Source of the DNA: Cupriavidus sp. D39
GTDB taxonomy: Bacteria > Pseudomonadota > Gammaproteobacteria > Burkholderiales > Burkholderiaceae
Length of the DNA stretch: 64,000 bases
Assembly: GCF_026627925.1 (NCBI RefSeq)
Contig: NZ_JAPNLE010000009.1
Coordinates: 3,782,001-3,846,000, forward strand
Direction: 5' to 3'
The translations under genes were made by a program, and so were the position numbers. The notes under the pieces are model-generated. The model worked only from the letters and a program-made list of their open reading frames with translations, had not been told where the DNA came from and made no database searches. Below, piece after piece: positions 1-64,000 of the stretch (positions are counted from its first letter, which is position 1; the number at the start of each line of letters is the position of its first letter).

Positions 1-110
1 TTGTGGTGCAGGGCAAGTACGTGACCTCGCCGTCCATCGCCGGCACGAAGGGCACGGCCATCCAGACCATGGATTACGTGGTCGGCCAGGTGCGCGACAA
101 GAAGATGTAA
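1..110 (+). CDS. dsbA: C-terminal end of thiol:disulfide interchange protein (DsbA type), partial
   Basis: Only the last 35 codons are in the window, in the frame that starts at base 3. They end with QTMDYVVGQVRDKKM and a TAA at 108-110. The visible VVQGKYVTSPSIAG stretch fits the part of periplasmic DsbA oxidoreductases that follows the cis-proline loop, and the last helix fits as well. DsbA introduces disulfide bonds into exported proteins. The CxxC active site lies upstream and cannot be seen, so the assignment rests on this short tail and on family resemblance. Confidence 0.6.
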   Translation, partial: VVQGKYVTSPSIAGTKGTAIQTMDYVVGQVRDKKM

Positions 111-279
111 TTCCCGGGCTGCGGCCGCCAGCCTTTCGGCTCGCCACGCGCGAGCCGGCTGACGGCCACCAGCGGTCGTCCGGCACCGCCGGCGCCGGCG
201 TGGCGTCGCGGCGTCCGGCGCGCGCCAGGGCGGGGTCGGTCGGCATGAACCATGTTGCGCTTACCCCTGGACCCTCCCG

Positions 280-1080
280 ATGCGAGCACAGAAAGTCTTC
301 CTTACCGGCGCGTCGAGCGGACTCGGCCAGGCCCTGGCGCGCGAGTACGCCTCGCAGGGCGCCATCCTCGGCCTGGTTGGCCGGCGTGAAGAGGTGCTGC
401 GTGAATTCGCCCGCACCCTGCCCAATCCCAATGCGGTCCGCGTTTATGCCGCGGATGTGCGCGATGCCGATGCCATGCAGCGCGCCGCCCAAGACTTCCT
501 CGATCATTTTGGTTGCCCCGATGTGGTGATCGCCAATGCCGGCGTATCGGTTGGCACCGTCGCCAGCGAGCGCGAGGATCTCGAAGCCTTCCGCATGGTG
601 ATGGACACCAACTGGTTCGGCGTGCTCACCACCTTCCAGCCCTTCATGCAGCCCATGCGCGAGCGGGAACCCGGCGCTGGCGGCTGGCGCGGCACGCTGG
701 TCGGCATCGCCAGCGTGGCCGGCGTGCGCGGCCTGCCGGGCGGGGGCGCCTACAGCGCCTCCAAGTCCGCCGTGATCAAGCTGCTCGAAAGCCTGCGCCT
801 GGAGCAGCGCCGCGAGCGCATCCGCGTGGTCACCATCGCGCCCGGCTACATCCGCACGCCGATGACCGAGCACAATCCCTATCGCATGCCCTTCCTGATG
901 GACGCCGACGTGTTCGCCCGCAAGGCGGTGCGTGCTATTGCCGCAGGGCGCCGCTTTGCCGTGGTGCCATGGCAGATGGGCCTGGTCGCGTCCATCCTGC
1001 ACCTGATGCCGCGCTGGCTCTACGACGCGATCTTCTCCCGCGCGCCGCGCAAGCCGCGCGCGCAGGACAAGCAGCCATGA
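280..1080 (+). CDS. SDR family NAD(P)-dependent oxidoreductase
   Basis: This is a 266-aa classical short-chain dehydrogenase. The Rossmann nucleotide-binding motif TGASSGLGQAL is near residues 9-19, the structural NAG motif appears as IANAGVSVG, the catalytic serine lies in GIASVAGVRG, and the YSASK catalytic tyrosine/lysine pair follows. The C-terminus ends in a basic tail rich in R, K and P. The natural substrate cannot be read from sequence. Its stop overlaps the ATG of the next gene by four bases (ATGA at 1077-1080), so the two are probably co-translated. Confidence 0.85.
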   Translation: MRAQKVFLTGASSGLGQALAREYASQGAILGLVGRREEVLREFARTLPNPNAVRVYAADVRDADAMQRAAQDFLDHFGCPDVVIANAGVSVGTVASEREDLEAFRMVMDTNWFGVLTTFQPFMQPMREREPGAGGWRGTLVGIASVAGVRGLPGGGAYSASKSAVIKLLESLRLEQRRERIRVVTIAPGYIRTPMTEHNPYRMPFLMDADVFARKAVRAIAAGRRFAVVPWQMGLVASILHLMPRWLYDAIFSRAPRKPRAQDKQP

Positions 1081-1913
1081 GCTGGCAGGACGCAGCCGGC
1101 GTCCTGCACCGCCCGGCCACGGGCGAGGTGCGCATTGCCTCGCTGGTGCCGTCCGTTACCGAACTGCTGTTTGCGCTGGGGCTGGGGCCGCTGATGGTGG
1201 CGCGCACCGGCTTTTGCATCCATCCCGAGCCTGCCGTGCGTGCCGTTGCCAAGGTGGGTGGCACCAAGGACGTCAAGCTCGAGCGCCTGCGGGCGCTGGC
1301 GCCCACGCATGTGGTGGTCAACATCGACGAGAACCGGCGCGAGACGGTGGATGCGATCCGCGCGTTTGTGCCGCATGTGATCGTCACCCACCCGTGCGCG
1401 CCCGAGGACAACCTGGCGCTCTATCGGCTGCTGGGCGGCATCTTCGGCCGCCTTGCCCAGGCTGAGCCGCTCTGCAAGGCGCTGGAAGTGGAGCTGGCGC
1501 AGGTGCGTTCCCGCCAGTGGCCTGCGCGCAAGGTGCTGTATGCGATCTGGCAGGATCCATGGATGACGGTGTCGCGCGATACCTATATCAGCCGGATGCT
1601 GGCGCTGGTGAACTGGCAGACGTGGCCTTCGGCTGACGCCATGCCGCAGGCCTGTGTCGACGGCGATTGCAGCCGGCCCAATACGCCGCAGACGCGGTAT
1701 CCGAGCTTCCGGTGGAGCGATGCGCTGGTGCGGGAGATTGACCTGGTTTTGCTGTCCAGCGAGCCTTATCGATTTACCGAGGCACATGTGGATGCGCTGG
1801 AGCGGCAGATTGGCAAGGAGGTTTTGCTGATTGATGGGGAGATGGTTTCTTGGTATGGGAGTCGGGCTGTGGAGGGGGTGGGGTATTTGGCGCGGTATGC
1901 GGAGGGAGTTTAG
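1077..1913 (+). CDS. Cobalamin-binding-like protein (BtuF/helical-backbone metal receptor fold)
   Basis: This 278-aa protein opens with IASLVPSVTELLFALGLG, the signature of periplasmic-binding-protein-like BtuF proteins, and continues with GGTKDVKLERLRALAPTHV. There is no clear signal peptide, so it may work in the cytosol, as many short BtuF-like proteins in proteobacteria appear to. The role in vitamin B12 or metal-chelate handling is inferred from the family. The ATG overlaps the stop of the upstream SDR gene. The last 100 or so codons shift to G/T-ending codons (GGG, TTG, TAT, ATT), very unlike the C-ending codons earlier in the gene. That drift is strongest next to the IS element and palindrome. 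Confidence 0.75.
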   Translation: MSWQDAAGVLHRPATGEVRIASLVPSVTELLFALGLGPLMVARTGFCIHPEPAVRAVAKVGGTKDVKLERLRALAPTHVVVNIDENRRETVDAIRAFVPHVIVTHPCAPEDNLALYRLLGGIFGRLAQAEPLCKALEVELAQVRSRQWPARKVLYAIWQDPWMTVSRDTYISRMLALVNWQTWPSADAMPQACVDGDCSRPNTPQTRYPSFRWSDALVREIDLVLLSSEPYRFTEAHVDALERQIGKEVLLIDGEMVSWYGSRAVEGVGYLARYAEGV

Positions 1914-1990
1914 GGGGTGGTTGCAGCGGCTTAACTGGGCCTGTACGGGATTTTGTGTGCAGGGCATAACATGTCGACAAGGAGCATGTA

Positions 1991-3247
1991 ATGCCACGCA
2001 AACCAAAGGCCATACCCAGGGACCTTCCGACCATCCCTAAGGAGCTGATCGATCAGTTCGTTAAAGGTCCGATGACTGCTGAGGCGGTGCAAGACGCCGC
2101 CATGGCGTTCAAGAAGGCCCTGATCGAGCGGGCGATGGGCGCGGAGCTGGGCCATCACCTGGGCTACCCGGCGGGTGCCGAGCGCCCCGAGGATGCAACC
2201 AACCAGCGCAATGGCTCCAGCGCCAAGACCGTGCTTACGGACACGGGACCCTTGCGGCTGGCGATCCCGCGCGACCGCGACGGCAGCTTCGCGCCCATCC
2301 TGATTCCCAAGCACGACCGGCGTTTTACTGGCTTTGACGACAAGATCATCGCCATGTATGCGCGCGGCATGACGGTACGCGAGATCCAGGCGTTCCTGGT
2401 CGAGCAGTATGGCACTGAGGTGTCGCCCGCGTTCATCAGCTCGGTAACGGATGCGGTCATGGAGGAAGTCACCGCCTGGCAGGCCCGTCCATTGGAGGTC
2501 ATGTACCCGGTCGTGTTCTTCGACGCGCTGCGGGTCAAGATGCGCGAGGATGGCGTCGTGCGCAGCAAGGCGGTCTATCTGGCGCTGGGCGTGCTGCCCG
2601 ATGGCACGCGTGACATCCTGGGCCTGTGGATCGAGACCACCGAAGGGGCAAAGTTCTGGATGAAGGTGTTCAACGACCTGAAGACGCGAGGCACCCAAGA
2701 CATCCTGATCGCGGTGACCGACGGCTTGAAGGGCATGGAGCAGGCCCTGAACGCGGTGTTCCCGAGCACGACACTGCAGACTTGTGTCGTGCATCTGATA
2801 CGCGGCAGCCTGGACTACGCGAGCTGGAAGGACCGCCGTGTGGTGGCGGCCGCGCTCAAGCCTGTCTACACGGCTGCCACGGTTGAGGCCGCCGAGGCGG
2901 CGCTGTTGGCCTTCGAGCAAAGCGACTGGGGCAAGCGCTACCCACCGATTGCAGCCTCCTGGCATCGCGCCTGGGACCGGGTGATTCCATTCTTTGCGTT
3001 CCCGCCGGCCATCCGCAAGATCATCTACACCACGAATGCCATCGAGAGCATCAACGCGCAACTGCGTAAGATTATCAAGACCCGCGGGCACTTCCCGAGC
3101 GATGAAGCGGCCACCAAACTGCTGTGGCTAGCCTTGCGCAACATCACCGGCAAGTGGGGCAGCGCCACGCACGACTGGAAAGCCGCCATGAACCAGTTCG
3201 CGATCCTCTACGAGGATCGCTTCACACTAACCCCATCGCTGAGATAG
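1991..3247 (+). CDS. IS256-family (Mutator-like) transposase
   Basis: This is a 418-aa DDE transposase with no frame disruption. The likely catalytic residues are D178 in PVVFFDALRVK, D244 in IAVTDGLKGM and E352 in YTTNAIESINAQLR. The conserved C265xxH268 pair (TCVVHLIRGS) before the insertion domain is typical of IS256/Mutator enzymes. The enzyme cuts and joins the element's terminal repeats in cis or trans. The start is the ATG at 1991, preceded by AAGGAGC at 1979-1985. The length is normal for the family (about 400 aa). Confidence 0.95.
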   Translation: MPRKPKAIPRDLPTIPKELIDQFVKGPMTAEAVQDAAMAFKKALIERAMGAELGHHLGYPAGAERPEDATNQRNGSSAKTVLTDTGPLRLAIPRDRDGSFAPILIPKHDRRFTGFDDKIIAMYARGMTVREIQAFLVEQYGTEVSPAFISSVTDAVMEEVTAWQARPLEVMYPVVFFDALRVKMREDGVVRSKAVYLALGVLPDGTRDILGLWIETTEGAKFWMKVFNDLKTRGTQDILIAVTDGLKGMEQALNAVFPSTTLQTCVVHLIRGSLDYASWKDRRVVAAALKPVYTAATVEAAEAALLAFEQSDWGKRYPPIAASWHRAWDRVIPFFAFPPAIRKIIYTTNAIESINAQLRKIIKTRGHFPSDEAATKLLWLALRNITGKWGSATHDWKAAMNQFAILYEDRFTLTPSLR

Positions 3248-3256
3248 GATCAAAGG

Positions 3257-3294
3257 CCTGCCTGCCGGGCAGCCTGCCCGGCAGGCAGGTTTTT
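3257..3294 (+). terminator. Intrinsic terminator of the IS256 transposase gene
   Basis: A perfect 15-bp stem (3257-3271 with 3275-3289, a run of CCTG/CCGG units) has a 3-nt loop and is followed by TTTTT at 3290-3294. It lies 9 bp after the transposase stop and just inside the right terminal repeat. It probably insulates the chromosome from transposase transcription. Confidence 0.8.
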
Positions 3295-3330
3295 AGCCTT
3301 GCACACAAAAATCCTGACACCCCCGCTTAA

Positions 3331-3364
3331 CTGCAACTGCAACTGCAACTGCAACTGCAACTGC
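3331..3364. repeat. CTGCAA hexamer array (left arm)
   Basis: Five perfect tandem CTGCAA units plus CTGC lie directly at the right flank of the IS256 element. They form the outer left arm of the large palindrome and pair with the TTGCAG array at 4025-4060. Confidence 0.95.
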
Positions 3365-3474
3365 TTAACGTCAAAGTCAAAGGCAGTTTCACCTCCCCTG
3401 CGGGGAGGCGACCTACTTTCTTGTCTCGCCAAGAAAGTAGGCAAAGAAGGCGACCCGGATGGGGCGAAAGACTC

Positions 3475-3578
3475 CTCGTCGGCAGACAAAAAGAGCGGCC
3501 GGAGGCCAAACTCGCATCGCCTTAAGGCGATACTCAAACATGGCCTCCTCTTTTCCGCTCTTTTTGCCTGCCGACGAG
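3475..3578. repeat. Hairpin A inside the palindrome
   Basis: The arms CTCGTCGGCAG (3475-3485) and CTGCCGACGAG (3568-3578) continue inward through CAAAAAGAGCGG/CCGCTCTTTTTG. The tip is the perfect 16-bp palindrome ATCGCCTTAAGGCGAT (3516-3531). The same core recurs in hairpin B with divergent outer arms, so A and B are inverted copies whose outer stems changed in a compensating way. Confidence 0.9.
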
Positions 3579-3710
3579 GCGCCCCATAACGGGAGATGAA
3601 AACCTACACGGCTCGCTTCGCATCGCGCATGGGTGATTGCCGCCTGGGGGCGGAAATCACGGCTACACCGAATGGTGATTTGACGACATCGCGCTCACGC
3701 TGGTTCGGCC

Positions 3711-3739
3711 GTGTTTCCCGCCAGTCAGGCGGGAAACAC
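3711..3739. repeat. Central perfect hairpin of the palindrome
   Basis: A 12-bp perfect stem GTGTTTCCCGCC/GGCGGGAAACAC has the 5-nt loop AGTCA. It lies close to the symmetry centre of the larger structure. Confidence 0.9.
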
Positions 3740-3791
3740 CCATGCGCGATGCGTAGCGAGCCGTCAAGGTTTACCTAGGCCGTATGGGGCG

Positions 3792-3897
3792 CCTCGGGAT
3801 TTCACGAAAAGAGCGGAAAAGAGGGACCCATGTTTGAGTATCGCCTTAAGGCGATGCGAGTTTGGGTCCCGGCCGCTCTTTTCGTGAAATCCCGAGG
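3792..3897. repeat. Hairpin B inside the palindrome, 25-bp perfect outer stem
   Basis: Bases 3792-3816 are exactly complementary to 3873-3897 (CCTCGGGATTTCACG..GAGCGG). Inside lie GGGACCC/GGGTCCC and the ATCGCCTTAAGGCGAT core at 3840-3855, shared with hairpin A. Confidence 0.93.
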
Positions 3898-4024
3898 GGT
3901 GTCGCCCCATCCGGCGCGCCTTTTTTCCTACTTTTTTGGCAAGACAAAAAAGTAGGTCGCCTCCCCGAAGGGAGGTGAAACTGCAGCTGCTTTTGACGTT
4001 AAGCCGTTGAATTTGAAGCTGAAT

Positions 4025-4060
4025 TTGCAGTTGCAGTTGCAGTTGCAGTTGCAGTTGCAG
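4025..4060. repeat. TTGCAG hexamer array (right arm)
   Basis: Six perfect tandem TTGCAG copies form the inverted counterpart of the CTGCAA array at 3331-3364. They close the palindrome just before the convergent gene that ends at 4101. Confidence 0.95.
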
Positions 4061-4100
4061 CTGTAGTTAAACCCCAACGCCCACCCCTAAACCCTAAACC

Positions 4101-5159
4101 TCACAATCCCATCCCCCCAATCTCCCGCCTGACTTCCCCCGCATGCCACAACACATGCAAGTGCGCCAGCGCCTCGCCCATCGCAAACGTCATCTGGTGA
4201 ATATCAAACTGCCGGTTGAAAATCACCCCAACAATGTCATGCGCATTGCAGGCCTTCTCCACGCAGGCCGCCCGCGTCTCGGCAAGCCGCTCCACATGGT
4301 GCTGGCGCAACTGCTCGATGCGGATATGCAGGTTCCGGAACGGCCGGCCGTGCGACGGCAGGATCAGCACGTCTTCCGGCAGCGGCTCGTACTTGCCCAG
4401 GGAATCCAGGTATAGCTTGAGCGGATTGGCTTCCGGCTCCATGTCGAACACGCTGACATTGGTGGAGATGCGCGGGAGCACCATGTCGCCGGAAATCAGC
4501 ACATCCAAGGCGGCGTTGTAGAGGGCGACGTGCTCGGGCGCGTGCCCGAAGCCAGTGATCACTCGCCAGCCCGACTTGGCCGGGTCGGTGCCGATATGCA
4601 CGATGTCGCCGTCCATCATGCGGCGGTACTGGGTAGGCAGGTCCGGCACCAGCGACGGGTAGTAGCTCTTGCGCGCGCGCAGCTTTTCAAGGCTGTCAGG
4701 GTCCGTCAGGCCGTGGCGGGCGAAGTGGCTGGCCGCGAAGTCGCCGCCGGCATTGGAGCCGACGCCGCTGCCGCCACCCATCACGCGGGCGTTCATGTAG
4801 TCGCCCAGGCTCATCCACAGGCGGGCGTCCCAGCGCTTGCACAGCCAGTGCGCCAGCCCGATGTGGTCGGGGTGGCAGTGGGTGGCCATCACGCGCAGCA
4901 CGGGCAGGCCATCGAGCTCGTTGGCGAACACGGTTTCCCAGTGCGCCTTGATGGTGTCGTTGGTGACGCCGCAATCAATGATGGTCCAGCCGTCGCGGCC
5001 TTCGAGGCGGTCGCGCACCAGCCACAGGTTGATATGGTCCAGCGCAAAGGGCAGCGGCATGCGCAGCCAGTAGACGCCGGGGGCCACTTGCTGCCGCGCG
5101 CCGCCTTCAGGCAGGGTTTCGCCAAACGGATATTGGAGTTGGTGTTCGAGTGCGTTCAT
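4101..5159 (-). CDS. MBL-fold metallo-hydrolase of the liu cluster
   Basis: This 352-aa metallo-beta-lactamase-fold protein has the metal-binding motif THCHPDHIGLAHW and later ligands in GFGHAPEH and LPSHGRPF. The start was set at the ATG at 5159 (MNALEHQLQYPFGE) rather than a codon 23 residues upstream, because the extra residues are basic and not family-like. It diverges from liuR, and the LiuR-like operator at 5294-5315 lies between them, so it is probably in the leucine/acyl-CoA regulon. A thioester or ester hydrolase role is plausible but the substrate is unknown. The last codons (4101-4160) are C-poor on the coding strand, mirroring the gene on the other side of the palindrome. Confidence 0.82.
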   Translation of the reverse strand: MNALEHQLQYPFGETLPEGGARQQVAPGVYWLRMPLPFALDHINLWLVRDRLEGRDGWTIIDCGVTNDTIKAHWETVFANELDGLPVLRVMATHCHPDHIGLAHWLCKRWDARLWMSLGDYMNARVMGGGSGVGSNAGGDFAASHFARHGLTDPDSLEKLRARKSYYPSLVPDLPTQYRRMMDGDIVHIGTDPAKSGWRVITGFGHAPEHVALYNAALDVLISGDMVLPRISTNVSVFDMEPEANPLKLYLDSLGKYEPLPEDVLILPSHGRPFRNLHIRIEQLRQHHVERLAETRAACVEKACNAHDIVGVIFNRQFDIHQMTFAMGEALAHLHVLWHAGEVRREIGGMGL

Positions 5160-5293
5160 GAAGAGTCTCTCGGGGTCTGAAGCCCTGTGCGCGCGGTGCC
5201 GGGCGCAGGCGGGCTTTCTCGTTGTCACGGTAGCCGTCGCAAGATGGCGGCTTGCACGTCACGGTTGCATGTCAAGGTTGCCATCGGCTTTGC

Positions 5294-5315
5294 TTGACGC
5301 TAACGTTAACGTCAA
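5294..5315. promoter_or_regulatory. Candidate LiuR operator upstream of liuR and the divergent hydrolase
   Basis: This is a 22-bp dyad with one mismatched pair: TTGACG and CGTCAA half-sites around TAACGTTA. It has the same architecture as the site at 5864-5887. MerR-family LiuR proteins are known to bind such palindromes before leucine catabolism genes. The assignment to this regulator comes from its location. Confidence 0.7.
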
Positions 5316-5392
5316 TTGGGGCGGGCTTTTTCAATATTAAGCGAAAACTTCATTCCATACCGAACGACCGTTCACTTTTTTACCGGGCCACC

Positions 5393-5830
5393 ATGCCAGA
5401 CTCGCCAGCCACGCCAACCTACACCATCACCGATCTCGCCCGCGAGTTCGACGTGACGCCGCGTGCGATCCGCTTCTACGAGGACCAAGGCTTGCTGTCG
5501 CCGGAGCGCGAAGGGCCGACCGGGCGCAAGCGCGTCTATAACGGGCGCGAGCGCACGCGCCTGAAGCTCACGGTGCGGGGCAAGCGCCTCGGGCTGACGC
5601 TCAACGAAATCCGCGAGATTCTCGACCTGTATGAGTCGCCGCGCGACACCGCGCCGCAACTGGAGCGCTTCCTGCACGCGCTGGCGCATCACCGCGGCAC
5701 GCTGGAGCGCCAGCTCGAGGACCTGCAGGCGCAGCTAGCCGAGATCGACCAGCACGAGCGGCAGTGCCGGGCGTTGCTGGCGACGCATGCGTGCGAAGCA
5801 TCACCGCCGGTGGCGGAAAAAAGCGCCTGA
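5393..5830 (+). CDS. liuR: LiuR-type MerR-family transcriptional regulator
   Basis: This 145-aa protein starts with the MerR winged-helix domain (YTITDLAREFDVTPRAIRFY, then EDQGLLSPEREG). It continues with a second helix region rich in R/K (RERTRLKLTVRGKRLGLTL) and ends with a long dimerisation coiled coil (about residues 95-130). LiuR regulates branched-chain amino acid and acyl-CoA catabolism in beta- and gammaproteobacteria. ATG 5393 was chosen because the MPDSPATPTYTIT start matches family length. Cysteines near the C-terminus (CRALLATHAC) are not arranged like a classic metal site. Two matching palindromes flank the gene, so autoregulation and control of downstream genes are likely. Confidence 0.9.
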   Translation: MPDSPATPTYTITDLAREFDVTPRAIRFYEDQGLLSPEREGPTGRKRVYNGRERTRLKLTVRGKRLGLTLNEIREILDLYESPRDTAPQLERFLHALAHHRGTLERQLEDLQAQLAEIDQHERQCRALLATHACEASPPVAEKSA

Positions 5831-5863
5831 TAAACCATTAATCCGGTTTCGGTATCGGATTTG

Positions 5864-5892
5864 ATTGACGTTTACGTAAACGTCAATAGAAT
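5864..5892 (+). promoter_or_regulatory. Perfect 24-bp LiuR-like palindrome overlapping a promoter
   Basis: Bases 5864-5887 form a perfect palindrome (ATTGACGTTTAC and its complement). It overlaps a sigma70-like promoter with -35 TTGACG (5865-5870) and -10 TAGAAT (5887-5892) at 16-bp spacing. Overlap with both boxes fits repression of the thioesterase and isovaleryl-CoA dehydrogenase genes until inducer is present. It shares its half-sites with 5294-5315. Confidence 0.8.
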
Positions 5893-5915
5893 AGTTTCTC
5901 AATCGAGGAAAGCCC

Positions 5916-6374
5916 ATGCCCCAAGCTGTCGATGCCACGCCTTTGTCCGCCGAGCGCGCGGATGCCATTGCCACCAGCTTCTCCCGCCAAGGCCTGATGA
6001 CCACCTTCGGCGCGGCGCTGACGCGGGTTACGCGCGGCGAGGTGGAGATCGCCATGCCATGGTCCGAGGGCGTGACCCAGCAGCACGGTTTCTTCCACGG
6101 CGGCGCCGTGGGCGCGCTGGCCGACAGCGCCTGCGGCTACGCCGCGCTGTCGATGGTGGGGGACGGGGAGGCCGGGCTGACCGCAGAATACAAGATCAAC
6201 CTGCTCTCACCCGCCCAGGGCGAGCGGCTGGTGGCGGTGGGCCGCGTGCTCAAGCCGGGCCGCACCCTGATCGTGGCGCAGGGCGACGTGTATAGCGAAA
6301 CCGACGGCGTGCGCAAGGCGGTGGCCACCATGCTGATGACCCTGTGCGTGGTGCGCACGCTGGGCCACGTCTGA
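5916..6374 (+). CDS. PaaI-family acyl-CoA thioesterase (hotdog fold)
   Basis: This 152-aa hotdog protein contains the PaaI motif [20 protein letters not shown], whose HGG..AL..D segment forms the active site and acyl-CoA pocket. A second strand block reads [18 protein letters not shown]. Enzymes of this family hydrolyse acyl-CoA thioesters. Here it is the first gene behind the promoter/operator at 5864-5892 and is followed by isovaleryl-CoA dehydrogenase, suggesting it clears CoA esters when the pathway stalls (inference). The length is normal. Confidence 0.85.
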
Positions 6375-6427
6375 GCGCCAACTACAAAACAAGAAGACAA
6401 GAAGACCGATTCCACCAGGAGACCGCC

Positions 6428-7609
6428 ATGACTGACCTGCCAGGCCTGAAGTTCGACTTGGGCGAAGACATCGAGATGCTGCGCGAATCCGTGCGCAACT
6501 GGGCGCAAGCCGAACTGGCCCCGCGCGCGGCAGAGATCGACCGCACCGACCAGTTCCCGATGGACGCCTGGAAGAAGATGGGCGACCTCGGCGTGCTCGG
6601 CATCACCGTGGCGGAGGAATACGGCGGCGCCAATATGGGCTACCTGGCCCACATGATCGCCATGGAAGAAATCAGCCGCGCTTCCGCATCGGTCGGCCTG
6701 TCCTACGGCGCGCATTCCAACCTGTGCGTCAACCAGATCCACCGCAACGGCACCGCTTCGCAGAAGGCGAAATACCTGCCCAAGCTGGTCTCCGGTGACT
6801 GGATCGGCGCGCTGGCCATGAGCGAGCCCAATGCCGGCTCCGACGTGGTGAGCATGAAGCTGCGCGCGGACTTCAAGGGCGACCACTACGTGCTCAACGG
6901 CACCAAGATGTGGATCACCAACGGCCCGGACTGCGACGTGCTGGTGGTCTACGCCAAGACCGAGCCGGACCTTGGCGCGCGCGGCATGACCGCCTTTATC
7001 GTCGAGAAGGGCATGAAGGGCTTCTCGGTGGCGCAAAAGCTGGACAAGCTCGGCATGCGCGGCTCGCACACGGGTGAGCTGGTGTTCCAGGACGTGGAAG
7101 TGCCGGTGGAGAACATCCTTGGCGGCGAGAACCTGGGCGCCAAGGTGCTGATGAGCGGGCTGGACTATGAGCGCGCGGTGCTCTCCGGCGGCCCGGTAGG
7201 CATCATGCAGGCGTGCATGGACGTGATCACGCCGTACATCCACGACCGCAAGCAGTTCGGCCAGAGCATCGGCGAGTTCCAGCTGATCCAGGGCAAGGTG
7301 GCCGACATGTACACCACGCTGCAGGCGGCACGCAGCTACCTGTACACGGTGGGCAAGAATCTGGACTCGCTCGGTACCGAACACGTGCGCCAGGTGCGCA
7401 AGGACTGCGCCGCAGTGATCCTGTACACCGCCGAGAAGGCAACCTGGATGGCCGGCGAATCCGTGCAGATCCTGGGCGGCAACGGCTATATCAACGAGTA
7501 CCCGGTGGGCCGCCTGTGGCGCGACGCCAAGCTGTACGAGATCGGCGCCGGCACCTCGGAAATCCGCCGCATGCTGATCGGGCGCGAGCTGTTCTCGCAA
7601 ACCATGTGA
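6428..7609 (+). CDS. liuA: Isovaleryl-CoA dehydrogenase
   Basis: This 393-aa FAD acyl-CoA dehydrogenase oxidises isovaleryl-CoA to 3-methylcrotonyl-CoA in leucine degradation. The catalytic glutamate falls at E248 in [12 protein letters not shown], the helix-G position used by isovaleryl-CoA dehydrogenases. The usual C-terminal glutamate of short-chain enzymes is replaced in [13 protein letters not shown], which supports this subgroup. FAD/substrate motifs [10 protein letters not shown] and WITNGPD are present. ATG 6428 follows a purine-rich AGGAGA (6417-6422), and longer in-frame starts lack family similarity. It probably forms an operon with the upstream thioesterase under LiuR control. Confidence 0.94.
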
Positions 7610-7769
7610 CGCAGGCGCTGCACGCGGCCGGGCGCGGTGGCGCGAGGCGGCAGCGCCAGCCTAAGTGCCCTGCCGCCTGCGCCGAATTGACCGAAAGAGC
7701 ACTCGCCCTACCGCCGAACCAATTTACAATCTCCGGAACCACCTCTAGCTTTAGTCACCGGTCTGCGAC

Positions 7770-9614
7770 ATGTCCCACTTCCCCAAGCTGCTGTCCTCGC
7801 AGATCGCCTACGACGTGGCCCGGACCATGCTGGACGGGTTTGACAAGCACTACCGGCTGTTCCGCGAGGTGAGCCATCAGGCCAAGCTGAAGTTCGAAGC
7901 GGCCGACTGGCATGGCCTGCTGCAACTGCAGCGCGACCGCATCGACTTCTACAACGAGCGGGTACGCGAAACCAGCGTGATCCTGGAAGACGAATACGAC
8001 GCGGAAAATATCGAAGACGAGATCTGGCAGCAGATCAAGCTGCACTACATCGGCCTGCTGACCAATCACCACCAGCCCGAACTGGCCGAGACGTTCTTCA
8101 ACTCGGTATGCACGCGCATCCTGCACCGCTCGTACTTCAACAACGACTTCATCTTCGTGCGCCCGGCCGTCTCGACCGAGTACATCGAGAACGAGGAGTC
8201 GCCCACGCGGCCGACCTTCCGCGCCTACTATCCGGGCAGCCGCAAGGGCATGGCGGCGTGCTTCGAGCGCATCGTCCACAATTTCCAGCTTGAGCGCCCG
8301 TTCGACGATCTCACGCGCGATATCGGCTATGTGGTGCGCGCCGTCACCGAGTATTTCGGCGACTTGCGCATTGCGCCGAATTTCCAGATCCACGTGCTGT
8401 CGTCGCTGTTCTTCCGCAACAAGTCGGCCTTCATCGTCGGCCGTATCCTGAACGCCGACCGCACCTACCCGCTGGCGATTCCCATCGTGCACACGCCAGG
8501 TGGCAAGCTGTCGCTCGACACGGTGCTGCTAAAGAAGGTGCAGCTGCTGATCCTGTTCTCCTTCACGCACTCGTACTTCATGGTCGACATGGAGATCCCG
8601 TCGGCGTACGTGACCTTCCTGCGCGACATCATGCCGCGCAAGCCGCGCGCTGAAATCTATACCTCGCTGGGCTTGCAGAAGCAGGGCAAGAACCTGTTCT
8701 ACCGGGACTTCCTGCATCACCTGCAGCACTCCTCGGACAAGTTCATCAGCGCGCCCGGCATCAAGGGCCTGGTGATGCTGGTGTTCACGCTGCCGTCGTA
8801 CCCTTACGTGTTCAAGGTGATCAAGGACTACTACCCGGCGCCCAAGGAGACCACGCGCGAGCTGATCAAGTCCAAGTACCAGCTGGTCAAGCAGCACGAC
8901 CGCGTCGGGCGCATGGCCGATACGCTGGAGTACTCCGACGTGGCCTTCCCGCTCTCGCGCTTCGACGATGCGCTGGTGCGCGAGCTGGAGCTGCATGCGC
9001 CGTCGATGATCGAATACCAGCGCGGCAAGGATGGCGGCGAGGAAATTGTCGTGCGCCACGTGTATATTGAGCGCCGCATGACGCCGCTGAACATCTGGCT
9101 GCAGGAAGGCTCGGATGCGCAGGTCGAGCACGGCATCGTCGAGTACGGCAACGCCATCAAGGAGCTGATCGCCGCCAATATCTTCCCCGGCGACATGCTC
9201 TACAAGAACTTCGGCGTGACGCGCCACGGGCGCGTGGTGTTCTACGACTACGACGAGATCGAGTACATGACGGACACCAATGTCCGCCACGTGCCGCAGC
9301 CGCGCAACGAGGAGGAGGAAATGTCGGGCGAGGTCTGGTTCAGCGTGGGACGGCACGATATCTTCCCCGAGACCTATCGCACCTTCCTGCTCGGCGACGC
9401 GCGCGTGCGCGCTGCTTTCCTGCGGCACCACGAAGACTTTTTCGATCCTGCCATGTGGCAGGCTCACAAGGACCGGCTGCTGGCCGGGCAAATCCATGAC
9501 TTCTATGCCTACGATGTTTCTGAACGCTTTATCCATCGCTATGCCGCCGGCAGCGGCGACGCCAAAGCGCGCGCGCACGGCAACGAACATGCTCCAGCAA
9601 GGAGAGTCGCATGA
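7770..9614 (+). CDS. aceK: Isocitrate dehydrogenase kinase/phosphatase
   Basis: This 614-aa protein is AceK, the bifunctional enzyme that phosphorylates and dephosphorylates isocitrate dehydrogenase to split carbon between the TCA cycle and the glyoxylate shunt. Recognisable blocks are [20 protein letters not shown] at the N-terminus, the ATP-binding kinase lobe around [22 protein letters not shown], and [19 protein letters not shown] with the catalytic aspartates. The length is normal. Its place beside leucine catabolism makes sense because leucine and acyl-CoA use feeds acetyl-CoA and demands the glyoxylate shunt. Its stop overlaps the start of the carbonic anhydrase gene by four bases. Confidence 0.97.
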
Positions 9615-10282
9615 GTGACGCCATCGCACAGCTATTCCGCAACAACCGCGAGTGGGTGGACCGCGTCAATGCGGAAGACCCGAGCTTCTTCATGCGCCTG
9701 GCCAACCAGCAGGCGCCCGAGTACCTGTGGATCGGCTGCTCCGATTCGCGCGTGCCGGCCAACCAGATTCTCGGGCTGGCGCCTGGCGAGGTGTTTGTCC
9801 ACCGCAATATCGCCAACGTCATCGCCCATAGCGACCTCAACGCGCTATCCGTGATCCAGTTCGCGGTGGAAGTGCTCAAGGTGCGCCACATCACCGTGGT
9901 GGGCCACTATGGCTGCGGCGGCGTCAAGGTGGCGCTCAAGCGCCAGCGCATCGGCCTGGCCGACAACTGGCTGCGCCATGTGCGCGACGTGGCCGACAAG
10001 CACGGCGCCTACCTTGGCACCATCACCCGCGAGGAAGACGCGCACACGCGCCTGTGCGAGCTCAACGTGATCGAGCAGGTCAACAACGTGTGCCAGACCA
10101 CGGTGCTGCAGGACGCGTGGGACCGCGGGCAGGCGGTCACGGTGCATGGCTGGGTCTACGGCGTGTCCGACGGGCTGCTGCGCGACCTGGGCATGGCCGC
10201 CAGCAGCAACGACGAACTTCACGCCCAGCTTGAGGCCGCCTACCGCCAGTTCGGCGATCCGCCGCAAGCATCGATCCGCTAG
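9611..10282 (+). CDS. can: Beta-class carbonic anhydrase
   Basis: This 223-aa zinc enzyme interconverts CO2 and bicarbonate. The zinc ligands are visible: C43 with D45 and R47 in [11 protein letters not shown], and H99 with C102 in [17 protein letters not shown] is the conserved active-site strand. The ATG sits inside the aceK stop region (ATGA overlap), so translation is coupled. Bicarbonate supply would serve the biotin-dependent carboxylase encoded further down (inference). Confidence 0.95.
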
Positions 10283-10375
10283 CCATTCGTCATCAGCCAG
10301 GCAGCAAGCACAGAGAGATTTCCGGAAAGAGCCAACATCGCCGCCAGTCAGCGCCCCAATCATTGGAGACATACC

Positions 10376-11572
10376 ATGCATGATCCCGTTGTCATCGTAT
10401 CCGCCGCCCGCACCCCCATGGCGGCTTTCCAGGGCGAGTTCGCCGCGCTGACGGCGCCGCAGCTTGGCGCCACCGCCATCCGCGCCGCAGTTGAGCGCGC
10501 CGGCCTGACCCCGGAGCAGATCGAGGAGGTGGTGTTCGGCTGCGTGCTGCCTGCGGGCCTGGGCCAGGCGCCGGCCCGGCAGGCTGCCCTGGGCGCCGGC
10601 CTGCCGCTTGGCGTGGGATGCACCACCGTCAACAAGATGTGCGGCTCCGGCATGCGCGCCGCCATGAATGTGCATGACGCGCTGATCGCGGGCGCGTTCG
10701 AGATCGGCATTGCCGGCGGCATGGAGAGCATGACCAATGCGCCGTACCTGGTGCCCAAGGGCCGCGGCGGCTACCGCATCGGCCATGGCATGATCTTCGA
10801 CCACATGATGCTGGATGGGCTGGAGGACGCCTACATCAAGGACGAAAAAGGCGGCGGCCGCTCGATGGGCACCTTCGGCGAGGACTGCGCGGCCAAGTAC
10901 AACTTCACCCGCGAGGCGCAGGACGCGTTCGCCATGGAAAGCGTGCGGCGCGCCCAGCAGGCCACCGAGCGCGGTGACTTCCGCTGGGAGATTGCGCCGG
11001 TGACGGTGCCGGGGCGCGGCGGCGACACCGTCATCGACACCGATGAAGGCCCGCGTCGCATCAAGGTCGACAAGATCCCTTCGCTCAAGCCTGCCTTTGC
11101 CAAGGACGGCACCATTACCGCCGCCTCATCGTCGTCGATCAACGATGGCGCGGCCGCGCTGGTGATGATGCGCGAATCCACCGCCAAGCGGCTTGGCCTG
11201 GAACCGCTGGCCCGCTTGCTGGGTCACACCACGCATGCGCAGGCGCCCGGCTGGTTCACCACCGCGCCGGTGGAGGCGATGAACAAGCTGTACCGCAAGC
11301 TTGACTGGACCACCGACAGCGTCGACCTGTTCGAGATCAACGAAGCGTTCGCCGTGGTGCCAATGGCCGCGATGCACGACCTCAAGATCCCGCGCGACAA
11401 GGTCAACATCCACGGCGGCGCCTGCGCGCTGGGCCACCCGATCGGTGCCTCGGGCGCGCGCATCATGGCTACGCTGATCGGCGCGCTGCGCAAGACCGGC
11501 GGCAAGCGCGGCGTGGCCAGCCTGTGCATCGGCGGGGGCGAAGCCACCGCCGTGGGGCTGGAGATCGTTTGA
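10376..11572 (+). CDS. Acetyl-CoA C-acetyltransferase / thiolase II
   Basis: This 398-aa thiolase has the acyl-accepting nucleophile C89 in TTVNKMCGSGMRAA, the NEAFAV block, the catalytic His in GGACALGHPIGASGARI, and the C-terminal cysteine in SLCIGGGEATA. It condenses or cleaves acetoacetyl-CoA. In this cluster the likely job is thiolysis of acetoacetyl-CoA after HMG-CoA lyase acts in leucine breakdown. A role in polyhydroxybutyrate supply cannot be excluded. A 94-bp gap separates it from the carbonic anhydrase gene. Confidence 0.93.
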   Translation: MHDPVVIVSAARTPMAAFQGEFAALTAPQLGATAIRAAVERAGLTPEQIEEVVFGCVLPAGLGQAPARQAALGAGLPLGVGCTTVNKMCGSGMRAAMNVHDALIAGAFEIGIAGGMESMTNAPYLVPKGRGGYRIGHGMIFDHMMLDGLEDAYIKDEKGGGRSMGTFGEDCAAKYNFTREAQDAFAMESVRRAQQATERGDFRWEIAPVTVPGRGGDTVIDTDEGPRRIKVDKIPSLKPAFAKDGTITAASSSSINDGAAALVMMRESTAKRLGLEPLARLLGHTTHAQAPGWFTTAPVEAMNKLYRKLDWTTDSVDLFEINEAFAVVPMAAMHDLKIPRDKVNIHGGACALGHPIGASGARIMATLIGALRKTGGKRGVASLCIGGGEATAVGLEIV

Positions 11573-11664
11573 TCTAGCAACGCCGGCTGCATCGACAGCC
11601 ATGGAGCGGCTGCCGCCCCGTGCGGCAGCCAGGCCGTAACCAACATAGAAGAAGGAGTACCGCC

Positions 11665-12345
11665 TTGCCAACTGCTCTCATCCTTGGTGCCTCGCGTGGC
11701 ATCGGTCTCGAATTCGTGCGCCAGTACCGCGCCGACGGCTGGCGGGTACTGGCCGTCGCGCGCAGCGACGATGGCGTAAAGGCCATCGAGGCGCTCGGCG
11801 CGGAGGCGCTGCGCGCCGACCTGACCGACGCGGGCCAGGTCGCCGGGCTGGGCTGGAAGCTGGACGGCGAGTCCATCGACGTGGCGATCTACAACGCGGG
11901 CGTGATCGGCCCGCGCACCGAAGGCGCGCAGCCGGTGACCCGTGAGGACTTCGACAAGGTCATGCATGTCAACGTGCTGGGGCCGATGATGGCGCTGCCG
12001 TTGCTGCTGCCGCTGGTCGAGGCCGGGCGCTCGGGCAAGGGCGGCGTGCTGGCGGTGCTGGCCTCGCGCATGGGCAGCATCGGCACCATGGACAGCAACC
12101 GCAGCTGGCTCTACCGCGTCAGCAAGGCGGCCGCCAACGCGGCGCTCAAGGCCGCCTCGCTCGACGCGCGCCACGCCACCTGCCTGGCCTTCCACCCGGG
12201 CTGGGTGCAGACCGAGATGGGCGGCAAGGAAGCCGATCTCACGCCGCAGCAGAGCGTATCCGGGATGCGCAGCGTGATTGCCGGCGCGACCCGGCAGGAC
12301 AACGGCGGCTTTCGCAACTACGATGGCAGCGTGATCCCGTGGTGA
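11665..12345 (+). CDS. SDR family oxidoreductase, TTG start
   Basis: This 226-aa short-chain dehydrogenase has the nucleotide motif LILGASRGIGLEFVRQY at the very N-terminus, IYNAGVIGP, the catalytic serine/tyrosine region ASRMGSIG..YRVSKAAANAALK, and FHPGWVQTEMGG. The start is read as TTG 11665 because a strong AAGGAG (11652-11657) lies 7 bases before it. An upstream ATG at 11620 would add a basic segment foreign to the family. It lies between thiolase and acyl-CoA dehydrogenase, so it may reduce or oxidise a pathway-linked carbonyl compound. The exact substrate is unknown. Confidence 0.85.
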   Translation: MPTALILGASRGIGLEFVRQYRADGWRVLAVARSDDGVKAIEALGAEALRADLTDAGQVAGLGWKLDGESIDVAIYNAGVIGPRTEGAQPVTREDFDKVMHVNVLGPMMALPLLLPLVEAGRSGKGGVLAVLASRMGSIGTMDSNRSWLYRVSKAAANAALKAASLDARHATCLAFHPGWVQTEMGGKEADLTPQQSVSGMRSVIAGATRQDNGGFRNYDGSVIPW

Positions 12346-12405
12346 GCACCGCTTCTGTTGTTTTCTTTGCCACGGCCGTCGCCGCTACCCGCTTGGTGAT
12401 CTGAC

Positions 12406-13536
12406 ATGCTGCTCACGCCAGAACAGGAAATGATCCGCGACGCCGTGCGCCAGTTCGCGCAGCAGGAGATCGCGCCGCACGCCGCCGCATGGGATCGCGA
12501 CAAGACCTTCCCGCAGGCGGTGCACCGCGAGCTGGCCGCGCTGGGCGCGTACGGCGTGGCGGTGCCCGAGCAGTACGGCGGGGCCGGACTCGACTATCTC
12601 TCGCTGGCGCTGATCCTGGAAGAGATCGCCGCCGGCGACGGCGGCACCTCCACCGTCATCAGCGTCAACAACTGCCCGGTTTGCAGCATGTTGATGGCCT
12701 TCGCGAGCGAGGCGCAGAAGCAGCAGTGGCTGGTGCCGCTGGCGCGCGGCGAGATGCTCGGCGCCTTCTGCCTGACCGAGCCGCACGTGGGCTCGGATGC
12801 CGCCGCGCTGCGCACCAGCGCGGTGAGGGATGGCGACGACTACGTGCTCAACGGCGTCAAGCAATTCATCACCAGCGGCAAGAACGCCGACGTGGCCATC
12901 GTGCTCGCGGTCACCGACAAGGCGGCGGGCAAGCGCGGCATCAGCGCCTTCCTGGTGCCCACCGCCACGCCCGGCTATATCGTCGCGCGGCTCGAGGAAA
13001 AACTCGGCCAGCATTCGTCAGACACCGCGCAGATCCTGTTCGAGGATTGCCGCGTGCCGGCAGCCAATATGCTGGGCGAGGAGGGTGCCGGCTACAAGAT
13101 GGCGCTGTCCGGCCTGGAAGGCGGACGCATCGGCATTGCCTCGCAAAGCATCGGCATGGCGCGCGCGGCGTTCGACGCGGCGCTGGCCTATGCCAAGGAA
13201 CGCGAGAGCTTCGGCCAGCCGCTGTTCGCGCATCAGGCCGTGCAGTTCCGCCTGGCGGACATGGCGACCAAGATCGAGGTGGCGCGGCAGATGGTGTGGC
13301 ACGCCGCGTCGCTCAAGGACGCGGGGCGGCCTTGCCTGAAGGAGGCCGCCATGGCCAAGCTGTATGCCAGCGAGATGGCCGAGGAGGTCTGCTCGGCCGC
13401 CATCCAGGTCTTCGGCGGCTATGGCTATGTCAGTGATTTCCCGGTCGAGCGCATCTACCGGGATGTGCGCGTGTGCCAGATCTACGAGGGCACCAGCGAC
13501 ATCCAGAAGATACTGATCGCGCGGGCGCTGGCCTGA
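12406..13536 (+). CDS. Acyl-CoA dehydrogenase (short/branched-chain type)
   Basis: This 376-aa FAD acyl-CoA dehydrogenase has CLTEPHVGSDA and QFITSGKNADV as FAD/substrate motifs. The catalytic glutamate is in the C-terminal IYEGTSDIQKIL, the short-chain/butyryl-CoA dehydrogenase position. This contrasts with the isovaleryl enzyme at 6428, so the two act on different acyl-CoAs. It follows the SDR gene by 60 bp and is likely in the same transcript. Candidate substrates are butyryl- or 2-methyl-branched CoA esters, and these cannot be separated from sequence alone. Confidence 0.93.
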   Translation: MLLTPEQEMIRDAVRQFAQQEIAPHAAAWDRDKTFPQAVHRELAALGAYGVAVPEQYGGAGLDYLSLALILEEIAAGDGGTSTVISVNNCPVCSMLMAFASEAQKQQWLVPLARGEMLGAFCLTEPHVGSDAAALRTSAVRDGDDYVLNGVKQFITSGKNADVAIVLAVTDKAAGKRGISAFLVPTATPGYIVARLEEKLGQHSSDTAQILFEDCRVPAANMLGEEGAGYKMALSGLEGGRIGIASQSIGMARAAFDAALAYAKERESFGQPLFAHQAVQFRLADMATKIEVARQMVWHAASLKDAGRPCLKEAAMAKLYASEMAEEVCSAAIQVFGGYGYVSDFPVERIYRDVRVCQIYEGTSDIQKILIARALA

Positions 13537-13636
13537 GGGCGGCTCGCGTGCAGCACGGAACCAACCAGTTGGCGCATCATCGAATCACCGAAGTATCGAA
13601 CCCAAACGGCCAGACGCCAGGAGCCCCCAGATAACA

Positions 13637-14320
13637 ATGACTGCTGCCATCGATTTCTACTTCGATTTCTCCTCGCCCTATGGCTACTTCGCCAGCACGC
13701 GCATCGACGAGCTGGCGCAGAAATACGGGCGCATCGTCGCCTGGCATCCGATCCTGCTTGGCGTGGTGTTCAAGACCACCGGCAGCTCGCCGCTGCCGCA
13801 GGTGCCGCTCAAGGGCGACTATTCCTGGCGCGATTTCGAGCGCACCGCGTGCTTCCACAATATCGAGTACAAGCGCCCGACGCACTTCCCGCTGCCCACC
13901 ACGCAAGCCGCCCGCGCCGTGCTGTGGCTGCAGAACCATCATGGCGACGATATCGCCACCGCGTTCGCCAAGTCGGTTTATCACGCCCTGTTCGTGGACG
14001 ACATCAACATCGCCGAGCCGGCCGAGCTGCTGAAGCTGGCCGAGCCGCTCGGCATCGACGCGCACGCCATGGATGCCGGCGCCAGCAGCTTCCAGATCAA
14101 GGACCAGCTCAAGGCCGAGATCGACGTGGCCATGGCCAAGGGCGTGTTCGGCTCGCCCTTCGTGATCATCGACGGCGAGCCGTTCTGGGGATTCGACCGC
14201 TTCGACCAGATCGAGGCACACCTCAAGAGCAAGCGCCCCACGGAACTGCGTGCCGTGCCGGGCAAGGACAGCAACACAGACAGCAGCACAGACAGCAGCA
14301 AGGAAAAGAAACCCGCATGA
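13637..14320 (+). CDS. 2-hydroxychromene-2-carboxylate isomerase-like protein (DsbA/GST-kappa fold)
   Basis: This 227-aa thioredoxin-fold protein begins IDFYFDFSSPYGYFAS, where the SSPY serine replaces the CxxC of true DsbA proteins, as in HCCA isomerase and kappa-class GST. A C-terminal GVFGSPFVIIDGEPFWGFDR block completes the fold. Such enzymes use glutathione to isomerise aromatic ring-cleavage products, but many members in acyl-CoA clusters have unknown substrates. The last 20 residues are a low-complexity D/S/T/N tail. A paralogue is encoded at 26973-27662. Confidence 0.85.
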   Translation: MTAAIDFYFDFSSPYGYFASTRIDELAQKYGRIVAWHPILLGVVFKTTGSSPLPQVPLKGDYSWRDFERTACFHNIEYKRPTHFPLPTTQAARAVLWLQNHHGDDIATAFAKSVYHALFVDDINIAEPAELLKLAEPLGIDAHAMDAGASSFQIKDQLKAEIDVAMAKGVFGSPFVIIDGEPFWGFDRFDQIEAHLKSKRPTELRAVPGKDSNTDSSTDSSKEKKPA

Positions 14321-15006
14321 ATGCCAGCATCAAGCCGATCCGCCATCCCCGCTTCGATTGCGTGATTTTCGATTGCGACGGCGTGCTCGTCGACAGCGAG
14401 CCCATCGTCAACCGCGTGCTCAACGAGATGCTCAATGAGCTTGGCATCCGCATCTCGATCGAGGAATCCACCAAGTGGTTCCTTGGCCGCGCGGTGCGCG
14501 AAGAGCTCGACAACATCGCCAGCCGGCGCGGCTCGCCGCTGCCGGAAAACTGGCTGTCGGAGTGGTTTGTGCGTCGCAACGCAGTCCTTGAGGCGGAAGT
14601 GCAGGCGGTGCCGCATGTGCGTGAAGCGGTCTGCGCGATCGTCGCGGCAGGCTTGCCGATCTGCCTGGCCTCGGGCGCGGATCGCATCAAGGTCAAGCTG
14701 CAGCTGATCCGCACCGGCCTGGTGGAGCTGTTCCAGCAGGACGAGCGCGAGCATATCTTCTCGTCCACCGAGGTCGAGCGCAGCAAGCCCGCGCCCGATG
14801 TCTACCTGCTGGCGGCGCGCACCATGAACGTGGAACCGGCGCGCTGCGTGGTGATCGAGGATAGCCCGACGGGCGTGACCGCAGGTGTTGCCGCGGGCAT
14901 GACCGTGCTCGGCTACGCCGCGCGCAACGCGGCGCAATCGCTGATGGCCGCCGGCGCTGTAGCGACCTTCACCGATATGCGCGAGCTGCCGGGGCTGATC
15001 GGATGA
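14317..15006 (+). CDS. HAD-superfamily hydrolase (subfamily IA phosphatase)
   Basis: This 229-aa haloacid-dehalogenase-like phosphatase has motif I FDCDGVLVDSE (nucleophile and acid aspartates), motif II in LASGAD, motif III Lys in RSKPAPDVYLLAA and motif IV VVIEDSPTGVTAG. The alpha-helical cap domain lies between motifs I and II, as in beta-phosphoglucomutase and phosphoglycolate phosphatase relatives. The substrate is unknown. Its ATG overlaps the stop of the upstream isomerase gene, and its stop overlaps the start of the YchJ-like gene, so this is a tightly packed operon. Confidence 0.9.
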   Translation: MNASIKPIRHPRFDCVIFDCDGVLVDSEPIVNRVLNEMLNELGIRISIEESTKWFLGRAVREELDNIASRRGSPLPENWLSEWFVRRNAVLEAEVQAVPHVREAVCAIVAAGLPICLASGADRIKVKLQLIRTGLVELFQQDEREHIFSSTEVERSKPAPDVYLLAARTMNVEPARCVVIEDSPTGVTAGVAAGMTVLGYAARNAAQSLMAAGAVATFTDMRELPGLIG

Positions 15007-15422
15007 AGGCGCGCGCGTCCGGCACCGGCGGCTGCCCATGCGGCGGGGGCGACTATGCCACCTGCTGTGGGCGCTTTCATCGCGGCGAGGCGCTGCCGTT
15101 CAACGCCGAGCAACTGATGCGCTCGCGCTATAGCGCCTATGTGCTGGGCGACGTGGACTGGCTGCGCCATACGTGGCATCCATCCACCTGCCCGGCCGAT
15201 CTCGCCGCGGACACGGACACGCGCTGGCTCGGGCTGGCCGTCAAGGCGCATGCGCAGCAGGACGAGACGCATGCCCAGGTGGAATTCGTGGCGCGCTACA
15301 AGGTGGGCGGGCGCGCCTGGCGGCTGCACGAGCGCAGCCGCTTTGTACGCGAGCCGCGCAGCGCCGGCGAGGCGCCGCGCTGGCTCTATGTCGATGGCGA
15401 AATGCTGGGGGAGACACCATGA
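15003..15422 (+). CDS. YchJ-family protein (UPF0225)
   Basis: This 139-aa protein has an N-terminal SEC-C-like metal motif (CPCGGGDYATCCGRF) followed by the conserved RSRYSAYVLGDVDWLRHTWHP. The single SEC-C zinc motif and NTF2-like body define the YchJ family, whose molecular role is undetermined. The gene overlaps both neighbours by four bases (15003-15006 and 15419-15422). Confidence 0.85.
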   Translation: MKARASGTGGCPCGGGDYATCCGRFHRGEALPFNAEQLMRSRYSAYVLGDVDWLRHTWHPSTCPADLAADTDTRWLGLAVKAHAQQDETHAQVEFVARYKVGGRAWRLHERSRFVREPRSAGEAPRWLYVDGEMLGETP

Positions 15423-16120
15423 CGGAATCGATGGCTGCCGGCACCGCGCAGGAGACCGCGCAAGGCACCGAATACCTGCTGTATGGCTTCGCGCAGTCCG
15501 GCAACACCTACAAGGTGGCATTGCTGCTGGAAACCGTCGGCGTGCAGCGTGGCCGAAAGCTGTGGACGCCGCGCTTCGTCGACTACTTCAACGGCGAGAC
15601 GCACACGCCGGAGTACCGCGCCATCAACGAAATGGGCGAGGCGCCGGTGCTTGAGTTCGATGGCCGCCGCCTGTCGCAATCGGGCGCCATCCTGGACCTG
15701 CTCGCGCAGCGCCTCGACATCTACGGCCCCGCCAGCGAGGCCGAACGCACCGAGGTCTTGCGCTGGCTGCTGTTCGACAATCACAAGTTCACGTCCTACA
15801 CCGCAAGCTACCGCTTCCTGTGCACCTTCGCCAAAGCGCCGGACCCGGCCGTGCTGCAGTTCCTGCGCCAGCGCTGCGAGGGCGCGTGGAATGTGCTCAA
15901 CACGCATTTGTCCGGACGGCCCTACGTGCTGGGCGAGCGCTTGACCATCGCCGATTTTTCGCTGGCAGGGTACGTGTTCTACGACGACGAGATCGGCGTG
16001 CACTGGCGCAAGGAGTATCCGCATATCCACGCCTGGACCGAGCGGCTGCGTACGCTGCCGGGCTGGCGCCATCCCTACGATCTGTTGCCGGGGCATCCGT
16101 TGCCCAAGCGCACGGGCTGA
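15419..16120 (+). CDS. Glutathione S-transferase family protein
   Basis: This 233-aa protein has an N-terminal thioredoxin-like GST domain (YLLYGFAQSGNTYKVALLLE). The cis-proline glutathione-binding turn is EAPVLEFDGRRLSQSGAILDLLA. The helical C-terminal domain follows, with the N-capping box in LTIADFSLAGYV. The natural electrophile is unknown. It is the last member of the overlapping 13637-16120 operon. Confidence 0.88.
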   Translation: MTESMAAGTAQETAQGTEYLLYGFAQSGNTYKVALLLETVGVQRGRKLWTPRFVDYFNGETHTPEYRAINEMGEAPVLEFDGRRLSQSGAILDLLAQRLDIYGPASEAERTEVLRWLLFDNHKFTSYTASYRFLCTFAKAPDPAVLQFLRQRCEGAWNVLNTHLSGRPYVLGERLTIADFSLAGYVFYDDEIGVHWRKEYPHIHAWTERLRTLPGWRHPYDLLPGHPLPKRTG

Positions 16121-16191
16121 AGCGGCGGCAGCGGGCAGCGGGCAGAGCAGCGACGCCGCGCACGGCGGTGGCAACCAAGGAGCAGGCAATC

Positions 16192-17091
16192 ATGAGATGG
16201 ATGCATCGGCTGGCCCTGGCCCTGCTGTTGACCCTGCCATTCAGCGGGGCCATGGCCCAGCCTCCATCCACAAAGCAGGCCCAGGCACCTGCGACGATCG
16301 CCGCCATCATCCCCGGCGCCTCGGAGCAGATTGCGATGGTTCCCAAGCCCGGCATCATGTTCTCGCTGGAGCTGGAGACTACCGTCTTCAAGCCACCCGG
16401 CGACGGCCCGTTTCCGCTGGTCGTGATCAATCACGGCAAGGCGGCCGGCAAGCCGGCCTTCCAGTCGCGCGCACGCTACCTCGTGCAGAGCGCGGAGTTC
16501 GTCAAGCGCGGCTACGTCGTGGCGCTGCCGATGCGCCAGGGCTTTTCCAAATCCGGCGGCGCGTATATCGGCGGCGGCTGCAATGTCGAGAGCAACGGCG
16601 TGGTGCAGGCCGAGGACGTGGTGGCCACGCTCGAATACATGGCCGGGCAGCCCTATGTGGACAAATCGCGCATTGTGGTGATCGGCCAGTCGCATGGCGG
16701 GCTGACCACCATGGCCTTTGCCACCATCGCATATCCGGGCGTGCTGGGCGTGATCAATTTTGCCGGCGGCCTGCGCGACGAATCCTGCAGCCGCTGGGAA
16801 TTCAACCTGGTGGACGCGTTCAGCGACTACGGCAAGAAGGCGCGCTATCCCTCGCTGTGGCTGTATGGCGATAACGACAGCTACTGGCCACAGCCCCTGC
16901 CGGCAAAATTCTTCGAGGCCTATACGGCGCAGGCGCATGGCCCCGCCGCCAACGCCCGCATGGTGGATTTCGGGACCTTCGCAAGCGACTCCCACACGCT
17001 GTTCGGCGCACGGGCGGGGGTGCCGGTGTGGCTGCCGGAGGTCGAGCGGTTCTTCAAGGAGATCGGGCTTTCGTTCGATCCGCAGCCGTGA
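16192..17091 (+). CDS. Secreted alpha/beta hydrolase (dienelactone-hydrolase-like)
   Basis: This 299-aa protein begins with a signal peptide (MRWMHRLALALLLTLPFSGAMAQ, cleavage after AMAQ likely) and is therefore periplasmic. The catalytic triad is recognisable: serine in the nucleophile elbow VVIGQSHGGLTT, aspartate in LYGDNDSYW and histidine in ASDSHTLFG. Cysteines in GGGCNVES and DESCSRW could form a disulfide. The substrate is unknown; hydrolysis of an ester or amide is expected. A purine-rich AAGGAG lies at 16178-16183. Confidence 0.85.
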   Translation: MRWMHRLALALLLTLPFSGAMAQPPSTKQAQAPATIAAIIPGASEQIAMVPKPGIMFSLELETTVFKPPGDGPFPLVVINHGKAAGKPAFQSRARYLVQSAEFVKRGYVVALPMRQGFSKSGGAYIGGGCNVESNGVVQAEDVVATLEYMAGQPYVDKSRIVVIGQSHGGLTTMAFATIAYPGVLGVINFAGGLRDESCSRWEFNLVDAFSDYGKKARYPSLWLYGDNDSYWPQPLPAKFFEAYTAQAHGPAANARMVDFGTFASDSHTLFGARAGVPVWLPEVERFFKEIGLSFDPQP

Positions 17092-17364
17092 CGGGCGATT
17101 TTTTTCGATAGGTGGATGGAATCGCCCGCCGCATGCAGCGACGCGAGGTGGAGATAGGCGCACGCAAGCGTCAGGATACGAGGCGGTTACGTACTTCTTC
17201 GCGTTTTGTCGCTCAACGTGTTGCCAACGTGTAAATCCGGCGCTGTTTGCCAATTCACCAGGTAGCTCCCTACCATGACTCTCCCCAACCCGCACGCAAG
17301 TGCCGCCACGCCAGGCTCCGCCCGGCCGGGCAGGCTAGCGCGCGGTCAACAAAGGAGGGTTTCC

Positions 17365-18852
17365 TTGGAAGACCAGTCCAATTCCGCGTCCCTGGCGCCG
17401 AACGCGCATCCCGCCCAGCCCACGCTCGGCGAGCGCAGCTTGCGCGCGGTATGGCATCCGTGCACGCCGCTGCGGCCCGATGCCGGCGAGCCGCCGCTTG
17501 CCATCGCCCGTGGTGAGGGCCCCTGGCTGCACGACACCGACGGCCAGCGCTATTTCGACGCTACCAGTTCCTGGTGGGTCAACCTGTTCGGCCACGCCAA
17601 CCCCGACATCAACGCTGCGCTGCGCGCGCAGCTCGACACGCTCGAGCATGTGATGCTGGCCGGCTGCACGCATGCGCCGGCGGTGGAGCTTGCCGAGCGC
17701 CTGTCAGCGCTCACCGGCGGCGCGCTCGGCCATGTGTTCTATGCCAGCGACGGCGCATCCGCCGTCGAGATCGCGCTGAAGATGAGCTTCCACTACTGGC
17801 GCAACACCGGCCTGGGCGGCAAGCGCGAATTCGTCTGCCTGCGCCATGGCTATCACGGCGAGACCGTGGGCGCGCTGGCGGTGACCGACGTGGCGATCTT
17901 CCGCGATGCCTACGATCCGATGCTGATGAGCTCGCATGTGGTGATGTCGCCAGATGCACGCCAGGCCGCGCCGGGCGAAAGCGCCGCGCAAGTCGCGCAG
18001 CGCGCGCTGGATGCGCTGGAGGCGCTGCTGCAGGCGCGCGGCGGCCAGATCGCTGCGCTCATCATCGAGCCGCTGGTGCAGTGCGCCGCCGGCATGGCGA
18101 TGCACGATCCGGTCTACCTGGAAGGCGTGCGCGCGTTGTGCGACCGCTACCGCGTGCACCTGATCGCCGACGAGATCGCGGTGGGCTGCGGGCGCACCGG
18201 CACCTTCTTCGCGTGGGAGCAGGCGCGCGGCGCGGGCGAGCCCGGCGCAGCGCTGCCGGCGCACCTGTGGCCGGATTTCCTGTGCTTGTCCAAGGGCATC
18301 AGCGGTGGCTACCTGCCGCTCTCGCTGGTGCTGTCGCGCAGCGCGATCCAGCAAGCCTTCGTGGCCGAAGCGCGCGACCCGGACCGCGCCCGCAGCTTCC
18401 TGCACTCGCATTCCTATACCGGCAATCCGCTGGCCTGCCGCGCCGCGCTGGCCACGCTGGACCTGTTCGCCAGGCAAGACGTGGTGGCGCAGAACCGCCA
18501 GCGCGCGCAGTGGCTCACGCAAGCCATGGCGGGGCTGGCGGCGGATGCGCGGCTGCACCACGTGCGCCAGCGCGGCCTGATCTGGGCCGCCGACGTGCGC
18601 GAGGAATACGCGGCCAACGCAGGCGAGTTCGCCGCGCGCTTCCATCATGCCGCGCGCGCGCACGGCGTGCTGATCCGGCCGATCGGCCGCACGCTTTACA
18701 TCATGCCGCCGTACGTGTTCGATGCGCAGCTTGCGCAATGGCTGGCCGGCCAGTTGCAAGCCACGCTCGACACGGTGCTCGCCGGCATGGACCAGAACGA
18801 TAGCGCCGACAACGGTACCGGCGCACCCACGGAGATATGCCATGCTGCTTGA
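17365..18852 (+). CDS. bioA: Adenosylmethionine-8-amino-7-oxononanoate aminotransferase
   Basis: BioA is a PLP enzyme that uses S-adenosylmethionine to aminate KAPA to DAPA in biotin synthesis. Seen here are VWHPCTPLRPD, the substrate region FDATSSWWVNLFGHANPD, GASAVEIALKMS, the aspartate in IADEIAVGCGRTG and the PLP lysine in LCLSKGISGGYLPLS. The TTG at 17365 is preferred because it follows AAAGGAGG (17351-17358) at 6-base spacing. An ATG at 17275 would add 30 residues and lacks a comparable site. The usual length is about 430-460 aa; this version is 495 aa, with short inserts around the middle. First gene of bioAFDB. Confidence 0.93.
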   Translation: MEDQSNSASLAPNAHPAQPTLGERSLRAVWHPCTPLRPDAGEPPLAIARGEGPWLHDTDGQRYFDATSSWWVNLFGHANPDINAALRAQLDTLEHVMLAGCTHAPAVELAERLSALTGGALGHVFYASDGASAVEIALKMSFHYWRNTGLGGKREFVCLRHGYHGETVGALAVTDVAIFRDAYDPMLMSSHVVMSPDARQAAPGESAAQVAQRALDALEALLQARGGQIAALIIEPLVQCAAGMAMHDPVYLEGVRALCDRYRVHLIADEIAVGCGRTGTFFAWEQARGAGEPGAALPAHLWPDFLCLSKGISGGYLPLSLVLSRSAIQQAFVAEARDPDRARSFLHSHSYTGNPLACRAALATLDLFARQDVVAQNRQRAQWLTQAMAGLAADARLHHVRQRGLIWAADVREEYAANAGEFAARFHHAARAHGVLIRPIGRTLYIMPPYVFDAQLAQWLAGQLQATLDTVLAGMDQNDSADNGTGAPTEICHAA

Positions 18853-20058
18853 GCACCTGACCCTGGCCGCCGCCGAGCGCGACGAAAAGGCACTGACGCG
18901 GCGCCGCCGCACCGCGTACTCCGCCTGCGCGCCGCAGCAAGCCGTGAGCGATGCCTGCGGCGGCGAGTTGCACTCGTTGCTGACGTTCTGCAGCAACGAC
19001 TACCTGGGCCTTGCCAACCATCCCGCGCTGATCGCGGCCATGGCCGAGGGCGCGCGCCAGTTCGGCGCGGGCAGCGGGGCGTCGCACCTGGTGAGCGGCC
19101 ATTCGCTGGCCCACCACCGGCTCGAGGGTGAGCTGGCGGAGTGGTTCGCGCCGAACATTCCGCACGCGGCTGCGCTCTACTTCAGCACCGGCTATATGGC
19201 CAACATGGCGGTGCTGACTGCGCTTGGCAGCGCCGACGCCACGCTCTTTGCGAAGAGCTCAACCATGCCTCGCTGATCGACGGCGCACGCCTGGCGCGTG
19301 CCGAAGTCCGCCGCTATGCGCATCGCAATGTGGCCGAGCTGGAAGGCCTGCTGAGCGCCAGCACCAGCCCGCTCAAGCTGATCGTCACCGACAGCGTGTT
19401 CAGCATGGACGGCGATTTCGCGCCGCTGGCCGAGCTGCTCACGCTGGCCGAGCGGCACGACGCGTGGATCATCCTGGACGACGCGCATGGCTTCGGCGTG
19501 CTGGGCGAGCAAGGCCACGGCGTGCTGGAGCATCTCGCGCTGACGTCGCCGCGCTTCATCTATATCGGCACGCTGGGCAAGGCCGCCGGCGTGGCGGGCG
19601 CCTTCGTGGCCGCGCACGAGACCATCATCGATCATCTCGTCAACACCGCGCGGCAGTACATCTACACCACGGCCGCGCCGCCGGCGGTGGCGCACGCCTT
19701 GTCCGCCAGCCTGGCGCTGATCGCCGGCGACGAAGGGCGGCAACGCCGCGCGCAGCTCAACGAGCTGATCCGCACGCTGCGTGGCGGCCTGGCCAGCTTG
19801 TCCCGTGCGGCCGGCTGGCGGCTGGGCGAGAGCTCGACCGCGATCCAGCCCGTGATCGTGGGCGACAACGTGGCGGCGCTGGCGCTGTCCGCGGCGCTGG
19901 AGGCAGATGGCATCCGCGTTGGCGCGATCCGCCCGCCCACCGTGCCCGTCGGAACCGCGCGCCTGCGCATCACGCTGTCGGCCTCGCACACCGTGGCCGA
20001 TGTCGAGCGCCTGCTCGCCAGCCTTGCCAGCGTGGTGCGGCGCAAGGAGGCGTCATGA
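18842..20058 (+). pseudogene. bioF: 8-amino-7-oxononanoate synthase, frameshifted by one missing base
   Basis: BioF condenses pimeloyl-ACP/CoA with alanine to form KAPA. The N-terminal part reads FCSNDYLGLANHPALI and GSGASHLVSGHSLAHH, and the C-terminal part has [16 protein letters not shown] and [15 protein letters not shown] (PLP lysine). The gene is 1217 nt, one short of a multiple of three. At about 19250 the text CTCTTTGCGAAGAGCTC ends in a premature TGA at 19274. Adding one base after TTTGC restores [14 protein letters not shown], the conserved family sequence. The rest shows no decay, so a sequencing indel is as likely as a true mutation. It overlaps bioA by 11 bases and bioD by 4. Confidence 0.88.
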
Positions 20059-20777
20059 TCGCCTGTTTTGTCACGGGCACCGACACCGGCATCGGCAAGA
20101 CGCACGCCAGCGCCACCTTGCTGCACGCGCTGCGCGCCGCCGGCCATCGGGCCGTCGGCATGAAGCCGGTGGCAAGCGGCAGCGAATGGCGCGATGACCA
20201 TTGGCACAACGATGACGTGGCGCAACTGCGCGCCGCCAGCTCGGTGATCGTGCCGCAAGCGCTGACGTGCCCGTTTTTGCTGCGCACGCCGGCCTCGCCG
20301 CACCTGGCCGCCGCCATCGAAGGCGCGCGCATCACGCGCGAGCCGATCCGCGCCGCCTTTGCCGCGCTGCAGGCGCAGGCCGACGCGGTGGTGGTGGAAG
20401 GCGTTGGCGGCTTTTGCGTGCCGCTGGACGGCGCGCCGCGGGAGCAGGGCGGCTGGGACACGGCCGACCTCGCCGTGATGCTCGGCCTGCCGGTGGTGCT
20501 GGTGGTTGGCATCCGCCTGGGCTGCATCAGCCACGCGCTGCTCACCGCCGAAGCCGTGCGCGCGCGCGGCCTGCACCTGGCCGGCTGGATCGCCAACCGC
20601 ATCGATCCCGGCATGGACCTGGCCGACGAGAACATCGACACGCTGCGCGCGGCGCTGGGCGCGCCCTGGCTCGGCACACTGCCGTGGCAGACCGCGCCGG
20701 CCGAAGCCGCCAGCCAGCTCGCGCTGGCGCCGCTCTTTGCCGCTTGCCATGCCGCCGGCACCGGCATTGCCGCCTGA
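20055..20777 (+). CDS. bioD: Dethiobiotin synthetase
   Basis: This 240-aa ATP-dependent enzyme carboxylates DAPA to form the ureido ring of dethiobiotin. The P-loop is [15 protein letters not shown], followed by GMKPVASG and [11 protein letters not shown], all standard for BioD. The start codon overlaps the bioF stop (ATGA, 20055-20058). The length is family-normal. Confidence 0.95.
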
Positions 20778-20833
20778 GCGCGCAACGAACAAAGACTGAA
20801 AACACCGAACGAATCACCGGACAAATAACCACC

Positions 20834-21880
20834 ATGACCGCAACCACCCACGCTGGCCAGACCGTCGCCACCATTTCCGCCGACACCCTGCGCCAGACCG
20901 CCCGCCGCTTCACCGAGTCCACGCCCGCGACCAAGCCGGGCGACTGGAGCGTAGCCGAGGTCGCCGCGCTGTACGCGCTGCCGTTCAACGATCTGCTGTT
21001 CCGCGCCCAGCAGGTGCACCGCGAGCATTTCGATCCCAACGCCGTGCAGCTCTCCACGCTGCTGTCGATCAAGACAGGTGGCTGCGAAGAGGATTGCGGC
21101 TACTGCCCGCAGAGCGCGCACCACGATGCCGGCGTCACCGCGGGCAAGCTGATGGCGCTCGACGAGGTGCTGGAGGCCGCGCGCGCCGCCAAGGCCAGTG
21201 GCGCTGGCCGCTTCTGCATGGGCGCCGCCTGGCGCAGCCCGAAGGACCGCCACCTTGAGCCGGTGATCGAGATGGTGAAGGAGGTCAAGGCCATGGGCCT
21301 GGAGACCTGCGTCACGCTTGGCATGCTGGAGGCCGAGCAGGCGCAGCGCCTGAAGGACGCGGGCCTCGACTACTACAACCACAACCTCGATACCTCGCCC
21401 GAGTTCTACGGCGAGATCATCGGCACCCGCACCTACCAGGACCGCCTGGACACCATCGGCCATGTGCGCGAGGCCGGCATCAACGTGTGCTGCGGCGGCA
21501 TCGTCGGCATGGGCGAATCGCGCGAAGCGCGCGCCGGGCTGATCGCGCAGCTCGCCAACCTCGACCCGTACCCCGAATCGGTGCCCATCAACAACCTGGT
21601 GGCGGTCAAGGGCACGCCGCTGGCCGACACCGCGCCGATCGACCCGTTCGAGTTCGTGCGCACCATCGCCGTGGCGCGCATCACCATGCCCAGCGCCATG
21701 GTGCGCCTGTCCGCCGGCCGCGAGACCATGGACGACGCGCTGCAGGCCCTGTGCTTCATGGCCGGCGCCAATTCCATCTTCTACGGCGACCGCTTGCTGA
21801 CCACGGCCAACCCCCAGGCAGATCGCGATCGCGCATTGCTGGCACGGCTGGATATCCGCACCGAGGGCTACGCAGGGTAA
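20834..21880 (+). CDS. bioB: Biotin synthase (radical SAM)
   Basis: This 348-aa radical-SAM enzyme inserts sulfur into dethiobiotin. The 4Fe-4S motif is C84, C88 and C91 in [25 protein letters not shown] and [15 protein letters not shown] are BioB signatures, and the arginine in VRLSAGRE coordinates the auxiliary 2Fe-2S cluster. It closes the biotin operon, 56 bp after bioD. Its product biotinylates the carrier protein at 23379-24011. Confidence 0.96.
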
Positions 21881-21975
21881 GCTGGCGGAAACGGCGGCGG
21901 CCAACGGCCAATGGTCAACGGCCGCCGTCCCCGCAACCGCGCTGGCTGCGGACAGAAGTCCATCAGGGGGACGCC

Positions 21976-23376
21976 ATGTTCAACAAGATCCTGATCGCCA
22001 ATCGCGGCGAAATCGCCTGCCGCGTGGCAGCCACCTGCCGCCGCCTCGGCATCCGCACGGTGGCCGTCTACTCCGACGCCGACGCCAATGCCCGCCACGT
22101 GGCACTATGCGACGAGGCCGTGCATATCGGCGGCGCCGCCGCGCGCGACAGCTACCTGCGCGGCGACCACATCATCGAAATGGCCAAGGCCACCGGTGCG
22201 CAGGCCATCCATCCGGGCTACGGCTTCCTTTCTGAAAACGATGGCTTCGCCGAGGCCTGCGCCGAAGGCGGCCTCGTCTTCATTGGCCCGCCGGCATCGA
22301 GCATCCGCGCCATGGGCAGCAAGAGCGCCGCCAAGCGCCTGATGGAACAAGCCGCGGTGCCGCTGGTGCCGGGCTACCACGGCGAGGATCAGGACCCCGC
22401 CCTGCTGCGCCGCGAAGCCGACCGCATCGGCTATCCGGTACTGCTCAAGGCCAGCGCCGGTGGTGGCGGCAAGGGCATGCGCGTGGTCGAGGCCAGCGAA
22501 GGCTTCGAAGCCGCGCTGGCGTCCGTCAAGCGCGAGGCCAGCGCCAGCTTCGGCGACGACCGCGTGCTGGTGGAGAAATACCTGACCCGTCCCCGCCATA
22601 TCGAAATCCAGGTGTTTGCCGACACGCACGGTAACTGCGTCTACCTGTTCGAGCGCGACTGCTCGGTGCAGCGCCGCCACCAGAAGGTGCTGGAAGAAGC
22701 GCCGGCCCCAGGCATGAGCGAGGCGCGCAGGCGGGCGATGGGCGATGCCGCCGTGGCCGCCGCGCAGGCCGTTGGCTACGTCGGCGCCGGCACCGTGGAG
22801 TTCATCGCCAACCAGGACGGCTCGTTCTACTTCATGGAGATGAACACCCGCCTGCAGGTGGAGCATCCCGTCACCGAGATGATCACCGGGCAGGACCTGG
22901 TGGAATGGCAGCTCCGCGTGGCTTCCGGCGAACCGCTGCCGCTCAGGCAGGATCAGCTTCACATCCACGGCCACGCGCTGGAAGCCCGCGTCTATGCCGA
23001 GAACCCTGACAAGCAGTTCCTGCCCTCCACCGGCACGCTGCGCTACCTGCGCACGCCGGCGGCGGTGACGTTCACGCTGGGCCAGGACGGCAGCGGCCCG
23101 GCGGGCGTGCGCATCGACTCCGGCGTGCGCGAGGGCGACACCATCAGCCCGTACTACGACCCCATGATCGCCAAGCTGATCGTGTGGGGCCGCGACCGGG
23201 ACGAAGCGCTGGCGCGCATGGTGCAGGCGCTGGCCGAGTATCACGTGGTGGGCCCGTCGACCAACGTCGCCTTCCTGCGGCGGCTGGTGACCTCGCAGGC
23301 GTTCCGCACCGCGGATCTCGACACCGGCCTGATCGAGCGCAACCAGGCGGCGCTGTTTCCCCGCCCGCGCCGGTAG
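21976..23376 (+). CDS. liuD: Biotin carboxylase part of a 3-methylcrotonyl-CoA carboxylase alpha-type subunit
   Basis: This 466-aa frame starts FNKILIANRGEIACRVAAT and has the ATP-grasp glycine loop KASAGGGGKGMRVV, the catalytic EMNTRLQVEHPVTE and a C-terminal lid ending RNQAALFPRPRR. It carboxylates biotin using ATP and bicarbonate. Family alpha subunits are single chains of about 650-680 aa. Here the frame stops at 23376, where the next gene at 23379 supplies the missing carrier domain in another frame. Adding one C to the CCCC run near 23359-23362 would join them as FPPPAPVGMEV. The next genes include HMG-CoA lyase, which supports a leucine (MCC) role. Confidence 0.9.
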   Translation: MFNKILIANRGEIACRVAATCRRLGIRTVAVYSDADANARHVALCDEAVHIGGAAARDSYLRGDHIIEMAKATGAQAIHPGYGFLSENDGFAEACAEGGLVFIGPPASSIRAMGSKSAAKRLMEQAAVPLVPGYHGEDQDPALLRREADRIGYPVLLKASAGGGGKGMRVVEASEGFEAALASVKREASASFGDDRVLVEKYLTRPRHIEIQVFADTHGNCVYLFERDCSVQRRHQKVLEEAPAPGMSEARRRAMGDAAVAAAQAVGYVGAGTVEFIANQDGSFYFMEMNTRLQVEHPVTEMITGQDLVEWQLRVASGEPLPLRQDQLHIHGHALEARVYAENPDKQFLPSTGTLRYLRTPAAVTFTLGQDGSGPAGVRIDSGVREGDTISPYYDPMIAKLIVWGRDRDEALARMVQALAEYHVVGPSTNVAFLRRLVTSQAFRTADLDTGLIERNQAALFPRPRR

Positions 23377-23378
23377 GC

Positions 23379-24011
23379 ATGGAGGTGATCGCCCTGGCGG
23401 TGGCGGCGCTGCTGGATGCGCAAGCCCGCGCGCGCCGCGTCGATCCGGCCGACGCGCATTCGCCCTGGCAACATGCGGGCGCATGGCGGTTGAATGGCGG
23501 GGAGCGGCGCGCCCTGCGTTTTTCCGTAGTCGGCGTGGCGGGCAGCCATTTCGCTGATGTGACGCTCGCCACCGATGCGCGCGGCAGCACGCTGTTCTTC
23601 GCCGACCAGGCCGCGCCGTTCCGGGCGCAGTGCGCGGCGGACGACATTCGTGTCGATCTCGGCACGCGGCGCGCCCGTGGGCAGGTCCATGCGGAAGGTG
23701 ATACCTTCCATGTGTTCAGCGGCCACCGCCATGTGGCCCTCACCTGGATCGACCCGCTCGCGCATGCGGCCGAGGGCGAAGGCGAGGGCGGCAAGCTCAC
23801 CGCGCCCATGCCCGGCAAGGTCATCGCGGTGATGGTCCAGGCCGGCAGCCGGGTCGCGCGCGGCGCGCCGCTGCTGGTGATGGAGGCCATGAAGATGGAG
23901 CACACCATCAGCGCGCCGGCCGACGGCGTGGTGGGCGAGGTGCTGTACGGTGTGGGCGAGCAGGTTGGCGAAGGCGCTCAGTTGCTGTCCTTCGAAGCCG
24001 GAAACGGCTGA
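23379..24011 (+). CDS. liuD: Biotin carboxyl carrier part of the MCC alpha-type subunit
   Basis: This 210-aa frame holds the BT-like middle region and a C-terminal biotinyl domain. The biotinylated lysine is K172 in LVMEAMKMEHTISA, preceded by APMPGKVIAVMVQAGSRVARG. The reading frame is open upstream of its ATG back into the carboxylase gene, and that upstream part reads PPAPVG. This strongly suggests it is the displaced 3' half of one gene rather than a free carrier. An authentic split into two subunits, as in acetyl-CoA carboxylases, is the alternative but is less likely given the leftover linker. Confidence 0.88.
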   Translation: MEVIALAVAALLDAQARARRVDPADAHSPWQHAGAWRLNGGERRALRFSVVGVAGSHFADVTLATDARGSTLFFADQAAPFRAQCAADDIRVDLGTRRARGQVHAEGDTFHVFSGHRHVALTWIDPLAHAAEGEGEGGKLTAPMPGKVIAVMVQAGSRVARGAPLLVMEAMKMEHTISAPADGVVGEVLYGVGEQVGEGAQLLSFEAGNG

Positions 24012-24106
24012 GCTGCCACCCTGGTGTGCGCCTGCAGCAAGAAAACCGCAGGCCATGCCCATCCTCTGCGAAAATGGAAGAGAAAGAAGACCAGAGTGGA
24101 GATGAG

Positions 24107-25048
24107 ATGAAGTTGCAGTTGTATGTACCGGATGGCCGTTACCAGCCCTGGATCGACGGCTTTACCGAAGCCCTGCCCGAGGCGCAATGCCTGACCTGGG
24201 AAGACAGCAAGAACGAGCAGGTCGACTACGCCGTGGTGTGGCGCCCGCCGCTCGAGATGCTGCGCGCTCGCACCGACCTGAAAGCCGTGTTCAACCTGGG
24301 CGCCGGCGTGGACGGCATCCTGAGCCTGCGCGACACCGCCCCGGATGCACTGCCGGCCGGCGTGCCCATCGTGCGCCTGGACGATGCCGGCATGGCCGCG
24401 CAGATGATCGACTACGTGACGCACGCGGTACTGCGCTACTTCCGCCGCCTGGACGAATACGCGCTGGCCCAGCAGGCCGGCACCTGGCGCTTTCTCAAGC
24501 CGCATCGCCGCGCCGATTTCACGGTGGGCGTGATGGGCGTGGGCACGCTCGGCGCGCAGATCGCGCAGGCGCTGGCCGGCTTCGGCTTCCCGGTGCGCGG
24601 CTGGAGCCGCACGGCGCGCGATATCGAAGGCGTGCAGGGCTTTGCCGGCGAGGCCGGCCAGGCGCCGTTCCTGGATGGCCTGCGCGTGCTGGTCAATGTG
24701 CTGCCGCTCACGCCGGAGACCGAGAACATCCTCGATGCCGGCCTGCTCGGCAAGCTTGCCAAGGGCGCGTACCTGGTCAACGTGGCGCGCGGTCCGCACC
24801 TGGTCGAGGAAGACCTGCTGGCCGCCGTGCAGTCGGGCCAGATCGCCGGCGCCACGCTCGACGTGTTCCGCACCGAGCCGCTGCCCGCCGAGCATCCCTT
24901 CTGGGCCGAGCCGCGCATCACCATCACGCCGCATATCGCGGCACTGACGCTGCGCGAAGACAGCGTCGCCCAGATCGCGGCCAAGATCCGCGCGCTGGGC
25001 GCGGGCCAGCCGATCGCCGGCGTGGTCGACCTGCAGCGCGGCTATTGA
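24107..25048 (+). CDS. 2-hydroxyacid dehydrogenase (glyoxylate/hydroxypyruvate reductase A-like)
   Basis: This 313-aa NAD(P)-dependent enzyme has the Rossmann motif VGVMGVGTLGAQIAQALAGF, the catalytic arginine in LVNVARGPHLVEE, the glutamate in DVFRTEPLPAEHPFW and the histidine in ITPHIAAL. GhrA-type enzymes reduce glyoxylate and hydroxypyruvate, consistent with an organism that runs the glyoxylate shunt (aceK nearby). ATG 24107 was chosen over an upstream in-frame ATG (24026) because the MKLQLYVPDG start fits the family; a GGAGATGAG site lies just before it. Confidence 0.88.
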   Translation: MKLQLYVPDGRYQPWIDGFTEALPEAQCLTWEDSKNEQVDYAVVWRPPLEMLRARTDLKAVFNLGAGVDGILSLRDTAPDALPAGVPIVRLDDAGMAAQMIDYVTHAVLRYFRRLDEYALAQQAGTWRFLKPHRRADFTVGVMGVGTLGAQIAQALAGFGFPVRGWSRTARDIEGVQGFAGEAGQAPFLDGLRVLVNVLPLTPETENILDAGLLGKLAKGAYLVNVARGPHLVEEDLLAAVQSGQIAGATLDVFRTEPLPAEHPFWAEPRITITPHIAALTLREDSVAQIAAKIRALGAGQPIAGVVDLQRGY

Positions 25049-25165
25049 GCAAGCCGGGTGCCGGGGCGGAGCGTTTGCGCCAGGTGCCCGGGCCCAATGT
25101 CCGTACATTAGTTAAATGGCGCGCGGCAAAGCGCGTGCGCCGCAACCAGACAGCGAGGAGACATC

Positions 25166-26101
25166 GTGACCCTGCCCCACTATGTAAAAGTCGTAGAAGT
25201 CGGCCCGCGCGACGGCCTGCAAAACGAGAAGGCCTTGGTGCCGACCGAGGTCAAGGTCGACCTCATCAACCGCCTCAGCGACGCCGGCTTCGTCAATATC
25301 GAAGCCGCATCGTTCGTCTCGCCCAAATGGGTGCCGCAGATGGCCGATGGCGCCGACGTGATGGCGCGCATCCAGCGCCGGCCGGGCACGCTGTACTCGG
25401 TGCTCACGCCCAATATGAAGGGCTTCGAAGGCGCGGTGGCGGCCAGCGCCGACGAGGTCGTGATCTTCGGTGCCGCCAGCGAGGCGTTCTCGCAAAAGAA
25501 CATCAACTGCTCCATCGCCGAGTCCATCGAGCGCTTTGCGCCCGTGGCCGCCGCCGCCAAGGAAAAAGGCCTGCGCCTGCGTGCCAGCATCTCCTGCGCG
25601 CTGGGCTGCCCCTACCAGGGCGAGGTGCCGGTGCACGCCGTGGTGGACGTGGTGCGCCGCATGCGCGATCTCGGCTGCGACGAGATCGACATCGCCGACA
25701 CCATCGGCGTGGGCACACCTGGCCGGGTGCAGGAGGTGATGCACGCGGTTGCCGCCGAATTCCCCATCGACCGGCTCTCCGGCCATTTCCACGACACCTA
25801 CGGGCAGGCGCTGTCCAATATCCTGGCAAGCCTGCAGGTCGGCATCTCGATCTTCCACGCCTCGGTGGCCGGCCTCGGCGGCTGTCCTTATGCCAAGGGC
25901 GCCACCGGCAACGTGGCCACCGAAGACGTGCTGTACATGCTGCACGGCATGGGCATCCACACCGGCGTGGACCTGGAGCAGGTGGTGCGCGCGGGCGACT
26001 TCATCTCGCAATCGATCGGCCGCGCCAACGGCTCGCGCGTGGGACGCGCGCTGCTGACGAAGTGGGGCGCCGCTGCGGACGCTGCGCCTGCCTGCGTATA
26101 A
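25166..26101 (+). CDS. mvaB: Hydroxymethylglutaryl-CoA lyase
   Basis: This 311-aa TIM-barrel lyase splits HMG-CoA into acetoacetate and acetyl-CoA, the last committed step of leucine degradation. The N-terminal VEVGPRDGLQNEKALVPTEV supplies catalytic Arg/Asp. The signature cysteine lies in SVAGLGGCPYAKGATGNVAT, and FHDTYGQAL holds metal ligands. The start is GTG 25166 after AGCGAGGAG (25153-25161). Also called liuE. It works downstream of MCC and hydratase; those partners (MCC beta and hydratase) are not in this window. Confidence 0.95.
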   Translation: MTLPHYVKVVEVGPRDGLQNEKALVPTEVKVDLINRLSDAGFVNIEAASFVSPKWVPQMADGADVMARIQRRPGTLYSVLTPNMKGFEGAVAASADEVVIFGAASEAFSQKNINCSIAESIERFAPVAAAAKEKGLRLRASISCALGCPYQGEVPVHAVVDVVRRMRDLGCDEIDIADTIGVGTPGRVQEVMHAVAAEFPIDRLSGHFHDTYGQALSNILASLQVGISIFHASVAGLGGCPYAKGATGNVATEDVLYMLHGMGIHTGVDLEQVVRAGDFISQSIGRANGSRVGRALLTKWGAAADAAPACV

Positions 26102-26126
26102 GGCCTTCCATCCGAACCCTATCGAC

Positions 26127-26648
26127 ATGAACGCTCACTCTCCCGACAACGCCAACGACACTGGCGCGTTGCCCGAAGCGGCGCAGCGCGTGGCCGGCCT
26201 GCTGGCCGGCCTTGGCCACGACAAGCCCGTGGTCATGCTGCCCGCCACCGGCAAGACCTCGGCCGAGGCCGCGGCCGGCCTCGGCTGCTCGGTGGCCGAG
26301 ATCGCCAAGTCCATCATCTTTCGCCGCGTCGCCGACGACGCGCCGGTGCTGGTGATCGCCAGCGGCAGCAACCGCGTCGACGAAGCCAAGGTAGCCGCCG
26401 TGGTGGGTCCGCTCGGCAAGGCCGACGCAAGGTTCGTGCGCGAGAAGACGGGCTACGCCATTGGCGGCGTCTGCCCAATCGGCCACGCGGTGGCGCCCGT
26501 GATGCTGCTCGACAGCGGCCTGTTCCGCTACGACAGCCTGTGGGCCGCCGCCGGCCATCCGCACGCCGTGTTCAACCTCACGCCCCAAGAGCTGCAGCGC
26601 ATGACCGGAGCCGAGGTGGCCGACGTGGCGCAGCGCCATTGCGCATGA
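26127..26648 (+). CDS. YbaK/EbsC-type aminoacyl-tRNA deacylase
   Basis: This 173-aa protein belongs to the YbaK/ProX editing family, which hydrolyses mischarged tRNA (often Cys- or Ala-tRNA(Pro)). The catalytic lysine motif is VAEIAKSIIF, and GYAIGGVCPIGH is the conserved glycine-rich turn. The proposed substrate tRNA is from family knowledge only. It follows the HMG-CoA lyase gene by 25 bp and may be co-transcribed. Confidence 0.87.
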   Translation: MNAHSPDNANDTGALPEAAQRVAGLLAGLGHDKPVVMLPATGKTSAEAAAGLGCSVAEIAKSIIFRRVADDAPVLVIASGSNRVDEAKVAAVVGPLGKADARFVREKTGYAIGGVCPIGHAVAPVMLLDSGLFRYDSLWAAAGHPHAVFNLTPQELQRMTGAEVADVAQRHCA

Positions 26649-26690
26649 AGCCGCTGCTTGCACCCGGCATCAAGGGCGAGGGCTGAGGCG

Positions 26691-26939
26691 ATGTCGCAAG
26701 CCACCCGCCTCGCCGCCGAGCTCGCGCGCGGCGCGCAAGCCGCCCAGCGCGCGCAGCCCGTGCCGTCGCCGTGCCGCAACGTGTGCCGCATGGATGCCGC
26801 GAGCGGCTTGTGCGAAGGCTGCCTGCGCACGATCGACGAGATCGCCGCGTGGTCCGGCAGCGACGAGGCCGGGCGGCGCAGGATCTGGCTGCTGCTGCCG
26901 CAGCGCGCCGCGGCGCTTGCCGCAAGGACAGCGCCATGA
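26691..26939 (+). CDS. DUF1289-type small cysteine protein
   Basis: This 82-aa protein has the DUF1289 signature SPCRNVCRMDAASGLCEGCLRTIDEIAAW, with four cysteines able to bind a metal or cluster. The function is unknown. The gene lies 42 bp after the YbaK gene and 33 bp before the isomerase gene, suggesting an operon of small housekeeping genes. Confidence 0.8.
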   Translation: MSQATRLAAELARGAQAAQRAQPVPSPCRNVCRMDAASGLCEGCLRTIDEIAAWSGSDEAGRRRIWLLLPQRAAALAARTAP

Positions 26940-26972
26940 TGCATCCCACCCACAACACAGCGTGACCCGGCC

Positions 26973-27662
26973 ATGACCACCGCCATTGACTGGTACTTCG
27001 ACCCGATCTCGCCGTTCGCCTACCTGGCATTCGAGCGCTTGCCCCGGGCGTTGCCAGCCGATGTGACGGTGCGCTACGTGCCGCTGCTGTTTGCCGGGCT
27101 GCTGCGCCATTGGGGCAATGTCGGCCCGGCCGAGATCGCGCCCAAGCGCCGCTTTACCTTCGAGCACGTTGCCTGGATCGCGCACCGCGACGGCACGCCG
27201 CTCGCCATGCCCGCCGTGCACCCGTTCAATCCGCTGCCCCTGCTGCGCCTGGCGGTAGCGCTGGAGCTCGAAGGCCGGCTCTCGCACGCCACGCTGGCGC
27301 CCATTTTCCGCTTCGTCTGGCAGCAAGGCCACGTGCCCCAGCAGCAGGCCGAATTCGATGCGCTGTGCGGCGCGCTGGGCGTACCTGCCGCTGCGCTGGC
27401 ACAGGATGCGGTCAAGGCGCGCCTGCGGGAGAACGGGGACGAAGCGCTGGCGCGCGGCGTGTTCGGCGTACCTACCGCTGCGCTGCAGGAGGATGCCGAG
27501 GGGCAGTTGTTCTGGGGCCTGGATGCGCTTGACATGCTCGCCGCGCGGCTTGGCCAGGATCCCTTCTTTGCCTCCGAGGCATTCCGTGCCGCCGCCGCGT
27601 TGCCGGTTGGCGCGGGGCGTGCCGACGCGCCAGCGGGCAACCCAGCGGCCGCCGGCCGCTGA
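26973..27662 (+). CDS. 2-hydroxychromene-2-carboxylate isomerase-like protein (second copy)
   Basis: This 229-aa DsbA-fold protein begins TAIDWYFDPISPFAYLAF, where a serine (ISPF) takes the place of the cysteine pair, as in HCCA isomerases. The C-terminal block GVFGVPTAALQEDAEGQLFWG closes the fold. It is a divergent paralogue of 13637-14320. Two such genes around an acyl-CoA cluster suggest roles outside naphthalene metabolism. The substrate is unknown. Confidence 0.85.
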   Translation: MTTAIDWYFDPISPFAYLAFERLPRALPADVTVRYVPLLFAGLLRHWGNVGPAEIAPKRRFTFEHVAWIAHRDGTPLAMPAVHPFNPLPLLRLAVALELEGRLSHATLAPIFRFVWQQGHVPQQQAEFDALCGALGVPAAALAQDAVKARLRENGDEALARGVFGVPTAALQEDAEGQLFWGLDALDMLAARLGQDPFFASEAFRAAAALPVGAGRADAPAGNPAAAGR

Positions 27663-27685
27663 TCAGCTGATTTGCCGACACCCCG

Positions 27686-28630
27686 ATGCCAACTACCTTC
27701 ACATCTTCCACCCTGCCTCCCACCCTGCCTGGCACCATGCGCGTCTTCGAGCGCGGCTGGCTATCCGCAAACAACATCCTGTTTGTCGACGGCGATGACA
27801 CCGCGCTGGTCGACTCCGGCTACGTCACGCATGCGCCACAGACGCTGGCGCTGGTCGAGGCCGGCCTCGGCGGCCGGGTGCTGCGGCGCCTGGTCAACAC
27901 GCACCTGCACTCCGACCACTGCGGCGGAAACGCCACGCTGCAGCGCCGCTGGCAGCCGCGCACGCTGATCCCCGCCGCGCAGGCCGAGGCGGTGCGCGCG
28001 TGGGACGTGGACGCCCTCAGCTACCGCGCCACCGGCCAGCAGTGCGACCGCTTCACCTTCGACGACGTGGTGCAAGACGGCGATACCTTGCGCCTGGGCG
28101 GGATCGAGTGGCAGGTAGTCGGCGCGCCCGGCCACGATCCCCATGCCGTGATGCTGTTCGCCCCGCAGGAAGGCATCCTGATCTCGGGCGATGCGCTGTG
28201 GGAGAACGGCTTTGGCGTGATCTTCCCGGAACTCGAAGGCGAGAGTGGCTTCGCCGAGCAGGCGGCCGTGCTGGCGCGCATCGCCACGCTGGATGTGCGC
28301 GTGGTGATTCCCGGCCACGGGCGGCCGTTCACCAACGTGGCGGCCGCGCTCGACGTCGCCGGCGGGCGGCTGGCCTACCTCAGCGCCGATGCCGGGCGCA
28401 ACGCCACGCATGCCATCAAGGTGCTGGTGAAATTCAAGCTGCTGGAGCAGCAGCGCATGCCACGCGACGCGCTGCTGGCGTGGATGGCGCAGGCGCCGCT
28501 GATGCAGCGTATCCACGCGCGCTTCATGCCCGCGCAGGACATGGCGGCCATCCTCGACCGGGTCCTGGCGTCGCTGGCCGCCGCCGGCGCGCTGGCGCTG
28601 GAAGGCGGCGAGGTGTACAACCGGGATTGA
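27686..28630 (+). CDS. MBL-fold metallo-hydrolase
   Basis: This 314-aa metallo-beta-lactamase-fold enzyme has the dinuclear metal motif NTHLHSDHCGGNATL, then GAPGHDPHAVMLF, SGDALWENGFG and VVIPGHGRPF. A helical C-terminal extension of about 90 residues follows. Glyoxalase II-like or ester hydrolase activity is possible. It is unrelated in detail to the hydrolase at 4101-5159. Confidence 0.85.
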   Translation: MPTTFTSSTLPPTLPGTMRVFERGWLSANNILFVDGDDTALVDSGYVTHAPQTLALVEAGLGGRVLRRLVNTHLHSDHCGGNATLQRRWQPRTLIPAAQAEAVRAWDVDALSYRATGQQCDRFTFDDVVQDGDTLRLGGIEWQVVGAPGHDPHAVMLFAPQEGILISGDALWENGFGVIFPELEGESGFAEQAAVLARIATLDVRVVIPGHGRPFTNVAAALDVAGGRLAYLSADAGRNATHAIKVLVKFKLLEQQRMPRDALLAWMAQAPLMQRIHARFMPAQDMAAILDRVLASLAAAGALALEGGEVYNRD

Positions 28631-28708
28631 GCGGTAACACCGGTAACGCGGGCGCCACCATGCCCTGGAGCCTGTCCCCGACCCTGACCCTTTGCGAGGA
28701 AACCGTCC

Positions 28709-29305
28709 ATGCCTGCCTTTCCCGTCGCACTGCTTCACCCCCTGGTCGCGCATCTCTCTGCCTCCACCATTCACGCGCACGGCGCCGATCTCGAGATCGA
28801 GCTGGCGCCGTTCGTCCTCGGCGGCGCGCCGGTGCGCACGGCGATCCGGCTTGATGGCATGAGCCTACCTACCTTCAGCCTTGAACAACTGGCCGGCAAG
28901 CGCCTCGTGTTCCCGCTCAACCCGGAGCCCGGCTACATCGACGGCACGCTCTACTTCGACGGCCGCCACCACGCGGTCGACATCCGCGAGTTGCGCTTCG
29001 GCAAGCTCGACCAGTACGGCCTGCCTGTGAGGATCGAGGGTCGCATTCATTTCGACGACGGTGCCCGCTTCGACGACACGGCACTGAGCCTGGCCGCCCG
29101 CATCGCCCGCCCTTTGTCCGAGATGGAGATCGACGTGCTGATCGACCGCGCCGCCGCCGAGGCCGGCGTTGGCTCGATCCAGCAATCCGGCAAGGTGATG
29201 GCCGCGCTAAGCCGCCACCCGAGCCTGCGTCATGCCGACATGGCGCTGCTGCATGCGCGCGTGCGGGCCAGGCTGCTTATTGGCGAAGCCATGAGGCCGA
29301 GATGA
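28709..29305 (+). CDS. Hypothetical protein, beta-rich with helical C-terminus
   Basis: I do not recognise this 198-aa protein. The first 120 residues are predicted beta-rich (alternating LEIELAPFVLGG, VRTAIRLDGM, GYIDGTLYFDG, RIEGRIHFDDG). The last 70 are helical with LSEMEIDVLIDRAAAEAGV. There is no signal peptide or membrane segment. It starts at ATG 28709 after CGAGGAAAC. The neighbours are an MBL hydrolase and a GNAT acetyltransferase, which do not indicate its role. Confidence 0.7.
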   Translation: MPAFPVALLHPLVAHLSASTIHAHGADLEIELAPFVLGGAPVRTAIRLDGMSLPTFSLEQLAGKRLVFPLNPEPGYIDGTLYFDGRHHAVDIRELRFGKLDQYGLPVRIEGRIHFDDGARFDDTALSLAARIARPLSEMEIDVLIDRAAAEAGVGSIQQSGKVMAALSRHPSLRHADMALLHARVRARLLIGEAMRPR

Positions 29306-29414
29306 GGCTGCGTGGCCACTACACTCGCTACACTGGCGTGCAGGCCGGGCGTGTCGCGCCGCACGATGCCCGTGCCGGCAAGTTCCTGCGCTGACCGAGT
29401 CCCAAGGACGCACC

Positions 29415-30011
29415 ATGCAAGCCCTTCACGGCCAAGGCTTCCTCCTTCGCCCCTTTCGCTATCCCGACGTGCCCCAGTTCGTGGCCGCCGTGCACGAGTC
29501 GCTCGAGACCGTGGGCAAGTGGCTGCCGTGGTGTCGTGCGGGCTATAGCGTGCGCGACGCCGAGAACTGGGTCGGCATGTGCACGGAGAGCATGGCCATT
29601 GGCGAGGCCTACGACATCGGCGTGTTCGCCCCGGACGGCAGGGAGCTGTATGGCGGCGTTTCCATCAACCAGATCAACCGCGACTACAACTTCGGCAACC
29701 TCGGCTACTGGATCCGCCAGACCCGGCAGCGGCAGGGACTGGGCGCGCGCGCGGCCGAGCTGATGGCGTGCTATGCCTTTCACCGCCTCGGGCTGACGCG
29801 CCTGGAAGTGGTGGCGGCCGAGCACAACATGGTCAGCCGCGCTGTTGCGGAGAAGATCGGCGCGCAGTTCGAATGCATCGCGCGCAACCGGCTGGTGCTG
29901 CACGGCGTGCCGTGCTCGGCCGCGATGTATTCGCTGGTGCCGCCGTGGTACGGCAATGCCGGGCCGGCCAGGGATGCGGGCAAGGATAAGGACAAAGACA
30001 AGGGGAGGTGA
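29415..30011 (+). CDS. GNAT-family N-acetyltransferase (RimJ/RimL-like)
   Basis: This 198-aa protein has the RimJ/RimL layout: GVFAPDGRELYGGVSINQ, the acetyl-CoA pyrophosphate-binding loop RQTRQRQGLGARAAELM, and LGLTRLEVVAAEHNMVSRAVAEKIGAQFE. It likely acetylates an N-terminal amine of a protein or small molecule. The target is unknown. The C-terminus is a charged KDKDKDKGR tail. Confidence 0.87.
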   Translation: MQALHGQGFLLRPFRYPDVPQFVAAVHESLETVGKWLPWCRAGYSVRDAENWVGMCTESMAIGEAYDIGVFAPDGRELYGGVSINQINRDYNFGNLGYWIRQTRQRQGLGARAAELMACYAFHRLGLTRLEVVAAEHNMVSRAVAEKIGAQFECIARNRLVLHGVPCSAAMYSLVPPWYGNAGPARDAGKDKDKDKGR

Positions 30012-30012
30012 G

Positions 30013-30414
30013 ATGAAGGGAAGCTGCCTGTGCCAGGCCATTGCATACGAGATCGACCAGCTCGACGGGCCGATCGTCAATTGCTCCTGCCGGACTTGCC
30101 GCAAGGCGCACGGCGCGGCGTTTCCCGCCACGGCGCGTGTGTTGCACGAACACTTTCGCTGGCTCAAGGGCGAGCAACACCTGCGCGCGTTTGCTTCATC
30201 GCCCGACAAGGATCGCTTGTTCTGCAGCCAGTGTGGGACGCATCTTGTGGCGCAGCGCGCAGGGCAGCCTTCAGTGATTCTGCGGGTGGCTACGTTGGAC
30301 GAGGATCCCGGGCGCAGCCCGGAGATCCATATCTGGCGCTCGCATGAAGTGCCATGGGCGGCGTATGGCGAGGGCGCGGTTGGGCATCCGGAAGTTCCCT
30401 CTCTGGCGGGGTAG
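30013..30414 (+). CDS. GFA-family zinc protein (glutathione-dependent formaldehyde-activating enzyme-like)
   Basis: This 133-aa protein has the GFA zinc ligands: GSCLCQAI, NCSCRTCRKAHG and LFCSQCGTHL. Members include the enzyme that speeds S-hydroxymethylglutathione formation, but most have unknown function. The ATG at 30013 lies one base after the stop of the GNAT gene, with GGGGAGGTGAG ahead as ribosome-binding site, so the two are coupled. Confidence 0.87.
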   Translation: MKGSCLCQAIAYEIDQLDGPIVNCSCRTCRKAHGAAFPATARVLHEHFRWLKGEQHLRAFASSPDKDRLFCSQCGTHLVAQRAGQPSVILRVATLDEDPGRSPEIHIWRSHEVPWAAYGEGAVGHPEVPSLAG

Positions 30415-30440
30415 AGCCGGGATTCAGTGGCGCCCCGCTA

Positions 30441-30468
30441 AATGCCGCTGCATGGCTGCAGCGGCATT
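30441..30468. terminator. Hairpin between convergent genes
   Basis: A perfect 12-bp stem AATGCCGCTGCA/TGCAGCGGCATT with loop TGGC lies between the convergent GFA gene and ABC binding-protein gene. It lacks a clear T-run, so a shared bidirectional terminator role is inferred from position. Confidence 0.5.
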
Positions 30469-30484
30469 CGATAGATCCAGATGA

Positions 30485-32064
30485 CTACTTGGTGATGGCG
30501 AACGCGTAAGTCCGCTCATCCTGGCGCGGCACCACCTTGTACCCCTTCTTCGCCGCCCACACGTTGATCTGGTAATACAGCGGGATCACGCCATAGTCCT
30601 TGATCCCGATCTCGGTCGCTTCCTGCAGCAGTTTCTCGCGCGCGCGATCGTCGATCGTGGTCAGCGCCGTGGCCAGCTTGGCATCCAGCGCAGGATTGCT
30701 GTAGCGGCCGCGATTGGATGAGCCCCAGCCCTTGGCCGGATCGTAGGTTGCCAGGAGCGACTTCAGCGACGAGCCAGCCTCCCCGTGTCCGCGCCCCAGC
30801 CGGCCAGCATGAAGGAAAACTCCAGCTTGTTGGCGCGCGTGAAGAAGGTGGCGGACGGCATCGCTTCGACCCGGGTCTGGATGCCGATGCGCGCGAGCAT
30901 GGAGGCAATCGCCTGCGCGACTTGTTCGTCGTTGACGTAGCGGTTGTTGGGCGCGTGCAGCGTGAGCGCGAAGCCGTCGGGGTAGCCGGCGTCGGCCAGC
31001 AGCTTCTTGGCGCCGGCGGCGTCGAAGGTGTCGGGCTTGAGGCCCGGCACATGGCCGAACAGCGTGGAGTTGACGAGCTGCCCGGTGGGCTCGGCGGCGC
31101 CTTCCATCACGCGCTCGACGATGGCCTGGCGCGAGATGGCGTGCGAGATGGCGGCGCGCACGCGTGGGTCCTTGAGCGGATTCTTGGCGAGCGGCTTGCC
31201 GGCCTTGTCGGTGACGAAGGGCGTGACGTCGCGGTTGGTGTCCAGGTGCAGGTACATCATGCGGAAGGTCGGCACCTTGAACACGCTCACGGCGGGATCG
31301 CTTGAGAGCTTGCGGATATCCGAGGTCGGCACGTTCTCGATGACCTGCACGTCGCCGGCGAGCAGCGCCGCCACGCGCGGCGCGTCGTTGGTGAGGATGC
31401 GCAGCGACACGGTGTCCCACTCGGGCTTGTTGCCCCAGTAGCCGTCGTTGCGGGTCAGCTCGATGCGGTCGCCCTTGCGGAAGCTGACGAACTTGTACGG
31501 GCCGGTGCCGACCATGGCGCGGCCGCTGTTGAAGTCGTCGCCGCTGGCGTTCTCCGCGACCTTCTTCGACAGCATGTAGATGGTGGAGAGGTCATTGGGC
31601 ACCAGCGGGTAAGGGCCGTTGGTGGTGATGCGCACGGTCAGCTTGTCGACCGCGGTGATGTCCTTGAAGCCCTTGGTGTAGATGGTGTACGGCGACGGGC
31701 TGTTCTTGACCGTGGCGGGGCGGTTCAGCGAATAGACCACGTCCGCCGAGGTGAACTCGCTGCCGTCGTGGAACTTCACGCCGGGGCGCAGCTTGATTTC
31801 CCAGGTGGTGTCGTCGACCGGCTTCCACGAGAGCGCCAGCGCGGGCTTGAAGCGCATCTTCTCGTCCTTGGCGATCAGGGCCTCGAACATATGCTCGGCC
31901 ACGTTCGCGTTGGGCGTGACGTTGTGATAGTGCGGGTCCAGCGAGGTGATGTCCCCGGACATGCCGATGGTGAGGCCGGCGGCCACGGCGGTCTGGGAGA
32001 GTGCGGCGCAGGCTAAGCTTGTGGCAAGTGCTGCGGCGCCAAGGGCGCGGCGGATGATCGTCAT
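30485..32064 (-). pseudogene. ABC transporter substrate-binding protein (peptide type, SBP_bac_5), one-base frameshift
   Basis: The gene encodes a periplasmic dipeptide/oligopeptide-type binding protein. It has a signal peptide ([20 protein letters not shown], ending AVAA), then [34 protein letters not shown] and GTGPYKFVSFRKGDR. The frame breaks near the CCCC run at 30781-30784: the text ends GADTGRLARR and a stop, while the next frame continues EAGSSLKSLLATYDPAKGWG to the natural end at 30485. The length, 1580 nt, is one base short. No permease or ATPase genes adjoin it, so it is an orphan receptor. A sequencing indel is likely. Confidence 0.87.
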
Positions 32065-32347
32065 CGATGGGTCCCCGGTAGGCAAGATGCGGTGCAGGCA
32101 TTGTCAGGAGATGCAGACATCCATGTCAAGGCGGGCAGACCCGCAGCGCCGGATGCACCGGGGCGAGGCGGCCGTGCACAGCGGGCGTGCGGTTTTGCGG
32201 GGTGTTTGCCCTGCCGCGCGGCACAAACTTCCGACTGTCAACTGTCAACTGTCAGGCCGCAAACCGGCGCAACTGTGCCTGTGCGGCCCGACAGCCCGGC
32301 TTTATATTGGAAGCCATTCTCTTTGCGCCACGCGCGCCTCCCCGCCC

Positions 32348-32971
32348 ATGCTGAAGATCCTTGGAAAGGCCTCCTCCATCAACGTCCGCAAGGTGCTCTG
32401 GTGCTGCGACGAACTCGGCTTGCCGTTCGTGCGCGAGGACTGGGGCTCCGGCTACCGCGCTACCGATACGGCGGAATTCCTCGCGCTGAATCCGAACGCG
32501 ATGGTGCCGGTGCTCGACGACGACGGCTTTGTGCTTTGGGAGTCGAACACCATCATCCGCTACCTTGCGTCGCGCTACGGTGGCGAAGCCATTTACCCGG
32601 CTGGCCCGCAAGCGCGTGCGCGGGTGGACCAATGGATGGACTGGCAGGCGACGGAGCTGAACAATGCGTGGCGCTACGCGTTCATGGCGCTGGTCAGGCA
32701 ATCGCCTTTGCATCAGGATGCCGCGGCGCTCGCTGCGTCCATCGGCAACTGGTCTCGGCATATCGGCATCCTGGAGCGGCAACTGTCAGGTACCGGTGGC
32801 TATGTGGTTGGCGATCGCTTCACGCTGGCGGATATCCCGATCGGCCTGTCGGTGAACCGCTGGTACGCCACGCCGCTGGCGCATCCGGACTATCCCGCGG
32901 TAGCCGCCTATTTCGAGCGGCTTGGCGGCCGGGAGGGTTTCGTGCGCCACGGCCGCAACGGCATTCCCTGA
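32348..32971 (+). CDS. Glutathione S-transferase family protein
   Basis: This 207-aa GST starts with [23 protein letters not shown], the theta/beta-like N-terminal fold in which a serine/asparagine pair replaces tyrosine, and has the cis-proline turn [22 protein letters not shown]. The C-terminal helical domain carries [16 protein letters not shown]. The substrate is unknown. It converges with the gene ending at 32979, only 7 bp away. Confidence 0.9.
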
Positions 32972-32978
32972 TGGGTGG

Positions 32979-34388
32979 CTACGCGCGTGGCAGCGTGCGC
33001 TGCAGCGACGCAGTCGTCGCGGCGGCAGCCGGCGCGGGCTCGTTCTCCAGCGTCGCGACCCGCAATGGCGCGGCGCCTACCGGCAGCGCGCGCTCGATCT
33101 CGATGCCTGCGCCACGCTGCGCCACCAGTGCCTGCAAACGCGTGAATTCGCCGCACCAGATGGTCTCGATATCGCGGTCGCGGCTGGTGTCGCGTACCTC
33201 GGAGAAGGCCACGGCGCGCACTTGCAGCCGCGCGCTGTCGCCGGCGCCACCGAGTTCCACGCCATAGCCCGGCGTGGCCGTCTTGCGCAGCGCCACCTTG
33301 CCTTGCTCGGCCCATGCGGTAGCCATGCCTTCGCGCACCTCGTAGCCAAGGCTGGCCAGGCCTCCCAGCACGGCCTCGCGGCGGGCGAGCGCGGCCTGCC
33401 GCTGGAGCAGGGTTTCGAGCATCGCTTCGCCGTGCTCGCATTGCACGCCGATGGTGGCGGCGTCCGCCGCCTGGCACGCAATGTCGATGACCTTGCGCAG
33501 TGCGAGAGCGTCCTGATCCAGGGTGCCGGATCCCAACGTGCCAAGGCCGTCCAGGCGCGCCGCCAGCGCATCCAGGCGCAGCAGCCATCCGGCACGCACC
33601 TGTCGCTCCCGCGCAGCCGCGGCAAGGTCCAGCAACAGGCTGTCCAGCAACATGCTGCGACGCGCCGATGCCGTCTCCGCCTGGGCGTTGGCTGCGCGCG
33701 CGGCGAAGCTGGCGGCGGCGTCGTGGTCGTCCAGTGCTTCCAGCATGCCGATGTGATGATCGATCTGGCGCAGGCGCGCATCGGTGGCGCCAGGCTGGCG
33801 CGCCTGCCATTGCGACAGCGTTTCGGTGGGCACGCCAGCCGACAGGGCGCTGGCGAGCGCGCGTTGCGCATCGCTCAGCGCGGCTCGCTCTTCCGGTGGC
33901 GCCATCAGGGTGAAGCCGCGTGCAAGCGCAGCCTGCGCTTGCGGGCCATGCAGGGTGCCGTCTTCGATGGCCTGCAGCGCCGTCAGCAAGTCCGCTGGCA
34001 AAGCCCGTTGCGGATCCCGCTGCTGGTCCCGCTGCTGATGCGCGCGGCGCAATGTGGCGGCGTTCTGTATCAACTGCCGCTGCTGCTGGCGGGCCTGTCC
34101 GGCTTGCTCCGCGGCGCGCTGCCGGCATGCCTCGAGATCGCCCTGCAGGAAGGCAAGCTCAGCCGCGGCGCCGCGCTGCAGCGCCCCGAACCGATCGGCT
34201 TCCAGCAGCGCCTGCAGGCCGGCGCGGCGCTCGCGCGTGGCCGCCAGCGTGGCTTGGTCGAGCTGTCCCAGGCGCTGTCCTTCGCGGCTCCAGTTGGCCA
34301 TGGCGTGGTCGAGTTGCGCGAGCTGGTCGCGCCCGCGTGCGATGCGCTCATCCCGGGTGACCACCCGGACTACCTTGGGGCCGCTCAT
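32979..34388 (-). CDS. Unknown protein, last gene of the AAA+/radical-SAM/helicase operon
   Basis: I do not recognise this 469-aa protein. The first 330 residues are almost all helix, with heptad-like Q/A/L/R stretches (LTALQAIEDG, ARERRAGLQALLEADRF, RQQQRQLIQ), suggesting coiled coils. Residues about 335-435 form a mixed alpha/beta region (ASLGYEVREGMATAWAEQGK, RLQVRAVAFSEV). There is no signal peptide or catalytic motif. The ATG overlaps the stop of the helicase gene (TCAT, 34385-34388), so it is part of the operon. A structural or sensor subunit for the helicase is a guess from context. Confidence 0.7.
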   Translation of the reverse strand: MSGPKVVRVVTRDERIARGRDQLAQLDHAMANWSREGQRLGQLDQATLAATRERRAGLQALLEADRFGALQRGAAAELAFLQGDLEACRQRAAEQAGQARQQQRQLIQNAATLRRAHQQRDQQRDPQRALPADLLTALQAIEDGTLHGPQAQAALARGFTLMAPPEERAALSDAQRALASALSAGVPTETLSQWQARQPGATDARLRQIDHHIGMLEALDDHDAAASFAARAANAQAETASARRSMLLDSLLLDLAAAARERQVRAGWLLRLDALAARLDGLGTLGSGTLDQDALALRKVIDIACQAADAATIGVQCEHGEAMLETLLQRQAALARREAVLGGLASLGYEVREGMATAWAEQGKVALRKTATPGYGVELGGAGDSARLQVRAVAFSEVRDTSRDRDIETIWCGEFTRLQALVAQRGAGIEIERALPVGAAPLRVATLENEPAPAAAATTASLQRTLPRA

Positions 34389-35065
34389 GGCGTGGCTCCT
34401 GTCGATGCCGCTTCGGCGGCGGCATGCGTGGCGGGTTCGCCCGGCGCCTCGTCCAGCTGCGCCGCCGGGCGCGTGGCGGCTTCGATCGCTGCCTTCAGGC
34501 GCGCACGCTCGCTCTCGCCATCGTGGTACCAGCCGTGCGAGGAAACGCGGTACACCCGCGCGATGGCGCGCGCTAGTACGGAAGGGCGCCAGATCTCGCG
34601 GGCACGGGCGCGGGCCAGCAGCGCGTGGCGCGGCGCATCGCATTCGATGCCCAGCGCATACAGGCCGGTGCGCGGGTCCTCGATGGCATAGTCCAGCCCG
34701 AAGGCGTCGCCTTCGCTGGCCGGCGCGAGCTGCCATCCGAGGCTGCGGACATAGCTGGCTACCGCGGCCTTGAAACCGTCCTGGGGCGCATCGTCGACTT
34801 CGCTGCCGGCGCTGCGCGGGCCTTCCGCTCGTTCGCCGTGGAGCCTGCCGAGCAGCCCTTCGCAGGCGGGGAATTCGCCGGCGGACAGCGTGCGGGCGTA
34901 CTCAAGATAGCTTTGCAGGAAGTCGCGCGGGATGGCCGGCGCGCGGCGCGTGGACAGCATGTCGGAAATATCGGAGATGGGCATCGAGGTCACCATCACC
35001 ACCTTGCGGCGCGCCCGCGTGACGGCTACGTTCAGGCGGCGCTCGCCGCCCTTCTGGCCGAGCAC
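34385..35065 (-). CDS. C-terminal part of the giant helicase: helicase end plus Vsr-like (MTES_1575-type) nuclease domain
   Basis: This frame is the 3' continuation of the helicase after the frameshift at about 35080; its first residues join as FGVLGQKGGERRLNVAVTRARRK, the last SF1 helicase motif. The C-terminal 110 residues look like the Vsr-like REase_MTES_1575 nuclease: GLDYAIEDPRTGLYALGIECDA gives the D and E-x-D residues, and HRVYRVSSHGWYHD-type ending (RVYRVSSHGWYHD) matches the family's closing W..D. There is no true start; the GTG at its beginning is internal. It should be read with the larger fragment as one roughly 2138-residue protein. Confidence 0.8.
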   Translation of the reverse strand: MLGQKGGERRLNVAVTRARRKVVMVTSMPISDISDMLSTRRAPAIPRDFLQSYLEYARTLSAGEFPACEGLLGRLHGERAEGPRSAGSEVDDAPQDGFKAAVASYVRSLGWQLAPASEGDAFGLDYAIEDPRTGLYALGIECDAPRHALLARARAREIWRPSVLARAIARVYRVSSHGWYHDGESERARLKAAIEAATRPAAQLDEAPGEPATHAAAEAASTGATP

Positions 35066-38000
35066 GCCGAAGTTGCGGCGAAAGCTCCCTGGCCGTTGCG
35101 GCCAAAGGTGGTGGAGAACACGATGATGTCGCGCTCGTCGCCCTGCACGTTTTCCACGTTCTTGACGAACACCGCCATGTCCTCGCCGCCTTCGCTGCGT
35201 TCGCGTTCCTCGCGGTAGGCGGCGCGGAAATCACCGTCGCGCGAGGCGCGTGCCTCCAGCACTTCTTCGATCAGGTCGGCCTGCTTGCGGTTGAAGGTGA
35301 CCACGCCCACCGAGGGCCGCTCGGCGAACGGCGCCTGCCATAGCGTGGCGAGCAGGTCTGCCACCTTCTCGGCTTCGGCGGGGTTGGTCTGGTTCTGGTA
35401 GAGGCCGTCCACGCGGATCAGCTCCACGGGCTTGTCCTGCAGGATGCGCGTGCGCGGATGGCGCACCGGCACGCTGAGCCGGTTGCCATAGAACGCGGCG
35501 TTGGAAAAGCCGATGAGCTCGCGGTAGGCCGATCGGTAGTGGATCTGCAGCGTCGCGCTGGGCAAGGCGGTGCGGGCCAGTTGCAGCAGGTCAGGGCAAT
35601 CCTTGATCTCGCGCCGGTTCCACTCCTCGTCGAAGGCGTCCTGCACGGCCTCGTCGGCGTTTTCGTCAGGGGCCTCGCCGTCGAACAGCTCGGCCTCGTC
35701 GCTCTCGATGCGGCTGGAGAAGAAGCTGGTCGGCGGCATCTGCTTCTCATCGCCGCTGACCACCGCGACGCGGCCGCGGAACAGGGTTGGCAGCGCGTAC
35801 TCGATGGGCATCTGCGAGGCTTCGTCGTAGATCACGGTGTCGAATAGCCCGGCCTTGAGCGGCAGCACGCGGCTAGCCACGTCGGGGTTCATCAGCCACA
35901 CCGGGCGCAGCGCCATGAGCCCCAGCGGCGCACCCAGCTCGATGAACTCGCGTAGCCTGCGCGCGCGCCGTCCGGTGAGGCGGGTGATGTCCTCCCATTC
36001 CTTGAGCGGGCGCACGCGGCTGCGCTCGATGCCTTGTACCAGCAGCGCGCGGTTGAGCCGGCGCATCTCGACGTCGGCGGCGGCCAGCGCGCTCACGCGC
36101 GCCTCGGTTTCGCCGCGTTCGAGTTGCAGCGCCGGGTGGTGCAGCTCAAGCTGCCGCTTCCAGGCGAGGCGCGCCTCCCGGTTGAGCAGGCGCCGCACCT
36201 CGGCCTCGAGCGTGTCGGTGGGTATCGCTTCGAGCGCTTGCTGCTTGTCGCGCAGCGTGGCGAACACGGCCAGCTCGTCAGGGCCGAGCTGGCTGGCGCG
36301 GCTGCGGAACCGCTGATAGGCCGGCAGCGTGGGCAGTGCCGCCGCAAGCGGCGCCGTCAAAGGCGCGCTGTCCTTGTTGCCGGCAATGGCTTCGTCGCAG
36401 GCGGCAATCCAGTCCGGCTCGCACCAGCCGGCCAGGCGCTGCAGCGCGGCGTGGCTGATGCGGCGTGCTTCGCAGCGCGCGAAAGCAGCGTCGAATCCGG
36501 CCAGCAAGGCGACCACCGTCTCGCGCCGTCCGCTGGCGAGCGCGGCTTCGACCTGCTCTGCGCGAGGGGCTTGCGCGAGGCGATCGCACATTGCCGCTGC
36601 ATCGTGCAGGCGGGCCTGCGCGTCGGCGCATAGCGCAGGGAGTGCCAGGCCGGCGTCGGTGGCAGGCGCGGGCAGCGAGAGGTGTTGCAGGATCTCGCGC
36701 AGGGCCTGGCGCGGCGCGCGCCATTGCTGTTCCAGCCGCGCCGCCATGGCCAGCGCCCTCAGCCGGCTGGAATCCGCCGCGGCCGCGGCGTTGCCGCTGC
36801 AGCGTTGCAGCAAAGCCAGTTGCTTGCGCTGGCGCAGCCAGCGCGCCGGGCTGAGGCGGCCAAGCAGGCCGGCGGGCGTCGCCAGTTGCTCGGCGCGTGA
36901 GACCGCTGCGGCGAGTTCGCCTGCGTCGAGTGCGGCCAGCGCGGGCGACAGCACGGCATCTTGTGCGTCCTGCGGGCAGGCGGCGAGTTGCTGTTGCACC
37001 TGCGCGAGCTGCGCCAGCAGCGCGGCGCCGCGCGTGGTCGCGCCAGGGGTCGTGTTGGCCGGTGCTCCGGCCAGCGGACGGAACAGTGGCAGCCAGCGTG
37101 CCAGGTCGGCGCGGCGCCCGTCGTCGAGCGCGAGCAAGGCGTCGCCATGGCTGGCGAGCCATGCGCGATGCGAGCCGGGATCTTCGACTTCGAATGCCGC
37201 GGGACGGTGCGCGAGCACATCGGCGCGCGCTTGTTCGGTTTGCACCAGGCGCTCGAAGTTCTCGCTGAAATCGGCGAGCGTGGCGCTGTCGGTGGCGAAG
37301 GGGCGCAGGCGCGCCAGCGGGCTGCCTTCGAAGCGCGCGGGCAGCCAGTAGCGGGCCAGCGGCGCGCAGGCTTCTTCCAGCGCGGCAAGGCTGGCGGTGT
37401 CGAGCGGCTCCAGCCTGGCGCGCAGCGCCGGCACGTCCAGCGGCGGTCTGCCTTGTTCCAGCGCCACCAGTTCGCCCAGCAAGCCGCGGTAGCTCAGGCC
37501 GATGCGCGCATCGACCTGGTGCAGCGCTTGCTGGTGGCGGTCCAGTTCTCCCTCCAGCGCTTCGATGCGCGCGGCGATGCGCTCGCGTTGTGCGCGCCAT
37601 GCGGGCGGACCGGCGTCGGGCGTCTTCAACAGCGCCTCGAGCTGCTCGCGCACGCCACGGATCACCGGCTCGCGGTCGCGGTTCACGTCGCTCAACATGA
37701 CGATGCGCTGCTCCAGTCCTTCGGCAACCAGCCGCTTTCGCACCACGTCGAGCGCGGCTTGCTTCTGGCACACGATCAGCAGGCTGCGCTGGCGGCCGAG
37801 CGCATCGGCCACCATATTGACGATGGTCTGGCTTTTGCCGGTACCGGGCGGGCCTTCGACCAGCAGGCCCGGCGCCTGCCGCGCCTGCAACACTGCCGCT
37901 TCCTGCGAAGGATCGCTCGCCACGGTGAAGTAGCGCTCGCGCTCCGGCGGCTGCGTGGCTTCGGTGGCGTCGGCCGCTTCGGTTGCAGCGTCGGCATCCG

Positions 38001-40800
38001 GCGCGGCAGCATGGCCCGCGCCCAGCCGCAACGCGGTCTCCAGCCCCGTACCGCCGCCAGGCAGGGTCTTGAGCTGCCGCAGGTCCTCGCCGACCGCCTG
38101 GCCCATGAAGGTGACATGGAACAGCACTGCCGCGCACGAGAGCGCGTCCTGATAAGGCTGCACCTCCGTGTCGAGTCCGGGCAGGCGGCCCAGCACACGC
38201 TCGCTCGCGCTGGCCAGCGTGCCGAAGGCGTCCATCACCTCGCCGGCCTTGAGCGCGGAGCGCCCCAGCAGCTCGTCGGCGGCGTCGCGCCAGCGGCGGC
38301 TGGCCTCGATGCCCAGCAGCGCTTCCAGCGCCGGGTTCAGGCGCACTTCCTCGCGCTCGCCGTCAAAGGCCAGCGCTACCTGGCCCCGGCTGCCGACTTC
38401 CAGCAGCAGCCTGACCGGCCACAACAGCACTGGCGCGATGCGGGTCTTGGTGTTGCCGCGCGCGTCGCGCGTGAGCAGGAAGGGAAAGCCGAGGTAGAGG
38501 CCGTCGATGCCGGTATCGCGACGGTACAGCGTGCTGTGCCGGTACAGGCTCTGCAGGCGCAGCTCCAGCTCGGGGCGCTCGCCGAAGAGCGCGGGGTCCA
38601 GCGAGACCGGTTGCGCATTGCGCTGGAGCAAGTGGTCGAGCAACGCGCCGGCGGGACGGCGCGCGCTGTCGAGCTCGCGCAGGTCGATGCGCGCGGTGGT
38701 CTTGCCGATGCTCATGCGCACCAGCGGCCCGCGCAGCACGGCGGTGGCCACCTTCTTCTGGAAGAAGTCGAGGATGTCGGCCACGTATTGCTGCTTTTGC
38801 GGCGCGAGCCATTGCTCCGGCGGCACCGCCAGCAGCACCAGCGCCTGCGCCAGCGGCAGGCGCCGCTCCAGGCGGAACTGCGCTGCCCAGCCGTCGACCG
38901 CGGCCACGCTGCTGCGCGCGAAGCCTTCCAGGCGCGCGTCCACCGCCTGCCAGATCGCTAGCCGGCCCTGTTCGAGCCAGGCGCGCGCTGTGTCGTCGCT
39001 GAACGCGAGCACGTCCTCGCGCCGGGCCAGCGCCGCGGCTTGCTCGACGATCGCATCGATCGAGCGGAACTGGCCGGGCGCGGCGGACAGCAGCACGATC
39101 AGGTCTTCCTCGCCAATCAGCCGGCGCTCGGCCAGCGACAGCACGCCGGCGTGGCTGCTGTCCGGCAGCAGCCGCCGGCGCGCCTCCCACAGCGCGGCGA
39201 GACGCGCGCGCGAGCTCGACAACAAGTGGATGCGCAGGCTGTCTTCGTCAAGCTCGATCTCCAGGCTGCGCGCGCGCTGGCGCACCTGGGCCGCGCGGGC
39301 CTTGAGGCGGACCAGCCAGTGCTCGTTGTCGAAGCGGGACAGCAGGTCGGGCGCCAGGCCTGCGAGCAGCGCGTAGCCTTGCTGCGGATGCTGCAGCAGC
39401 CAGCCCGGCGTGACAATGTCGCCGCGCAGGATCAGCGGCATTTCCGGGTTGAGCAGCTTGAGGGCGAGCATCAGGCGGAAATCGTCTTCCAGGCCCTCGT
39501 GCCGCGCCACTTCGCGCAGGCCGGACAGGCGCTGCGCGGGCAGCGCGGCATCCTGCGCCCAGGTCACGATGACGCCGCGCCGCAGGTGGTCGCCGGCCTG
39601 GTCCCAGTTGCCGGCTTCCGCGGCGGCGAGTGCAAACTGCGCCGGGCTGCGGTAGCGCCGGCCGCCCAGTTCGATGGCGCTGGCGGCGCCGCTGTCGTGC
39701 TCGGTGGCCTGCTCGCCGCTGTCGGCGGGGGCATCGACTGCCTCGCCATTGAGCCATGCCTGCACCTGCGGCCATTGCCAGCGCTGATTGTGGTCTCGCG
39801 CCAGCAGGCCGCGCAGCAGCAGGCGCAATTCGGGATCGAGGTCATCGGGCAGCGCCACACCGTTGGCCAGCACGTGGATCAGGAAAGCCTGCGGATGGAT
39901 GTCCGCGAAGCAGGCGCCGCCGGTGACCTGCTCCAGCAGGATCATGCCCAGGCTCCACCAGTCGGAGGCGGCCGCGACGCCGCCGGCAATGGCTTCGGGC
40001 GCCATATAGCGCGAGGTCTCCAGCGGCGAGACGATGTCGAGGTCGAAGTCCGACAGCCGCGCCGAGCCGAAGCCGCTGACCACCAGGTCGAGCGGCTCGC
40101 GCTGGCGTACCAGCAGCGTGCCGGGGCGCAGGTCGCGGTGGCGCAGCCCGGCTTCCGAGAACACATGCAGCGCCTCGCCAAGCTCGCGCACGATATGGCG
40201 AATCCGCTCGAGGTCGCCGGCGACGATGCCAAGGTCGGCCAGGGTGCCTGCGCTGAGTTCCTCGGCCACTTCATAGGCGCGCTCCTGCCAGCGCCCGGTG
40301 GCCAGGATCTCCGGCACGTGGGCGCGCGGCAGGCGTTGCAGCAGCGCGTAGACGGCCGGGTCGGGCTCGGCGCCGGCGCGGTAGAGCGTCAGGACGGCAT
40401 GGCGCTCGGTATCGACCTGCTGCGCGGCATAGCGCTCGCGCACCCCGTCGGTGCTGGCGATGCGGCGCAGCAGGCGCCAGCCGGCGATGACGTCCGCTTC
40501 GGCGTGGGCGCCGGTTTCAGCGTTCGGCACATCGCCTGCCGGATCGGCGCCGCATTGCAGGCAGATCAGGTCGTCGGCAGCCATCGGGTGGCCATTGAGG
40601 CAGTGGCCTGGCGCTACGTCGGGCGCCTGCTGCGCGGCGGCAGGCGTAGCGGTGGTTGCCGTTGCGGCAGGGCGCCAGCCCGGCGCATGGATTGCTTCGC
40701 CGGACAGGTCCCAGCCGCAGGGCGCCTGGCCGAACAAGCCTTCGCAGAAGATCTCCGCCAGTGAACGTTCGGTCTGGCAGTTGGGGCAAAAACGCATCAT
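35032..40800 (-). CDS. Zinc-ribbon, pseudokinase and SF1 helicase protein (major part, frameshifted near its 3' end)
   Basis: The intact gene would run 40800-34385. N-terminal zinc ribbons (MRFCPNCQTE; CLNGHPM..CLQCG) lead into a protein-kinase-like domain (about residues 100-370). H221-R222-D223 is kept, but the DFG motif is GFG (243-245) and the usual lysine strand reads AVLTLY, so it is probably a pseudokinase. After about 600 unrecognised residues comes a superfamily 1 helicase: Walker A GPPGTGKSQT with K989, DEAS box at D1659 (VIYDEASQMP) and QGDERDIIVFSTTFG. The frame ends prematurely: AFAATSACSARR replaces the expected RRNFGVLGQKGG. ATG 40800 overlaps the radical-SAM stop. Confidence 0.85.
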   Translation of the reverse strand: MMRFCPNCQTERSLAEIFCEGLFGQAPCGWDLSGEAIHAPGWRPAATATTATPAAAQQAPDVAPGHCLNGHPMAADDLICLQCGADPAGDVPNAETGAHAEADVIAGWRLLRRIASTDGVRERYAAQQVDTERHAVLTLYRAGAEPDPAVYALLQRLPRAHVPEILATGRWQERAYEVAEELSAGTLADLGIVAGDLERIRHIVRELGEALHVFSEAGLRHRDLRPGTLLVRQREPLDLVVSGFGSARLSDFDLDIVSPLETSRYMAPEAIAGGVAAASDWWSLGMILLEQVTGGACFADIHPQAFLIHVLANGVALPDDLDPELRLLLRGLLARDHNQRWQWPQVQAWLNGEAVDAPADSGEQATEHDSGAASAIELGGRRYRSPAQFALAAAEAGNWDQAGDHLRRGVIVTWAQDAALPAQRLSGLREVARHEGLEDDFRLMLALKLLNPEMPLILRGDIVTPGWLLQHPQQGYALLAGLAPDLLSRFDNEHWLVRLKARAAQVRQRARSLEIELDEDSLRIHLLSSSRARLAALWEARRRLLPDSSHAGVLSLAERRLIGEEDLIVLLSAAPGQFRSIDAIVEQAAALARREDVLAFSDDTARAWLEQGRLAIWQAVDARLEGFARSSVAAVDGWAAQFRLERRLPLAQALVLLAVPPEQWLAPQKQQYVADILDFFQKKVATAVLRGPLVRMSIGKTTARIDLRELDSARRPAGALLDHLLQRNAQPVSLDPALFGERPELELRLQSLYRHSTLYRRDTGIDGLYLGFPFLLTRDARGNTKTRIAPVLLWPVRLLLEVGSRGQVALAFDGEREEVRLNPALEALLGIEASRRWRDAADELLGRSALKAGEVMDAFGTLASASERVLGRLPGLDTEVQPYQDALSCAAVLFHVTFMGQAVGEDLRQLKTLPGGGTGLETALRLGAGHAAAPDADAATEAADATEATQPPERERYFTVASDPSQEAAVLQARQAPGLLVEGPPGTGKSQTIVNMVADALGRQRSLLIVCQKQAALDVVRKRLVAEGLEQRIVMLSDVNRDREPVIRGVREQLEALLKTPDAGPPAWRAQRERIAARIEALEGELDRHQQALHQVDARIGLSYRGLLGELVALEQGRPPLDVPALRARLEPLDTASLAALEEACAPLARYWLPARFEGSPLARLRPFATDSATLADFSENFERLVQTEQARADVLAHRPAAFEVEDPGSHRAWLASHGDALLALDDGRRADLARWLPLFRPLAGAPANTTPGATTRGAALLAQLAQVQQQLAACPQDAQDAVLSPALAALDAGELAAAVSRAEQLATPAGLLGRLSPARWLRQRKQLALLQRCSGNAAAAADSSRLRALAMAARLEQQWRAPRQALREILQHLSLPAPATDAGLALPALCADAQARLHDAAAMCDRLAQAPRAEQVEAALASGRRETVVALLAGFDAAFARCEARRISHAALQRLAGWCEPDWIAACDEAIAGNKDSAPLTAPLAAALPTLPAYQRFRSRASQLGPDELAVFATLRDKQQALEAIPTDTLEAEVRRLLNREARLAWKRQLELHHPALQLERGETEARVSALAAADVEMRRLNRALLVQGIERSRVRPLKEWEDITRLTGRRARRLREFIELGAPLGLMALRPVWLMNPDVASRVLPLKAGLFDTVIYDEASQMPIEYALPTLFRGRVAVVSGDEKQMPPTSFFSSRIESDEAELFDGEAPDENADEAVQDAFDEEWNRREIKDCPDLLQLARTALPSATLQIHYRSAYRELIGFSNAAFYGNRLSVPVRHPRTRILQDKPVELIRVDGLYQNQTNPAEAEKVADLLATLWQAPFAERPSVGVVTFNRKQADLIEEVLEARASRDGDFRAAYREERERSEGGEDMAVFVKNVENVQGDERDIIVFSTTFGRNGQGAFAATSACSARRAASAA

Positions 40801-41486
40801 GGCTGGGAGTATCCGTTGGGTTCGGCCCGCCTGGCGGCGCGGTCCTCGGTGATGGTGATGGTGTGGCCCTGGGCCTGCAGCAGCGCGCGCAGCCGCCCGA
40901 GGTCGCCGCGCCGGGGGATGCCGGCCAGCCACACGGTACCGTCGTCGTCGAACATCAGGTCGAGCGCGCGATCGTGCGCGGCCAGCGGGCGCTCGAAGGC
41001 GCCGAAGCGCGCGCGGCCAAGCGGGGTGAGCAGGTGCAGGCGCTGGTTGTCGCTGCCGCGCAGCGCCAGCGTCTGCGGCGCGTGCAGCGCGAACGGGTCG
41101 GATATCAGCGCGTCGATCAGGCCGTCGGCGCGCGCCAGCACGGGTGCCAGCGCTTCGATGGGATGGCCGCTGTAGACCAGGATGTCGAGCGGGCTGGCCG
41201 CGCGCAGCGCATGCAGCAGCGCCAGCAGGCCCTCGGGCTGCTCGAACGGCTCGCCGCCCGAGATGGTGATGCCCTCGGCCTGTGCCAGCCAGGGTGCCAG
41301 CGTCGCCATCAACGTTGTCACGCTCGTGCTGCGCCCGCTACCGGCCTGCCAGGTGTCTGCCGAGATGCAGCCGGGGCAGCGGATCGAGCAGCCTTGCAGC
41401 CAGATGCCGACGCGCTGTCCGGGGCCGAGCGTCGTGACGGGGAAATGCAGGCGCGACAAATCCAGCGCTGCCTCGGCGCCGCTCAC
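40797..41486 (-). CDS. Radical-SAM 4Fe-4S protein, activase (NrdG-like) type
   Basis: This 229-aa protein has the radical-SAM cluster motif C33xxxC37xxC40 in WLQGCSIRCPGCISAD and the SAM-binding GGEP block in ITISGGEPFEQPEG. Its size and the LQGC context resemble glycyl-radical activating enzymes such as NrdG. No glycyl radical enzyme is encoded nearby, so its target is unknown. The start is GTG 41486, inside the upstream stop (GTGA overlap); its own stop overlaps the helicase start. Tight coupling implies it works with the AAA+ and helicase proteins. Confidence 0.85.
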   Translation of the reverse strand: MSGAEAALDLSRLHFPVTTLGPGQRVGIWLQGCSIRCPGCISADTWQAGSGRSTSVTTLMATLAPWLAQAEGITISGGEPFEQPEGLLALLHALRAASPLDILVYSGHPIEALAPVLARADGLIDALISDPFALHAPQTLALRGSDNQRLHLLTPLGRARFGAFERPLAAHDRALDLMFDDDGTVWLAGIPRRGDLGRLRALLQAQGHTITITEDRAARRAEPNGYSQP

Positions 41487-43369
41487 AGGCGTTGCAGGCT
41501 GAGCTGCGTGAAGGCGCCGGTTGTCAGCCCGGCGATCTCGAAGCGCTCGCCCGGCTGCGCGTCCTGGTCGAACAGCGCGCGCGCCAGCGGGTTCAGCAGG
41601 TGGGCTTCGACCTGGTTGCGGATGCCGCGCCCGCCGTTGGTGAGATCGGCCAGGCAGCGCTCGCGCAGCGCTTGCAATGCGCCGGCGGCCAGCGTCAGGT
41701 GCAGGTCCTGGCGCGCCAGGTCGGCCAGCACATTGTCCACCATCTGCGTGAAGATCTGCGCGGCGATATCGGCGCGGATGAAATCGAACACGATCACGTT
41801 CTCGCCGATGCGGTTGAGGATCTCCGGGCGATTCAGCTCCAGCTTGAAGTAGCGCTCGATCTCGCTGCGCACCTTGGCCTGTACCGCTTCGAAGGGCTCG
41901 GCCGGGGTGACGTTGGCCACCCGCAGGCCATCCGCGCCGGTGCGGTAGATGCCCAGGTTGGAGGTGAACACGATTAGCGCCTCGGAGAAATACACGCGGT
42001 CGCCGCGCCCCGAGGTCAGCACGCCGTCGTCCAGGATCTGCAGGAACTTGTCGAGGATGCGCGGATGGGCCTTCTCGATCTCGTCGAACAGCACCACGGC
42101 AAAGGGCTTCTCGCGGATCGCGTTGGTCAGCTCGCCGCCCACGTCATAGCCGACGTAGCCGGGCGGCGCGCCGATCAGGCGCTGGTCGGCGTGCTCGGCG
42201 CTGAACTCGGACATGTCGAAGCGGATGTAGGCGCTCTCGTCGCCGAACAGCAGACTGGTGATGGTCTTGGCCAGCTCGGTCTTGCCCACGCCGGTGGGCC
42301 CGGCCAGGAAGGCCACGCCGCGCGGCCGTCCGCCGCGCCGCCCGCCGCCCACGCCGGTCATGGCGCGCTTGACGATATCGAGCATGTGCGTGGCCGCATG
42401 GCCCTGGCCCTTGACCCGGCGGCTAATGAATTCGCTCGCGCCGCGGATGCGGTTGCGATCGATCTTCAGCCAGGGGTCCTCGGTTACGCCCACCTTGTAG
42501 CGGCGCACTGCGTCGGCCACCTGGGACAGCGGCACGCCTTCTACCCGCGCCAGCTGCGTGATGGCGTTCAGATCGAGCAGCAGCATGCCCTCGGTGTCAT
42601 CGACGAAAGCCTGCTGCGCCTGCTGGATGGCCTGCGCATCGGCGTCCTGCGCGCCCGCCAGGCCGCGCAGCAGCGCCGGCGCCAGCGCGCGGCGGGCGTG
42701 GTGATCGGGCTTGGCCACCGGGATATGGCGCAGGCGCGGGTTGCCCACCAGCAGCCAGTCGGGCAGGTCGCCTTCCTTGTCGACCACCCACAGGATGCTG
42801 TTGAAGAAGGGCTTGCGCGCCGTGCCGGCCGGGCGCGAGCGGACCTGGTGCGACAGCACCAGCGCGCGGGTGAACAGCTGGTGTTCGGCGGGGCTGGGGT
42901 TGTCTGCGCGCGTGAGCAGCCGCGAAGCGAAATCCACCATCAGCGCCAGCGGCTCGCCGGGGTGCGCGGCGAAGCGCTCCAGCGTGGTGCCGAGCAGGTC
43001 GATGCCGGCATTGGCGCGGCCTTCGCTCACGGTCAGGCCGAACTGCTGCAGGATGGCCTCGGCCGGTTTGCTGTCTTCGCCGGGCGCGCACAGCGCCTGG
43101 AAGCCTGCTACCGGGTCGTAGAGAAAGACGTGGGCGTAGCCCGCTTCGCGCAGGGCGCCGTGCATGGCCAACGCGAAGGACTGCGGCGCGATGACGCCAG
43201 GCGCCACCTCGCAGGCCTGCAGGTCGCGTACGTTGCCCGACAGCACGAACTGGCTCTTGAGCGGCAGGAAGCGCAGCAGGTCGCGCAGCCAGCGCGGGCG
43301 GGTGAAGGCGGGGGCAGCGGCAGCGGCGGCTGCAGCCGCTGAAGCGTTTGCGGGTTCGGTACCGGACAT
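41483..43369 (-). CDS. AAA+ ATPase with ClpB/ClpA-like C-terminal module
   Basis: This 628-aa protein has a unique N-terminal half (about 1-330, opening PRWLRDLLRFLPLKSQFVLSGNVRD) and a single ClpB-type AAA_2 module. Walker A is [12 protein letters not shown] with K363, GAPPGYVGYDVGGELTNAI is the pore-loop region, Walker B is VVLFDEIEKAHP, and a ClpB D2-like small domain carries LNRPEILNRIGENVIVF. Unlike ClpB, the first AAA ring and the coiled-coil middle domain are missing. It begins the operon; ATG 43369 is taken, though a further in-frame start at 43423 exists. A role in remodelling a partner protein is inferred. Confidence 0.85.
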   Translation of the reverse strand: MSGTEPANASAAAAAAAAAPAFTRPRWLRDLLRFLPLKSQFVLSGNVRDLQACEVAPGVIAPQSFALAMHGALREAGYAHVFLYDPVAGFQALCAPGEDSKPAEAILQQFGLTVSEGRANAGIDLLGTTLERFAAHPGEPLALMVDFASRLLTRADNPSPAEHQLFTRALVLSHQVRSRPAGTARKPFFNSILWVVDKEGDLPDWLLVGNPRLRHIPVAKPDHHARRALAPALLRGLAGAQDADAQAIQQAQQAFVDDTEGMLLLDLNAITQLARVEGVPLSQVADAVRRYKVGVTEDPWLKIDRNRIRGASEFISRRVKGQGHAATHMLDIVKRAMTGVGGGRRGGRPRGVAFLAGPTGVGKTELAKTITSLLFGDESAYIRFDMSEFSAEHADQRLIGAPPGYVGYDVGGELTNAIREKPFAVVLFDEIEKAHPRILDKFLQILDDGVLTSGRGDRVYFSEALIVFTSNLGIYRTGADGLRVANVTPAEPFEAVQAKVRSEIERYFKLELNRPEILNRIGENVIVFDFIRADIAAQIFTQMVDNVLADLARQDLHLTLAAGALQALRERCLADLTNGGRGIRNQVEAHLLNPLARALFDQDAQPGERFEIAGLTTGAFTQLSLQRL

Positions 43370-43513
43370 GGGCGGGCTCGGGAAGATCCAGGGGCGCGCG
43401 GCCGTGTGCCGCGCGCGCACCATGCGGATTCTATCCCCCGTGCGCCATCATGCCGGCACCGGTACCAGTTTGTTACCACGCGGGGCGGGCAGGGCCCGCC
43501 TTTGCGGTGCTGC

Positions 43514-45715
43514 TTAGAACGTCGTGCGCACGCCCAGCTTGACGCTGCGCCCTGCCAGCGGCGCGATGTCGCGCAGGATCGAGGTGGCGCTGCGGGCGTC
43601 CTGGTTGGTCAGGTTGTCGCCGCGCAGGTAGACCAGCGTCTGGGTGCCCGCCATCTTGAACTTGTACGTGACGGACACGCCAAGCAAGGTGTACGCATCG
43701 GTGGGCGTGTCGTTGGACGGCACGCGCGTCTGGCGGGCGGCGTAGGTCACGTCCGCGCGCGCGCCCCACGGGCCGGCGCCGTACACCACCGCGCCGCCCA
43801 GGCGCAGCGGGGACAGGCGCGGCAGCGGCTGGCCGGTGTTGCGATTCTCGCCGCGCACGTAGTCCGCGCGGGCCTCCAGATCCACCGTGTCGCTGCCGGT
43901 CAGCAGCTTCTGCCACACACGTGCCTTGCCTTCGGCCTCGAAGCCGTACAGGGTGGCGGGCACGCCCATGTATTGCATCACGGGCAATGCGCCGGTGCTG
44001 CCGGGCGTGACAAAATCGCCTTCCGCGTCGCGCGCGGTGCCGGTGTTGGTGAGCGCCAGGTAGTTCGCGAAGCGGCTGTAGTAGCCCGACAGGCCGGCGC
44101 TGTGCGGGCCCGACTTGAAGCGCACGCCCAGGTCCAGCGAGGTGGCGCGTTCCTTGTTGGCGTTGGGGTCGCCCTGCTCCCACGAGCCGGTAGCCACGTG
44201 GGGGCCATTGGCGTACAGCTCGTAGAAGGTCGGGGCGCGCTCCGTGTAGGCCAGGTTGGTGGTCAGCGACCAGGCCGGCGCCAGCTTGTAGAGCAGGCCG
44301 GCCGAGGCGCTGCCGGCGTTGAAGCTGCGGCTGGCGTCGGAGAACCGGTCGTTGCCGTTGGCCTGCGCCTTCACGCCGGTGTGGTCCATGCGCCCGCCCA
44401 GGTTGAGCTTGAGGTCGCCGCTGGCGCTCAGCGGCATTTCCTCGAAGATGAACAGGGCCGCGTTGTCGGTGTCGGTGCTCGGCACGAAGGCTTCCTCGCC
44501 AAGCGCCGAGAAGCGGGTCGAGCCGAACTGGGTGCCGATCACGCCCGTCATGTTGCCGATGCGCGCGTGCTTGGCCTCGAAGCGTGCGTCCCAGCCGTTG
44601 TTCTTGAAGATGGTGCCGGTCTGGCCGGAGTCGATCTCCTTGTGTTCGTAGTCGGTATAGCTGAACTTGCCCTTGACCGACTCGATGAAGCCGCCGGTGT
44701 TGCCGGCCAGGTTGCGCGCCTCGCCTTCGAGCGCGAAGCGCTGCTGGCGCATCTGCAGCCGCACGGTGTCTTCGGCGGGGGTGCCGTATTCGTTGTGGTA
44801 TTCGCTGTAGTTGGCGCCGACGAAGCCGTCGGCCCAGGTGTAGGCGCTGCCCAGCGAGCCGCCCGACTGCTGCGCGTTGCTGTTGGGCAGGCGGCCGTAG
44901 GCCTCGCTTTCGCCTTCCGGCAGCGGCTGGCTGTTGCGCAGGCTGGCGCTGCGCGCGTAGCCGGGGATGCGCAGGTTGCTGGTCTTGCGGGCGAAGGCGT
45001 CGGCGTGGATGGCGATCTGGCCATTGCCGGCCTCGAGCAGGCCGCTGGCGTTGCGCGCGCTGTCGCCGCCGGCGGTGGCGCTGGCGTCCACCGCGCCGCC
45101 GATGCCCTGGATCGGCTCCTTCGGGATGCGGTTGTCGATGACGTTGACCACGCCGCCGATGGCGTTGCCGCCGTACATCAGCGCGGCCGGGCCGCGCACC
45201 ACTTCAATGCGCTCGGCCACCAGCGGATCGATCGGCACGGCGTGGTCGTTGGACAAGGTCGAGGCGTCGACGGTGGTGCCGCCGTTCTGCAGCACCTTGA
45301 TGCGGTCGCCGTCCAGGCCGCGGATGATCGGGCGGCTGGCATTCGGGCCGAAGTAGCTGGAGGACACGCCCGGCAGCTTGTCCAGGGTGTCGCCCAGCGT
45401 GCTGCCCTGGCGCACGGCAAGGGCATCGCCGCTGAGGGTGGAGACTGGCGCCACCAGGTCGGTGAGCTCGCTGCCCAGCGGGTTGGCGGTGATGACCACT
45501 TCGCGCAGGGTGGCCGGGGGCGTGGCCGGGGTGCCAGGGGTGGACGCGCTGGCTGCGGCCGGGGCCGCCGGGTTGCTTTGCGCGAAGGCGCCGGTGGAAA
45601 CGGAGGCGGAAGCGATCAGGGCCGCAATGGCGGCAAGCGGCGTGCGCCGCAGGTTTTTTCTTGTTGGAAACGGAAAGACATGGCTCGCATTGTTCTTGGA
45701 TGCTATCGAGCGCAT
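43514..45715 (-). CDS. TonB-dependent outer-membrane receptor (ZnuD-like)
   Basis: This 733-aa receptor has a signal peptide ending ASVSTGAFAQ, a TonB-box-like LREVVITANP, a plug domain with RPIIRGLDGDRIKVLQNGG and IEVVRGPAALMYGGNAIGGVVNVIDNR, and a beta-barrel ending in ...VRTTF with the terminal aromatic. The plug resembles ZnuD, the zinc receptor repressed by Zur. Placement beside COG0523 GTPases and a Zur-like gene supports zinc import; heme or copper cannot be excluded. ATG 45715 was chosen so that a signal sequence directly follows. The start choice is uncertain by some residues. Confidence 0.85.
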   Translation of the reverse strand: MRSIASKNNASHVFPFPTRKNLRRTPLAAIAALIASASVSTGAFAQSNPAAPAAASASTPGTPATPPATLREVVITANPLGSELTDLVAPVSTLSGDALAVRQGSTLGDTLDKLPGVSSSYFGPNASRPIIRGLDGDRIKVLQNGGTTVDASTLSNDHAVPIDPLVAERIEVVRGPAALMYGGNAIGGVVNVIDNRIPKEPIQGIGGAVDASATAGGDSARNASGLLEAGNGQIAIHADAFARKTSNLRIPGYARSASLRNSQPLPEGESEAYGRLPNSNAQQSGGSLGSAYTWADGFVGANYSEYHNEYGTPAEDTVRLQMRQQRFALEGEARNLAGNTGGFIESVKGKFSYTDYEHKEIDSGQTGTIFKNNGWDARFEAKHARIGNMTGVIGTQFGSTRFSALGEEAFVPSTDTDNAALFIFEEMPLSASGDLKLNLGGRMDHTGVKAQANGNDRFSDASRSFNAGSASAGLLYKLAPAWSLTTNLAYTERAPTFYELYANGPHVATGSWEQGDPNANKERATSLDLGVRFKSGPHSAGLSGYYSRFANYLALTNTGTARDAEGDFVTPGSTGALPVMQYMGVPATLYGFEAEGKARVWQKLLTGSDTVDLEARADYVRGENRNTGQPLPRLSPLRLGGAVVYGAGPWGARADVTYAARQTRVPSNDTPTDAYTLLGVSVTYKFKMAGTQTLVYLRGDNLTNQDARSATSILRDIAPLAGRSVKLGVRTTF

Positions 45716-45848
45716 GGCGCCAGTGGCCGAACGCCGGCCGCGCGCCGCCTGGCGCAAAATGCGCGGGATGGCGGCGGGCAGGGGTGTTCGGGAGCGTGGC
45801 GCGATGCGACAGGCGGCGGGCTGCGGCTTGGCGGCCGCGGCCCGGGCT

Positions 45849-46304
45849 TCAGGCGAGAGCGTGAACGGCCGGTGGGGCGCGCGAGCGGAAAGGCTGGGGA
45901 TGCTGCAGGTCGGGCCGGCGCCAGCCTACGCTGAACGGAACCGGCGATTGCAGGTGCGTGAGCGCCGGCATGACTGGCGTGCCGCAATGGCTGGCAGCCA
46001 CGGTGGCGCCATCGAACAAGACGCAGAAATGTCCCGCCAGCTTGAGCGAGAGGGGAAGGTCGGGAACGGCACCGAAAGCCGTGAGGGCTGGCTCGCCGTC
46101 ATTGGCGTCGTTGGCGTCATTGGCGGTACTGGCGGTAGCCTGCAGCGCCGGGCTGAGCAGCCCGCCGTGGTGGATGCGGTGCGTGAGCCCGGCATGCTGG
46201 GCCAGCACCAGGCATAGCGCCAGCCAGAGCGCCGGCCACAGGCCGAGGCCGCGGGCGCGGCTGCGCTGCAGGCGTTGCCAGGGCACGACGGCGTCAGTGG
46301 CCAT
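45849..46304 (-). CDS. DUF2946-like small membrane-anchored protein
   Basis: This 151-aa protein has an N-terminal hydrophobic helix ([18 protein letters not shown]) followed by the metal-looking THRIHHGG and later [17 protein letters not shown]. The layout resembles DUF2946 proteins found with metal genes, whose function is unknown. Its ATG (46304) overlaps the end of the upstream GTPase gene by 11 bases, so it is in that operon, probably under zinc control. Confidence 0.7.
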
Positions 46305-47589
46305 GCCCGCCGTGGTCGTGGTCATCGCAACCGCAGTCGTCGCCGTGCTCGTGGTCGTGGTCGTCATGGTCCAGGCCGTCGTCCCAGCTCGGGAACGGGT
46401 CGGCGTACCGCGCCCAGGCATCCGGGCCTGCAGCCATTTCCGCGTCGGTCAGCAGGCAGGCGTCCAGCAGCGCTTCGAGCGCGGGGCGGTCAAGGTCCTG
46501 GCCGATCAGCACCAGTTCCTGGCGCCGGTCGCCAAAGGGAGCGGGTTTGCCGTCCACCGTCATATCGGCTTCGAGCTCGGCGCGGCCGGCCTCGTCGTCC
46601 GGCCATTCGGACGAATCCAGCGCGGCCCACCAGGCGCCGGCGCCGCCGTGGCGGCACACGCCGCCGGCCTGGCCCCAGGTGCCGGCCGCGTGCATGCGCG
46701 TGGCCAGCCAGAAGAAGCCCTTGGAGCGCAGCACGTTGCCATGCTCGCGCAGCCACTCGGTGTGGATCAGGTCGGCAAAGCGCTGCGGATGGAAGGGGCG
46801 GCGGCGGCGGTAGACGAAGCTGCCGATGCCGTAGGCCTCGCTCTCCGGCACATGCTCGCCGCGCAGTTCGGCCAGCCAGCCCGGGGCGGCTGCGGCGGCG
46901 TCGAAGTCGAAACGGCCGGTGTCGAGAATGCTCTCCAGCGCAACCTTGCCAAAGCTGGCCGGCACGATAGCCGCGCGCGGGTTGAGCGAATGCAGGATGC
47001 CGGTCAGGCGCTCGCGCTCGGCCTCGCTGACGAGGTCGAGCTTGTTGAGCACGATCACGTCGCAGAACTCGACCTGCTCGATCAGCAGGTCGACCACCGT
47101 GCGGTCGTCGTCCTCGTCGCGCGCCTGGCCGCGGTCCTGGAGGAAGTCGGCTTCGTTGAAGTCTTGCAGGAAGTGCGCGGCATCGACCACCGTCACCATG
47201 GTGTCCAGGCGGGCGATGGCGTCCAGCGCCACGCCTTGCTCGTCCTCGAAGGTGAAGGTCTCCGCGATGGGCAGCGGCTCGGCGACCCCGGTCGACTCGA
47301 CCAGCAGGTAATCGAAGCGGCCCTCGCGCGCCAGCTTGCCGATCTCGGTCAGCAGGTCCTCGCGCAGCGTGCAGCAGATGCAGCCATTGGTCAGCTCGAT
47401 CAGGCGCTCGCCAGCCTGCGCCAGCATGCCGTCGCCAAGCAGGCGGGCGTCGATATTGACGTCCGCCAGGTCGTTGACGATCACAGCCACCCGCTTGCCT
47501 TCGCGGTTGGCCAGGACATGATTGAGCAGGGTTGTCTTGCCGGCACCGAGGAATCCGGACAGCACGGTGACGGGCAGGCGATCGGCCAT
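46294..47589 (-). CDS. COG0523-family GTPase (zinc metallochaperone, CobW-like), copy 1
   Basis: This 431-aa P-loop GTPase has [20 protein letters not shown] (Walker A), the metal motif [19 protein letters not shown] (Walker B region), NKLDLVSE, and a histidine/aspartate-rich C-terminus with [16 protein letters not shown] able to bind zinc. Zur-controlled COG0523 proteins deliver zinc to essential enzymes during limitation. ATG 47589 was chosen since [13 protein letters not shown] fits the family, with the operator candidate at 47623-47641 just upstream. Confidence 0.9.
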
Positions 47590-47622
47590 GGCATCGAGGC
47601 GCGCCGGGGTTGGGCGCGTGTT

Positions 47623-47641
47623 ATTGCAACAAAGTTGCGAC
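47623..47641. promoter_or_regulatory. Candidate Zur operator upstream of GTPase copy 1
   Basis: A dyad TTGCAAC-AAA-GTTGCGA lies 34 bp before the GTPase start. It matches the site at 50580-50598 at about 13 of 19 positions, sharing TGCAA and AGTTGCG. Sharing between two zinc genes suggests a Zur box, but the true consensus for this organism was not known to me. Confidence 0.45.
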
Positions 47642-47787
47642 TGTATCAGAAAGCAGGGGGAAAGCCGGTAATTCGGGGAGCGCGATGGCCGCACGAATCC
47701 AGCCGTTCCTAATGATAGGCCCGTGCCTGTGACACCACAAAGGCGAAAGACGAAAGGACGCGATGCCTGGCGGGGCGTGCCACTCAA

Positions 47788-47814
47788 ACAAAACGGCCCG
47801 GAGAACCGGGCCGT
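47788..47814 (-). terminator. Intrinsic terminator after dksA
   Basis: Read on the minus strand, a perfect 9-bp stem ACGGCCCGG/CCGGGCCGT with a 4-nt loop is followed by TTTTG. It lies 38 bp after the dksA stop and fits a rho-independent terminator. Confidence 0.8.
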
Positions 47815-47851
47815 CTGGCGCGCGGGGCGACGGCCCCGGGCAGTCGCGGAA

Positions 47852-48538
47852 TCAGTCGCCGAACAGCTTCTGGCGCAGTTCGCGGCGTTGCTGGGCTTCC
47901 AGCGACAGCGTGGCGGTGGGGCGGGCCAGCAAGCGCGGCACGCCGATCGGCTCGCCGGTTTCCTCGCACCAGCCGTAGTCGCCGGACTCGATGCGGGCCA
48001 GCGATTGCTCGACCTTCTTGAGCAGCTTGCGCTCGCGGTCGCGCGTGCGCAGTTCCAGCGCGTGCTCTTCCTCGATGGTGGCGCGGTCGGCGGGATCCGG
48101 CACGATGACCGTTTCGCGCAGGTGCTCGGTGGTCTGGTCGGCGTTTTTCAGGATATCGTCGCGCAGCTGCTCAAGGCGATGTTTGAAGAAGCCGAGTTGC
48201 GCTTCGTTCATGTAATCCTTGTCGCCCATCTTCAGGATTTCAGCTTCAGTCAGAAGTTTATTGCTGCTCATGGTTGCTGCTGATTCTCTTGTTGGTGCGA
48301 CCGGCGGCGTCTTGGTCCGCTCGGGTGCAGTGTCCGGCCGCTTGCGCGGCGCGGAGGTTTCGCTCTGGCTGGCTGCAGACTTGCTGCTGTGCGTGCCTCC
48401 CTTGGCCTCGCCCGCACCGGCGTGCGCCGTACTGCCGCGGGGAGCAGGCGCAGCCTCCATGGACTGTGCCTTCAGCGTCTCGGCCGCAGCGCTGCTGCTT
48501 TTGCTGCGGCTTTCTTTCGTTTTCGTTGCGGCTACCAT
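47852..48538 (-). CDS. dksA: DksA-type RNA polymerase-binding protein with a cysteine-poor zinc site
   Basis: This 228-aa DksA has the coiled-coil acidic tip region ([21 protein letters not shown]) and the C-terminal domain [28 protein letters not shown]. Only one of the four zinc-finger cysteines is kept, so it should fold without zinc, like the zinc-independent DksA variants. It modulates transcription of rRNA and amino acid genes with ppGpp. ATG 48538 ([10 protein letters not shown]) follows a purine-rich GAGAGAGG and adds a 90-residue low-complexity K/A/S/T/P extension. A shorter start at about 48271 ([11 protein letters not shown]) is possible. Confidence 0.88.
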
Positions 48539-48839
48539 GGGACACCTCTCTCTCGCGTCGATCGATGACGGCGCGTGACGGGTGCCCCAAGCGGAGGGCG
48601 GTCTCCGCATGAAGCACTGCGACCGCACCTGCCGGCAGCCCGCCTCATGCTGACGACGACCGCCGTCCTGCATTGCGGGTGCCGTCGCCAAAGGACAAAA
48701 GGCTACGTTACCCGCACTAAATCCAGCCTATTGTACTTGAACAAAAAATTTGGAGATATGGGAGAAAAGCGGGGAGTTTTCCCTGATATCCCAGCCCCCT
48801 CCGACGAGGGGGGCAGGGGGGCGGCGCTGCCCGTCGGCT

Positions 48840-49928
48840 TCAGGCCAGGCAGGTGGCGAGGCCCTTCAGGATGGCGTCCTTGGGCAGGTCCACGCCAATG
48901 AAGACCATCTTGGTGCCGGGGGTTTCATCGCCCCATTTGGCGCCGATATCGCTGCCCATCAACTGATGCACACCCTGGAAGACCACTTTCCGGTCCACCG
49001 CGTCCATATAGAGTACGCCTTTGTAACGCAGCAGGTGTTCCCCGTAGACCGACAGGATGCCGGACAGGAATTCCTCCAGCTTGGCGTAATTGAAGGGTTT
49101 TTCGCTGCGGAAGACGAACGAGCCGATGCGGTCGGTGTGGTGGTGGTGGTGGTGGTGGTCGTGCTTGTGACCATGGCCGTGATCGTGCTGGTCATGGCCG
49201 CAGTCATCCTCGCAATGGTCGCCATGGGCGTGTTCGTGCGCGTGGTCGTGATCGTGCTCTTCGGCCTCGGCACGCAGGAAATCCGGGTCGATTTCCAGCT
49301 TTTCGTTCAGGTTGAAGCCCCGAAGGTCAAAGATTGTGTCTATCGGCGCTTCGCCGAAATGCGCCGTGCGCACGGGCGCGCGCGGGTTCATGTGCAGCAG
49401 GCGGTGGCGCAGGTCTTTGATCCCGCCCTCCGGCACCAGGTCCGCCTTGGTGATGAAGATGGCGTCGGCAAAGCCAACCTGGCGCTGCGCTTCTTCCTGC
49501 TTGTCGAGCTGCCGGTTGGCGTGCTTGGCGTCCACCAGGGTGATCACGGCGTCCAGCAGGTAGCGCTGGGCGATCTCGTCGTCCATGAAGAAGGTCTGGG
49601 CCACGGGGCCGGGGTTGGCCACGCCGGTGGTTTCGATCACGACGCGGTCGAAATCGATCTCGCCGGCGTCGCGCCGGGTCATCAGCTGCGACAGCGCCGC
49701 CACCAGGTCGCCGCGGATGGTGCAGCAGATGCAGCCGTTGCTCATCTGCACGATCTGCTCGCGGCCATCCTGCACCAGGATCTCGTTGTCGATGTTCTCT
49801 TCGCCGAACTCGTTTTCGATCACGGCGATCTTCATGCCGTGCTGCTCGCTCAGGATGCGCTTGAGCAGGGTGGTCTTGCCGCTGCCGAGGAAGCCGGTCA
49901 GGATCGTGACCGGGATCAGTTTGGACAT
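48840..49928 (-). CDS. COG0523-family GTPase with a long poly-histidine loop, copy 2
   Basis: This 362-aa GTPase has VTILTGFLGSGKTTLLKRIL, the CxCC metal motif NGCICCTIRGD, ETTGVANP and TKADLVPEGG. A metal-storing loop of about 45 residues contains HDHDHAHEHAHGDHCEDDC and a run of seven to eight histidines (coding region near 49137-49160). Such loops bind several zinc or nickel ions. The gene lies 101 bp after the Zur-like gene and is likely co-transcribed. It differs from copy 1 in loop placement, so the two may serve different client enzymes. Confidence 0.9.
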   Translation of the reverse strand: MSKLIPVTILTGFLGSGKTTLLKRILSEQHGMKIAVIENEFGEENIDNEILVQDGREQIVQMSNGCICCTIRGDLVAALSQLMTRRDAGEIDFDRVVIETTGVANPGPVAQTFFMDDEIAQRYLLDAVITLVDAKHANRQLDKQEEAQRQVGFADAIFITKADLVPEGGIKDLRHRLLHMNPRAPVRTAHFGEAPIDTIFDLRGFNLNEKLEIDPDFLRAEAEEHDHDHAHEHAHGDHCEDDCGHDQHDHGHGHKHDHHHHHHHTDRIGSFVFRSEKPFNYAKLEEFLSGILSVYGEHLLRYKGVLYMDAVDRKVVFQGVHQLMGSDIGAKWGDETPGTKMVFIGVDLPKDAILKGLATCLA

Positions 49929-50029
49929 TGTTTTCTCCGGGAAGGGATACCGCTTTGGCCTGTCGTACGCGGGGTAAGTGGTGTTTGGATAACTTGTTCG
50001 TTCATATAGCGCGCGGGCGGGGCCTTCGC

Positions 50030-50551
50030 TCAGCCGTGCTTGCCATGGGTGCGTGCGCCGCATTCGGCACAAACGCCGTTTACGGTCAGCTCCACATGCT
50101 CCACGGCAAAGCCGCTTGGCACCTTGGGCGCGGCTTGCGCCGGCGCGCTGACGCCGTCCAGGCAGAAAGTGCGGTCGCAGCGGTTGCAATGGAAGTGGCT
50201 GTGCTGCCGGTGCACCTGGGCGCGCGCTGCCTCGTGCTCGACCAGGCTGAAGCGGAAGACGCGGTCGTGGCCGGCCCGTTTCTGGGCCAACCCTTGCTCG
50301 ACCAGCCAGTCGAGCACGCGGTACACGGTCACGCGGTCGATCGCTTCGCCATCGGCCGGCATGCGGTCGATCACGGCTTGGTGGGTCAGCGGTTCATGGC
50401 TTTCCATCAGGCAGGCCAGGATGCCAAGGCGCGGCTGGGTCACACGGGCGCCCAGTTCGCGCAGGCGTTCGTGGGCGGCGTCCAGGGTAGCCGGCGCGGG
50501 GGACATGGCGGATGCCGGCATGGCCTGGGTGGGGGAGGGGCTGCTGCTCAT
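50030..50551 (-). CDS. zur: Fur-family regulator, Zur-like
   Basis: This 173-aa protein has the Fur winged helix (RVTQPRLGILACLMESHEPLTHQAVID, then DRVTVYRVLDWLVEQGLAQ) and dimer metal sites: HRQHSHFHCNRCDRTFCL supplies His and a CxxC zinc pair, with a second CAEC near the end. Neighbouring zinc GTPases make Zur the best call over Fur. With Zn bound, Zur represses uptake genes. A candidate operator sits 29 bp before the start (50580-50598), consistent with autoregulation. Confidence 0.85.
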   Translation of the reverse strand: MSSSPSPTQAMPASAMSPAPATLDAAHERLRELGARVTQPRLGILACLMESHEPLTHQAVIDRMPADGEAIDRVTVYRVLDWLVEQGLAQKRAGHDRVFRFSLVEHEAARAQVHRQHSHFHCNRCDRTFCLDGVSAPAQAAPKVPSGFAVEHVELTVNGVCAECGARTHGKHG

Positions 50552-50579
50552 GGACCGATTTAACCATAGCGCCCCGGGT

Positions 50580-50598
50580 GATGCAATTCAGTTGCGTC
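50580..50598. promoter_or_regulatory. Candidate Zur operator between zur and the divergent hydrolase
   Basis: GATGCAATTCAGTTGCGTC is an imperfect dyad of the same form as 47623-47641. It lies between the divergent zur and hydrolase genes and could control either. Confidence 0.45.
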
Positions 50599-50698
50599 AA
50601 CTCGTTGCCCTGGCTGCCATGCGCGGCGTGCGTCCCGTCGCGCTCTCGCTTTGCGTCTATCATCGCCAGCAGGCCCCCGAGACGCGAGGAGACACCCC

Positions 50699-51598
50699 AT
50701 GCAGAACGACGCCAGCGCCCTGCTGTTTCCCAATTTCGAGTCCATTCGCCTGCACATCGGCGACGTGGGGATCGCCGGCGTGCGCGGCGGCTCCGGGCCG
50801 CCCTTGTTATTGCTGCACGGCCATCCGCAGAGCCACCTGATCTGGCACAAGGTGGCGCCGGCGCTGGCCGACCGTTTTACCGTGATCGCCACCGACCTGC
50901 GCGGCTACGGCGGCAGCAGCACGCCACCGGGCAACGCCGGCCACGAGAACTACAGCAAGCGCGCGATGGCGCAGGACCAGGTGGCGGTGATGGCGCAGCT
51001 GGGTTTCGACCGCTTCGCGCTATGCGCCCACGACCGCGGCGCGCGCGTGGCGCACAGACTGATCGCGGACCATCCGGGCCGGGTCACGCGCGCCATGCTG
51101 CTGGACATCGCGCCCACGCTGGCCATGTACGAGCGCACCAGCATGGCGTTTGCCGCCGCCTACTGGCACTGGTTCTTCCTGATCCAGCCGGCGCCGTTCC
51201 CGGAAACGCTGATCAATGCGGAGCCCGAGTTCTACCTCAGCAGGCTGATGGGCCTGCGCCACGCCGGGCTGAGCCCGTTCGCCCCCGACGCGATGGCCGC
51301 ATATACCGCCGCCATGCGCGATCCGGCCCACGTGCACGCGATGTGCGAGGACTACCGCGCGGCGGCCACCATCGACCTGGACCATGACCGCGCGGACCGC
51401 GCCGATGGCCGCAGGCTGGATTGCCCGCTACGCGTGCTGTGGGGAGAGCACGGTGTGGTGGCCCGCTGTTTCGAGCCGCTGTCGCTGTGGCAGGAGGTGG
51501 CGAGCGAGGTCAGCGGCCGCGCGGTGCCTTGTGGGCATTACATCCCGGAGGAGGCCCCCGAGGTGCTGCAGGAGGAAATGCTCGGCTTCTTCTGCTGA
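50699..51598 (+). CDS. Alpha/beta hydrolase of the fluoroacetate-dehalogenase family
   Basis: This 299-aa hydrolase has LLLLHGHPQSHLIWHKVAP (oxyanion region) and ATDLRGYGGSSTPP. The nucleophile is D112 in CAHDRGARVAHR, where the FAcD family has HDRGxR. H157-W158 in YWHWFF corresponds to the halide pocket of fluoroacetate dehalogenase, and H280 in CGHYIPEEAP is the base. Close family members dehalogenate haloacetates; others hydrolyse epoxides. The arginine pattern and WHW support the haloacetate branch, but activity on a given substrate is inference. Confidence 0.8.
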   Translation: MQNDASALLFPNFESIRLHIGDVGIAGVRGGSGPPLLLLHGHPQSHLIWHKVAPALADRFTVIATDLRGYGGSSTPPGNAGHENYSKRAMAQDQVAVMAQLGFDRFALCAHDRGARVAHRLIADHPGRVTRAMLLDIAPTLAMYERTSMAFAAAYWHWFFLIQPAPFPETLINAEPEFYLSRLMGLRHAGLSPFAPDAMAAYTAAMRDPAHVHAMCEDYRAAATIDLDHDRADRADGRRLDCPLRVLWGEHGVVARCFEPLSLWQEVASEVSGRAVPCGHYIPEEAPEVLQEEMLGFFC

Positions 51599-51926
51599 TC
51601 TTCTGCTGGTCTCCTGTTGTTGTCTTGTTGCTGTCCTGTTGCCTCCCGATTCCCGCGGGCTGCGGCGAGTTCGATACATTTGGCGTGATTTTGCGAAGAA
51701 ATGTCTTAGCGGGTTATTCCGGATATTTGCCACTTTTCGACATTGATAGCATTGCGCTCCGGTCGCGCGGCCCAAGCCGCGGCGGCCGTATGCGCTGTGC
51801 CCGCGTCATGGTCGGCGCTGCCGCCCGGATCGGGCCGGCAGCGCAGGAATGGCAGCGCCCGACAGGGCGCGCCACTCCGGCCGGGGCAGTGTCGGGACGG
51901 GAATAGAAGGGTATCCAGGAGATAGC

Positions 51927-52913
51927 ATGAAACGAGTTGCACAGTTTGTGGCTGCCGCGCTGACGGTCGGCGTAATGGGAGTGCATGCGGGCGCGCAGGC
52001 ACAGGAATTCCCAGGCAGCAAGCCGGTATCGGTGGTGGTGCCGTTTGCCGCAGGCGGCCCGACCGACAAGGTCTCGCGCGAGCTGGTCATGATCATGTCC
52101 AAGCACCTGGGTACCACGATGGTGATCGAGAACCTGGGCGGCGCTGGCGGCACCATCGGCGCCAAGAAGGTCGCGCAGTCCAAGGGCGACGGCTACACCA
52201 TCCTGATCCACCATATCGGCATGTCGACGGCGCCGGCCCTGTACCGCAACCTCGGCTTCGACCCGCTCAAGGACTTTGAGACCGTGGGCGAGATCGCCGA
52301 CGTGCCGATGGTGATGGTTGGCAACAAGAACCTGCCGCCCGCCAACTTCAAGGACCTGGTCCCCTATATCAAGGCCAATGCCGCCAAGCTGTCGCTGGCC
52401 AACGCCGGCATCGGCTCGGCCTCGCACCTGTGCGGCCTGCTGTTCCAGAGCGCCATCCAGACCGAGCTGACCACGGTGCCCTACAAGGGCACGGCGCCGG
52501 CGCTGACCGATATCCTGGGCGGCCAGGTCAACCTGATGTGCGACCAGACCACCAATATCGCCGGCCAGCTCAAGGCGGGGTCTCTCAAGCCGTATGCGGC
52601 CATGCAGAACCGCCGCGTGGAAGCCTTCAAGGACATCCCGACGGCCGCCGAGCAAGGCCTGCCGGGTGTCGAAGTGAAGATCTGGCATGCCATGTACGCG
52701 CCCAAGGGCACGCCCAAGCCGGTGGTGGACAAGCTCTCGGCAGCGCTGCAAAAGGCAGTGACGGATCCGAACTTCCGCGCCAAGATGGCTGAGCTGGGCG
52801 CCGAAGCCGTGCCCGCGCAGCGCGCCACGCCGGAATCGCTGAAGGTCTTCCTGGCCGGGGAAATCGGCAAGTGGACCCCGGTGATCAAGAAGGCCGGCGT
52901 GTACGCCGACTGA
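51927..52913 (+). CDS. Bug/TctC-type tripartite tricarboxylate transporter substrate-binding protein
   Basis: This 328-aa periplasmic receptor has a signal peptide ending AGAQAQEF and the Bug pattern VSVVVPFAAGGPTDKVSREL, with ENLGGAGGTIGAKKVAQSKGDGYT and VPYKGTAPALTDILGGQV. These proteins bind carboxylates or aromatic acids. No TctA/TctB membrane genes adjoin, as is usual for the many orphan Bug genes in Burkholderiales. It ends 49 bp before a terminator. The ligand is unknown. Confidence 0.92.
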   Translation: MKRVAQFVAAALTVGVMGVHAGAQAQEFPGSKPVSVVVPFAAGGPTDKVSRELVMIMSKHLGTTMVIENLGGAGGTIGAKKVAQSKGDGYTILIHHIGMSTAPALYRNLGFDPLKDFETVGEIADVPMVMVGNKNLPPANFKDLVPYIKANAAKLSLANAGIGSASHLCGLLFQSAIQTELTTVPYKGTAPALTDILGGQVNLMCDQTTNIAGQLKAGSLKPYAAMQNRRVEAFKDIPTAAEQGLPGVEVKIWHAMYAPKGTPKPVVDKLSAALQKAVTDPNFRAKMAELGAEAVPAQRATPESLKVFLAGEIGKWTPVIKKAGVYAD

Positions 52914-52962
52914 CCGGACGCAAAAGAACGGCTCGTCCGCGGGCGCCTGCCCGCGGATGGCG

Positions 52963-52995
52963 AAAAGGCTACGCGCAATGCGTGGCCTTTTTGTT
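52963..52995 (+). terminator. Intrinsic terminator after the Bug gene
   Basis: AAAAGGC-T-ACGC pairs with GCGT-G-GCCTTTT around a short loop and is followed by TTTGTTT. A second hairpin GTCCGCGGGC/GCCCGCGGAT lies just before it. Confidence 0.75.
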
Positions 52996-53093
52996 TCTTG
53001 AGGGGGCGCGCGCGGCGGCAGCCACCTCGTCTATATTGGTTTGATTGCCTTCGGTCCGGCAGGGATGCGCACGGTGGGCCGCTTGCGGTGGCC

Positions 53094-53121
53094 CTTGAAT
53101 TCACCGCACCCGTCGCCACCT
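53094..53121 (+). promoter_or_regulatory. Candidate sigma-32 heat-shock promoter of hslVU
   Basis: CTTGAA (53094-53099) and CGCCACCT (53114-53121) at 14-bp spacing match the heat-shock sigma factor consensus (CTTGAA / CCCCATNT) in most positions. It lies about 30 bp before hslV, a gene known to be heat-shock regulated. Confidence 0.45.
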
Positions 53122-53151
53122 ACCTCCCTGACATATTCTTGCGAAGCCATC

Positions 53152-53688
53152 ATGGAACAGTATCACGGCACTACCATCGTCAGCGTCCGGCGCGGCAACC
53201 AGGTTGCAGTCGGCGGTGACGGCCAGGTCACACTCGGCAATATTGTGATGAAGGGCACCGCCCGCAAGGTGCGCCGCATCTATAACGGCAAGGTACTGGT
53301 TGGCTTCGCCGGCAGCACCGCTGATGCCTTCTCGCTGCTCGACCGCTTCGAGGCCAAGCTGGAGAAGTACCAGGGCAACCTGACCCGCGCCGCCGTCGAC
53401 CTCGCCAAGGACTGGCGCTCGGACCGCGCGCTGCGCCGGCTCGAGGCCATGCTGATCACCGCCGACCGCGACACCACGCTGGTGATCACCGGCAATGGCG
53501 ATGTGCTTGACCCCGAAGGCGGCGTGGCCGCGATCGGCTCGGGCGGCGCTTATGCCCAGTCGGCCGCCAAGGCGCTGGTGGAGAACACCGAGCTTTCGCC
53601 CAAGGACATCGTCGAGAAGTCGCTGGGCATTGCCGGCGAGCTCTGCATCTACACCAACACCAATTTCGTCATCGAGACGCTGGAATGA
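53152..53688 (+). CDS. hslV: ATP-dependent protease peptidase subunit HslV
   Basis: This 178-aa proteasome-like Ntn hydrolase is the peptidase of the HslUV complex. The processed N-terminal threonine is T7 after MEQYHG (then TTIVSVRRG). [30 protein letters not shown] and [16 protein letters not shown] are family blocks. It partners HslU, encoded 93 bp downstream, to unfold and degrade proteins in the cytosol. Confidence 0.97.
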
Positions 53689-53780
53689 GCGTCGGCCGGC
53701 CGCGCAAAAGCCTGACGCGCGGCTGCCTGGGCCCGGATGCCGCACCGCTCCGGTCCGTCGTCTTCCTCTGAACGGATACC

Positions 53781-55112
53781 ATGTCGCATACCATGACCCC
53801 GTCGGAAATTGTTTCCGAACTCGACAAGCACATCATCGGCCAGAACAAGGCCAAGAAAGCGGTAGCGGTTGCGCTGCGCAATCGCTGGCGCCGCCAGCAG
53901 GTGGAAGAACCCCTGCGCCAGGAAATCACGCCCAAGAACATCCTGATGATCGGGCCGACCGGTGTCGGCAAGACCGAGATCGCGCGCCGCCTGGCCAAGC
54001 TGGCCGATGCGCCGTTCATCAAGATCGAGGCCACCAAGTTCACCGAGGTGGGCTACGTCGGCCGCGATGTGGACACCATCGTGCGCGACCTTGCCGAGAT
54101 GGCGGTCAAGCAGGCGCGCGAGTCCGAAATGAAGAAGGTGCGCACCAAGGCCGAGGAAGCCGCAGAGGACCGCCTGCTCGACGTGCTGCTGCCGCCGCCG
54201 CGCGATATCGGCTTCAACCAGCCCGAGGAAAAGGATTCCAACACGCGCCAGGTGTTCCGCAAGAAGTTGCGCGAAGGCCAGCTCGACGACAAGGAAATCG
54301 AGCTCGAGGTTGCCGCCGGCTCGCCGAACATGGACATCATGGGTCCCCCGGGCATGGAAGACATGACCGAGCAGATCCGCACCATGTTTGCCGGCCTGGG
54401 CCAGGGCAAGAAGGCGCGCCGCAAGATGAAGGTGCACGAAGCCTTCAAGCTGCTGATCGACGAGGAAGCCGCCAAGCTGCTCAATGACGAGGAGGTCAAG
54501 CACAAGGCAGTGGCCAACGTCGAGCAGAACGGCATCGTGTTCCTGGACGAGATCGACAAGATCGCCAGCCGCAGCGAACTGGGCGGCGGCGAAGTGTCGC
54601 GCCAGGGCGTGCAGCGCGATCTGCTGCCGCTGGTCGAGGGCACCACGGTCAACACCAAATACGGCATGATCAAGACCGACCACATCCTGTTCATTGCCTC
54701 GGGTGCGTTCCACCTGTCCAAGCCCAGCGACCTGATCCCGGAGCTGCAGGGCCGCTTCCCGATTCGGGTCGAGCTGGAATCGCTGTCGGTCTCCGACTTC
54801 GAAGCCATCCTGACCCAGACCGATGCCAGCCTGACCAAGCAGTACCAGGCGTTGCTGAGCACCGAGCAGGTCGAGCTGGTGTTCGCGCCGGACGGCATCC
54901 GCCGGCTGGCCGAGATCGCTTTCTCGGTCAACGAGAAGGTCGAGAACATCGGCGCGCGCCGCTTGTACACGGTGATGGAGCGGCTGCTCGAGGACCTGTC
55001 CTTCCACGCCACCAAGTCATCGGGCGAGAGGGTCATCATCGACGCGGCTTACGTTGACGAACGCCTGGGCGACCTCGCCGGCAACGAAGACCTGTCGCGC
55101 TACGTGCTGTAA
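53781..55112 (+). CDS. hslU: ATP-dependent unfoldase HslU
   Basis: This 443-aa AAA+ unfoldase has Walker [19 protein letters not shown], Walker [13 protein letters not shown], the I domain between about residues 110 and 240 with [15 protein letters not shown], the [14 protein letters not shown] pore region and the C-terminal [20 protein letters not shown] that docks into HslV. The length is normal. Confidence 0.97.
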
Positions 55113-55155
55113 GCGTGTAAGCCTTAGCCCGCCATAGGTCTGTCAGGCGGCATCC

Positions 55156-55195
55156 AACGACAAAGGGCGCACTTCGGTGCGCCCTTTGTCGTTTT
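55156..55195 (+). terminator. Strong intrinsic terminator after hslU
   Basis: A 17-bp perfect stem (55156-55172 with 55177-55193) with the stable TTCG tetraloop is followed by TT. It separates hslU from the convergent gene ending at 55209, so it may serve both. Confidence 0.85.
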
Positions 55196-55208
55196 GCCAT
55201 GCGCCCGC

Positions 55209-55760
55209 TCAGTGCGCGTGCACATGCCCCGCCGGCATCGGCGCGGTCAGTTCCAGTTCCGCCGCCGGCGTCTTCAGCTCGCGCAGGCTCTGGCCATCCG
55301 CGGGGATCTGCGTCCACTCGGCACGGCCGTCCTCGCACTCCTGCACCACCGGGAAATACAGCTTGCCGGCCTGCTCCGGCAGCTTCATCAGCATCACGAA
55401 TTCATCGAAATGCGCGTCGGCCAGCGAGCCGGCAAACCAGCGCAGCGTGCGCACGTCCTCGCTCACGGTCTTGCCGTGCGAGGCATAGGGCTTGGCCAGT
55501 GGCGCGCGTTTCACTTCCAGTTGCCAGCCCGCCTTGGGCTGCGGATGGGCGCCTTGCACGCCTTCCGGGATGGTCACGGTGATGGCGCGGGTAGCGCTGC
55601 CGTTGCAGCCATGGCCCACCATCAGGGCGCCTTTGAAGTAGCTGCCGGCTGTCGCGGTCTTCTGCTCGAACACGATGTGGGCGAACGCGGCGGGCGTCCA
55701 GCTTGCGCCAAGCGAGGCCAGCGCGATGGTCATTGCGGGCAGCAGGCGGGATGCGGTCAT
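55209..55760 (-). CDS. YcnI-like copper-associated exported protein (DUF1775)
   Basis: This 183-aa exported protein has a signal peptide ending AAFAHIVFE, placing a histidine at the mature N-terminus, the typical copper ligand of YcnI-like proteins. LMVGHGCNGSATRAITVTIPEG and PKAGWQLEVKRAPLAK are family blocks, and it ends GHVHAH. Family members are linked to copper handling, though the mechanism is unclear. Upstream and downstream genes give no further clue. Confidence 0.82.
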   Translation of the reverse strand: MTASRLLPAMTIALASLGASWTPAAFAHIVFEQKTATAGSYFKGALMVGHGCNGSATRAITVTIPEGVQGAHPQPKAGWQLEVKRAPLAKPYASHGKTVSEDVRTLRWFAGSLADAHFDEFVMLMKLPEQAGKLYFPVVQECEDGRAEWTQIPADGQSLRELKTPAAELELTAPMPAGHVHAH

Positions 55761-55917
55761 GTCGATTCTCCTGGGAAGCGCGCCAGTCTAGCGCCGAAGG
55801 CCGTCGCTGGCCCTGCGGCGCAGGGCCGCAGGGCCACGGCGTGGTGTGCCCCGCAAATCATGTCGGAATTGTCTTACGTAGCTTTCGGAGCGTGACGCCT
55901 GATTGTAGGAGGTGCCC

Positions 55918-56010
55918 ATGCGTACTCTGTACCTACGGTGTGGGCAAACGCGGATCGCACCGGGCAGGAGCCCAACAGCGAGACCGCCCTCCACAGTATT
56001 CCGCCACTGA
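55918..56010 (+). CDS. Possible 30-aa small ORF upstream of the cysteine-pair envelope protein
   Basis: ATG 55918 has a near-perfect Shine-Dalgarno AGGAGG five bases ahead and runs 31 codons to TGA 56010, 14 bp before the next gene. It encodes a basic peptide starting MRTLYLRCGQTR. No family is recognised. It could be a leader peptide or a chance ORF. Confidence 0.35.
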   Translation: MRTLYLRCGQTRIAPGRSPTARPPSTVFRH

Positions 56011-56024
56011 AATAGGAGCACGAC

Positions 56025-56606
56025 ATGATGAAGAAATGGCTGAGCGCAGCAGTGTGTTCGATGATGTTTGCCGGTCCCGCCGCCTTCACGCTGGCGCATG
56101 CCGCACCCGCAGGTTCCAAGGCGGACTACGACGCGGCCGTGAAGACCGCTAACGCCGACTACAAGGCCGCCCGTGCCCAGTGCGACAGCCTCAAGGCCAA
56201 TGCCAAGGACGTTTGCGTGAAGGAAGCCAAGCGCGACGAGGACGTGGCCAAGGCCAACGCCGAAGCGACCCGCGATGGCACGGCCAAGGCGCGCGCCAAG
56301 GCGGACAAGGTCAAGGCCGATGCCGACTACAGCGTGGCCAAGGAAAAGTGCGACGACAGGAAGGGCAATGACAAGGACGTGTGCGTGAAGGAAGCCAAGG
56401 TTGCCCATGAGCAAGCCCTGGGTTCGGCCAAGGTCGAGAAGGCTGCCGCTACCGGCACCAGCACCGACGTAGCCGAAGCGCGTGCCGATGCCAAGAAGGA
56501 CACCGTGGACGCCGCCTACAAGGCTGACAAGGAAAAGTGCGATGCCATGTCCGGCGATGCCAAGAGCAAGTGCCAGGCCGACGTGAAGACCAAGTACGCC
56601 AAGTAA
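56025..56606 (+). CDS. Exported helical protein with repeated cysteine pairs
   Basis: This 193-aa protein has a signal peptide ending TLAHAA, then a lysine/alanine-rich helical body. A segment like CDSLKANAKDVCVKEAK appears about three times (CDSLKANAKDVC, CDDRKGNDKDVC, CDAMSGDAKSKC), each placing two cysteines ten to eleven residues apart, so disulfide-clamped helical hairpins are likely in the periplasm. I do not recognise a named family. GGAG lies before the start. It is followed by CsbD, suggesting envelope or stress roles. Confidence 0.75.
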   Translation: MMKKWLSAAVCSMMFAGPAAFTLAHAAPAGSKADYDAAVKTANADYKAARAQCDSLKANAKDVCVKEAKRDEDVAKANAEATRDGTAKARAKADKVKADADYSVAKEKCDDRKGNDKDVCVKEAKVAHEQALGSAKVEKAAATGTSTDVAEARADAKKDTVDAAYKADKEKCDAMSGDAKSKCQADVKTKYAK

Positions 56607-56710
56607 CTTGCCTTCGTACGCTGACTCGATTCGTTGAGTCAGCACGCTGACTTAGCACGTTGACTTAGCACGACTCAGCACGTCACACATCCACGATAGA
56701 GGAAACGCCC

Positions 56711-56914
56711 ATGAACTGGGATCAGATCGAAGGAAAGTGGGAGCAGGCCAAGGGTAAGGTCAAGGAAAAGTGGGGCAAGCTCACGGACGACGACCTTACC
56801 CAGATCCAGGGCAAGCGCGACCAGCTTGCCGGCCGGATCCAGGAGCGCTACGGCTACACCAAGGAGCGCGTGGAAGAGGAAATGAAGGCGTGGGAGCGGG
56901 ATTCCCGCTGGTAA
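56711..56914 (+). CDS. CsbD-family stress protein
   Basis: This 67-aa protein has the CsbD signature MNWDQIEGKWEQAKGKVKEKWGKL and QIQGKRDQLAGRIQERYG. CsbD proteins are small abundant general-stress proteins whose molecular role is unknown. An AGAGGAAA site precedes the start. Confidence 0.92.
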   Translation: MNWDQIEGKWEQAKGKVKEKWGKLTDDDLTQIQGKRDQLAGRIQERYGYTKERVEEEMKAWERDSRW

Positions 56915-57098
56915 AGCACCGGGTAAGACGCGCTGGTAAAGAGAAGAGTAAGACAGGTAAGCATTCGTAAGCACGCTGGTGCGTGTTGCGATGCAATGCC
57001 AAAGTGGCGGCCGGCACGATCGAAAGCTCGTAGCCGGCCGGTTAGCACCCGCTTTCCGAACCCGCACCCTCAACCACCAACCAGGCAGGAGAACCGAA

Positions 57099-57395
57099 AT
57101 GAAACGCGAGCTACTGTCCTCGTTCGGCGTGCTGTGTGGCCTTGCCGCGGCAACCGTCTTTCTCTGCGTGCGCCCGGAGGCCGCGCCCGTACTGCGCCAG
57201 GCGAGCGCGCCCGTTGTGGCGAAGCCCGCCGTGCTGACCAGCATCACGCCGCAAGCCGCGGTGGAGCTGGCCGTGCAGGCCGGCGATCTTGGCTCGCGCG
57301 CCGATCGCCATGCCAGTGACGCCCTGCGCGTTGCCGAGCAAGCCCTCGGCCGGGAGAACGATCTGGACTGGGACTACGTGCAACTGCGCCTCTGA
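57099..57395 (+). CDS. Hypothetical small membrane-anchored protein
   Basis: This 98-aa protein starts with a basic residue and a hydrophobic helix (FGVLCGLAAATVFLCV), then an alanine/valine-rich region and an acidic end DLDWDYVQL. It has AGGAGAA ahead of the ATG. There is no known domain. It converges with the regA gene. Confidence 0.65.
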   Translation: MKRELLSSFGVLCGLAAATVFLCVRPEAAPVLRQASAPVVAKPAVLTSITPQAAVELAVQAGDLGSRADRHASDALRVAEQALGRENDLDWDYVQLRL

Positions 57396-57401
57396 AGGTG
57401 C

Positions 57402-57420
57402 GCCTGAGCGTTTCTCAGGC
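57402..57420. terminator. Weak hairpin between convergent genes
   Basis: GCCTGAG/CTCAGGC (7 bp) with a 5-nt loop lies between the hypothetical protein and regA. It may act as a terminator for one or both genes; no T-run was seen. Confidence 0.35.
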
Positions 57421-57429
57421 ACGGACCGC

Positions 57430-58053
57430 CTACCGCGATACCGGCCGCTTGCCCAGTTTGCGCTGCAGCGTGCGCCGATGCATATTGAGCGCGCGCGCGG
57501 TAGCCGAGATATTGCCTTCGTGCTCGGACAGCACCCGCTGGATGTGTTCCCACTCCAGCCGCGCCACCGATAGCGGCACCGGCTCTTCCATGGCGGCTTC
57601 TGCCGCGTCTTCCGATACCCCGGCCATCAGCGCCGTCAGGATCGAATCCACATTGGCCGGCTTGGCCAGGTACTCATCGGCACCATGCTTGACCGCGGCC
57701 ACCGCGGTGGCGATGCTCGCATAGCCTGTCAGCACCAGGATGCGCGCGTACGGCAATGCCGCACGCAGCGGCGCGACCAGTTGCAGGCCTGACTCGGCCG
57801 GCGCGGTGCTGCCCGCTTCCGGCGGCGCGCTCAGGTGCAGGTCCAGCGTGATATAGGCAAACGGCGTTTGCGCGGCGAGCGCAAGCGCCTGCTGGCGGTT
57901 GTGCGCGATCTGCACCGCATAACCGCGGCGCGTCAGCGCGCGCGCCAGGGCGCCTGCGAACACGGCATCGTCGTCGACGACCAGGAATGGAGCGGCATCG
58001 CTGGCGCCGGGCTGTGCGCCGTCGGCGGCGGGATCATGGTGGGCGTCGGTCAT
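57430..58053 (-). CDS. regA: Response regulator of the RegA/PrrA/ActR family
   Basis: This 207-aa response regulator has a receiver domain with acidic residues in FLVVDDDAVFA, the phosphoacceptor aspartate in YITLDLHLS, conserved T in LVLTGYAS and K in EYLAKPANVD. The C-terminus is a Fis-type HTH (RVLSEHEGNISATARALNMHRRTLQRKLGKR), the signature of RegA, which controls redox-linked genes such as cytochromes and photosynthesis. The ATG overlaps the sensor stop (ATGA), so the pair is co-translated. Confidence 0.92.
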   Translation of the reverse strand: MTDAHHDPAADGAQPGASDAAPFLVVDDDAVFAGALARALTRRGYAVQIAHNRQQALALAAQTPFAYITLDLHLSAPPEAGSTAPAESGLQLVAPLRAALPYARILVLTGYASIATAVAAVKHGADEYLAKPANVDSILTALMAGVSEDAAEAAMEEPVPLSVARLEWEHIQRVLSEHEGNISATARALNMHRRTLQRKLGKRPVSR

Positions 58054-59474
58054 CGCGGGCTCGTTGTCGTTGTCAGGGGTGAGGCAAACGGTGGAGCGGC
58101 CGGCAAGGCTGCCGGGGAGGGCGCGGGCAGGCGCAGCTCGGCCACGGTGCCGCCCTCGTGGTGGTCGTGCCAGGCCAGCCGGCCGCCCATCTGCAGGGCT
58201 GCGCTTTGTGCCAGGTACACGCCGATGCCCTGGCCGCCATGCATGCTGGTCATCGGTGCTTCGCCCAGGCGCGCGCGCTGAGACTTGGGGATGCCCAGGC
58301 CGCGGTCGGTGACGCGAAACGTCAGCGTCGGCAGCGCGCGGTTGTCCTCCAGCGCGATGGCCAGGCGCAGCGGTATCTGTTCGTGCCCCGCGGCCAGCTG
58401 GCTGCGCGCGGCGTTGTCCAGCAGGATCGTCAGGATCTGCCCCACGCGCGCGGCTTCCACCGGCAGGGCGGCGGCTTCGCCGATGGCATTGGCTTCCAGC
58501 CGGGCATGGGGGTGGCGCAATTGCCAGCGCTCCACATAAGCGTCCAGCCAGGCATCGATGCGCTGCGCCGCCGCGGTCTCGTGGTCGTCGCGCAGGCGGG
58601 CCAGGATCGATTTGCACAGCTCGAGCTGCTGCTCCATGGTCTGCAGGTCCGGCAGGTAGGCGGCCACTTGCGTGGCCGCCAGGCGCGGGTCCGCGGCATC
58701 GGCGCGCAGCTCGCCCGCGATGACCGCCAGCGTGGCCAGCGGCGTGCCGATCTCGTGGGCGACCGCGGCGGCCTGGTCGTTCAGCGCTTCGATGCGCGCG
58801 TCGCGCAGCAACTGTTCACGCGCCAGGTTGAGCTCCGCGTCGCGCTGGCGCAGCACCCCGGACAGGCGCGCCACAAATACCGCGATCATCGTTGCGCTGG
58901 CGACAAAGTTGAGCCACATGCCGGCCAGGTGATAGTTGATGGCGTTGTCCGGGTTGTGCAGGTTCAGCGGCACGTACTCGATCAGCATCAGGCTGTAGCA
59001 GGCCATCGCGTAGACGGCGAGCGCGATCACATTGCGCCACGGCAGGATGGCGGCGGCAATCGCCAGGCCCGGCAGGTAGAACGAGACAAAGGGGTTGGTC
59101 GCGCCGCCGGTGAAGAACAGGTTGGCCGACAGCGCCGTCAGGTCGACCATCAGCTGGCCCATCAGCTCGGCGTCGCTCGGCATGCTGCCGCGGCTGGCGT
59201 GCATGCGCAGGCGCAGGCCGGTCAGCAGGTTGAACACCGCCTGCAGCGAGAGGATCGCCAGCAGCGGGCTGTACGGCAGGATCACGCCGGCCACGGACTC
59301 GCACGACACCAGCAGCACCGACTGCCCGCCCATCAACGCCCAGCGCAGCCAGAACAGGCGGCGCAGGCTCATCAGGTTGTGGCGGACCGGGGCGATGCTC
59401 GTGGCGGAGCCGGGGCGGAGGGGACCGTGTCTGGCGGCACGGCTGCGATGGTATCCATGCCGCGAGTTTAACAA
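58050..59474 (-). CDS. regB: Redox sensor histidine kinase of the RegB/PrrB family
   Basis: The sensor of the pair has six membrane-spanning segments, the ubiquinone-binding heptapeptide GGATNPF in FFTGGATNPFVSFYL, the HisKA histidine in AAAVAHEIGTPLATLAVI, the redox-active cysteine in EQQLELCKSILARLRDD, and HATPase blocks (ILLDNAARSQ, DRGLGIP, GQGIGVYLA). RegB turns its kinase off when the quinone pool is oxidised. The start is uncertain: the longest frame opens with TTG at 59474, and ATG 59372 (MSLRRLFWLRW) is a safe internal start. No Shine-Dalgarno is visible at either. Confidence 0.9.
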   Translation of the reverse strand: MLNSRHGYHRSRAARHGPLRPGSATSIAPVRHNLMSLRRLFWLRWALMGGQSVLLVSCESVAGVILPYSPLLAILSLQAVFNLLTGLRLRMHASRGSMPSDAELMGQLMVDLTALSANLFFTGGATNPFVSFYLPGLAIAAAILPWRNVIALAVYAMACYSLMLIEYVPLNLHNPDNAINYHLAGMWLNFVASATMIAVFVARLSGVLRQRDAELNLAREQLLRDARIEALNDQAAAVAHEIGTPLATLAVIAGELRADAADPRLAATQVAAYLPDLQTMEQQLELCKSILARLRDDHETAAAQRIDAWLDAYVERWQLRHPHARLEANAIGEAAALPVEAARVGQILTILLDNAARSQLAAGHEQIPLRLAIALEDNRALPTLTFRVTDRGLGIPKSQRARLGEAPMTSMHGGQGIGVYLAQSAALQMGGRLAWHDHHEGGTVAELRLPAPSPAALPAAPPFASPLTTTTSPR

Positions 59475-59672
59475 CGACCGGCGCCCGGCCCGTCGCGTGC
59501 GACACCGTGCCGCATTGGTTGGCGCCAGCGGCGCTGCCAGACTGAACGGTTCGCTGCAGGTTAGCTGCCCGGCCGGCTACCCGAATTGCGCTGCCCGGCT
59601 CACGTCGCCAGGGTCGACATGGTCTAATGTTTCTTTTGTGCAGTCCTTTGAATCTCAGTGGAGATAGTCCAG

Positions 59673-60152
59673 ATGCAAGCCAGATTCCTCGCCGCGGTGC
59701 CCGCCGCCCTGCTCGCCGCGCTGTGCTCGAACGCGGCTTTCGCCCAGGTCGACGTCAGCAACGCCTGGGCGCGCGGCACCGTGCCCGCGCAGACCGCCAC
59801 CGGCGTCTTCATGACCCTGCATGCGCACGAGCCCGCCAAGCTGCTCGGCGTCAGCACGCCAGCGGCAACCACGGCCGAAGTGCATGAAATGAAGATGGAT
59901 GGCAACGTGATGCGCATGCGCGCCATCGGCGCGCTCGACCTGCCCCGCATGCAGGACGTCGAGCTCAAGCCGGGCGGCTACCACGTGATGCTGATGGGCC
60001 TCAAGGCGCCGCTGAAGAAGGGCGACACCGTGCCGCTGACGCTCAAGATCGAGCAGGGTGGCAAGGTGATCGAGCAGAAGGTCGACGCCGAAGTGCGTGA
60101 TCTCACCGCCACGGCGCCGGCCGCCGGCGCGCACGGCGACCACAAGCACTGA
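59673..60152 (+). CDS. Periplasmic copper chaperone PCu(A)C
   Basis: This 159-aa exported protein has a signal peptide ending AAFAQVDVSNAWARG and the copper motif HEMKMDG...MRMR, with GGYHVMLMG supplying the distal His and Met ligands (H-(M)-X10-M-X21-H-X-M). PCuAC delivers Cu(I) to cytochrome oxidase subunit II. It ends in HGDHKH. ATG 59673 follows GGAGATAG; a start 5 codons earlier is possible. Confidence 0.93.
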   Translation: MQARFLAAVPAALLAALCSNAAFAQVDVSNAWARGTVPAQTATGVFMTLHAHEPAKLLGVSTPAATTAEVHEMKMDGNVMRMRAIGALDLPRMQDVELKPGGYHVMLMGLKAPLKKGDTVPLTLKIEQGGKVIEQKVDAEVRDLTATAPAAGAHGDHKH

Positions 60153-60179
60153 AGCGCTAAAGGCAGGCAGCCAGTCTGC

Positions 60180-61115
60180 CTAGCTGCGCAGGCTGATCGC
60201 GTCGTCCGGCTCGTCGCCGGCCGCCACCGCGATCACGCGCTCGCGTAGCCAGCTATGGCCGGGATCGGCGTCGGTACGGTCGTGCCAGATCAGGCTGAAG
60301 CCGAAGCCCGGCAGCGGGAAGGGCGGATCGAACACCGCGAAGCGCGGATCTTCCTCGAAGGCGGCCAGGCTGCGCCGCGCCGTGGTCAGGACCAGGTTGG
60401 TGCCGGCGATCAGCGCTGGCGCCACGCTCCAGTGGGGCAGCACGCAGGCAATCTTGCGCCGCCCGCCAACCTTGGCCACGGCGACATCGATGGCATCCAC
60501 GCGCTCGCTGTGGGCTGCCACCAGCACATGCGAGCGGGCCAGGTACGCCACCTGGTCAAGCTTGCCCAGGCCGCGCACCGTGGCCGCATCCACCATGCAG
60601 GCATAGGTTTCCTCGAACAGCTCCGTGCTGCGCACGCCTTCCGGAGGCTGCCCGAACACGCCCAGCGCCAGGTCGATCTCGCCATCCGCGACCTTGGCGG
60701 TCATGGCTTCGCGGCTGGCCTGGCTGACCACCAGGTCGATGCCTGGGGCGATCTTGCGCACCGCGCGCAGCAGCCCGGGGAGCAGCGCCATCGCGCCATA
60801 GTCGGACATGGCCAGGCGGAAGCTGCGGCGCGCCGTGGCGGGCTGGAAGCCGGACGGCCCCAGCAGGATGCGCACCTGCGCCAGCGCCTCGGCCAGCGGG
60901 CCCGCCAGTTCGTGTGCGCGCGCGCTCGGCACCAGGCCGCCCTGGCCGCGCACCAGCAGCGGGTCATCCAGCAACTGGCGCAGGCGGCCCAGCGCATGGC
61001 TCACCGCAGGCTGGCTGAGGTGCAGGCGCAGCGCGGCGCGCGAAATATGTCGTTCGGCCAGCAGGGCTTCCAGCACCACCAGCAGGTTGAGGTCGATACC
61101 GCGGAGATCATTCAT
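60180..61115 (-). CDS. LysR-family transcriptional regulator
   Basis: This 311-aa regulator has the LysR HTH (LLVVLEALLAERHISRAALRLHLSQPAVSHALGRLR), then DDPLLVRG and the two-lobed effector-binding domain beginning ARRSFRLAMSDY. It is divergent from the DMT transporter gene, with which it likely forms a regulator/target pair (94-bp gap). An alternative start 3 codons upstream exists. The effector is unknown. Confidence 0.88.
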   Translation of the reverse strand: MNDLRGIDLNLLVVLEALLAERHISRAALRLHLSQPAVSHALGRLRQLLDDPLLVRGQGGLVPSARAHELAGPLAEALAQVRILLGPSGFQPATARRSFRLAMSDYGAMALLPGLLRAVRKIAPGIDLVVSQASREAMTAKVADGEIDLALGVFGQPPEGVRSTELFEETYACMVDAATVRGLGKLDQVAYLARSHVLVAAHSERVDAIDVAVAKVGGRRKIACVLPHWSVAPALIAGTNLVLTTARRSLAAFEEDPRFAVFDPPFPLPGFGFSLIWHDRTDADPGHSWLRERVIAVAAGDEPDDAISLRS

Positions 61116-61208
61116 GCGGCGCATATTAACGCTATGAAACGAGAATTGGTAATTCGCGGCGCAATATTTCACACTGAGGCATCAAATTTTTTTGCAGGAG
61201 ATGCCTAG

Positions 61209-61721
61209 GTGCCCGGTCTCAACAACATTTCGCCGGCGCTTGCCGGCCTCGTTCCCGTCCTGGTGGCCATTGTTTCCGGGGCGCTGATTCCCTTCCAGGC
61301 CGGCGCCAACGCCACCCTCGGGCGCAGCCTGGGCCATCCGCTGTGGGCCACCGTGGTTTCGCTGCTGGTCAGCCTGGCGGTGGTGCTGCCGCTGCTGTGG
61401 CTGCTGAAGGTTCCGCTGCCCTCGCTGGCGGCGGGCGGGCCGGCCTGGATGTGGGCGGGCGGCGTGGCGGGCGTGTTCTACATTACCGTGGCACTGGTGC
61501 TGGCCCCGCGCCTGGGCGCCGGCGGCTTTATCGCGGCGGTGGTGGCGGGGCAGATGGTGGGCGCGCTGCTGCTGGACCAGTTTGGCCTGGCGGGCTTCGC
61601 GGCCCGCGCCGTGACGCCGGGGCGCCTGGCCGGCGCTGCGCTGGTGGTGCTGGGGGTGGTGGTGATGCATTTCGCCTGGGCGGGCGCGGCCAGCACGGTG
61701 CCGGCGCAGGCGGCGAACTGA
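61209..61721 (+). CDS. DMT-superfamily small transporter (DUF606/YdcZ)
   Basis: This 170-aa protein has about five hydrophobic segments, with SGALIPFQAGANATLGRSLGHP, VAGQMVGALLLDQFG and VTPGRLAGAALVVLGVVVMHF as DUF606 blocks. It begins with GTG 61209 after CAGGAGATGCC; the nearby ATG at 61201 is out of frame. The substrate is unknown. Its divergence from the LysR gene suggests that the transporter is the target. Confidence 0.85.
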   Translation: MPGLNNISPALAGLVPVLVAIVSGALIPFQAGANATLGRSLGHPLWATVVSLLVSLAVVLPLLWLLKVPLPSLAAGGPAWMWAGGVAGVFYITVALVLAPRLGAGGFIAAVVAGQMVGALLLDQFGLAGFAARAVTPGRLAGAALVVLGVVVMHFAWAGAASTVPAQAAN

Positions 61722-61949
61722 TCAGCCTTCGGCTTGCGCGTTGCCGCCATCCTTGCGGCGGCGCGCCAGGCAGGCGGGGCAGAGGCAGTGCTGGCCCGGC
61801 ACGATCTGGCGGGCGGGCAGCAGCGGCTGGGTGGCGCACCAGCAGTGCGGCAGGCCGGCGGCATAGCCGCACACAAAGCCGGCGCCGCAGGCGCTGCAAT
61901 GCTCCACCGGGCGCAGTTGCCCCGTCAGCACCGTGGCCGGATCGCTCAC
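61722..61949 (-). CDS. Cysteine-rich CWC-domain protein
   Basis: This 75-aa protein has CSACGAGFVCG, LPHCWCATQ and HCLCPACLARR, giving eight cysteines including the CWC motif. It likely binds metal; its function is unknown. GTG 61949 overlaps the stop of the zinc-finger gene (GTGA). Confidence 0.82.
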   Translation of the reverse strand: MSDPATVLTGQLRPVEHCSACGAGFVCGYAAGLPHCWCATQPLLPARQIVPGQHCLCPACLARRRKDGGNAQAEG

Positions 61950-62173
61950 GGCGTGCCCCGGGGTGGCTCGTCTTCCTGGCCCAGCCGGGACATGGCGGCG
62001 CGCATCAGCCGCATCTGGCCCGAAAAATTGGTGCAGGCGTCGCAAATCGCCATGTGCCCGCGCATGCGCACGCGCTCGATCCAGGTCAGCGGCCGGTCCA
62101 TGCCTTCCATGGTCAGGTGGTGGATCTCCCGGCAGTTTGGCAGCAGCCGGCGGCGGGGTGGCGTATCAGGCAT
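61946..62173 (-). CDS. Small zinc-finger protein, putative anti-sigma factor
   Basis: This 75-aa protein has an anti-sigma-like zinc finger pattern: PNCREIHHLTM, then RGHMAICDACTNF, giving C...HH-type and H..CxxC ligands. The sigma gene lies 114 bp upstream, so it probably holds that sigma factor inactive. It lacks a transmembrane helix, unlike many anti-sigma factors, so it may act in the cytosol and respond to a thiol stress. Confidence 0.75.
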   Translation of the reverse strand: MPDTPPRRRLLPNCREIHHLTMEGMDRPLTWIERVRMRGHMAICDACTNFSGQMRLMRAAMSRLGQEDEPPRGTP

Positions 62174-62244
62174 GGCTTCCTTTGGTTCGAGAGGCGGTTT
62201 TGGGCCGTGGCAGCTTGCCTGGCTGTCGCGGCCCGCTTACAAGG

Positions 62245-62279
62245 TCAGGCCAGCTTCAGGCCAAGCTTCAGGCCAAGGT
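62245..62279. repeat. Short tandem repeat, TCAGGCCAAGCT x3
   Basis: Three 11-12 bp units (TCAGGCCAGCT, TCAGGCCAAGCT, TCAGGCCAAGGT) stand between the sigma gene and the anti-sigma gene. Confidence 0.7.
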
Positions 62280-62287
62280 TCCGGCGC

Positions 62288-62866
62288 TCACGCCTTCTGC
62301 CCGAACCAGTTCAGCTCCAGGCACTCGCGCAGGCGCATGCGGGCCCGGTACAGCATGACCCAAGCATTAGTCGTCGTGATCTCCAGTTCCTGACAGATTT
62401 CTTCGGTTTCCAGCTCCAGCCATTCCCGCATCATGAAAATCCGGCCGATCTTGGCGGGCAGCTTGTCCACGCACAGTTGCAGGATCTCGAAGAACTCACG
62501 GCGCTCCAGGGCGCGGTCCGGGTTGCCCCAGTCGGACGGCGGCGTGTGGTAATGGCCATTCTTGGCGAACAGGGCATCGAAGGCGTCGATATCCGACTGG
62601 GCCTCGCCATCGTCGTCGCCGCCGCCCAGCGTCAGGCGCACTTCGCGCCGGCCGCTGCGCAGCGTATCGATGATCTTGTGCTTGAGGATGCCGATCAGGT
62701 AGGTCTTCAGCGCGGACTGCCCGCTAAAGCGCTCCGGGTGCTCCAGCGCGGCCACCAGGGTGTCGGAGACGGTATCCTCGGCCAGTGCCTGGTCACGCAG
62801 CTGCAGGCGCGCGAAGCGCAGCAAATGGGGGCGCAGGGCGCTAAGATCGTCGGGGTGCAGGCTCAT
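62288..62866 (-). CDS. ECF-type RNA polymerase sigma factor
   Basis: This 192-aa sigma factor has region 2 (LRFARLQLRDQALAEDTVSDTLVAAL, then KTYLIGILKHKIIDTLR) and region 4 (LPAKIGRIFMMREWLELETEEICQEL, then TTNAWVMLYRARMRL). A 55-residue acidic, H/G-rich linker (GGGDDDGEAQSD) separates them. With the downstream zinc finger and CWC genes it makes a sigma/anti-sigma type module. The activating signal is unknown. ATG 62866 was chosen since MSLHPDDLSALRP fits the family. Confidence 0.87.
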   Translation of the reverse strand: MSLHPDDLSALRPHLLRFARLQLRDQALAEDTVSDTLVAALEHPERFSGQSALKTYLIGILKHKIIDTLRSGRREVRLTLGGGDDDGEAQSDIDAFDALFAKNGHYHTPPSDWGNPDRALERREFFEILQLCVDKLPAKIGRIFMMREWLELETEEICQELEITTTNAWVMLYRARMRLRECLELNWFGQKA

Positions 62867-63105
62867 TGTGTTGCCGCTATTCGGTGGTGATGCGACTGTT
62901 GGCCAACTGTTGCGTGGATAGAACGCCATGGTGCGCCGCAGTACGCATGCACCGGTTTTGAACCCCGCTGCACCACCGTCTGCACGCGTGCGCCGCGGTT
63001 TCTTGTAAAATCGGCGCCTGCCGCGGCCGGAGGTGGCCTAATCGGGGTAAAAACCCCCGTAACCAGTTGCTCACCGCCGGTCAGAATTGCCATGATACCT
63101 GTTGA

Positions 63106-64000
<895 letters not shown>

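Follow-up and report, generated by a model that had tools for sequence, protein, structure and literature searches.

Four adjoining genes of Cupriavidus sp. D39, encoding an AAA+ protein, a radical-SAM protein, a pseudokinase-helicase-nuclease, and a coiled-coil protein, raise the question of whether they form one undescribed system and, if so, what that system does. Coordinates are positions within the window, the 64,000-nt stretch of contig NZ_JAPNLE010000009.1 that was analyzed. Open reading frame and domain checks showed a minus-strand operon of these four genes (Table 1), and the 4-base overlaps reported at the gene junctions were seen at 41483-41486, 40797-40800, and 34385-34388. The operon is an insertion between housekeeping genes at a site that is empty in three relatives, and the genes around it encode AceK, a thiolase, a TonB receptor, and an HslU-like protein. 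No sigma-70 promoters were found, terminators were at chance level only, and tRNA genes were absent both from the window and from 12 flank pieces that were checked.

Table 1. Coordinates of the operon, its genes, and conserved elements within the window
Feature	Position	Strand	Basis
Accessory insert, only the four genes inside	32972..43511	.	Empty site in relatives G023, G038, G056
Insert borders: stop of GST-like gene / end of TonB-receptor gene	32972..43511	.	
AAA+ protein, 628 aa, ClpB-type D2 module and unassigned N-terminal 280 residues	41483..43369	-	Pfam, NCBIfam, PDB sequence match, alignment
NrdG/PflA-like radical-SAM protein, 229 aa, CX3CX2C and GGEP	40797..41486	-	Pfam, NCBIfam, motif alignment
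Zn-ribbon-like N-terminus, pseudokinase, DUF4011 remnant, SF1 helicase motifs I to V	35032..40800	-	Pfam, alignment
Frameshift, approximate site	35075..35090	-	ORF frames, homologue alignment
Same gene, other frame: motif VI (NVAVTRAR) and MTES_1575 endonuclease (ECDAPRH)	34385..35065	-	Pfam, alignment
MSGPK coiled-coil protein, 469 aa, proposed adaptor/substrate	32979..34388	-	Alignments
Codons of near-invariant MSGPK N-terminus	34374..34388	-	Alignments of 13 and 66 proteins
C-terminal conserved domain, residues 339-442	33063..33374	-	Alignments
Cys412 codon of coiled-coil protein	33153-33155	-	66/66 and 13/13

Proteins encoded by the operon

The AAA+ protein had been read as ClpB-like, which held from residue ~280 on and not for the N-terminal part. 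The C-terminal portion is a ClpB-type D2 module (AAA_2, E 7.6e-44, Pfam) in which Walker A, Walker B, the pore loop GYVG, and sensors 1 and 2 are all present, as in a Clp-type unfoldase module. Among 132 aligned AAA+ rows (window protein counted twice), Walker A, GPTG[VT]GKTE, was found in 131 and Walker B, LFDEIEKAH, in all 132. ClpB and ClpA have two active AAA modules, and ClpB also has a middle domain; in the window protein, D2 was the sole module matched. Residues 1 to 253 were covered by none of the 49 matched PDB sequences, and a comparison of the N-terminus with ClpB D1 gave no significant match (hhalign E 0.07). Phage-borne copies were considered and rejected: 39 phage records matched, none over more than 80% of the protein length, and in all 20 of these 39 that were listed the match started at residue 274 or later, so that only the Clp module was matched there.

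The radical-SAM protein scored above the cut-off for Fer4_12 (E 2.8e-22, Pfam) and below it for PF04055 (21.6 bits versus 29.5). Of 22 family rows, 21 have both the CX3CX2C and the GGEP motif and the remaining one is a C-terminal fragment; by its cluster and GGE motifs the window protein is assignable to the radical SAM superfamily. The radical-SAM domain proposed in the sequence-only reading was borne out, as one of NrdG/PflA-like type. The best named matches were to protein-modifying activases, NrdG (E 5.9e-21) and PFLA (E 1.5e-15), and the 75 bits obtained for NrdG (TIGR02491) fell short of its curated cut-off of 126.1. Such a protein could be an ordinary spare activase serving an unlinked glycyl-radical enzyme, either the anaerobic ribonucleotide reductase of the host or a different one, as the NrdG-like sequence and the presence of NRDD (NrdD) in 5 of 14 operon-bearing genomes would suggest. 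However, a search of these 14 genomes for two glycyl-radical families, PF01228 and PF13597, with positive controls that matched, found PF01228 in none and neither family in nine. The nine include the window's genome, which is 97.8% complete and gave no NRDD match, and the single-contig genomes G741 and G798. This explanation, against which the shortfall from the NrdG cut-off also counts, is very improbable.

The third gene had been read as a single pseudokinase-helicase-nuclease gene. Its domains were found, but 34385-40800 is not one open frame in the window, and an uninterrupted gene was therefore rejected. The ORF at 35032-40800 goes out of frame near 35080, just ahead of helicase motif VI, and the frameshift separates motif VI and the nuclease, which sit in another frame, from the helicase. 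The domains are a kinase, DUF4011, an SF1 helicase, and a C-terminal MTES_1575 endonuclease (PF18741; E 1.9e-18, 66.7 bits versus a cut-off of 38.2), preceded by a Zn-ribbon called from the cysteine pattern only (Pfam E 0.33). Active Ser/Thr kinases carry the VAIK lysine, the HRD aspartate, and the DFG aspartate. In all nine N-terminal sequences aligned, the VAIK lysine and DFG aspartate were missing and HRD was kept, which upholds the pseudokinase assignment. In intact copies, the effector is one polypeptide with a Zn-ribbon-like start, dead kinase, SF1 helicase, and MTES_1575 nuclease.

The frameshift might mean that what this strain carries is a remnant without present function, either decaying or damaged in sequencing. 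The motif I to VI stretch is likewise interrupted in G047 and G532, and frame changes nearer the N-terminus occur in L115 and G741 (in L115 also in the radical-SAM gene). However, this stretch is uninterrupted in 17 of 20 loci of the window's kind (type A), 15 of the 20 have no frame change at all, and in the window the remaining three genes have open frames. Seven complete homologues aligned read straight through the frameshift site. The neighboring SBP gene in the window is also frameshifted (541-aa frames in three close relatives), so an assembly error is a possible source of the helicase frameshift. On balance, a remnant seems somewhat unlikely.

For the fourth protein, "coiled-coil" is a label of the sequence-only reading that we use as a name only. 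That reading had also called the protein unknown, and Pfam, PADLOC, and NCBIfam gave no match at E 1. Among solved structures there was no convincing relative: the eight that matched were SidC and designed helical bundles, with E values of 0.004 at best. MSGP was invariant in 13 of 13 diverse type-A proteins, down to 15% identity. In a larger set of 66 aligned proteins, 63 had MSGPK, two more had MSGPT or MSGPS, and one had no residues there. Cys412 was kept in 66 of 66 and 13 of 13. Because MSGP and one cysteine are invariant among the 13 type-A proteins, the coiled-coil protein is the best candidate substrate of the radical-SAM enzyme. We propose this role tentatively, and the chances that the AAA+ protein acts on the coiled-coil protein appear about even.

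Conservation, transfer, and exchange of partners

Further analysis of other genomes bore out the proposal that the four genes are one unit. Of 79 genomes in one other genus, 6 had the genes for the AAA+, radical-SAM, and coiled-coil proteins, contiguous in each case, and the other 73 had no match to any of the three (all-or-none co-occurrence, Fisher p 3.6e-9). The four proteins also diverge in step (r 0.88-0.95, 18 loci), and the co-occurrence and synteny check showed that the neighbors are conserved elsewhere. In the window's genus, the coiled-coil gene was found in 4 of 60 genomes and DUF4011 gene matches in 19, 4 of these with the set. Of the remaining 15, the six examined (L104-L109) were rejected as copies of this system, as they showed helicase/nuclease identities of only 27-43% and no family match to the AAA+, radical-SAM, or coiled-coil protein. 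The operon was at a different site in G044, at no fewer than four insertion sites in the other genus, and on Rhizobium plasmids typed conjugative. Together with the empty sites in the three relatives, this shows by genome comparison that the four genes are a real and conserved unit that moves by horizontal transfer. Many Pseudomonas have relatives of its parts, including P. aeruginosa (76% for the AAA+ protein, 48% for the coiled-coil protein), where PA2725-PA2728 of PAO1 are presumably the counterparts, a gene-by-gene match that we assume.

The effectors that accompany the AAA+/radical-SAM pair differ between loci, with three or more distinct sets observed. The radical-SAM partner was constant among type-A copies where both genes were covered, and six loci (L010-L012 and L111-L113) had a family AAA+ gene and no radical-SAM match. 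In type B (five plasmid records), the partners of the pair are a PIN protein and another type of helicase, Mokosh-like in the one scanned (MkoA, 7e-102). An integrase is present in two of the five (L119 and L124), and L119 alone also has ArdA and a gene for an R-M S subunit no more than 12 kb away. Copies of the type-B plasmid set in E. coli were sought by megablast, and none was found. In type C (L118), the partners are kinases, an FHA/Zn-ribbon gene, and a PP2C-type gene; at L009, one gene looked Zn-ribbon-like and another PP2C-like by eye. MSGP is missing from the coiled-coil proteins of type B, and G348 and G426 were the sole invariant residues when both types were aligned together (alignments A1 and A2); therefore, MSGP/Cys412 was not borne out as a universal target. 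The type-A and type-B coiled-coil proteins were collinear without significance (hhalign E 0.19 and 0.12) and were not accepted as proven homologues.

One type-B member weakly matched the pVip models (E 5.6e-6). This, and the absence of both searched glycyl-radical families from 9 of 14 genomes, would fit a radical-SAM enzyme that makes a small antiviral or signaling molecule, viperin-like, to which the other genes respond. Such a role is quite improbable given that the best named matches are protein-modifying activases and that the window protein had no PADLOC match at E 1, pVip (viperin) included.

Comparison with known systems

In the PADLOC and NCBIfam comparison, no model covered the set, and none of the named systems in these libraries reached its curated cut-off with it, though relatives of its parts are common in Pseudomonas. 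The suggestion of an undescribed system thus stands as regards library models, and it is weakened because part of the set is already named, in the cDHS1 passage of PMC10250203, as the border of that hotspot.

ProA, PDC-S37, and Hhe resemble the window operon in having an SF1 helicase and a C-terminal nuclease region. The helicase piece matched ProA (NF058533), PDC-S37, and Hhe with E values of 1.5e-117, 1.2e-108, and 2.5e-76, and the nuclease piece with 2.8e-28, 2.9e-30, and 1.2e-11, respectively. ProA, a 1903-aa architecture, was matched in its helicase-nuclease part only (394 + 98 bits versus 1500), and Hhe (NF042953) reached 257 + 43 bits versus 2000; the two pieces were searched apart, and both sums are far below the cut-offs, for Hhe even considering that the frameshift lowers the score of each piece. 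Unlike these three, the window protein has an N-terminal pseudokinase, and three partner genes travel along. Hhe is a DUF4011 helicase antiphage protein, ProA is named antiphage (no paper on the name turned up with the terms tried), and PDC-S37 is a PADLOC candidate.

Mokosh type I consists of the MkoA kinase-helicase with its MkoB partner. The window operon shares the kinase-helicase architecture (MkoA, 2.6e-44, best stretch the kinase), but MkoA was matched in pieces only, and MkoB was absent both from the best 25 of the 30 families that matched the helicase piece and from all matches of the other four proteins. Moreover, the window kinase is dead, the nuclease is fused in the same protein, and the AAA+, radical-SAM, and coiled-coil partners matched no Mokosh model. 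Both Mokosh protein names appear in PMC11291487. FtsH ternary systems are described in PMC7159879 as an AAA+/vWA conflict module whose radical SAM effector is thought to modify a nearby-encoded protein. By that description, they resemble the window operon in being AAA+-centered with a radical SAM protein; however, the window AAA+ protein is of the Clp D2 type, and the operon has no vWA gene. Type C resembles TerY-P and FHA/PP2C kinase modules in its kinases, FHA, and PP2C, as outlined in part of PMC11090510, but none of the 11 genes listed for L118 is annotated as vWA. The window operon has none of the kinase/FHA/PP2C-type genes of TerY-P-like modules.

In the cDHS1 passage of PMC10250203, adjoining small hypothetical, large DUF4011, and radical SAM genes form the right flank of this P. 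aeruginosa defense hotspot. Every isolate has the DUF4011 gene and, on the other side, merR, and the passage treats the DUF4011 and radical-SAM genes only as the border. We infer that these are the same genes as in the window operon, though that description includes no AAA+ gene.

Function of the operon

A defense or conflict role for the operon is somewhat probable, and antiphage activity is what we infer. Put more specifically, with a chance just short of even, the operon would be a horizontally transferred system, probably directed at viruses or plasmids, with a control module that stays constant and operates an exchangeable effector that attacks nucleic acid. The helicase would find nucleic acid that is foreign or damaged, a signal would come in at the pseudokinase and Zn-ribbon, and the MTES_1575 nuclease would do the cutting. 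The AAA+ protein may thread or remodel the coiled-coil adaptor so that the effector is released or assembled, and the radical-SAM enzyme may modify this adaptor at the MSGP terminus or Cys412, or leave a radical there, as a licensing or sensing step. A broader version, which we consider unlikely, is a whole class of conflict systems under the control of protein radical chemistry. There, an orphan NrdG-like activase would give the dedicated coiled-coil adaptor a radical or a mark made by one (at the MSGP terminus or Cys412 for type A), the mark would be read by an AAA+ ring of the Clp type, and interchangeable effectors (pseudokinase-helicase-nuclease, helicase with PIN RNase, or kinase cascades) would be plugged in. 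If true, bacterial immunity would have a post-translational radical switch, to our knowledge its first. The operon offers a concrete case of an NrdG-like radical-SAM enzyme in a mobile gene set, in genomes with neither of the searched glycyl-radical families. It looks like an unnamed defense system whose trigger chemistry could be new; a defense role would imply an added control layer of radical modification and unfoldase that is absent from the named helicase-nuclease systems compared.

Several observations count for the transferred defense system. First, the helicase-nuclease is homologous to the antiphage families ProA and Hhe and the candidate PDC-S37. Second, the genes show all-or-none co-occurrence, in-step divergence, and transfer. 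Third, there are the PIN/Mokosh-like type-B partners, the cDHS1 border, the missing glycyl-radical families, and the MSGP/C412 invariants. Against it count the metabolic and housekeeping neighbors, the AAA+ loci without a radical-SAM match, the type-B coiled-coil proteins that have no MSGP, NrdD in 5 of 14 genomes, and the DUF4011 gene in every P. aeruginosa isolate covered by the cDHS1 passage (PMC10250203), which is unusual for a defense system. That same ubiquity, the lone cassette amid housekeeping genes, and the likeness of the kinase/FHA/PP2C version (L118) to stress-signaling modules such as TerY-P, as portrayed in part of PMC11090510, would suit a stress-response or DNA/RNA-repair system. 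In such a system, the AAA+ protein and radical enzyme would respond as sensors to metal or oxidative stress, with damaged host nucleic acid being processed by the helicase-nuclease. The patchy transferred distribution (4/60 and 6/79) and the ProA/Hhe/Mokosh-type effectors point instead to conflict and leave stress or repair fairly improbable.

Observations on defense genes near the set differ between loci: the window is not a defense island as far as looked at, an association is reported at cDHS1 (PMC10250203, hotspot passage), and one of the five type-B records (L119) has the R-M subunit and ArdA mentioned above. Among six other type-A loci with listed flanks, five have neighbors that are metabolic or housekeeping by eye; the exception, G722, has a recombinase-like gene. 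On one type-A plasmid, an N-6 DNA methylase lies ~4 kb beyond the set.

Linkage and mobility of the four genes

The operon is real and mobile; it is a multi-gene system that matched no named one and is probably of the helicase-nuclease conflict type. The four-base overlaps described in a sequence-only reading are present at all three junctions. From about residue 280 onward, the AAA+ protein is a ClpB-type D2 module by Pfam and structure-sequence matches, and the nearest named relatives of the 229-aa radical-SAM protein in a family-model search are NrdG and PFL activase. The large third protein has a Zn-ribbon-like cysteine pattern at its N terminus and carries a kinase, a DUF4011 remnant, an SF1 helicase, and then an MTES_1575 endonuclease. 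The 469-aa protein labeled coiled-coil had zero family matches at E 1 in Pfam, PADLOC, and NCBIfam.

The same reading took the four genes to act as one unit, and both their co-occurrence and their co-varying identities bear this out. First, the coiled-coil gene was found in 4 of 60 same-genus genomes (4 of 100 relatives), the window's counted. Second, each of three genes, AAA+ (E 1e-75), coiled-coil (1e-20), and radical-SAM (1e-25), was found in 6 of 79 genomes from the genus to which G722 belongs. These are the same six genomes, and in all of them the three genes are contiguous, keep one order, and flank the helicase gene (Fisher p 3.6e-9). One in-match stop was flagged in four of these six radical-SAM rows and in one coiled-coil row; in both cases inspected (G741 radical-SAM, G722 coiled-coil), it is the gene end at about the usual length. 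Third, the AAA+ gene was present in 8 of 397 genomes drawn from the phylum and 5 of 274 drawn from the class, the window's counted in each. The whole set occurs in four of the seven non-window phylum genomes; the others have a truncated helicase with no coiled-coil match within the 20 kb examined (G532), AAA+ and radical-SAM genes with a distant kinase match (G380), and AAA+ alone on a contig of only 10 kb (G374). One of the four non-window class genomes (G298) has radical-SAM and coiled-coil matches, and three have AAA+ alone within the 10 to 20 kb examined. Finally, pairwise identities of the four proteins correlate at 0.88 to 0.95 across 18 loci, a figure that still includes shared ancestry of the hosts and six rows from one genus; none of 2,000 permutations was as high for any pair.

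The operon moves between genomes and sites. In the window, 10.5 kb lies between the GST-like and TonB-receptor genes, with the four operon genes as its only content; the gap between the matches to these two genes is 63, 48, and 42 bases in G023, G038, and G056, respectively. G047 has the same insertion; G049 agrees with it at the left border, and its contig stops inside the insertion. In G044, of the same genus, the set is at another site, contig 20 carrying the operon and contig 31 the TonB receptor. Among the copies in the genus of G722, flanks are common to G798, G808, and G810, and those of G722, G741, and G748 are each different. The window AAA+ protein is 73 to 76% identical to the copies in that genus, compared to 68% to the G044 copy in its own. 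The set is also present on Rhizobium plasmids typed conjugative.

Partner sets of the AAA+ and radical-SAM genes

The AAA+ and radical-SAM genes are an unusual, constant pair with a predicted control role. The radical-SAM family was found in 21 of 26 loci with a full family AAA+ (>450 bits), compared to one weak match among the 72 remaining loci, of which 71 are ordinary Clp-type. This contrast is somewhat favorable because the profile was partly built from the same loci and three of the 26 (L100, L102, and L103) were retrieved with other genes of the set. Family AAA+ genes had no radical-SAM match in the DNA examined at L010 to L012 and L111 to L113; an unknown gene of ∼247 aa lies directly downstream in two Clostridia loci, L010 and L012. 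At E ≤1e-70, 20 plasmid records have the AAA+ gene; in the 11 examined, the radical-SAM gene adjoins it in 10 and is 8.7 kb off in the eleventh. In type-A records (window-like sets), the two are neighbors in eight of eight, the radical-SAM gene being in two pieces in two.

Type B comprises five examined records (Moellerella, Acinetobacter, Leisingera, Polaromonas, and Photobacterium) with the order helicase, PIN protein, unnamed protein, AAA+, radical-SAM. A scan of one record, L119, gave matches of its helicase to MkoA (7e-102) and of its PIN protein to PIN_4 (4.6e-22). Relatives of the L119 unnamed protein in Rhodoferax, Shewanella, Undibacterium, Acidithiobacillus, and Aeromonas are 85 to 90% identical, which suggests recent transfer. 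Two radical SAM genes lie upstream of the L124 set. Type C (Aristaeella) has a DUF4011 gene, kinase, MSGPK protein, FHA/Zn-ribbon, radical-SAM, AAA+, phosphatase, and two further genes, the second a kinase. A Gaiella contig carries an MSGPK protein, AAA+, and radical-SAM, followed, by eye, by Zn-ribbon-like and PP2C-like genes. On two actinobacterial plasmids typed conjugative, L131 and L132, a relative from the same radical-SAM family has another AAA ATPase and small genes beside it (in L131 annotated DUF2997 and helix-hairpin-helix), a predicted parallel AAA/radical-SAM module. DUF4011 matches occur in 19 of 60 same-genus genomes, and large same-genus DUF4011 helicase-nuclease genes at L104 to L109 stand without AAA+, radical-SAM, or coiled-coil genes.

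Coordinates of the operon, its frame-disrupted parts, and related plasmid gene sets
Feature	Location	Strand	Remark
Four-gene operon	window 32979-43369	minus	4-base overlap at each of three junctions
Helicase motif VI and nuclease	window 34385-35065	minus	other frame than ORF 35032-40800
ABC-transporter substrate-binding protein gene, frameshifted	window 30763-32085 and 30485-31420	minus	continuous 541-aa frame in G047, G038, and G023
Type-B five-gene plasmid set	L119:4343-14296, L120:4335-14054, L121:2027-12429, L122:1819-11730, L124:2569-12276		
Further small AAA, longer radical SAM, and unknown genes, consecutive	L120:14325-16307		Acinetobacter plasmid pNDM1_010055, beside type-B set
Radical-SAM with different AAA ATPase and small genes	L131:4252-7989, L132:8980-12603		

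Probable defense role and candidate substrate

A defense or conflict role is somewhat favored by homology. The helicase-nuclease is homologous to ProA and Hhe (NCBI-named antiphage) and to the PADLOC candidate PDC-S37, and the window kinase matches the MkoA, MAD6, and PD-T4-6 models. Against this role, the window flanks scanned are housekeeping genes, neighbors at five of six other type-A loci look metabolic by eye, and restriction-related genes are nearby in only one of five type-B records. No account of the four-gene set was found in the literature searched, mostly open-access, so a name may exist elsewhere; PMC7159879, PMC11090510, and PMC11291487 treat comparable systems. In the open-access literature searched, only PMC10250203 mentions at least two of cDHS1 (a P. 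aeruginosa defense hotspot), DUF4011, radical SAM, and PA14_RS11765; it places a DUF4011 gene, next to a radical SAM gene, at the border of cDHS1 and reports the DUF4011 gene from every P. aeruginosa isolate. The AAA+ protein has relatives in P. aeruginosa (76%), as does the coiled-coil protein (48%). We infer that the cDHS1-flank genes are this operon.

The glycyl radical domain (PF01228) was found in 0 of 14 operon-bearing genomes, some of them drafts and one (G532) with a truncated set. NRDD (PF13597) was found in 5 of the 14, and nine, including the window's (97.8% complete), had neither; the searches did give matches in E. coli and other controls. These counts indicate that the radical-SAM substrate is probably not a known glycyl-radical enzyme. 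The cluster and SAM motifs are intact in 21 of 22 family rows, the remaining row being a fragment.

Because of its conservation and gene linkage, the coiled-coil protein might be an adaptor and the substrate of the radical-SAM enzyme, the substrate role being put forward tentatively. In 13 diverse type-A proteins (identity down to 15%), M1, S2, G3, P4, G348, Y349, D404, C412, L418, and G426 are invariant. Among 66 mostly closer proteins, Cys412 is kept in 66 and MSGPK in 63, and majority frequency averages 0.92 for residues 1 to 15, 0.51 to 0.64 for 16 to 338, and 0.81 for 339 to 442. Against this model, type-B unnamed proteins, which have their own invariant cysteine (C333), lack MSGP, and their profile match to the type-A proteins is below significance. 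When alignments are mixed, the invariant columns shrink to G348 and G426.

Interrupted reading frames

The domains of the proposed pseudokinase-helicase-nuclease are all present, but the single open gene is not: in the window assembly, ORF 35032-40800 goes out of frame near 35080, a site read through in an alignment of seven complete homologues. Similarly, the neighboring binding-protein gene has an open frame of 446 aa, compared to 541 aa in G047, G038, and G023 (96 to 97% identity); the end that it lacks lies in a different frame of the window. The continuous frame in these relatives hints at indel errors, and two frameshifts <5 kb apart would fit assembly indels; true mutations are a possible alternative. 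Across 20 type-A loci, the motif I-motif VI stretch is interrupted in the window, G047, and G532, the frame change is closer to the N terminus in L115 and G741 (L115 also has one in the radical-SAM gene), and 15 have no frame change in the helicase gene. Loci with an interrupted type-A helicase-nuclease gene include L100, L115, L137, and L144. Such frequent interruption may reflect a cost of carrying the gene, or else errors in sequencing.

PA2727 is the presumed P. aeruginosa relative of the window helicase gene, in line with the descriptions "similar DNA helicase" and "histidine kinase" in tables of PMC4918941 and PMC3697988. Changes in PA2727 are recorded there, both in a cystic-fibrosis clone and in clone CHA or TB. 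One table row gives "PA2727 + PA2728" as one gene, which suggests that the PA2727 gene is split in PAO1.
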